Assembly (NCBI GenBank): GCA_016187035.1
Contig: JACPKL010000003.1
Coordinates: 1 to 32,023 of the forward strand
DNA from: Candidatus Daviesbacteria bacterium
GTDB lineage: Bacteria; Patescibacteriota; Microgenomatia; Daviesbacterales; UBA10151
Direction: 5' to 3'
Length of the DNA: 32,023 bases
Numbering within the stretch: position 1 is the first letter of the stretch; each line of letters starts with the position of its first letter. Positions 1-32,023 of the stretch are shown here, piece after piece. The position numbers and the translations under genes were made by a program. The notes under the pieces are model-generated. The model was not told the origin of the DNA and made no database searches. It saw nothing but the letters and a program-made list of their open reading frames with translations.

Positions 1-45
1 AGCCATGAGCGAAGTCGAATGGCTACAGCCATGAGCGAAGTCGAA
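1..45. repeat. Tandem copy of a short palindrome-like element (agccatgagcgaagtcgaatggct)
   Basis: agccatgagcgaagtcgaatgg occurs twice back to back; ends agccat/atggct are inverted. Confidence 0.8.
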
Positions 46-49
46 TGGT

Positions 50-120
50 TGCCGGGCTAGGATTCGGACCTAGAATTCACTGCTCCAAAGGCAGTTGTCC
101 TACCGTTAGACGACCCGGCA
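50..120 (-). tRNA. tRNA-Gln(TTG)
   Basis: Reverse complement folds as a cloverleaf: acceptor TGCCGGG/CCCGGCA, anticodon arm ACTGC-CTTTGGA-GCAGT, T arm CTAGG-TCCGAAT-CCTAG. Confidence 0.93.
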
Positions 121-219
121 GCAAATCTTTGAGTATTATACCTAAAAATGCCCAGTTGATCCACTTGACATTTAGCTAAAGTTTGTGAGTATGATGGAGG
201 TAGATTGGAGGTGATAGAG

Positions 220-411
220 TTGAATCAAAAAGTTTTAGTTGGATGGATTTTGGCAGTTGCTGCATTGAATTGGGGATTGGTAGGAGTATTAGGAGTTAAT
301 TTGGTAGAAACAATCCTTGGTGCAGGATCTGTCCTTACTAAAGTGGCATATGGATTAATAGGAGCTGTGGGTGTGTATAAGGTCTACCTCCTGACTATGA
401 GTAAAAAGTGA
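220..411 (+). CDS. Small membrane protein, DUF378-like
   Basis: Track ORF 205..411; ggaggt Shine-Dalgarno at about 207-212 favours the TTG start at 220; two hydrophobic helices with ALNWGLVG motif. Confidence 0.65.
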   Translation: MNQKVLVGWILAVAALNWGLVGVLGVNLVETILGAGSVLTKVAYGLIGAVGVYKVYLLTMSKK

Positions 412-436
412 ATTTAGGTCTGGGAATTATTTCTAA

Positions 437-466
437 AATCCGGCTCAAACGGGCCGGATTTTTTAT
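437..466. terminator. Rho-independent terminator-like hairpin
   Basis: aatccggc-tcaaacg-ggccggatt followed by T run. Confidence 0.7.
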
Positions 467-1419
467 CTTATCAGGTTGATTGGTTCATTGGTTAGGAAAG
501 CGCTGATATTTTCTATAGTTGTTTTTAGGACTCTTTCATGAGCCTCTTTGGAATTAAAAGCATTATGAGGTGTTATTAAAACATTTTCCCTACCTAACAA
601 ATTTCCAATCAGATTATTAGTTTGTCCATTTTTCAGTAGGCCTTCTTCTTCTAAAACATCTAAACCAGTAGCAGTAATAATTCCCTGATCCAAACCAGAG
701 ATTAAAGCCTGAGTTTCAATTACAGAACCTCTTGAGGTATTAATAATTAGAACACCTTTTTTTAAAATATTAACATTCTGCATATTCACCATATGAAATG
801 TATCAGGTAAGGCAGGAACATGAAAAGTTAAGATATCAGATATCTTTAAAAGTTCATCAAATGGTACGTACTCAAAACTATTTGTTCTGGCTAGATCAAA
901 GTCCGGATAAACATCAAAAGCAGCTATTTGCATATTAAAACCTTTAGCTATCCTGATTACATTTCTGCCTATTTTCCCTGTACCAACAACACCAATCACT
1001 TTTTTAGAAAGATCAAAACCCTGGAAAGAATCTGTTATAAACCTTTTGTTTTTTAAAACATCTAAACTGGAAGGAATTATTTTTCTGGAGCAAGCTAAAA
1101 TCAAAGCAAAAGCATATTCAGCTACAGTTACTTCACTATAATTAGGAATATTAGTTACATAGATGTTCTTTTCTTGAGCTGACTTTAAATCTATATGGTC
1201 AAATCCAGTTGAGCGGGTAACAATTAGTTTAAGATTTGGTAATTTACTAAGAATATCTTTATCAACTTTTGAATAAACTACAACGGATAATATCTCACAA
1301 TCAGTAATTAGATTATTTTGGTTTAAGGTTTCATTAATAAAACTTAAATTATGAGTTGAAAGGTTTGTTTTAAAATATTCTTCCTCACCAGGTCTTAATT
1401 CATAAAAAGCTATTTTCAT
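463..1419 (-). CDS. D-isomer specific 2-hydroxyacid dehydrogenase (D-lactate dehydrogenase-like)
   Basis: VIGVVGTGKIGRNVIRIAKGF nucleotide-binding motif, INTSRGSVIET, LDVLEEE, ITPHNAFNS. Confidence 0.88.
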   Translation of the reverse strand: MKIAFYELRPGEEEYFKTNLSTHNLSFINETLNQNNLITDCEILSVVVYSKVDKDILSKLPNLKLIVTRSTGFDHIDLKSAQEKNIYVTNIPNYSEVTVAEYAFALILACSRKIIPSSLDVLKNKRFITDSFQGFDLSKKVIGVVGTGKIGRNVIRIAKGFNMQIAAFDVYPDFDLARTNSFEYVPFDELLKISDILTFHVPALPDTFHMVNMQNVNILKKGVLIINTSRGSVIETQALISGLDQGIITATGLDVLEEEGLLKNGQTNNLIGNLLGRENVLITPHNAFNSKEAHERVLKTTIENISAFLTNEPINLIR

Positions 1420-1523
1420 CTATAAAATATAATAGCCTATTTTTCGAAAAGAGTATACCCACAAAGGAGCAGACGCAACAGACCAGACCGTCCTGTAACC
1501 AGAGAATGGCCCGTTTATTCCTT

Positions 1524-1551
1524 GCTAAGCACACCCTTAGGGTGTGTTAGC
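1524..1551. terminator. Hairpin downstream of tRNA-Gly (possible terminator)
   Basis: gctaagcacaccc-tta-gggtgtgttagc, one bulge; no long T run on the minus strand. Confidence 0.4.
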
Positions 1552-1571
1552 TTGACACCTTTGAGTCTTGA

Positions 1572-1642
1572 GCGGGAGACGGGACTTGAACCCGCGACAT
1601 TCTCGTTGGCAACGAGACACTCTACCACTGAGTTACTCCCGC
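1572..1642 (-). tRNA. tRNA-Gly(GCC)
   Basis: Acceptor GCGGGAG/CTCCCGC, anticodon arm TCTCG-TTGCCAA-CGAGA, T loop TTCAAGT. Confidence 0.93.
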
Positions 1643-1736
1643 ACTTCGTCGTTTCACTCCTCAGTGTAAACGACCAACTAATTTAAGCTTTTTCTCTCTG
1701 AAAAGGCTTGCCCTGAACTCCTACAGGAGTGAAGAG

Positions 1737-1810
1737 TGCCGCAACCCAGAATCGGACTGAGATAATCCGCTCTTCAAGCGGACGCCTTGACCACGTTGGC
1801 AATTGCGGCA
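1737..1810 (-). tRNA. tRNA-Phe(GAA)
   Basis: Acceptor TGCCGCA/TGCGGCA, anticodon arm TCCGC-TTGAAGA-GCGGA, T loop TCCGATT. Confidence 0.88.
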
Positions 1811-1829
1811 TCGGTGCTATTTTAACTGA

Positions 1830-2393
1830 TTTAAGGAAGAAATTAAAGAAGCTTACTTAGTATTTAAAGATTTGGGAGGGGATGAAGTAATGTGGGATTG
1901 GGAAGGAAAGCTGGTTGATGAAGCAGTAATAGAAAGACTTTTGGGAAGTTATATTAAATTTTTCAGGGAAAAACCAATTGGCCAGGAAGTTTTTTTAACC
2001 TTCAGGGTTCCTAATCCCAGAGTTGAACCAGGTTACCGTTTGGGCAGGGCTTTTTCAGAATTTGCCCGCTTTAGTGAGGAAACAAATATCCCCACTTTTC
2101 CAATTATTGCCCCGGGTAGCTTGCCTTTTAGAGGAGGGTTAACCCCGAAAACTGTCAAAGATTTTACTGCCAGCTGCTATTCCCTTGGAATTCCACCTGA
2201 ATTAATAGGTACAGGCAGGGGACTTAAGAAAGTCAAAATTGTGGAAGAATTATATTCAGAGTTAAAACTAGCCCTTTTAACAGCCGGTAGATTTCTAAAC
2301 AAAGAAAGTCTTAAATACCTTAATATTCCCGGGATAGAAGAGGATATTTTGGAAATAGAACAGGCTGCAATACTACGGCGAAGCCTGGGCTAA
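1830..2393 (+). pseudogene. Truncated, internally deleted archaeal-type phosphoenolpyruvate carboxylase (PpcA family) remnant
   Basis: In-frame FKEEIKEAYLVFKDLGGDEVMWDWEGK precedes the track ORF; then FLTFRVPNP, PIIAPGSLPFRGGLTP and YSLGIPPELIGTGRGL; N-terminus and two central blocks missing. Confidence 0.7.
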
Positions 2394-2394
2394 C

Positions 2395-2598
2395 TCACTT
2401 CCTGAAGTAATTAAAAATAAGGGTTAAAATAATTGACAGTATTAAAGAGGATAACCAGGGAATATAAATTTTTATGCCAGGCCTGTCTATGTAAATATCT
2501 CCAGGGATTCTTGGCCATTTAGGCATGATATTAAAAAGTAAACCCAAAAGTAAAAATATTGTTCCTAATAGCAAAAACAACTTTCCAGTATCTATCAT
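2395..2598 (-). CDS. Small membrane protein, DUF2905-like
   Basis: Two TM helices with MPKWPRIPGDIYIDRPGIKIYIP linker typical of the family. Confidence 0.7.
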   Translation of the reverse strand: MIDTGKLFLLLGTIFLLLGLLFNIMPKWPRIPGDIYIDRPGIKIYIPWLSSLILSIILTLIFNYFRK

Positions 2599-2612
2599 AA
2601 GAGCATTATACC

Positions 2613-3467
2613 TTACTTAGAAAGCTGAGAGTATTGCTTAGCAAGTTCACCATAATTAATGGTCCCTGCGCGTAAAGGTAAAGGGGATCTATTGTTGATC
2701 AGCTGTGATAAAACTTTAATAGTTGCTTCTGATACTTGAGATCGAAGTCCAGGATCACTGAGTATTTCCGGCGGAAACATCAGATGTTCAAGCAGGGCTT
2801 GACTAAGTTCAACGTCTAATAAAAATCTTAACCTATCCCCGTTTTCTACTTTTGGCGGATATCCTCCGGCAACCTCTTCAAGTCTCCGCAGGATTTTTCC
2901 CATGCTAATAACAAGTTCCCGGTTATTTCCTCCCCAGCTTATCCCAGGACCAGAATCCATCATAACAATACTGATCATTCTGTTGACTTTATCGTTAACC
3001 AGTAATGGCTGTCCTACCAGGTAAAGTTGTTGCATTGAGGTCAAATCCACAGTTACCTCCATAAAGTCAACAGCCAGTCGCAGCAAATTACTGTTTCGGA
3101 AATTGGCAATACCTCCTGGTCTGACAATAACAATCTCCCGTGGACCTTGCTCAGTGGTAATCAGAGATCGCTCAGTTGATGGAGCCACAGCTTGAGGCCG
3201 CTGGATTTCAGGACCTGCTTGAGCTGTGATTTGAGGGATGCTTGGATATTGAGGAAGTTCAAACCCGGCCGCATAATCTATTGCTCTTGGGCCAAGCAAC
3301 ACCAGGGCTGCCATCCCTCCTGAGAAAGCAGCTATCCTAAGTCTGCGTAAGAAATCATTGTGCGCTTTCGGGTCAGTAGCAGGTAGCACTACCATACGCT
3401 CAAAGAGTAGCCAACCTATCCTTGAACCAACATTCCCAGAAATTTCAGCTGATCGTTCTGGTTTCAT
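2613..3467 (-). CDS. Hypothetical protein with one predicted TM segment
   Basis: 284-aa ORF, hydrophobic segment near N-terminus, proline/glutamine linker. Confidence 0.6.
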   Translation of the reverse strand: MKPERSAEISGNVGSRIGWLLFERMVVLPATDPKAHNDFLRRLRIAAFSGGMAALVLLGPRAIDYAAGFELPQYPSIPQITAQAGPEIQRPQAVAPSTERSLITTEQGPREIVIVRPGGIANFRNSNLLRLAVDFMEVTVDLTSMQQLYLVGQPLLVNDKVNRMISIVMMDSGPGISWGGNNRELVISMGKILRRLEEVAGGYPPKVENGDRLRFLLDVELSQALLEHLMFPPEILSDPGLRSQVSEATIKVLSQLINNRSPLPLRAGTINYGELAKQYSQLSK

Positions 3468-3525
3468 TTGGGGTATTTTACCACACTCTTGATTATTTTA
3501 CTACTATAAGCTAAAATAACAGGCT

Positions 3526-4455
3526 ATGACTGAACGTATATCAGATGAATTGATGACAAGAATGAGTAAGTTTGCCGCCACGCTGCCTGAAGATCTGCAA
3601 ATAGCCATTGGCCAGCCTCTGTCTGCTTACCAGAAAAGATTAGTCCAAGCAACCAGCCAACAGAGTTTAATAAAGGCCCAGAAGCAGCAGTGGCAGCTTA
3701 AAGTCTCAGATGCAGCAGCTTATTTGCAACAGCTGGCAGCTGAAACAGCCCAGTTTACAAAAGATATACTGCGTCCTAATATTGTAAGAGATATACACCT
3801 AAGTCAGGAGGAAATCCTAACACGTATCCGCTATCGCTTAAGCTTTCCGTTTGCACAAGAAAACAGGCTAGGCAGATGGCTAAAAAGAAAGATAGGAGAA
3901 GGTCCGCCACCTCAGATTATTAGCCAGGCACAGGCAACTCGCGCTGAAGCAGAACACCAGGCTGAACTGATCAGAAAGCAACATAAAGAAGCTAGCAGCA
4001 AACTTGCTGATACAAAAAAGGATAATGAGTATAGCTTAGAACGTGGTCGTCACAGACTTCATGAAGCTGCTGAGGGCATTATGGCAGTTGAAAAACCTCA
4101 TGCCATAAATTATGCCTTCGCCTTTCCGCATAGAGTTGAACAAGTAGCGCTTGCCTATGCCAAAAATCATTATAAAGACGATGATATCCATAGACTATAC
4201 TTGAGTAGTTTCATTAACATGCTAAATGAAGCGCTTGCACATCCTCAAACAACAGAGCAGATGAGGCGGAGGCTTGGACCATGGAGTACTCTTGATCCTT
4301 TAAATCCTGTAGATCCCAGTCAATATAATCAGTTTCCACCACGGTCAGTTGACACATGGCAAAGCTATATTGCCCATCGTTTTCATCTGGAATGTTATCA
4401 AACAGATCCTAATAACCCAAAAGCGATCATGTCTCCGCCGCCATTTACCTTTTAA
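3526..4455 (+). CDS. Hypothetical protein, central coiled-coil-like region
   Basis: 309-aa ORF divergent from the 2613-3467 gene; Gln/Ala/Lys-rich helices. Confidence 0.6.
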   Translation: MTERISDELMTRMSKFAATLPEDLQIAIGQPLSAYQKRLVQATSQQSLIKAQKQQWQLKVSDAAAYLQQLAAETAQFTKDILRPNIVRDIHLSQEEILTRIRYRLSFPFAQENRLGRWLKRKIGEGPPPQIISQAQATRAEAEHQAELIRKQHKEASSKLADTKKDNEYSLERGRHRLHEAAEGIMAVEKPHAINYAFAFPHRVEQVALAYAKNHYKDDDIHRLYLSSFINMLNEALAHPQTTEQMRRRLGPWSTLDPLNPVDPSQYNQFPPRSVDTWQSYIAHRFHLECYQTDPNNPKAIMSPPPFTF

Positions 4456-4476
4456 AAACCCTACGTCTCATCGTAC

Positions 4477-4502
4477 TCCTACCTCCGAGGTAGGATTATT
4501 TT
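4477..4502. terminator. Hairpin between convergent genes (terminator candidate)
   Basis: tcctacctc-c-gaggtagga perfect palindrome followed by ttatttt. Confidence 0.55.
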
Positions 4503-6388
4503 ACTGTCACACTTTTGGCAATGTTTCTGGGTTTGTCAACATTATGGCCTAACTGCACAGCCATATAATAAGCTAAAACTTGTAGAGGAATTATGTTCAT
4601 AATTGCTGAGGTTTCACCGCTGTCAGGGACAGGTATATGGTAGTCAAAACTGGAATGAGGTTTTGCAGAAATTCCAATCACAGTTGCACCCCTTGCTTTA
4701 ACCTGATTTACAGCATTGATAACATCATCAAAAGAAACATCCTCAGAAACAGCAAAAATTACCGGTACTCCTTTTTCCATTAAGGTAATAGCATAGTGTT
4801 TTAAATCTCCGGCCGGAATACCATGGGCATGGATATATGATCCTTCTATTATTTTAACCATTCCTTCTTTAACAATATTCAGGTTTTGATACTTGCCCAA
4901 CAAAAAGATGTCTTTTCCATGAGCTAACTTTTTGGCCAAATTTTTAAGCAATCTGTGATTTTTCTCAGAAACCAAGTATTGTTCTATTTGATCAGCTAAA
5001 TTTTTTAAATTTTCCCTACCCACTTTGCCCTTCCCGCTTATCACTTTCCCCAGCAGATATCCCCAAGCTATTTGTGAAGTAAACACTTTGGTAGACATCA
5101 CACAAATCTCTGGACCGGCATTACTTGCAAATTTATAATCCGACATCCTGGACATGGTAGAACCGGGCATATTGACATATGAGGCTATTTTTACTCCTTT
5201 CCTTTTAGCAATTTCCAAAACCTCCAAAACGTCAGCAGTTTCACCGGATTGGGAAGGAGCAATCATCACATCACCTTTACCTAAAAGGTCAAAATAATCA
5301 TAAATATCAGCGCCAATCACACTTTGAGCTTTAATTTTACCAAATATTCTTAGATAAAAAGCAATTTGAGAGGCTGCAATACCTGCTGTTCCAGAACCTA
5401 TGGTATAAATATTTTTAGCTCTTTTCAAAGCTTTTGCGAAAATCTGGTATTGCTTTAGATTTTGGTTTAAGACTTGTCTTATTACATAAGGGCTTTCACA
5501 AATTTCTTTTAGCATAAAGTGGCTATAGCCCTGCTTTTCAACTTTTGAGGATTTAAAATTAATTTTTTCCAATGAATAGGGGATGGTCTTATTTGATTTA
5601 ATATCCAAAATTTCCAGCGCGTGATTTTTTAGGTAAACCATCTGTCCGTTATCAATTACTACTATCTTTTCAACAAATGGCGCAAAAGAAAGAGTATCTG
5701 AGGAGAAATACACCTCACTAGGCACACCAGGCCTGGCCTGGGAGCCTAGGCCTACCACCAGGGGGGAGCCATTTCTTGCAGCAATAATTCCTCCTTTGTT
5801 ATTTAAAACAATAATAGTATTTCTTCCTTCAAGCTCTAAAAAGGCTTCTCTTACTGACTGCATTAAATTACCCTGCAACCGATTCGGCCTGAGGCTCACG
5901 GCCGAAGGCCTTCGAGGTTGCAAGCTAAACTTATGCTCTATTAATCTAACTATAACTTCTGTATCTGTCTGTGTTTGGAATTTATAGCCCAATTTTACCA
6001 AATCCTGCTTTAATTTTTGGTAATTTTCCACTATTCCATTTTGAGCCAAACAGAAGCTTTTATCAGAAGAGCAGTGGGGATGAGCATTTACTTCAGTTAT
6101 TCCTCCATGAGTTGCCCAGCGGGTATGGCCAATACCAACATGAGAGTTTAAAGTTAAAAGTTTAAAGTTAAAAGTTTTAATATCTCCAATAGCTCCAACG
6201 TGCTTTTCAACAAATAAATTTTGAATTTTGCCCGCCCCGCTTCGCGGAGCGAGGCCGGGGAATTTTGAATTTTGAATTCCCAATGCAATTCCCCAGGAGT
6301 CATAACCTCTGTATTCCAGTCTTTTTAATCCCTCCAAAATTATTTGAGAGGCATTTTTTGGGCCACTATAACCAAATATTCCACACAT
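4496..6388 (-). CDS. glmS: Glutamine--fructose-6-phosphate aminotransferase (isomerizing)
   Basis: MCGIFGYSG N-terminal nucleophile Cys, GHTRWATHGG, SQSGETADV, two SIS domains, C-terminal DKPRNLAKSVTV-like tail. Confidence 0.95.
   Translation of the reverse strand: MCGIFGYSGPKNASQIILEGLKRLEYRGYDSWGIALGIQNSKFPGLAPRSGAGKIQNLFVEKHVGAIGDIKTFNFKLLTLNSHVGIGHTRWATHGGITEVNAHPHCSSDKSFCLAQNGIVENYQKLKQDLVKLGYKFQTQTDTEVIVRLIEHKFSLQPRRPSAVSLRPNRLQGNLMQSVREAFLELEGRNTIIVLNNKGGIIAARNGSPLVVGLGSQARPGVPSEVYFSSDTLSFAPFVEKIVVIDNGQMVYLKNHALEILDIKSNKTIPYSLEKINFKSSKVEKQGYSHFMLKEICESPYVIRQVLNQNLKQYQIFAKALKRAKNIYTIGSGTAGIAASQIAFYLRIFGKIKAQSVIGADIYDYFDLLGKGDVMIAPSQSGETADVLEVLEIAKRKGVKIASYVNMPGSTMSRMSDYKFASNAGPEICVMSTKVFTSQIAWGYLLGKVISGKGKVGRENLKNLADQIEQYLVSEKNHRLLKNLAKKLAHGKDIFLLGKYQNLNIVKEGMVKIIEGSYIHAHGIPAGDLKHYAITLMEKGVPVIFAVSEDVSFDDVINAVNQVKARGATVIGISAKPHSSFDYHIPVPDSGETSAIMNIIPLQVLAYYMAVQLGHNVDKPRNIAKSVTVK
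5720..5753. repeat. GC-rich palindrome-like insert inside glmS
   Basis: aggcacaccaggcctggcctgggagcctaggcct, locally palindromic; encodes extra residues SQARPGVPS. Confidence 0.5.
5875..5921. repeat. GC-rich palindromic insert inside glmS
   Basis: gcaacc...ggttgc ends with inner ggcctgaggctcacggccgaaggcc; encodes QPRRPSAVSLRPNRLQ. Confidence 0.65.
6146..6180. repeat. Heptamer tandem repeat in glmS
   Basis: gtttaaa gttaaaa gtttaaa gttaaaa gttttaa. Confidence 0.85.
6217..6274. repeat. Four AATTTTG heptamers split 2+2 around a 30-bp GC-rich insert, in glmS
   Basis: aattttg aattttg [cccgccccgcttcgcggagcgaggccgggg] aattttg aattttg. Confidence 0.85.
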
Positions 6389-6650
6389 ATTAAAATAAGC
6401 AAAGCTTGAAATTCTTTGAAGTTAAAGGAGAATGCCTGGCAGTTTCTTTTCAAAACCACCTTTAGGTTTGCATAAAACCTGAGGGTTTCCGCAGATAATT
6501 TCGAATGCCCCTTCGACTCCTTTCAGTCGCTCAGGACCCCTCTCCTCGTATACCTGCACCGTCTGGTGCGGGTCCACACGCTCTTTTTAACTAAATCTCC
6601 TATCAAAGAACAAACTTATCTTACCAGAACAAGGAAATTAGTGTCAAATA

Positions 6651-7238
6651 TTAAGGTCGCTCTTTTACCACAAACCTCATTTTTATTTGAGCTAATCTAT
6701 CTATATTTGAAGGGAGCAATACAGTTCTTGCTTCTCCTTCTGGAGTATAGAAATCTTCGCTTGACAACCATTCTTTATATCCATCTGTAATTATTCCCTC
6801 TGTTATCTGAGGAGAATCTGAGTTGGGAACACAATCAAGGTACAAAACCTGTCCCGTAAAATCAACTTCTGCTCTATGTTGCCTTAACTCTCTATAAGCT
6901 TTTATTGTTCTTGGCCAAAAATCTAAACTCAATCTTAAAGGAAGATCTTGATATCTAACTTCTTCACCTTCTCTATAAACAGCACTAAATCTTACATCAC
7001 CAAGAGGAGTTACAAGTTTATCCATATAAAAGGTGTATGGGAAATTACCTACTTCATGATCACTCAAGAGGTCATAGAATAAGACAGCTCCACCTCTGAT
7101 TCCATTAAATCTTATTCTTCTCGTTACTAAATCATCCCATTGTCCGGGTACTACTTTATTAGTATCTAATCTTTTTCCAGCAAATGGTTGAAAATATTGC
7201 TCTGGCTTTAGACTAATTACTTCAGATCGTCTAGGCAT
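6651..7238 (-). CDS. Hypothetical protein
   Basis: 195-aa uninterrupted ORF, no recognised family. Confidence 0.6.
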   Translation of the reverse strand: MPRRSEVISLKPEQYFQPFAGKRLDTNKVVPGQWDDLVTRRIRFNGIRGGAVLFYDLLSDHEVGNFPYTFYMDKLVTPLGDVRFSAVYREGEEVRYQDLPLRLSLDFWPRTIKAYRELRQHRAEVDFTGQVLYLDCVPNSDSPQITEGIITDGYKEWLSSEDFYTPEGEARTVLLPSNIDRLAQIKMRFVVKERP

Positions 7239-7328
7239 ATTTATTTGGAATAATATACTATGAGATTTGTGAAGTCAATAGTTAATTTTTTGGGTAATCT
7301 CTAAAGAGTTATAGTATACTATTGGACT

Positions 7329-7532
7329 ATGCCAGAACCAGAACCAAAAAGATCTATAGAACCTAAAAGATTCGGTAGTTCTCATTTTACCTGCCAGAGC
7401 GGAGCAGTTGGATTATTAAGCCCAACAGACAAAGATCTAGTTTTCTTAAAGAAGAATCCAGATAAATTACCTCCTACCCCAACATTTGATATATCTTACA
7501 ATAGGACTTTTGGCTCCTCAGAAGAACAGTAA
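7329..7532 (+). CDS. Small hypothetical protein
   Basis: 67-aa ORF with ATG start; weak evidence. Confidence 0.35.
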   Translation: MPEPEPKRSIEPKRFGSSHFTCQSGAVGLLSPTDKDLVFLKKNPDKLPPTPTFDISYNRTFGSSEEQ

Positions 7533-7576
7533 ATCTACAAAATAAACCAATATCAAATGTGGTAAAATTTACCCAA

Positions 7577-7659
7577 GCCCAGGTGGTGGAATGGCAGACA
7601 CGTAGCGTTCAGGGCGCTATGAGCGCAAGCTCATGGAGGTTCGACTCCTCTCCTGGGCA
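7577..7659 (+). tRNA. tRNA-Leu(CAG)
   Basis: Acceptor GCCCAGG/CCTGGGC, anticodon arm TAGCG-TTCAGGG-CGCTA, long variable arm tgagcgcaagctca. Confidence 0.93.
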
Positions 7660-7672
7660 CTTGAGCCTATAA

Positions 7673-8005
7673 TATAATAAGATAATAGATCCAGAAGATT
7701 TAACTCATAAATTTGTAGCTGTTTTAAACAATTTAACTAAAAAATTCTCTTTATGGAGATCGTTTATGATTAGGGTAATAGAGGATTTCTATAGGTTGGA
7801 TGTGGTAAGTAAAGCTGTTAAGGATTACCAGCGAAAACCAGCCATGAGTGTTGGCAGGCTTAACTCTTCTGAATTTGATGAGTGACTTAAACAGACAGTC
7901 ACGAAATATAGGTATCCGCTGGTGGTTACAGCTTTTGTGTCTGCAGGCTGGCTGGCATATCAATTTGTTGATAAATTTCTTAAGAGGAAAAATATGATAT
8001 CATAA
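7673..8005 (+). pseudogene. Open frame of ~110 codons interrupted by a single in-frame TGA (7883-7885), TM helix near C-terminus
   Basis: Reads ...IIDPEDLTHKFVAVLNNLTKKFSLWRSFMIRVIEDFYRLDVVSKAVKDYQRKPAMSVGRLNSSEFDE*LKQTVTKYRYPLVVTAFVSAGWLAYQFVDKFLKRKNMIS*; ends 4 bp before the serpin start. Confidence 0.45.
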
Positions 8006-8009
8006 ATTT

Positions 8010-9344
8010 ATGGGTCAAAGAGGACTTGCCGGTAATATTATAATCATAGGAATTTTAGTTATACTAACAGGAGTTGGTGGTTACCTGGTTTTAAATAACA
8101 AATTACTCACCCCAGCTCCAGAACCCACTCCCGCCTCTACACCATCACCAGCTCCTACCTCAACTTCATCTGCTTCAGCTGTACCAGCAGAAAAGCCTAA
8201 AAATATCCCCCAAACCCATAATGCTTTTGGTTTTAATCTGTTTAAGAATTTAAAACAAGAGGAAAGAAATAAAAATTTGTTTATTTCACCCTCAAGCATT
8301 GCCATAGCTTTGTCTATGGTTTTAAACGGAGCTAGCGGGGAAACAAAAAACGCTATCCAAAAAACTTTAAGTTTGAATAATTTAGACATTAATACTGTAA
8401 ATGGAGAAAATCTTAATTTAATAAATATTTCCAAAAAGGGTGACCCTAAAGTAGAATTGTCTATAGCTAATTCTGTCTGGGCCAAGAAAGGCATAAACTT
8501 TAAGCAGGATTTTTTAAGTCTGGTGAAAAATTACTACCAGGCTGAAATTTCAACTTTAGATTTTACTTCTCCTTCTTCTGTTCAAACAATTAACTCCTGG
8601 GTAAGCCAAAATACTAAAGGTAAAATCCCCACCATAGTCCAGTCTATTCCTCCCCAGATGAGGATGTACCTGATCAATGCAGTTTATTTCAAAGGCAGCT
8701 GGAGCGAAGAGTTTGATAAAAAATTAACTGAAGATAGAAACTTTACCCCGGCTGAAGATACGCCTAAAAAACATCCGCTGATGCAGCTTCAAAACAAAGA
8801 TTTACCTTATTTAGAAACAGATACTTTCCAAAGTGTTAATCTATCTTATGGGCAGAATGAGCAAAGCTCTTCTACGAATGAGCAAAGCTCTTCTACGAAT
8901 AAAAGATTAAGCATGTATGTGTTTTTACCTAAAAATTTAGAAAATTTTATTAACAGTTTAAGTATAGACAATTGGAATAAGTGGATGAAACAATACAAAA
9001 TCACTGAAGGCACAATTTTACTGCCAAAGTTTAAAATGGAATATGAAAAAGGATTAATAAATACACTTACCAGCTTAGGCATGGGAATAGCTTTTCAGGA
9101 TAAGGCTGACTTTTCCGGTATTGGTGATGGGTTAAAAATCAGTGAGGTTAAGCATAAAACTTACATTGATGTTAATGAGGAAGGCACAGAAGCTGCCGCA
9201 GTTACCAGTATAGGTATGGGAATTACTGCAATTGGAGCGCCAAAGAAAACTTTCTATATGGAAGTCAACAAACCCTTTTTCTTTGCTATCAGGGATAATC
9301 AAACAGAAGAAATATTATTCATGGGGACTTTGCAAAACCCCTAA
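8010..9344 (+). CDS. Serpin family serine protease inhibitor, N-terminal signal anchor
   Basis: FNLFKNLKQEERNKNLFISPSSIAIALSMVLNGA, LINAVYFKGSW, hinge EEGTEAAAVT, NKPFFFAIRDNQTEEILFMGTLQNP. Confidence 0.95.
   Translation: MGQRGLAGNIIIIGILVILTGVGGYLVLNNKLLTPAPEPTPASTPSPAPTSTSSASAVPAEKPKNIPQTHNAFGFNLFKNLKQEERNKNLFISPSSIAIALSMVLNGASGETKNAIQKTLSLNNLDINTVNGENLNLINISKKGDPKVELSIANSVWAKKGINFKQDFLSLVKNYYQAEISTLDFTSPSSVQTINSWVSQNTKGKIPTIVQSIPPQMRMYLINAVYFKGSWSEEFDKKLTEDRNFTPAEDTPKKHPLMQLQNKDLPYLETDTFQSVNLSYGQNEQSSSTNEQSSSTNKRLSMYVFLPKNLENFINSLSIDNWNKWMKQYKITEGTILLPKFKMEYEKGLINTLTSLGMGIAFQDKADFSGIGDGLKISEVKHKTYIDVNEEGTEAAAVTSIGMGITAIGAPKKTFYMEVNKPFFFAIRDNQTEEILFMGTLQNP
8855..8896. repeat. 21-bp tandem duplication in the serpin gene
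   Basis: gaatgagcaaagctcttctac twice; encodes NEQSSSTNEQSSST. Confidence 0.95.
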
Positions 9345-9415
9345 TTTATCCCAACCAAGTGTCATTCCAAGTGCAGGTTTAATTCTAACTCTTCTTTGGT
9401 TATAATACAAAAGAC

Positions 9416-9498
9416 GCCGGGGTGGTGAAACGGTATACACGCTACCTTGAGGTGGTAGTGCCCGCAAGGGCGTGGAGGTTCAACTCCTCTTCCCGGCA
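9416..9498 (+). tRNA. tRNA-Leu(GAG)
   Basis: Acceptor GCCGGGG/TCCCGGC, anticodon arm CTACC-TTGAGGT-GGTAG, long variable arm. Confidence 0.92.
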
Positions 9499-9594
9499 CA
9501 AACCTTTGTGCGTCAACCTTCGAGGTTGCAGGCTAAATCACAGATTTGGTAAAATACTACCAAAGTTGGCGTCATAGCTCAGGAAGAACGTCTC

Positions 9595-9666
9595 GGGCAC
9601 TTAGCTCAGCGGTAGAGCGCTTCGTTTACATCGAAGAAGTCGTAGGTCCAAATCCTACAGTGCCCA
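9595..9666 (+). tRNA. tRNA-Val(TAC)
   Basis: Acceptor GGGCACT/AGTGCCC, anticodon arm CTTCG-TTTACAT-CGAAG, T arm GTAGGTCCAAATCCTAC. Confidence 0.93.
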
Positions 9667-9811
9667 CATCTGGTATAATTCTCGCAGAGAATTAACAGGT
9701 TCTGCGAGCACGAGCTAAAATATATCATTGCGAAGTGCGAAGCAGGTTCTTATAATCGTTCACGATTACATCGTTCACTTCTTGTAACGAAAACGTTATA
9801 ATCTAAATTTA

Positions 9812-10834
9812 ATGGCAGATCAAGTTAAAAAATATCCCTTTCAGCAAAAAATAGTTACCCTTGGTGGAGGGACTGGTCATTTTTCCCTGCTTAGGGGACT
9901 GGTGGAACTAAACCAGCCTGACTTTATATCTGCTGTAGTAGGCACATGGGATAGTGGTGGCTCCTCTGGCAGGCTAAGAACAGAACTGGGAATTTTACCC
10001 CCCGGGGATATCAGACAATGTTTATTAGCCTTAATGGAAGATCCTAAACAAAGACAAATAGCCCAGAAACTGTTTGATGACAGGCTGGAAGAAGTGGCAG
10101 GACCGCTTAAAGGCCATAGCTTAGGTAATCTAATTGCTGCCAGGCTGGAGCATATTTATAAAGGGGCTGACAGGGGAACTGAAGCTGAAAGATTGCTTTT
10201 TAGGATCAGGGCCAGGGTATTACCGGTAAGCTTGACTGATTTAAATTTAATAGCCAAACTGGAAGGCGGGGAAGAGATTGAGGGAGAAACTAATATAGAT
10301 TTAAGAGCTGCCAGCAAAACTTATGATCCTAAACATAAAATTATGAGAATTTATTTTGATACTAACGCGGACCCTAATCCTGAGGTTATTAAAGCTATAA
10401 ATGAAGCTGATAAAATTATTTTTTCTGCTGGTGATTTATACACTTCTGTATTACCACATCTCTTAGTTAATGGAGTAAAAGAAGCTATTATGGCAGCCAA
10501 AGGAAAAGTGATTATGATATTAAATTTAATGACTAAGAAAGGGGAAACAGATTCATATAAAGCTTCAGATTATTTTGGCACCTTTTTATCCTATTTAGAG
10601 GATAAAAACAGAATTAATTATATTATTGCTAATACCAATGGATTAGACCCTGAAATTCTAAAAATTTATGAAAAAGAAGGCCAGGAACCTGTAAAAGTAG
10701 ATGAGCAAAATTGCTTAAGTCTTTCCCCTGACACTCAAATAATTAAATCTAAACTAGCTATTTATTATATTAGAGAACATCTATTGCGCCATGATCCCCA
10801 AATTTTAGCTTCAACGATTCTGGAATTAAACTAA
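9812..10834 (+). CDS. YvcK/CofD-like family (gluconeogenesis factor / UDP-sugar binding)
   Basis: KIVTLGGGTGHFSLLRGL, WDSGGSSGRLR, ILPPGDIRQCLLAL, GHSLGNLI. Confidence 0.9.
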   Translation: MADQVKKYPFQQKIVTLGGGTGHFSLLRGLVELNQPDFISAVVGTWDSGGSSGRLRTELGILPPGDIRQCLLALMEDPKQRQIAQKLFDDRLEEVAGPLKGHSLGNLIAARLEHIYKGADRGTEAERLLFRIRARVLPVSLTDLNLIAKLEGGEEIEGETNIDLRAASKTYDPKHKIMRIYFDTNADPNPEVIKAINEADKIIFSAGDLYTSVLPHLLVNGVKEAIMAAKGKVIMILNLMTKKGETDSYKASDYFGTFLSYLEDKNRINYIIANTNGLDPEILKIYEKEGQEPVKVDEQNCLSLSPDTQIIKSKLAIYYIREHLLRHDPQILASTILELN

Positions 10835-10905
10835 GTCTGATTCGGTTTGATCCTGTTTAACCGAATTGACGGGAGTCAGATTAAAAGCTACTATCAATCC
10901 GTAAA

Positions 10906-11499
10906 ATGCAGACGGACAATCTCAAGCCATATTCATTGTGGTTAATATCTTCTTGGTTTGGAGCCAGCTTTACTTGTTTAATTTTTGCCATACTTTTTAG
11001 CTTTTATTTATCAAGTCCTAAACTATCCAACCCAATTAACCAGAACTTTAAATCATACGCGGCTTTACCAGAAACAAATTCCCAAGTCTCTGAACAGATA
11101 GAGCGTACAGATGCCCGTCCTAAGATAATTGAAGGATTTTTTAAAAAGTATCACTCACCTTTATCAAGCTTTAGTGAATTATTTGTGGGGGTTGCAGATA
11201 AATATGACTTAAATTACAGATTATTACCTGCCATTGCTATGCAAGAATCAAATGGAGGCAAAAGGGTAATTGCTAATTCCTTTAATCCATTTGGGTTTGG
11301 AATTTATGGCAGTTCAGTTATAAGATTTTCTTCATGGGAAGAATCCATAGAAATGGTAGGCAGGGCATTAAGAGAAAACTATTTAAATATGGGCTTAAAC
11401 ACCCCACAAAAAATTATGACTAAATACACTCCTCCAAGCTTAGCTAAAGGCGGCAGATGGGCTAAAGGTGTTTCTGTATTTATGGAAGAACTGCGCTAA
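10906..11499 (+). CDS. Secreted glucosaminidase/lysozyme-like protein
   Basis: N-terminal TM; DLNYRLLPAIAMQESNGGKRVI...NPFGFGIYG. Confidence 0.7.
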   Translation: MQTDNLKPYSLWLISSWFGASFTCLIFAILFSFYLSSPKLSNPINQNFKSYAALPETNSQVSEQIERTDARPKIIEGFFKKYHSPLSSFSELFVGVADKYDLNYRLLPAIAMQESNGGKRVIANSFNPFGFGIYGSSVIRFSSWEESIEMVGRALRENYLNMGLNTPQKIMTKYTPPSLAKGGRWAKGVSVFMEELR

Positions 11500-11555
11500 T
11501 TTAATCCTCTAGTAATTTGACTTTTCTTGCTTAATTTGATAATATTAACGGTCTA

Positions 11556-11595
11556 ATTCTGATAACTGCCTCAAAACAGTGTCAGAATTTTTTTT
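11556..11595 (+). terminator. Rho-independent terminator-like hairpin
   Basis: attctga..aactg-cctcaaaa-cagt-gtcagaat followed by T8. Confidence 0.65.
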
Positions 11596-11597
11596 GT

Positions 11598-12179
11598 ATG
11601 AGTAAGAAATTCTTTTTACTTCTCATAGTTACTTTAATTTTCCTAACCTCCTTTTCAAGTAAAATCGTAAGGGCAGAGGAAATTGAGGCTAAACAGCTTG
11701 ATCCTAAAGCAAAAATTTTAGCTCAGTATCTAGCAAAATATAACTCTCCTCTGGAAAATCATGCCCAGGACTTTATAGATGCTGCTAAGGAGTATAATTT
11801 GGACTGGAAATTAGTACCTTCAATTGCCGGTGTGGAATCAACTTTTGGTAAGTTTATCCCTGGAGGATACAATGGCTGGGGTTGGGGAGTGTATGGTACT
11901 CAAGCTATTTATTTTAGCTCCTGGAGAGAAGCTATTTTTACTGTTTCCAAAGGTTTAAGAGAAAACTATTATGATAAAGGGCTGACTGATTTGTATTCTA
12001 TTAATAAAGCATACGCTGCTTCACCTTATTGGGCAGGAAAGGTGGATTATTTCATGGGTGACTTAGAGAAATTCACTTCAGAGTTTGAGGGTGAAAAGGT
12101 AAGCTTACCTGAAACTACTCCTAAAATTGCTGCTATTTCAGCTTCTCTCGCCTTGCGAAACAGGCCTGTGTTAAGATAG
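11598..12179 (+). CDS. Secreted glucosaminidase/lysozyme-like protein, tandem paralog
   Basis: Signal peptide; YNLDWKLVPSIAGVESTFGKFIPGGYNGWGWGVYG parallel to the preceding gene. Confidence 0.72.
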   Translation: MSKKFFLLLIVTLIFLTSFSSKIVRAEEIEAKQLDPKAKILAQYLAKYNSPLENHAQDFIDAAKEYNLDWKLVPSIAGVESTFGKFIPGGYNGWGWGVYGTQAIYFSSWREAIFTVSKGLRENYYDKGLTDLYSINKAYAASPYWAGKVDYFMGDLEKFTSEFEGEKVSLPETTPKIAAISASLALRNRPVLR

Positions 12180-12183
12180 CCTC

Positions 12184-13527
12184 ATGAAAAGTCAATTAGC
12201 AATAACTTTAGGTAAAGCTATCTGCTTTGCCAGCAGATTTTTTAACATTGGTGGCGGTTCAGCAGCTCCTGGTCTATTCGCTTTGCGAATTGATCCTGAG
12301 CTTGTCGAAGGATTAATCAAAAAAATTCCCACAAATGTAGTGATTACAGGTACAAATGGTAAAACAACCACAGCCAGATTAATTGCCCATTTTGCCCGGG
12401 CCCATAATTTAAAAGTCATCAGGAATCATACTGGTTCAAACTTAGAAAGAGGCATAGCTTCTACTTTAATCCAAAATTCGAGGCTACACCTGGAAGGTGT
12501 AAACCTAAACTTTGATCTAGGGATTTGGGAACTGGATGAAGCTGCTTTTAACTTGGTAGCACCTAAGGTCAAACCTGATGTTGTTATTTTTTTAAATGTG
12601 TTTAGGGACCAGCTGGACAGGTATGGGGAAGTGGATAGTGTGGTTAAAAGATGGTGTGAAACTTTAAAAGCTTTACCAAAGACTACCAAGGTTTTAGTTA
12701 ATGGAGATGATTCTAACACAAGTAAACTCGATAAGTGTTTCCCAGGAAAAGTATTAAAATTTGGAGTTAAAGATTATCAGATTTCAGGTGAGAGTATTTC
12801 ACCCAAAAGAGTAAAAAAGAAACTGGATTATGAAGCCAAAGATATAAAACTAAGAAATCTTGCCGGCAGCAGTTTCACCCTCTATACCCCATACTCTATA
12901 CTCCATACTAATTTGCCTTTACCTGGAGTTTACCATATTTATGATGCTGTAGCTGCATTAGCTTGCTCCTCCATTCTTTTTTCTGATACACCAATACACC
13001 GTTACACCAACACTCTTAAAACCTTCACTCTTAAAACCTTTTCCCCAGCTTTTGGCAGGGTAGAAAAGTTTACGTTCAAACCCCAGGGGTTAAATACGTT
13101 CAAACCCCAGGATAATTACATATTTTTAATTAAAAATCCTGCAGGAACAACCCAGGTATTTGAAACAATTGCTCCCCAACTTAAAAGCAGTGACAGGCTG
13201 CTACTGGCTCTAAATGATAATTTAGCTGATGGCACAGATGTATCCTGGATCTGGGATGCCCAGTTTGAAAAACTACCAACTACTAACTACCAACTACTAA
13301 CTACTTGCTCTGGTACCAGAGCATACGATCTGGCTAACCGGTTAAAATATGCAGAGTTTGATCCAAAAACAATTAATACTGAACCTAATCTGGAAAAGGC
13401 TTTTAAGCAGGCTAGAAAGGATCTAAAAGGCAGGTTATTTATCTTACCTACTTATACAGCTATGCTAGAACTACAAAAAATACTGGTAAAAATGGGTATT
13501 AAAAAGCATTACTGGGCATCGGATTAA
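12184..13527 (+). CDS. murT: Lipid II isoglutaminyl synthase, MurT subunit (Mur ligase-like)
   Basis: VVITGTNGKTTTARLIAH, NVFRDQLDRYGE, NGDDSN; followed by GatD-like gene. Confidence 0.9.
   Translation: MKSQLAITLGKAICFASRFFNIGGGSAAPGLFALRIDPELVEGLIKKIPTNVVITGTNGKTTTARLIAHFARAHNLKVIRNHTGSNLERGIASTLIQNSRLHLEGVNLNFDLGIWELDEAAFNLVAPKVKPDVVIFLNVFRDQLDRYGEVDSVVKRWCETLKALPKTTKVLVNGDDSNTSKLDKCFPGKVLKFGVKDYQISGESISPKRVKKKLDYEAKDIKLRNLAGSSFTLYTPYSILHTNLPLPGVYHIYDAVAALACSSILFSDTPIHRYTNTLKTFTLKTFSPAFGRVEKFTFKPQGLNTFKPQDNYIFLIKNPAGTTQVFETIAPQLKSSDRLLLALNDNLADGTDVSWIWDAQFEKLPTTNYQLLTTCSGTRAYDLANRLKYAEFDPKTINTEPNLEKAFKQARKDLKGRLFILPTYTAMLELQKILVKMGIKKHYWASD
12276..12314. repeat. Two adjacent short palindromes inside murT
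   Basis: attcgc-ttt-gcgaat followed by gatcctgagcttgtcgaaggat (translated IDPELVEGL). Confidence 0.6.
12882..12909. repeat. Heptamer tandem repeat in murT
   Basis: ctatacc ccatact ctatact ccatact. Confidence 0.9.
12988..13040. repeat. 8-bp x3 then 15-bp x2 tandem repeats in murT
   Basis: acaccaat acaccgtt acaccaac; cactcttaaaacctt x2. Confidence 0.85.
13071..13111. repeat. 24-bp period direct repeat in murT
   Basis: tacgttcaaaccccagg at 13071 and 13095. Confidence 0.9.
13271..13303. repeat. Heptamer tandem repeat in murT
   Basis: partial aacta, then ccaacta ctaacta ccaacta ctaacta. Confidence 0.9.
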
Positions 13528-13543
13528 CAAAGGGGAAAACATT

Positions 13544-14260
13544 ATGAAGCTCACAATTGGTTATTTATATGGGGATTTAATGAATATATATGGGGATACA
13601 GGTAATATCATTGCTTTGAAAAAACGGGCGCAGTGGCGTGGCATCAAAGTAAAAGTTCAGCTTATCACTCTTAAATCTAAAATCTTAAATCTTAAATCTG
13701 ATCTCTACTTTTTTGGAGGAGGACAGGATCAGCAACAAGAGCTGGTGGCTAAAGACTTAAAAATAAAAGCTAAAATCATTAAATCAGAGGTAGAAAGGGG
13801 AGTACCATTGCTTTCTATTTGTGGTGGTTATCAGCTATTAGGAGCTTATTACAAACCCTATAAAGGCCCAAAGCTTCCTGGAGTTGGGTTATTTCCAATT
13901 TTTACAGAGGCCTCCTCTGACAGGATGATTGGAAATATTGTAATTGAATCAATGTTTGGCAAATTAGTTGGATTTGAAAATCACTCAGGTAAAACTTACC
14001 TTAAAAAAGAAGCTTTACCTTTAGGAATGGTTATAAAAGGATTTGGTAATAATGGGACTGATAAAACAGAAGGCTGTATTTATAAACATGCTGTTGGTTG
14101 TTATATGCACGGGGCTCTCCTGCCTAAAAACCCCAAACTAGCAGACTGGTTAATCAGGAAAGCCCTGGAAGTTAAGTATAAAAAGCAGATTGAACTAAAA
14201 CCTTTGGATGATACTTTAGAGCTCCAAGTTCACCACAAAGCTATCCAAAAATTTAGCTAA
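13544..14260 (+). CDS. gatD: Lipid II isoglutaminyl synthase, GatD glutamine amidotransferase subunit
   Basis: YLYGDLMNIYGDTGNIIALKKRAQWRG, FFGGGQDQQQ, LLSICGGYQLLG nucleophile elbow, HSGKTYL. Confidence 0.9.
   Translation: MKLTIGYLYGDLMNIYGDTGNIIALKKRAQWRGIKVKVQLITLKSKILNLKSDLYFFGGGQDQQQELVAKDLKIKAKIIKSEVERGVPLLSICGGYQLLGAYYKPYKGPKLPGVGLFPIFTEASSDRMIGNIVIESMFGKLVGFENHSGKTYLKKEALPLGMVIKGFGNNGTDKTEGCIYKHAVGCYMHGALLPKNPKLADWLIRKALEVKYKKQIELKPLDDTLELQVHHKAIQKFS
13671..13698. repeat. Heptamer tandem repeat in gatD
   Basis: ttaaatc taaaatc ttaaatc ttaaatc. Confidence 0.9.
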
Positions 14261-14287
14261 AACTATGTACAACCCGTCCTATAGTTT

Positions 14288-14429
14288 GTGCCAATCTACA
14301 GATCGGCTCGAGAATATTTTAGCAAAAACTTCTAGCCTTTGCATTTGGTATCGTCAAGGAAAAGGGGTTAAAGGGGAAAAGGAATCCTTCGACTTCAGTT
14401 CGACTTCGCTCACTGCAGGCGTGTCGCTT
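14288..14429 (+). repeat. Left copy of ~142-bp inverted repeat
   Basis: Reverse complement matches 28805-28945 with a single visible 1-nt indel (ttccttgacg vs ttcctgacg). Confidence 0.95.
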
Positions 14430-14457
14430 TGGCCCACCTCTCCCATCCGCGGGCAAC

Positions 14458-14601
14458 AATGGACTCCCATAAATAGTTATTGATATTTTAAAAGTATAAT
14501 GGATTACCATAATTAGCTTGTTGTAGCAATCTAATCATCATAATGGACCATTATGGGTACCATTAATGGATCCATTGTTATCCATAATGGGTAAATAATG
14601 G
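14458..14601. promoter_or_regulatory. Cluster of TAATGG/CCATTA dyads (iteron- or operator-like)
   Basis: Perfect palindromes ataatgg-a-ccattat (14540-14554), ccattaatgg (14560-14569), aatggatccatt (14565-14576), plus ataatggattaccataat and tccataatgggtaaataatgg. Confidence 0.7.
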
Positions 14602-14619
14602 CAAATATCAAAAAAGGTA

Positions 14620-15045
14620 GCCCCGCAAACCCATACCCCCTCATCGGCGTGGTTTCTATCAGTTAATCTATCATTAAGTTTTATCCATTCTTTAGGGTTT
14701 CGCGCCCTTCTGTTAGTCGGCCGCGAAACGTTGCAATTCCTACCTGCCTCGGGGGGTGCCGAAGGGGGCTCTCTTGTACGGCTCCCTAATTTTTCTGCTA
14801 ACCAATTTCTTTTAAATAGATTATCTATGTCTTTTAATCCGCTTCTTCGCTCGCCCCCCGCGCCTTTCTCGTTTCATGAAGTTTATCTGTTTCTTTTCTT
14901 TCTTCCTTTTAAGAGAATGCAATTTTTTGGAGTGCGGCGCGTGATAGCGGCTTTTCAGCCGCTTGCCTTGCTCGCTTCGCTCGCTGCGGCCCCCCGGGCG
15001 GCGAAGACGCCGCCCTTTTTTGGGTGACCGGCGGGTTTGCGGGGC
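14620..15045. other. GC-rich, hairpin-dense block bounded by a 13-bp inverted repeat
   Basis: gccccgcaaaccc (14620-14632) and gggtttgcggggc (15033-15045); internal hairpins gtttcgcg...cgcgaaac, agcggct-tttc-agccgct, cgagcgaagcgag. Confidence 0.65.
14996..15021 (+). terminator. Strong rho-independent terminator
   Basis: gggcggcg-aaga-cgccgccc-tttttt. Confidence 0.8.
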
Positions 15046-15082
15046 AGAAATTAGAAAACAAGAATGATTGTACCTAGGTCGT

Positions 15083-16006
15083 TTATTTCCACTCCTTAAT
15101 ACTAAAAATTCCAAACCGTATCTCAGACCCCGCCCCCTTGAATCTAGAATCGTTCAAACCTACTCTAAAAGGTCTTGCTGGAACTCCGACTAGGTCAGTA
15201 GCTTTTGCTTCAATATATACAAGCCTTTCTTCCCAAATGTAATCATTTTTACCTTCCGGAACATATCTAAATTGAATATTTAAGTCTAAACCATTTCCCT
15301 TCTGGTTTGATGAAATTATTATTGTTACCTCTTTACTTACAGAGATTTTTCCATTAACCAATTTTTCTTTTATAAATTCCGTCCATGGTGACTTTCTAGC
15401 AGAATCGTTTTTCTCTATCTTCCAAGTCTGTCTATCACCATCTCCCAATAGGACTTTAAATACATCTTCATATTCTATGAATACACCAATTGATTGCTCT
15501 TTGAGAGGCACAAACGATAATTTAACTTCCCAGGGTGGTCTACAAGGATAAGGATATTTTTTAGCAACTTGAGCGTTTGCAGATTCAGAAGCTGAAATAA
15601 TTCTGGGATCATCCGGATCTACTTGAAAAGGTTTTTCTTTGCCCCAAACATCATCTAATTGTAGAATTACATCAAAAGATTCTCCCTGGCAAGCCTTAGT
15701 GTAGCTATTTAAACCCCGTACATTCTGTAGTGGCGTTTTAGGCGGTTCTGGTTGTGGAGTAGAGTTGTAAGTTAGGGAAGGGCTTTGTTTAACCTCATCG
15801 GTAGTCCATGTTTTCCAGTCCGCACCGAACCCTACTAAATAAGAAAGGATTATGAATAATATAACCACTGTTCCTACAAACAGATATGTTATTGTCTTTG
15901 CTGTTGGCCCAAATATTTTTCCAATGAATTTTAGGGGGAAGCGAATCCATACTCCTTCAAGTATCTTTTTGCCTTTACCAATACCGTCTGCTCTGTCGTT
16001 GTTCAC
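15083..16006 (-). CDS. Membrane-anchored hypothetical protein
   Basis: 307-aa ORF, one N-terminal TM (TITYLFVGTVVILFIILSYLVGF). Confidence 0.65.
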   Translation of the reverse strand: MNNDRADGIGKGKKILEGVWIRFPLKFIGKIFGPTAKTITYLFVGTVVILFIILSYLVGFGADWKTWTTDEVKQSPSLTYNSTPQPEPPKTPLQNVRGLNSYTKACQGESFDVILQLDDVWGKEKPFQVDPDDPRIISASESANAQVAKKYPYPCRPPWEVKLSFVPLKEQSIGVFIEYEDVFKVLLGDGDRQTWKIEKNDSARKSPWTEFIKEKLVNGKISVSKEVTIIISSNQKGNGLDLNIQFRYVPEGKNDYIWEERLVYIEAKATDLVGVPARPFRVGLNDSRFKGAGSEIRFGIFSIKEWK

Positions 16007-16184
16007 TTCTAATTATTGGGCTAAAAATTAAAAGCACCATTTTCCTTGCCACTAACTATAATACCCTCATATTTAATTGTAAGAGCAGCTAGTAATTCCA
16101 CATTAACATCTCTGGCTTATGAGTACAATATGTTCGATAAACTGAAAGTTGCACCTTTTCCTAAAATAGCTCTATACTGATCTC

Positions 16185-17429
16185 ATGGATAATCTGCCCA
16201 AAGATCCACCTGATGAGAATAAACCACCTCCTCCTTTTGGAGTTAACTTTAATCCACACTCTAATCCAGTAGACCCAAACAACCCATATGCATCTCAACC
16301 CCAACCTCCATCACAAACACCCATCTCTAATACCCCTAACCCTTCCAATACCCCTGATCAACAATCTATCCATGAAGAGGTTGCCAGACACAGGCTAAGA
16401 GATGCAGAGGGCCACTTTCTTCCTTATGAACATCCTGTTGGCCCTCAACCCCAAACTCCCCCAACTGCCCCAACTGTCCCTAATAACCCTAATCCTGCAC
16501 CGTCTGGTACGGGACTTCCTCCTTTAGTTGAAACCAACCCCAAACAAGATACCAAAGATGAGGACCCTCCCTTAATTAAAGTTACCAACCCTGTGACTTA
16601 TTTTAAAAGATGGTGGAATAAATTAATGTCCAAAGAGGGCATAGATTTTAAAATGGGCTTTAAAATTAAACCTGTCACTGCTGTGCTGATTACTTCAATC
16701 ATTATTACAGGTGGTGTCTCCTCAGGAATAACAGCCTTTGTCTTAAAGACATTCTGGCCAACTTCCTCACCCGTTCTTCACAGGCAAATTATCCAGAGCG
16801 GAACTATCCAGACAGGAACAGGAGGTTTTTATCTTGCCTCTCAAGATCAATCAATATGGAAGTTAAAACCCAAAAAGCCCAATATTAATCTTAATGAGCA
16901 GGTTGGCAAACAAGTTACGGTTACAGGTAATCTAACCAAGGAAGCAAATTTAATCGAAGTCTCAGAAATCATTTTATCTGATTCATCCAAAACCCCCTTA
17001 ACTCCCGTACCTTCCCCCTCTTCGATACCTTCTAATCCTTCTTTCCCCTCTAATCCCCCTGATACCCCCAATTCCCCCAATCTCCCTAACTCTGCTTCTT
17101 TACCAAGCCTTTATCCAAGCCTTACCTGGGAAATCACCCAGTCTAAAGTTTTAATCTTTACCTCAGGCAGAAGAAAAATAGAACAGGAAGGAGTATATCT
17201 GGAATCTGCCCAAGTTGCAGAGCTTCCGCAAGAATTTATCAATTACTATACCAATGAACTTACCAATGCAGGTTTCAAGCAAACCTTCAATTCTTCTGAT
17301 CCTAATGGTACCACCATAACCTATGCCAAAGATGATCTCTTTTTAACTTTTGGTATCAAAAATATCTATACAGGTTCAGGTGAGGATAAAAAACTTGTGG
17401 GCTACAAAGCCTTTATTGAACATAACTAA
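16185..17429 (+). CDS. Proline-rich, single-TM hypothetical protein
   Basis: 414-aa ORF; Pro/Asn-rich N-terminus, central TM, second Pro/Ser linker. Confidence 0.65.
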   Translation: MDNLPKDPPDENKPPPPFGVNFNPHSNPVDPNNPYASQPQPPSQTPISNTPNPSNTPDQQSIHEEVARHRLRDAEGHFLPYEHPVGPQPQTPPTAPTVPNNPNPAPSGTGLPPLVETNPKQDTKDEDPPLIKVTNPVTYFKRWWNKLMSKEGIDFKMGFKIKPVTAVLITSIIITGGVSSGITAFVLKTFWPTSSPVLHRQIIQSGTIQTGTGGFYLASQDQSIWKLKPKKPNINLNEQVGKQVTVTGNLTKEANLIEVSEIILSDSSKTPLTPVPSPSSIPSNPSFPSNPPDTPNSPNLPNSASLPSLYPSLTWEITQSKVLIFTSGRRKIEQEGVYLESAQVAELPQEFINYYTNELTNAGFKQTFNSSDPNGTTITYAKDDLFLTFGIKNIYTGSGEDKKLVGYKAFIEHN

Positions 17430-17723
17430 TTATGCTTCAAAGAATTGGGGGTTGGGTTTTTTAACTATTTCTTTCTGTTCTATTTTGGTTTGTAGTTTTT
17501 CCTCTTCTTTTTTCTGTAAACTATAATTTTCAGCTATCTTTAATGCATAAACAAATCCAAGTACTTCCCAAATCCCCAGAAAAATAGTTATACCTCTTTC
17601 TTGTCCATGCATAGCATCAGCTATAGATACCAGCATGAATAACCAGGTAATAATAAATACCAGATCCTTAAAAGTTAAAAGTACTTTACCCTTTAGATAA
17701 ATTTTAAACAGAGAAATCTTCAT
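17430..17723 (-). CDS. Small membrane hypothetical protein
   Basis: 97-aa ORF with two hydrophobic segments. Confidence 0.5.
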   Translation of the reverse strand: MKISLFKIYLKGKVLLTFKDLVFIITWLFMLVSIADAMHGQERGITIFLGIWEVLGFVYALKIAENYSLQKKEEEKLQTKIEQKEIVKKPNPQFFEA

Positions 17724-17749
17724 TACCTTAAATATAACATATTCCTAAA

Positions 17750-18253
17750 TCATCTAAGCAACCCAAGAAACTTCTGGTTTCTTTGATCTATTCCCATTTG
17801 CCTTAAAACTCTGGCGCCTGTGCCTTGTCCTTCTTTTATAATTACCTCCAAAATATCCTCCGGCTCTACAACATCTCTTTTGGCTAGCAAAGCTGTTTCA
17901 GTAACCATCCTTCCGATCTTATGCATTCTTTGGGTTCTGGGCAGCTGTTCCCATCTCTCTATTGCTGTGGATGGTACCGGGGGTTGCAATCTGTTGAAAT
18001 AATCATACCCTCCTTGTTGCCTTTTTATTTCCCTGATGCTTTCAGGATTAATACCAACTTGCTGCAGCTTTTCACCGGTTATACCTACCTGTGATAATCC
18101 CACCAGCAAATCAGCCGTATCAATATAATACCCTCTGCCAAAAGTTGCTGCCTCCTCCAAAGTTAGCTGCAATACCTCCCTGGCTTCTCTGGATAACCCG
18201 AGTGTTCTTTGTTGTGTTCCCAACTCACTCTTATGATGCTCTATTGGTATCAT
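17750..18253 (-). CDS. Stand-alone Clp N-terminal (R) domain-like protein
   Basis: Two repeats: EAREVLQLTLEEAATFGRGYYIDTADLLVGLSQVG and LAKRDVVEPEDILEVIIKEGQGTGARVLRQMGI; no AAA+ domain. Confidence 0.65.
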   Translation of the reverse strand: MIPIEHHKSELGTQQRTLGLSREAREVLQLTLEEAATFGRGYYIDTADLLVGLSQVGITGEKLQQVGINPESIREIKRQQGGYDYFNRLQPPVPSTAIERWEQLPRTQRMHKIGRMVTETALLAKRDVVEPEDILEVIIKEGQGTGARVLRQMGIDQRNQKFLGLLR

Positions 18254-18295
18254 TGAAAACTATTATATAGCAACAGGATATGCTAATTTAAATAT

Positions 18296-18808
18296 ATGGC
18301 TAAATTAATTACAGTTTCTGAAAATTTACTTGAAGATATATTACCTCATCTTAAAGGCACACCCCTGGAAAAGAAAATTACTGATTTAATTGAAAATACA
18401 GGCAAATACCAAACTCAAAATATTACCTATTTTCCAAGAGAAGCCAAAGTTGAACGAATTGTTGACGGAGATACTATTGTTTTAAACAATGGGAATATTG
18501 TTAGATATGTAGGCATTACTTGTCCTGAGGATAATGAACCCTATGATAAAGAATCAACAGAAGCAAACAGAAAACTGGTTGAAGGGAAACAAATTAAACT
18601 TGAATATGATAACTACAAAGGAGATAAATTCGGCAGGATTTTAGCCTATGTGATTGTTGAGGGCAAAAATGTTTCCATGGAACTTACCAAATCCGGCATG
18701 GCACAAGTTGTAGTTTATCAACACAAAAGACCATTTATCTATCAAGACCAACTCTTAAAAGCCCAAGATGAAGCCAAGAAAAAGAAATTAGGTATTTGGA
18801 GTAGATGA
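18296..18808 (+). CDS. Thermonuclease (SNase-like) family protein
   Basis: VERIVDGDTIVLNNGNIVRYVGITCPE, KFGRILAYV, AKKKKLGIWSR. Confidence 0.9.
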   Translation: MAKLITVSENLLEDILPHLKGTPLEKKITDLIENTGKYQTQNITYFPREAKVERIVDGDTIVLNNGNIVRYVGITCPEDNEPYDKESTEANRKLVEGKQIKLEYDNYKGDKFGRILAYVIVEGKNVSMELTKSGMAQVVVYQHKRPFIYQDQLLKAQDEAKKKKLGIWSR

Positions 18809-18809
18809 T

Positions 18810-19637
18810 ATGAAAAAACTAAAGAAGATTGAGGTGAAAGGTTTGGCAATTATCACTTTTGAAAAAAATACCTTTGATTTTATATCACTTACAGATATTG
18901 CTAAATATAAAGACAGTGAAAGAACTAATTATGTTATCCAAAACTGGATGCGGACAAGAAGCACTGTTGAGTTTCTTGGGCTGTGGGAGAAACTACATAA
19001 TCAAAATTTTAACAGCATCGAATTCGATGCCTTTAGAAATGAATCCGGCTCCAATAGTTTTTCACTAACACCACAAAGATGGATAGAAAAAACCAATGCT
19101 GTGGGTCTTGTTTCCAAAGCAGGCCGTTACGGTGGTGGCACGTATGCCCATAAAGATATAGCCTTTGAGTTTGCCAGCTGGATTAGTTCAGAATTCAAGC
19201 TCTACTTAATCAAAGAGTTTCAGCGGCTCAAAGAAGAAGAAAACGAGCGGTTAGCGCTTGGTTGGGATGTAAGGAGGACATTAACCAAAATAAACTACCG
19301 GATTCACACTGATGCAATCAAAGAGCACCTTATCCCAGCTCGTTTATCAAAAGAGCAAGCTAATATTATTTTTGCCAGTGAAGCTGATCTACTCAATACG
19401 GCGCTATTTGGAATGACGGCTAAGCAGTGGCGTGAACAAAACTCCAAAAAAGAAGGCAATATCCGTGATTACGCTGATGTTTCCCAGTTAGTTTGTCTGG
19501 CAAATCTGGAAACACTCAATGCTGAATTTATCCGGCAAGGACTTTCTGCTTCCGAACGGTTACTTAGGCTCAATGAAATTGCTATTATTCAGATGCGCTC
19601 CCTGCTTGGCAATTCAGGCATAAAAAAATTGAAATAA
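18810..19637 (+). CDS. KilA-N domain-containing protein
   Basis: FISLTDIAKYKD...VIQNWMRTRSTVEFLGLWEKLHN, GRYGGGTYAHKDIAFEFASWISSEFKLYLIKEFQRLK. Confidence 0.88.
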   Translation: MKKLKKIEVKGLAIITFEKNTFDFISLTDIAKYKDSERTNYVIQNWMRTRSTVEFLGLWEKLHNQNFNSIEFDAFRNESGSNSFSLTPQRWIEKTNAVGLVSKAGRYGGGTYAHKDIAFEFASWISSEFKLYLIKEFQRLKEEENERLALGWDVRRTLTKINYRIHTDAIKEHLIPARLSKEQANIIFASEADLLNTALFGMTAKQWREQNSKKEGNIRDYADVSQLVCLANLETLNAEFIRQGLSASERLLRLNEIAIIQMRSLLGNSGIKKLK

Positions 19638-19710
19638 TTCCTTCTCAGAAAGTCTATTCCCTTAATATAGCTTTTTCTTACATTCAGAGTTAAAATGATG
19701 CAAGACAACT

Positions 19711-21162
19711 ATGTTCGAACAAGCTTTCAAAAATATTGATGATATTTTGCGTAAAGACGCAGGTGTGGGCAGTGAGCTTGATTATGTTGAGCAAACATCT
19801 TGGGTTATATTCCTAAAATATTTAGATGATCTGGAAAAAACCAAAGAAAAAGAAGCCCGTCTTGCTGGTAGGCAGTACAAAGTTATCATAGACCCAAAAT
19901 ATAAATGGGAATCCTGGGCAGCACCAAAAACGCCTGAGGGAAGATTGGATCATAATAAAGCCCTTGCAGGTGATGATCTAATAGATTTTGTCGAACGTGA
20001 ACTTTTTCCTTATCTTAAGAAATTTAAGACACCTGAAAGCGCGGATACCATTGAATACAAAATTGGAGAGATTTTTGGAGAGCTAAAAAATAAAATCCAA
20101 AGTGGATACAACTTAAGAGAAGTCTTAAATATTGTAGATAGCCTACATTTTCAAACAGCCACAGAAAAACACGAACTTTCCCATCTTTATGAATCCAAAA
20201 TTAAAAACATGGGAAATGCTGGAAGAAACGGTGGAGAGTATTACACACCACGTCCATTAATTAAAACTATTGTTAAAATAGTTGCTCCAAAAATTGGGGA
20301 TAAAATTTATGATGGAGCTGTAGGATCTGCGGGATTTTTGGTTGAGGCATTTGAATATTTAAAGCAAAATAAAAATCTTTCTACCAAAGATGCAGAAACC
20401 CTACAAAAGAAAACATTTTATGGCAAAGAGAAAAAACCACTGCCTTATATTATTGGTGTTATGAATATGATTCTGCATGGAATAGAAGCTCCGAATATTT
20501 TGCATACTAATACTCTTGCAGAAAATTTGAGCGATATTCAGGAAAAAGACCGCTTTGATATTGTACTTACAAATCCTCCGTTTGGTGGAAGTGAACGGGC
20601 AGAAGTCCAGCAAAATTTTCCAATTAAAACAAGTGAGACTGCTTTTTTATTTTTACAACACTTTATAAAAATGTTGAGAGCTGGAGGTAAAGCTGGAATA
20701 GTTATTAAAAATACCTTTCTTTCGAATACTGATAATGCTTCTGTCTCACTGCGTAAATATCTACTGGAAAGTTGTAATTTACATACTATTTTAGATCTTC
20801 CAGGGGGAGTATTTACTGGAGCAGGGGTAAAAACAGTTATATTATTTTTTGAAAAAGGATCTTCAACCAAAAAGATTTGGTATTATCAGTTAAATTTAAA
20901 TAGAAATCTTGGCAAAACAAATCCCTTATCAGAAACAGACTTAGCAGAATTTGTGGAATTACAAAAAACAAAGGTAAATTCCGAAAATTCCTGGACAATA
21001 GATATTAAAGACGTAGATAAAAAAACATTTGACCTCTCTGTCAAAAATCCAAACAAAAAAGATGACAATATTCTTCGCAGCCCAAAAGAGGTTTTAGAAG
21101 AAGTTAAAGTTTTAGATTCCGAAAGTAACAAAATTTTGGCTGAGGTTAAGAATCTAATATGA
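19711..21162 (+). CDS. hsdM: Type I restriction-modification system methyltransferase subunit M
   Basis: N-terminal HsdM_N-like region, GEYYTPRPLI, VGSAGFLVEAFEY, FDIVLTNPPFGG. Confidence 0.95.
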   Translation: MFEQAFKNIDDILRKDAGVGSELDYVEQTSWVIFLKYLDDLEKTKEKEARLAGRQYKVIIDPKYKWESWAAPKTPEGRLDHNKALAGDDLIDFVERELFPYLKKFKTPESADTIEYKIGEIFGELKNKIQSGYNLREVLNIVDSLHFQTATEKHELSHLYESKIKNMGNAGRNGGEYYTPRPLIKTIVKIVAPKIGDKIYDGAVGSAGFLVEAFEYLKQNKNLSTKDAETLQKKTFYGKEKKPLPYIIGVMNMILHGIEAPNILHTNTLAENLSDIQEKDRFDIVLTNPPFGGSERAEVQQNFPIKTSETAFLFLQHFIKMLRAGGKAGIVIKNTFLSNTDNASVSLRKYLLESCNLHTILDLPGGVFTGAGVKTVILFFEKGSSTKKIWYYQLNLNRNLGKTNPLSETDLAEFVELQKTKVNSENSWTIDIKDVDKKTFDLSVKNPNKKDDNILRSPKEVLEEVKVLDSESNKILAEVKNLI

Positions 21163-22976
21163 TTTATAAAAAATTTACTATAAAGAAATTCAAAGGAATT
21201 GATGAAGTTGATATTGATTTATCAAATAATAGAGTGATAACCCTCGTAGGGCTTAACGAAAGTGGAAAGACTACAATCATGGAAGCGATTAGTCTGTTCT
21301 ATAAGATGATTAAGGGAGATGAGCCCTCCGAATCTGAACTTAAAGGATTTAGACCAAAAGGAGCCGGGTTTACGGGTAATATTGAGATTACGGGAGATCT
21401 TATTCTTCAAGAAGAAGATAGAAGTAAATTGGATGAATACTGGAAAAATTCACTGGGTAAAAGAACAAAGTTAAAATATCCAGAAGTTTTTTCTTATACT
21501 TATAAATTTTATTTTGAACTAGATAAATATGTCGCAGATAAAACGGGTCGTACTTGTAATTTTCAAGTGGACATCGAGTCATCAAAAAAACATCTTGTAA
21601 ATGCTAACAATAATGATTGGCGAGCCTTAATTAAATTCATTAAAAAGGATATTGTACCTGAAATTCTTTATTACGATGACTTCATTTTTGAAATTCCTCA
21701 AAAAATACAATTTATCAAAAAAGGTAGTCCAGAAGGAACTCAACTTAGTAATGACATCAAGCATGATACTAATAAAACTTGGCAATTTGTTATTGATGAT
21801 ATTTTAAAGTCAACTAACTTAAGCTTTGAGTCATTTCAGGAAAGAGTTGTTGATAACTGGGACGATGATTCAAGTCTGGCCAAACAACACTTATCTGAGA
21901 TGGAAGGGAAGTTAAATAAGATTATTACAAAAAGATGGAAAGAGCTTTTTGTAAGCACAGGGAAGAAATTAAATTTTGATAAAATACAATTGAATTGTGT
22001 TCCTGGGGGTAATTACTTGAATGTTTCATTTGATGTAATAACTACTACACATAAAAGCTTCAGAATTGACGAAAGGAGTAAAGGATGTAAGTGGTTCTTT
22101 TCTTTTTTGCTTTTTACAGAATTTAGAAAAAATAGAACTAAGAATATTCTCTTTTTATTAGATGAGCCTGCTTCTAATTTACACTCTTCTGCTCAGACTA
22201 AAATTATGGATGCGCTGGGAGAATTAAGCAAAGATTCGCTGGTAATTTATGCTACTCATAGTCATCATCTAATTAAAATAAGTTGGTTGGCGGGGGCATA
22301 CATCATAATAAATGAAATTTTAGAAAAAGCATTAGGAGGTGATATGACCTTTTTTGATAGAGCCAATATAACAGCAAAAAAATATTATACATATGTTGGT
22401 GAAGGGCTTGGAGATGATAAAGTTTCGTACTTTCAACCGATTTTAGATGCATTGGATTACAAACCAAGCTCCGTGGAACCAATCCCGGATATATGTATTT
22501 TGGAGGGGAGAAACGATTGGTATACGTTTAAATACTTTCAGGAAATAATTTTAAAAGATAAAAATTCATACAACTTTTACCCGGGTGCTGGAGCTACAAA
22601 ATTAGGGGATATAATTAGACTATATCTTTCATGGGGGAAAAATTTTCTAGTAATTATTGATGGAGACAATGAGGGCGAAGAGGCCAAGAAGAAGTATATA
22701 GATGAATTGGGAATATTAATCGAAAAAAGAATTTTTACTTTAAAAGATGTTCTGCAAATTTCTGGAGCTACTGAAAAATTAATAGAGGATAGTGATAAGC
22801 AAAAAATATGTAATGAGGTTTTTCAACTACCCTCTGCTAAAAAGAAGAATTTTAACCTAGCAATTAATCAACTTTACGCTAATAAAAAAGTAATCCAAAT
22901 ATCTAAAACTACCAGCGGTCGTTTTAAAGATACGCTTGCTTTCATTAGAAAGTATTTTAAAAATAATGAAAAATAA
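21159..22976 (+). CDS. AAA/ABC-type ATPase with C-terminal TOPRIM-like domain (OLD family / PARIS-like fused)
   Basis: Walker A GLNESGKTT, ERSKGCKWFFSFLLF signature, LLDEPASNLH Walker B, YATHSHHLI; TOPRIM-like ILEGRNDWYTF and FLVIIDGDNEG. Confidence 0.8.
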   Translation: MIYKKFTIKKFKGIDEVDIDLSNNRVITLVGLNESGKTTIMEAISLFYKMIKGDEPSESELKGFRPKGAGFTGNIEITGDLILQEEDRSKLDEYWKNSLGKRTKLKYPEVFSYTYKFYFELDKYVADKTGRTCNFQVDIESSKKHLVNANNNDWRALIKFIKKDIVPEILYYDDFIFEIPQKIQFIKKGSPEGTQLSNDIKHDTNKTWQFVIDDILKSTNLSFESFQERVVDNWDDDSSLAKQHLSEMEGKLNKIITKRWKELFVSTGKKLNFDKIQLNCVPGGNYLNVSFDVITTTHKSFRIDERSKGCKWFFSFLLFTEFRKNRTKNILFLLDEPASNLHSSAQTKIMDALGELSKDSLVIYATHSHHLIKISWLAGAYIIINEILEKALGGDMTFFDRANITAKKYYTYVGEGLGDDKVSYFQPILDALDYKPSSVEPIPDICILEGRNDWYTFKYFQEIILKDKNSYNFYPGAGATKLGDIIRLYLSWGKNFLVIIDGDNEGEEAKKKYIDELGILIEKRIFTLKDVLQISGATEKLIEDSDKQKICNEVFQLPSAKKKNFNLAINQLYANKKVIQISKTTSGRFKDTLAFIRKYFKNNEK

Positions 22977-24156
22977 TTGGCAAACAAAAAAAATAGGTGA
23001 TGTGGCAAAGATTTGTTTAGGGTTAACACACACTCCTAAATATGTTCAAGAAGGGGTTCCTTTTCTTTCTGTTAAAGATATCTCTCAGGGAAAAATCAAT
23101 TTCGATAATACTAGATTTATTTCTCGTAAGGAATTTGATTCTATGCCAGACGGGGCTAAGCCTAAAAAAGATGATGTATTATTTTGTCGCGTTGGAACCA
23201 TTGGGAATCCACAAATTATTAATGAAAACAAAGAATTTGGGATTTTTGTGAGTCTTGGATTTTTTAGAATGAATAAAGAAATTCTCCTTAATAGATACAT
23301 CGCTTATTGGATGATGTCACCTTTGTTTGATCAACAGGTTAAAGAAAATGTTCAAGGTAGCACCTTAAAAAATTTAAATACAGGGTGGCTTAAGAATTTT
23401 GATATCTTACTGCCACCCATCTACGAGCAGAAGAGAATTGTGCAAATTTTGGATGAGGTTTTTGAGAGGATTGAAGAGGCAAAAGAAAATACAGAAAAGA
23501 ATCTGCAAAATTCCCATGAACTTTTTGAGTCCTATTTACAAAATATTTTTGCAAATCCAGGGAAGGAATGGAAAGAGAAAACATTAAAAGAAGTTTCTAA
23601 TTATTTTGGTAGAGGTAAATCCAAACACCGCCCTAGAAACGACAAGAAACTTTATGGCGGTCAATACCCATTTATACAAACTGGTGATATCCGTAATTCA
23701 AATCATTTTATTGATAAATATTCACAATCTTATAATGAAGTTGGCTTAGCACAAAGTAAATTATGGCCAAAAGGAACAATATGCATAACTATTGCTGCTA
23801 ACATCGCCGAGACAGGAATTTTAAATTTTAATGCCTGTTTTCCAGACAGTATAATTGGAATTGTTGTTAATCCAAAAATTACAGAAGTTAATTTTGTTGA
23901 ATACTTATTACAATCTTTCAAGACAAGGTTAAAAGCAAAAGGAAAAGGAAGCACTCAAGATAATATAAATTTAGCGACATTTGAAAATCAATTATTTCCC
24001 TTTCCGCCACTATTTGAACAAAAAGTTATTGTAAAAAAACTTGATGAGCTTTCGGAACAAACAAAAAAATTAGAGGAGATTTATAAACAGAAACTTGCTA
24101 ATTTGGAAGAACTGAAAAAGTCTATTTTGAGCAATGCGTTTGCGGGGGAATTATAA
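22966..24156 (+). CDS. hsdS: Type I restriction-modification specificity subunit S
   Basis: Two target-recognition halves; LPPIYEQKRIVQILDEVFERI and FPPLFEQKVIVKKLDELSEQT conserved regions; ATG at 22966 overlaps the previous stop. Confidence 0.93.
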   Translation: MKNNWQTKKIGDVAKICLGLTHTPKYVQEGVPFLSVKDISQGKINFDNTRFISRKEFDSMPDGAKPKKDDVLFCRVGTIGNPQIINENKEFGIFVSLGFFRMNKEILLNRYIAYWMMSPLFDQQVKENVQGSTLKNLNTGWLKNFDILLPPIYEQKRIVQILDEVFERIEEAKENTEKNLQNSHELFESYLQNIFANPGKEWKEKTLKEVSNYFGRGKSKHRPRNDKKLYGGQYPFIQTGDIRNSNHFIDKYSQSYNEVGLAQSKLWPKGTICITIAANIAETGILNFNACFPDSIIGIVVNPKITEVNFVEYLLQSFKTRLKAKGKGSTQDNINLATFENQLFPFPPLFEQKVIVKKLDELSEQTKKLEEIYKQKLANLEELKKSILSNAFAGEL

Positions 24157-24158
24157 AC

Positions 24159-24587
24159 ATGAATCAGAAAAAAATCGAAGAAACCATTGGTAAGGCTATT
24201 TATAATCTTTTCGATAAACAACCAAATATATTTAGTTTTACTTCTCAAACTCATCAAACAGAATGGAATTTAGGACACCACTTAGCAGAAGAAATTTCAG
24301 ATTTATGGCCAGAATTCGACTGCGATGTAGATGTCGTTAAAACAAACTTTGCTAACAACCGCCCAGATATAATATTACATAAAAGAGGTAAGCAATCTGA
24401 TAATTTTTTAGTGATAGAGCTAAAAAAAGATGATACTTCAAATGAATTAGGCGATGATACTAGAAAAATACAACAGGAATGGTTTCAAACACCACTTTTA
24501 TATAAATGGGGAGCTATAATAAATATAAATAGTGATAAAACTTATTATATAAAAGTTTTTAAGAATGGGCCAAATTCATATGAATGA
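24159..24587 (+). CDS. Small PD-(D/E)XK nuclease-like protein
   Basis: NNRPDIILHKRGKQSDNFLVIELKKDD fits D-Xn-ExK core. Confidence 0.6.
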   Translation: MNQKKIEETIGKAIYNLFDKQPNIFSFTSQTHQTEWNLGHHLAEEISDLWPEFDCDVDVVKTNFANNRPDIILHKRGKQSDNFLVIELKKDDTSNELGDDTRKIQQEWFQTPLLYKWGAIININSDKTYYIKVFKNGPNSYE

Positions 24588-26889
24588 AGAAGAAACAAGA
24601 GCTGAATATGTTGATCCAAAGCTTAAAGAAGCTGGTTGGGGTGTAGTCGAAGGATCTAAAGTCCTTAGGGAATATTATTTTACAGACGGGAGAATTCTAA
24701 CTGGTGGCCAGCGGGCTAAACCTCTTAAAGCTGATTATATTTTAATATACAAAAACCAAAAGCTTGCTGTAATTGAAGCAAAACCGCTTGATGCAAATAA
24801 AACTGAGGGTTTAGGACAGGCAAAACAATACGCTGAGAAACTCCAGATTGAATATACATATTGCACCAACGGTAAAGAAATTTACCAGGTTAATATGAAG
24901 ACAGGTGAAGAGGGAGACGTTGATAGTTTCCCTACTCCGGATGAACTTTGGAATAAAGTTAATTCTGATTACAATGAATGGAGAGAAAAATTTGACTCTG
25001 TCCCCTTTGAGGATTTAGGTGGAACAAAAAAGGCCAGATATTATCAAGAAATTGCAGTTAATAATACTTTAGATGCTATTGCTGAAGGTAGAGATAGAAT
25101 TTTACTTACTCTAGCTACAGGTACTGGTAAAACATTCATAGCATTTCAAGTTGCTTGGAAACTTTTTCAAACCAGATGGAATCTTTCTAAAGATGGTGGC
25201 AGAAGGCCAAGAATTCTTTTTCTAGCTGATAGAAATATTCTAGCCAATCAAGCATTTAATGCTTTTTCAGCTTTTCCAGAAGATGCTCTAATTCGTATTA
25301 GTCCAGCAGATATAAGGAAAAAAGGTAATGTACCAACAAATGGGAGTATTTTCTTTACAATTTTCCAGACTTTTATGAGTGGGCCTGGTAATTCTCCTTA
25401 TTTTGGAGACTATCCAAAGGACTTTTTCGATTTTATTATTATTGACGAATGTCATAGGGGTGGCGCGAATGATGAATCAAATTGGAGAGGAATCTTAGAG
25501 TACTTTTCATCAGCTGTTCAACTGGGTTTGACTGCTACTCCAAAAAGAAAAGATAACATTGATACCTATAGATATTTTGGGGAGCCTGTTTATATTTATT
25601 CACTTAAAGAAGGCGTTGAGGATGGATTTTTAACCCCCTTTAAAATTAAGCGAATTAAGACTACCTTAGATGATTATGTTTATACCTCTGATGATCAAAT
25701 TATTGAAGGAGAAATAGAAGAAGGAAAGATTTATACAGAGCCAGATTTTAATAGAATTATTGAGATTGAAGCACGCGAGGAAAAGAGAGTAAAGATAGTT
25801 TTAGATGAGATAGATCAAAATGAAAAAACAATTATATTTTGTGCAACTCAGGACCATGCGTTAGCTGTAAGAAATTTAGTTAATAAATATAAGAAAAGTT
25901 CTGATCCAAATTACTGTGTTAGGGTAACTGCGAATGACGGTTATAGAGGAGATCAAAATTTAGCTGATTTTCAGGATAACGAAAAAACTATCCCTACAAT
26001 TTTAACAACTTCGCAAAAACTCTCAACTGGTGTAGATGCAAGGAACATTAGAAATATTGTTTTAATGAGGCCCGTTAACTCCATGATTGAATTTAAGCAA
26101 ATTATTGGTAGAGGAACTAGACTTTTTGACGGGAAAGAATATTTTACAATTATTGATTTTGTAGATGCATATAAACATTTTTCAGATCCGCAGTGGGATG
26201 GTGAACCAATAGATCAAACAACTGAAGGTCCAGAGGATCCAAGGCCACCAAAACCCGAAGGTCCTATTTGCCCTCCAGAGTCTCCTGAAGAACCAAAAAA
26301 GAAAATAAAAATAAAGTTAAGAGATGGTAAAGAAAGAGAAATAAAACATATGATTTCTACATCATTTTGGGGCGTTGATGGAAAGCCTATCTCAACTGAA
26401 GAATTTATTAATAATATGTTTGGTACCTTACCCGATTTTTTCAAGAGCGAGGAAGAGTTAAGAAAAATCTGGTCAAACCCAATTACCAGAAGAGCATTCC
26501 TGGAAAAAATGGCGGATGCCGGATATGGTAAAGAAGAACTAGAAACTTTGCAAAAAGTAGTAGACGCTGAAGATAGTGATTTATTTGATGTACTCTCATA
26601 TATATCTTTCGCGATACAACCAATTACAAGAACGGAAAGAGTATCTGAAACAAAAAGCCTTATTTTTCAATATCTAGATGATAAGCAGAAAGACTTTTTA
26701 AATTTTGTACTAGCTAAGTATATTGATGAAGGTGTTGAGGAACTTAATGAAGAAAAGTTACCTCAATTACTTAATTTAAAATATCAAGCAATTACAGATG
26801 CTGAAAGAATTCTTGGAGGAGTAGAGAGAATTCGCTCAACCTTCTTTAACTTCCAAAGGAATTTATATGCAAATGTTGTTAATATTTAA
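24580..26889 (+). CDS. hsdR: Type I restriction endonuclease subunit R
   Basis: N-terminal KADYILIYKNQKLAVIEAKPLD nuclease core, LATGTGKTF, DECHRGG, GLTATP, IIGRGTRL; ATG at 24580 overlaps upstream stop. Confidence 0.95.
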   Translation: MNEEETRAEYVDPKLKEAGWGVVEGSKVLREYYFTDGRILTGGQRAKPLKADYILIYKNQKLAVIEAKPLDANKTEGLGQAKQYAEKLQIEYTYCTNGKEIYQVNMKTGEEGDVDSFPTPDELWNKVNSDYNEWREKFDSVPFEDLGGTKKARYYQEIAVNNTLDAIAEGRDRILLTLATGTGKTFIAFQVAWKLFQTRWNLSKDGGRRPRILFLADRNILANQAFNAFSAFPEDALIRISPADIRKKGNVPTNGSIFFTIFQTFMSGPGNSPYFGDYPKDFFDFIIIDECHRGGANDESNWRGILEYFSSAVQLGLTATPKRKDNIDTYRYFGEPVYIYSLKEGVEDGFLTPFKIKRIKTTLDDYVYTSDDQIIEGEIEEGKIYTEPDFNRIIEIEAREEKRVKIVLDEIDQNEKTIIFCATQDHALAVRNLVNKYKKSSDPNYCVRVTANDGYRGDQNLADFQDNEKTIPTILTTSQKLSTGVDARNIRNIVLMRPVNSMIEFKQIIGRGTRLFDGKEYFTIIDFVDAYKHFSDPQWDGEPIDQTTEGPEDPRPPKPEGPICPPESPEEPKKKIKIKLRDGKEREIKHMISTSFWGVDGKPISTEEFINNMFGTLPDFFKSEEELRKIWSNPITRRAFLEKMADAGYGKEELETLQKVVDAEDSDLFDVLSYISFAIQPITRTERVSETKSLIFQYLDDKQKDFLNFVLAKYIDEGVEELNEEKLPQLLNLKYQAITDAERILGGVERIRSTFFNFQRNLYANVVNI

Positions 26890-26894
26890 CAAAT

Positions 26895-27548
26895 CTATAA
26901 CGAAGTTATTCGAAAAAAGCTAGTCTGTAGAAATCCGCAAATTTCAGCTATGTTAAGAACGGTTAAAACAATAATAACTACAGCTATCGATATAACCACC
27001 AAAATAACATTATCCTTCTCTCTAAGATTGAATATATCTATTTCTTCATCATACTCTTGTCCATTTAGATAATGATTCAAGCTAATTGATTTCCCATCGA
27101 TAATAATTTCTTGATCTGTACTCTTTATGCTTTTTGCTTGAATAGCCCCCCATAAATGACGCTTTGTTTGTAGATTTACGATCCAGGATTTCTTATTATT
27201 AGTTTTGTTTAATTCGAAAATAAATACCTTATCAAAGTTTTCGTATTGTCCAAGAAAATAGTCCTTGTTTAATCGATCTATTGGGTATTTTTTAGCAAGG
27301 TTAATTTTTCTATATTCCAGTGGAGCTTTATTTATAGCTCTGAAAATGAAAGTAAACATTCCTAGATAGAAGGCTAAGTTAAAAATTTTTTCTTTGGTAA
27401 TTAACCAAAACGATTCATTTAATTTTAAGTTATTGCCAATAGCGAGAAAGGCTAAAAAGAAAATACTTAAGAAAAAAAGAGGCTTCACTACATTTGGAAG
27501 CTCATCGTAAATTAGTTTTAGCCAATTTTTTATTTCGTTATTATTCAT
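26895..27548 (-). CDS. Membrane hypothetical protein convergent with hsdR
   Basis: 217-aa ORF, about three TM segments. Confidence 0.6.
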   Translation of the reverse strand: MNNNEIKNWLKLIYDELPNVVKPLFFLSIFFLAFLAIGNNLKLNESFWLITKEKIFNLAFYLGMFTFIFRAINKAPLEYRKINLAKKYPIDRLNKDYFLGQYENFDKVFIFELNKTNNKKSWIVNLQTKRHLWGAIQAKSIKSTDQEIIIDGKSISLNHYLNGQEYDEEIDIFNLREKDNVILVVISIAVVIIVLTVLNIAEICGFLQTSFFRITSL

Positions 27549-27605
27549 TATCTTCGAAACAGTTAAACTCTTCTCTGCTGATATTCTACTACAATTTTTG
27601 TATTC

Positions 27606-27852
27606 CTACCCTCCAGGTAAAATAACTTCACACCTATTTTGCACCAGTACACTTGACTTCGGGTTTAGTTTTGACATAGTCTGGATATGTGCCTCAATCT
27701 AAAGATGATAAATTATATAAACTAAGTCCCTCTGATTTTGCCTATCTTTGGAATGAGTGTAAACATTGTTATTACCAAAAAGTAAAATTAGGTATTCCCA
27801 TTCTGGCATCTTCCCTTCTGTGTTTGGCCATGTAATACCACCTGGAGGGTAG
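27606..27852. mobile_element. Possible small element relic with 13-bp inverted ends
   Basis: ctaccctccaggt (27606-27618) and acctggagggtag (27840-27852). Confidence 0.5.
27689..27835 (+). pseudogene. N-terminal fragment resembling a PD-(D/E)XK/Cas4-like family protein
   Basis: Frame from GTG: MPQSKDDKLYKLSPSDFAYLWNECKHCYYQKVKLGIPILASSLLCLAM*; catalytic part absent. Confidence 0.45.
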
Positions 27853-27866
27853 TCCAGTTAGAACAC

Positions 27867-28637
27867 TTAGGGATTAATAGCTTTTTGTATCACCATTACC
27901 AATCGGTGGCGTGAAAGCTGGATACCTTTGTCAGTTGAAAATTTCTTAACATACTTTTGTAACGATGCCCTGTCCTTTTCTGAATCAAAATCTTCAAAAA
28001 TAGGCACACCTTGCAGGAATAAATCAAACACTTCGTAGGAAGGATAATATTCAAAGTAATGAAAATTCTGGGCAAAAATAACCTTAAAACCAAGGTTTTG
28101 AAGTGCTTTTAAGTTTTCATCCAATTTTGACTGATCCCATTCTCCATACCCTTGGCCTCTGCCAAATATCTTTTTTAGCTCTAACGTATCCATTTCGCCT
28201 ATTCCGATCTCAAAATAATACCCTCCTGTTTTAAGAATCCTGTGATACTTTTTGTAAAAAGTGGGTCCTCTCCTGCAATATGCTACATCAAAAAAGGAAT
28301 CCTCAAATGAAGTATGGTTTGCGTTTTGATAATAGTATTCAACATTTTTGCTTCCTTCATCAGCACTGTGGCTATTTGCAATATCCAGATTTACCCTTGA
28401 GATATCAATCCCATACACTTTTTTGAAATAGAGAGCAACAGAGAGAGTAAATTTACCGTCAGCACAGCCAATATCCAAAGCTGTTTTATCTTTTGAACTC
28501 AAGCACAATAGTTTTTCCTTAAAAATCTTCTCAGGGTCACCCCTCGGATATTCACTTTTATATTGACGCTTAATACCATTACCATATCCATAGCCACCAA
28601 ATTTTCTAGCTATCTTGTCATAAAAATTTTGAGACAT
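27867..28637 (-). CDS. Class I SAM-dependent methyltransferase
   Basis: TALDIGCADGKFTLSVALYFKKVYGIDIS, YCRRGPTFYKKYHRILKTGGYYF. Confidence 0.85.
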   Translation of the reverse strand: MSQNFYDKIARKFGGYGYGNGIKRQYKSEYPRGDPEKIFKEKLLCLSSKDKTALDIGCADGKFTLSVALYFKKVYGIDISRVNLDIANSHSADEGSKNVEYYYQNANHTSFEDSFFDVAYCRRGPTFYKKYHRILKTGGYYFEIGIGEMDTLELKKIFGRGQGYGEWDQSKLDENLKALQNLGFKVIFAQNFHYFEYYPSYEVFDLFLQGVPIFEDFDSEKDRASLQKYVKKFSTDKGIQLSRHRLVMVIQKAINP

Positions 28638-28804
28638 AAATGAAGTATAGCAGACATTTTATTTGAGTAACAAAAGTATTCTTAGAAACAAAAGTTATTC
28701 AAAAGTAATAATTTAGAGAGCAAGAAAAGGAAAACAGCGAAAATTTCCAAAAGATAAAAATGGATGTTTAGCGAGCCCCGCACCGTATGGTGCGAGGGTG
28801 AGCG

Positions 28805-28945
28805 AAGCGACACGCCTGCAGTGAGCGAAGTCGAACTGAAGTCGAAGGATTCCTTTTCCCCTTTAACCCCTTTTCCTGACGATACCAAATGCAAAGGCTA
28901 GAAGTTTTTGCTAAAATATTCTCGAGCCGATCTGTAGATTGGCAC
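28805..28945 (-). repeat. Right copy of ~142-bp inverted repeat
   Basis: Reverse complement of 14288-14429 except 1-nt indel. Confidence 0.95.
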
Positions 28946-29001
28946 CCAACCCTGAGTTAGCTGGGCGGCACGCAGTGCCGCCCATTGGTTCAGGGCTTTG
29001 C
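28946..29001. repeat. Nested palindrome next to the right inverted repeat
   Basis: Outer ccctga...tcaggg, inner gggcggca-cgcag-tgccgccc. Confidence 0.75.
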
Positions 29002-29063
29002 AGCAAACTATTTTGTTGGTGAGAAGAATAAAAACCAAAGATTTTAAATTGCAGTACCTTTTT

Positions 29064-30251
29064 TCAAAAAAGCTTCCCCCCTTGCGGTATTTTATATTCA
29101 AATCCACTTATAGCGGATACTTCGCCGAAACAGTGTAATTTTTGCTCCTGGTTCTGAGCCAGGAGATGGTATCCACTCCAGGGGCCTAAATTAGCAGATA
29201 CATCATCTAAGATGAAGGGGATGACATATTTGATGGAATCATCAATCTCAGGGAGTGTTTCTTTTAAATATTCATGGGGAGTTTTGTAGTTTAAAGAGGA
29301 GTGTTCTCTCAAGGAATTGTAATAGTAGAGGTATTTTAAGCTTTCTTCAAGCAGGTCTTTCTCAGATCTAATCTTAAATACCCTGGGTATGTAAAATTCC
29401 TCATCATCAGTCCGTTGTGATCTTTCAAGGTGGGCATTTTCTTCAGGGTGGCCTTTGTGGTTCTGGATTAGCTTGCAGCCAAAGCCGGAGATTAGTTTTC
29501 TAAGCTCAGTTACCTTCATCCAGGATTTTCCACCTAATTCCTCCCCATGGTCAACAGTGAATATTATCTCAGATGTAACTCCATGGCTTCTCAGGTAGGA
29601 TATTACCCATAGGTAAAAGCATAGCCCGTTAGTCCAGGTTTTCTCCCTGGCATAGGCAATCAGCTTAAATCTGGAATTAACATCCTCTGCACCCCACTGG
29701 TAGTTAGGTATGTCATACTTATCCAGATGTAGTATTTGAGCTTGGGTTAGGGCTTTCTGATCCCTGATAAACTTAACATCTATCTGGACTATCTCAAATG
29801 GTTTTGAGGAGTACCAATCAACAAACTCCCTTTTAGTAGTTGTTCCTTCCCTGGTTTTGAGTTTGTAGGTTAATCTATGTTTGTTTCTCCTTAAAATATG
29901 CCTGATTGTGCCTGGTGCAACTTTAAGCTGGTAATATTTCTTTAGGTGAATGGATAACCTCATAGGCCCAAATCTGGTTTTGTTTTTAATCTCAATCACT
30001 TTGTCTTCCACTGCCTCCGGAGTTTTGTTAGGTGAGCTTTTGGGAGCCTTGGATCTATCAGTTAGATCTCCCTCATTCCTCTTCCTTAAGATGCCATAGA
30101 TAACAGGCCTTTGAATACCAAATACCCTGGCTTCCTCTGCTACATTATCTCCACTTCCCTTTAAATACTCTAAAACTGCCATTCTGGCAGCTTCAGGGTT
30201 AATCTTTCTTAAGCTCTTGTAGTCAATCTTCATATGGATGGTAGAGTTCAT
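29064..30251 (-). mobile_element. DDE transposase / integrase core (IS3/IS481-like)
   Basis: N-terminal HTH, FEIVQIDVKFI, TVDHGEELGG, HPEENAHLERSQRTDDEEF, YYYNSLREHSSLNYKTPHEYL. Confidence 0.88.
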
Positions 30252-30412
30252 ACTTACTAAAATCTACCTTGGAAGGATCAATGTCAAGCATTTCGGATAT
30301 TTTAGAAGTATATTTTGAGTAATCGTATCTTAAAAAGTGTATAGTATGTCCTGGACAGCGTACATCCTTTTTTTGACATGAGATCTTTTTTAAGCTATAA
30401 TTCGATTTGAGT

Positions 30413-31183
30413 ATGAAAATTGACGAAGGTGGAGTACTAACTGGTGCTTTATCTGGTTATGTATCTGGAAAATTAAGAGAAGCAACTGAAACTACAAGGC
30501 CAGCTATTGTTAGAAACAAAGACAGTGAAGATGCATATGTTCAATCATTTTTTCAAGAAAGGGATCGGCAAAGAGCATTATTTCGGGATTCATCTACTGT
30601 AACTGGAAGGTTGTTTGCCCGATTTCGTGTCTTGGAGTTATTGGAGGAATTACAAAAGACATATTGGAAAAAGCGTAGTATTTTTGAATATGCGTTTCCA
30701 TGTGTGTCTTTAGTAGAAAATTGGGATGAACAGCCTAGCGGTTGGGTTCCCGAGGTTGCTGAAATATTTATATATAGAGGATTTTCTGCTGGTCACAGGG
30801 ATTATAGTTTAAGCACAGTTAACGGTATTTTGGTTCGAAGTGGTTCTTCTGGGTCTGAAGTAAGAATACAAAATACCGGCGAAGTTGTTCCTGTTTCTGA
30901 AAAAAGAACGATAACTGTTGAAGCAGTAAAATCAGAAAATCCAGAATCGGAATGTGATTTATTATATAGCTATCATTTAAAACGTGTCGATTTACATAGG
31001 AAACATTTCGGTATAAAACAGTTTAAGGTTAACGGTGTATATGATGCGTACACCATACCACAAGATTCTGATGGGTATATTACCCCCAAAACAAGAATTT
31101 TAGATACACAATCTCCAGAAATTTTAATACAAATGATTGGGGATCAAATACTTAAAAAACGTAGAGGCAAGGCACACATATAA
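30413..31183 (+). CDS. Hypothetical protein
   Basis: ~256-aa ORF between transposase and recombinase; no recognised family. Confidence 0.55.
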   Translation: MKIDEGGVLTGALSGYVSGKLREATETTRPAIVRNKDSEDAYVQSFFQERDRQRALFRDSSTVTGRLFARFRVLELLEELQKTYWKKRSIFEYAFPCVSLVENWDEQPSGWVPEVAEIFIYRGFSAGHRDYSLSTVNGILVRSGSSGSEVRIQNTGEVVPVSEKRTITVEAVKSENPESECDLLYSYHLKRVDLHRKHFGIKQFKVNGVYDAYTIPQDSDGYITPKTRILDTQSPEILIQMIGDQILKKRRGKAHI

Positions 31184-31388
31184 TATTTTTAGATAACTTT
31201 TAGATATAATTTTAATTACCAACAATCCTATTTTCTTATTTCTTAATTATAATCTTCTTGTGTTTCATGCTGGCAGTTTGGTATATTGTAGATGAACTCA
31301 AACATACTTTCGGCTTTTTAATGGCCGTCTTGGTATCAGATCCGAAAGGGTTTGTGTGCAAAACCAGGGCGGCCATTAAAGTGGAAAT

Positions 31389-31419
31389 GGTGAAGTTGGA
31401 GTAAATCCAACTTCACACC
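31389..31419. promoter_or_regulatory. Perfect palindrome upstream of the recombinase (operator or att candidate)
   Basis: gtgaagttgga-gtaaa-tccaacttcac. Confidence 0.6.
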
Positions 31420-31435
31420 TTATCCCACTAACGCC

Positions 31436-32023
31436 ATGGAACAAACTGCCAATAATATTTCGCAAAAATTCTTTTTATATGCCCGCAAGTCTACGGACGT
31501 TGAGGATAAACAGATACGTTCTATCCCTGACCAGATTTTAGAACTACGGGAGTTTGCCAAACGTGAAGGTTTAAATATCCTCGAAGAACTTATAGAGAAG
31601 CAATCTGCCAAGATTCCCGGCCGCCCTGTTTTCAATTCCATGATTGAACGGATTGAAAACAACGAGGCTTGCGGAATCCTGGCATGGCACCCGGACAGAC
31701 TTGCGAGAAACAGCATTGACGGCGGACGGATTATCTATTTAGTAGACAGAGGCAGGATTAAAGCTCTAAAGTTTCCCCAATTCTGGTTTGACCCTACGCC
31801 CCAGGGAAAATTCATGCTCACTATTGCTTTCGGGCAGAGTAAATACTTCGTGGACTCGCTGTCTGAAAATACCAAAAGAGGATTGCGCCAAAAAGTTAGA
31901 CGCGGTGAGTTTCCGGGACCGGCTCCGGTTGGATATATTAACGATTCCCGCACCAAAACTATAGTTGTTGACAGAAAAAATGCTCCTATTGTTAAAAAGG
32001 CTCATGAGATGTTCGCAACCGGA
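31436..32023 (+). CDS. Large serine recombinase (resolvase N-terminal domain), partial at window end
   Basis: Missed by ORF track because no stop occurs in the window; MEQTANNISQKFFLYARKSTDVEDKQIRSIPDQ...GILAWHPDRLARNSIDGG...NTKRGLRQKVRRGEFPGPAPVGY. Confidence 0.92.
   Translation, partial: MEQTANNISQKFFLYARKSTDVEDKQIRSIPDQILELREFAKREGLNILEELIEKQSAKIPGRPVFNSMIERIENNEACGILAWHPDRLARNSIDGGRIIYLVDRGRIKALKFPQFWFDPTPQGKFMLTIAFGQSKYFVDSLSENTKRGLRQKVRRGEFPGPAPVGYINDSRTKTIVVDRKNAPIVKKAHEMFATG

Follow-up and report, generated by a model that had tools for sequence, protein, structure and literature searches.

The window, a stretch of 32,023 nucleotides that makes up one whole contig of its source genome (G000; 1.04 Mb in 13 contigs, about 85% complete), carries two neighbouring forward-strand genes predicted to encode the subunits of lipid II isoglutaminyl synthase. 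According to the ORF calls these are murT (12184..13527, 447 aa) and gatD (13544..14260, 238 aa). The first product matches the MurT profile NCBIfam NF045635 (7.5e-56), yet under the curated cut-off, and the MurT structure PDB 7q8e (1e-46). The second matches the GatD profiles NF052463/NF045636, also under the curated cut-off, and the structures PDB 5n9m/6gs2 (2e-55). Both are recognisable, though divergent, putative subunits, with S. aureus MurT/GatD and related enzymes as their best structural matches. Upstream of murT lie two adjacent, related ORFs for small secreted proteins (10906-11499 and 11598-12179), and a similar pair occupies this place in two other genomes of our set (G009 and G038).

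Elsewhere in the window, a 113-bp sequence occurs twice in opposite orientation with 99% identity (14288-14400 and 28834-28945), and a transposase-like ORF (29064-30251) lies close to the second copy. The ORF at 8010-9344 is serpin-like by eye, which is unusual for such a reduced genome, and holds a perfect repeat of 21 bp x 2.2 (NEQSSST, 8855-8900). An apparent type I restriction-modification operon (HsdM, HsdS and HsdR by eye) spans 19711-26889, with a gene for an AAA/OLD-like ATPase between its M and S genes.

Two heptamer arrays lie in murT and one in gatD, all listed on the + strand. The original prediction had placed them at 12882-12909, 13276-13303 and 13671-13698; they are there, and TRF extends each slightly. 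Array 1 (12880..12909) reads CTCTATA CCCCATA CTCTATA CTCCATA CT, i.e. 4.3 units in an A-B-A-B order, with a 14-bp period and 93% matches. Array 2 (13271..13305) reads AACTACC AACTACT AACTACC AACTACT AACTACT, i.e. 5.0 units with a 14-bp period and 100% matches, and encodes a peptide of about LPTTNYQLLTT. Array 3, in gatD (13669..13699), reads TCTTAAA TCTAAAA TCTTAAA TCTTAAA TCT, i.e. 4.4 units with 91% matches. A further array (6145..6177, listed on the + strand: AGTTTAA AGTTAAA AGTTTAA AGTTAAA) lies in glmS, a gene on the - strand (4496-6388) that also contains a short array, (GAATTTT)2.7, at 6260..6278 (listed on the + strand). The alternation of two unit versions, proposed as a frequent feature, holds for both murT arrays and for the longer glmS array but not for gatD, which has a single variant unit, TCTAAAA; in the wider set a test for it was passed by only 9 of the 94 arrays that measure 28-46 bp. 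The other repeats claimed for murT are all present: 8x3 (12986-13010), 15x2 (13011-13040) and one of 24-bp period (about 13072-13111). The latter is one member of a family of dispersed palindromes, AACCCC(A/T)GGGGTT(A/G)AATACGTTCAAACCCCAGG; our 432-kb sample of this genome holds about seven sites, and BLAST gave further hits on several contigs.

Abundance and size of the arrays

G000 belongs to Patescibacteria of Microgenomates type, the nearest relative with a name among our hits being a Microgenomates group bacterium. Our sample of it comprises the window and 20 stretches of 20 kb, i.e. 432 kb or 42% of the genome. Depending on the mismatch penalty, it contains 29-35 period-7 stretches above threshold, against 0-0.25 in Markov shuffles. 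Period 14 gives 20-22 such stretches and every other period at most 13. The expected excess of 7-bp units is thus strong, relative both to shuffles and to other periods. We catalogued 38 arrays in this sample, 32 of them in genes, and the ORF calls make 93% of the sample coding; over ten sampled genomes 89 of 125 arrays are inside genes. These coding fractions are approximate, the ORF caller being simple, and runs of N in some genomes were excluded from the array counts. Densities per 100 kb are 8.8 in G000, 9.5 in G009, 9.0 in G004, 11.8 in G006 and 5.9 in G019; those of four other genera in the family are comparable to that of G000. They are lower in G012 and G003 (1.5-3) and in two other families of the class (1-4), and the small sample of G020 contained no arrays.

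The original prediction regarded in-frame expansion in essential cell-wall enzymes as unusual. A location in essential enzymes is not unusual here: in G000 arrays also occur in the genes for a class I tRNA synthetase, DNA polymerase I, topoisomerase I and GlmS, and in relatives they occur in DnaX-, TrpRS- and CarA-like genes (named by eye). The arrays of the ten genomes fall into dozens of unit classes, among which the TAACTGA known from other bacteria is not dominant. Their units have a consensus, [ACT]A[AG][ACG][TG][TA]N, carrying 3.33 bits against at most 2.86 in a column-permutation null that ignores genomic word bias, and in genes this consensus shows a strand bias of 58:26, which coding constraint can produce. 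Outside the arrays, incipient period-7 matches are not in excess. Coding also leaves a trace within the arrays. If all units were identical to the consensus, 29 of 83 coding arrays would hold an in-frame stop; the actual arrays have none. Array 2 of murT and the gatD array are among these 29: in the former a run of identical consensus units would contain an in-frame stop, and in the latter the second unit, TCTAAAA, takes the place of a consensus unit that would create a TAA in frame. Part of the alternation between unit versions hence reflects a coding requirement.

The arrays have a characteristic size. In 1.23 Mb from five genomes, spans of 16 bp are no more numerous at period 7 than at control periods (3 vs 5.8), those of 17-24 bp are in small excess, and those of 31-33 bp form a sharp peak (45 vs 0.8), while few exceed 42 bp. 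Most arrays measure 25-37 bp, i.e. 4-5 units, so that the recurring copy number noted at murT and gatD is found genome-wide, at about four to five units. It had been tentatively attributed to preservation of the reading frame, as four units add a multiple of three to one unit. Yet the median length is 32 bp for coding (n=89) and intergenic (n=19) arrays alike. The recurring copy number is therefore explained by a characteristic size of about 32 bp and not by the reading frame.

This size bears on two of the alternatives that have to be considered. The arrays might be artefacts of assembly, or the by-product of selection for amphipathic peptides. The genomes are apparently mostly draft assemblies, and polar and hydrophobic residues often alternate in the encoded peptides. 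Yet a typical sequencing read is longer than an array of 32 bp, and separate assemblies of several genera give the same size class with different units. As for peptides, a period of 7 nt is not a multiple of 3, so it does not arise from selection on the protein, and arrays in intergenic DNA look the same. We regard either explanation as very improbable. The second alternative is classical replication slippage, in which a heptamer grows by addition of units while purifying selection keeps in-frame products and compensating deletions restore loop length. It is the published explanation of heptamers, described in PMC4679880 and PMC4692102 as the most abundant class of long simple repeats in most surveyed bacterial genomes. 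Slippage should leave a graded range of copy numbers, with fewer arrays at higher copy. If it had built the arrays, those with two copies should be the commonest. Since the excess at 16 bp is missing and lengths peak at 31-33 bp, also in intergenic DNA, the size distribution argues against it.

Replacement and insertion in homologous genes

We aligned homologs from other genera, on both strands, and counted segment lengths between anchors. Growth from one to four units had been predicted to add 21 bp, and hence 7 residues, in frame. This is not what the alignments give: at all three sites array-less homologs have the same or nearly the same length. The segment of murT array 1 has 14 residues, the modal length of array-less homologs. 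That of array 2 has 15, which is their median and two more than their mode (13); S. aureus MurT differs by one residue here (a one-residue gap, array +1). The gatD segment has 13 residues, the modal length of 20 array-less homologs, and the alignment with S. aureus GatD is ungapped through array 3. As the original prediction had supposed, homologs do not share the array residues. The 15x2 and 24-bp repeats of murT, unlike the heptamer arrays, do add residues relative to homologs. Among 74 array instances in seven gene families, 21 have exactly the modal homolog length and 28 are within one residue of it, but 17 are at least 6 residues longer. Insertion-like lengthening is found in TopA and in part of the PolA and GlmS loops. 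From these comparisons, the arrays appear as a mixture of replacements and insertions.

The same loops of MurT, GatD, GlmS, TopA and PolA hold arrays of other units in other genera; the longer glmS array of the window, for instance, has counterparts at its site in two of them. At the second MurT site the units are CTACCAA/CTACTAA in the window, AATTGAA-like in G019, GAATTAA-like in G012, GCTGTCA in G001 and CTACGAA in G009. This recurrence partly reflects tolerance, these loops being variable. Loops that carry arrays in other genera also hold REP-like palindromes (L031, L033 and L044, all at murT site 2, and L304), encoding peptides such as RGAKRRGN and RRYAPRND.

The closest comparison available is that of G009 and G038, two genomes of one genus with about 75-80% DNA identity in the compared genes. 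Our polarised comparisons come from this one pair, and alignment is uncertain in variable loops. All six arrays present in both congeners are unchanged in length. One murT array (A) consists of CTACCAA x4 in G009 and of CTACCGA x4 in G038, at the same place and with the same phase and length; in the other (B) most units differ and the length is equal. Length is also kept in the shared arrays of DnaX-like, nucleotidyltransferase-like and glycosyltransferase genes. Units that differ in one shared array (L265/L310) have adopted the form of one of its other units. The gatD array is identical between the two over about 50 bp amid differing flanks, and 31 bp of it recur in G004. Over the three loci concerned (L045, L049, L300), 31-53 bp are identical in two or three species and the flanking coding DNA is at about 75-80%, which suggests either recent exchange or strong conservation.

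Gains of arrays are of two sorts. Three are exactly length-neutral, two in a glycosyltransferase gene and one in a TrpRS-like gene. At the first glycosyltransferase site, G038 has the array AATTTTCAATTTTCAATTCTCAATTTTCAATTTTT with zero change in length where G009 and most other aligned genera have ordinary coding sequence; the site reads NFQFREIKWSRLW in G009, like most aligned genera, NFQFSILNFQFLW in G038 and NFQFSILNFKFLW in G004, whose array is near-identical to that of G038. The array-less sequence of G009 already starts with AATTTTCAATTT. At the second site, AAGAGTC x4.5 replaces CAAGATACAAGAAACAAG without change in length. The other gains, relative to G038, add 12 nt at murT site 2 of G009 and 27 nt in another gene of this genome.

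These lengths also bear on the possibility that a short insertion element, akin to REP or STRR, inserts whole heptamer blocks. Blocks of similar size at many loci are what one would expect from such an element, and the palindromic REP-like sequences in the same murT loop of other genera point in the same direction. But the required gain in length is missing from most cases in conserved genes. An insertion should face a clean empty site in relatives, and instead three gains replace sequence of equal length and the others add 12 and 27 nt. Units also differ between sites, and no shared ends were noticed in flanks viewed unsystematically. An insertion element is thus improbable, if less so than an artefact. 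Slippage finds some support in the proteins lengthened by arrays (TopA, PolA, GlmS) and in the gain of 27 nt, but it fits badly with six out of six shared sites unchanged in length and with three gains that are exactly neutral. Because it must explain both a size peak and fixed lengths, stepwise slippage is disfavoured, and we consider it unlikely, if the most serious of the rival explanations.

How the blocks might be written

We propose that short-patch templated replacement writes heptamer blocks of about 32 bp, often over resident sequence, and we give this reading a probability of roughly 45%. What the comparisons show is replacement in place, a typical block size, turnover of units at constant length and variant bases where stop codons would otherwise stand; the rest of this reading is inferred. 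The block would arise whole in one step, not unit by unit, and would often displace an equal length of resident DNA whose sequence was already similar to the repeat that arrives. Either in the course of replication or following DNA uptake, one array might supply a short single strand that pairs with a second array or with a site that matches it in part. This strand would then take the place of the resident one, much as happens in short-patch illegitimate recombination and in oligonucleotide recombineering. Later replacement or homogenisation of a block would leave its copy number unchanged, and selection would act as a filter that leaves blocks in tolerant loops.

That the old sequence was in part similar to the new unit favours annealing or, equally, local misalignment. 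In the latter, the nascent strand would shift back by 7 nt and pair again, reproduce the unit just before it over some 30 nt and regain register, overwriting the sequence specified by the template. No donor is required, and the overwritten sites held part of the unit in phase (CAAGATACAAGAAACAAG and AATTTTCAATTT); such local seeds would fit a purely local process just as well as templated replacement. The units of L265/L310 that adopt the version of another unit of their array also speak for it. Yet local misalignment explains poorly the characteristic block size, the near-identical imperfect array shared by G004 and G038 but not by G009, and the occurrence of AAGAGTC arrays at six G038 loci that are unrelated to each other, PolA-, DnaX- and CarA-like genes among them, with 91-100% match over 30-34 bp. 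A purely local origin is hence doubtful, slightly more so than slippage.

The six AAGAGTC loci and an excess of shared unit classes favour copying in trans. Unit classes recur beyond what random genomic 7-mers give (82 vs 8.7 pairs), and sharing is more frequent within genomes than between them (30 vs 18, p=0.006). Within-genome sharing is modest, and with a simpler test that counts any shared heptamer it is clear only in G000. We discarded the notion that units are drawn from a genome-specific set, the simpler test being flat except in G000 and the class-level test modest. Against templated replacement stand the gains that are not length-neutral and the 17 of 74 instances exceeding the modal homolog by at least 6 residues. 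It is a tentative suggestion, held with less confidence than templated replacement, that we face a mutational or mobile process of Microgenomates not described before, in which blocks of about 32 nt are written over DNA in one step, often at constant length, and which might generate frame-safe protein variation by rewriting the same loops of essential proteins again and again.

Relation to known heptamer systems

The STRR heptamers of Cyanobacteria (Calothrix, Nostoc) have been described mainly as intergenic simple repeats. Our arrays resemble them in being dispersed tandem 7-bp units with several unit types per genome, and differ in lying mostly in genes (89/125; 32/38 in G000) and in replacing, in many cases, resident sequence at constant length. 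In short-patch double illegitimate recombination (SPDIR) of Acinetobacter baylyi and in oligonucleotide recombineering, annealed single-stranded DNA replaces a short stretch; we know of no repeat preference in SPDIR. The likeness to our arrays, known only as an evolutionary footprint, lies in this replacement of short stretches: partial match and zero length change at three sites, with AAGAGTC present also at other G038 loci.

Among bacteria with heptamer repeats are Cyanobacteria, Beggiatoaceae, Bacteroidetes and Xanthomonas (PMC4679880, PMC4692102), and the survey of Mrazek 2007, as reported in these two papers, has heptamers outnumbering the other classes of long simple repeats in most of the bacterial genomes surveyed. 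An excess of period 7 over shuffles is common to that class and to our arrays. The TAACTGA repeats of Beggiatoaceae, Cyanobacteria and Bacteroidetes consist of one unit, lie mostly just upstream of start codons and have been proposed to regulate translation; between two close strains of Cyanothece the differences are mostly 7-nt indels (MacGregor 2015, PMC4679880). Their patchy distribution is similar to that of our arrays, which differ by their dozens of units, their location mostly in ORFs and the lack of length change at six congener sites. The GGGAATC heptamers of Xanthomonas have one G-rich unit in 2 to 26 copies, are 89-93% intergenic and form G-quadruplexes (PMC4692102). They share with our arrays a genome-wide dispersal and a majority with four units, whereas ours are AT-rich, narrow in length range and mostly coding. 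We found no paper on heptamer arrays in Patescibacteria among the openly licensed literature, which is weak evidence of novelty.

Gain and loss of units is the expected way for tandem repeats to evolve. Here unit sequence turns over at fixed length, and repeats overwrite coding sequence of essential genes with the frame unshifted. If confirmed in populations, this would provide bacteria with small genomes a route to rewrite protein loops, and block size and donor templates would make the old question of why heptamers dominate among long bacterial simple repeats open to test. These arrays are set apart from the known heptamer systems by lying in coding DNA, by the diversity of their units, by their narrow size range and by replacement in place.
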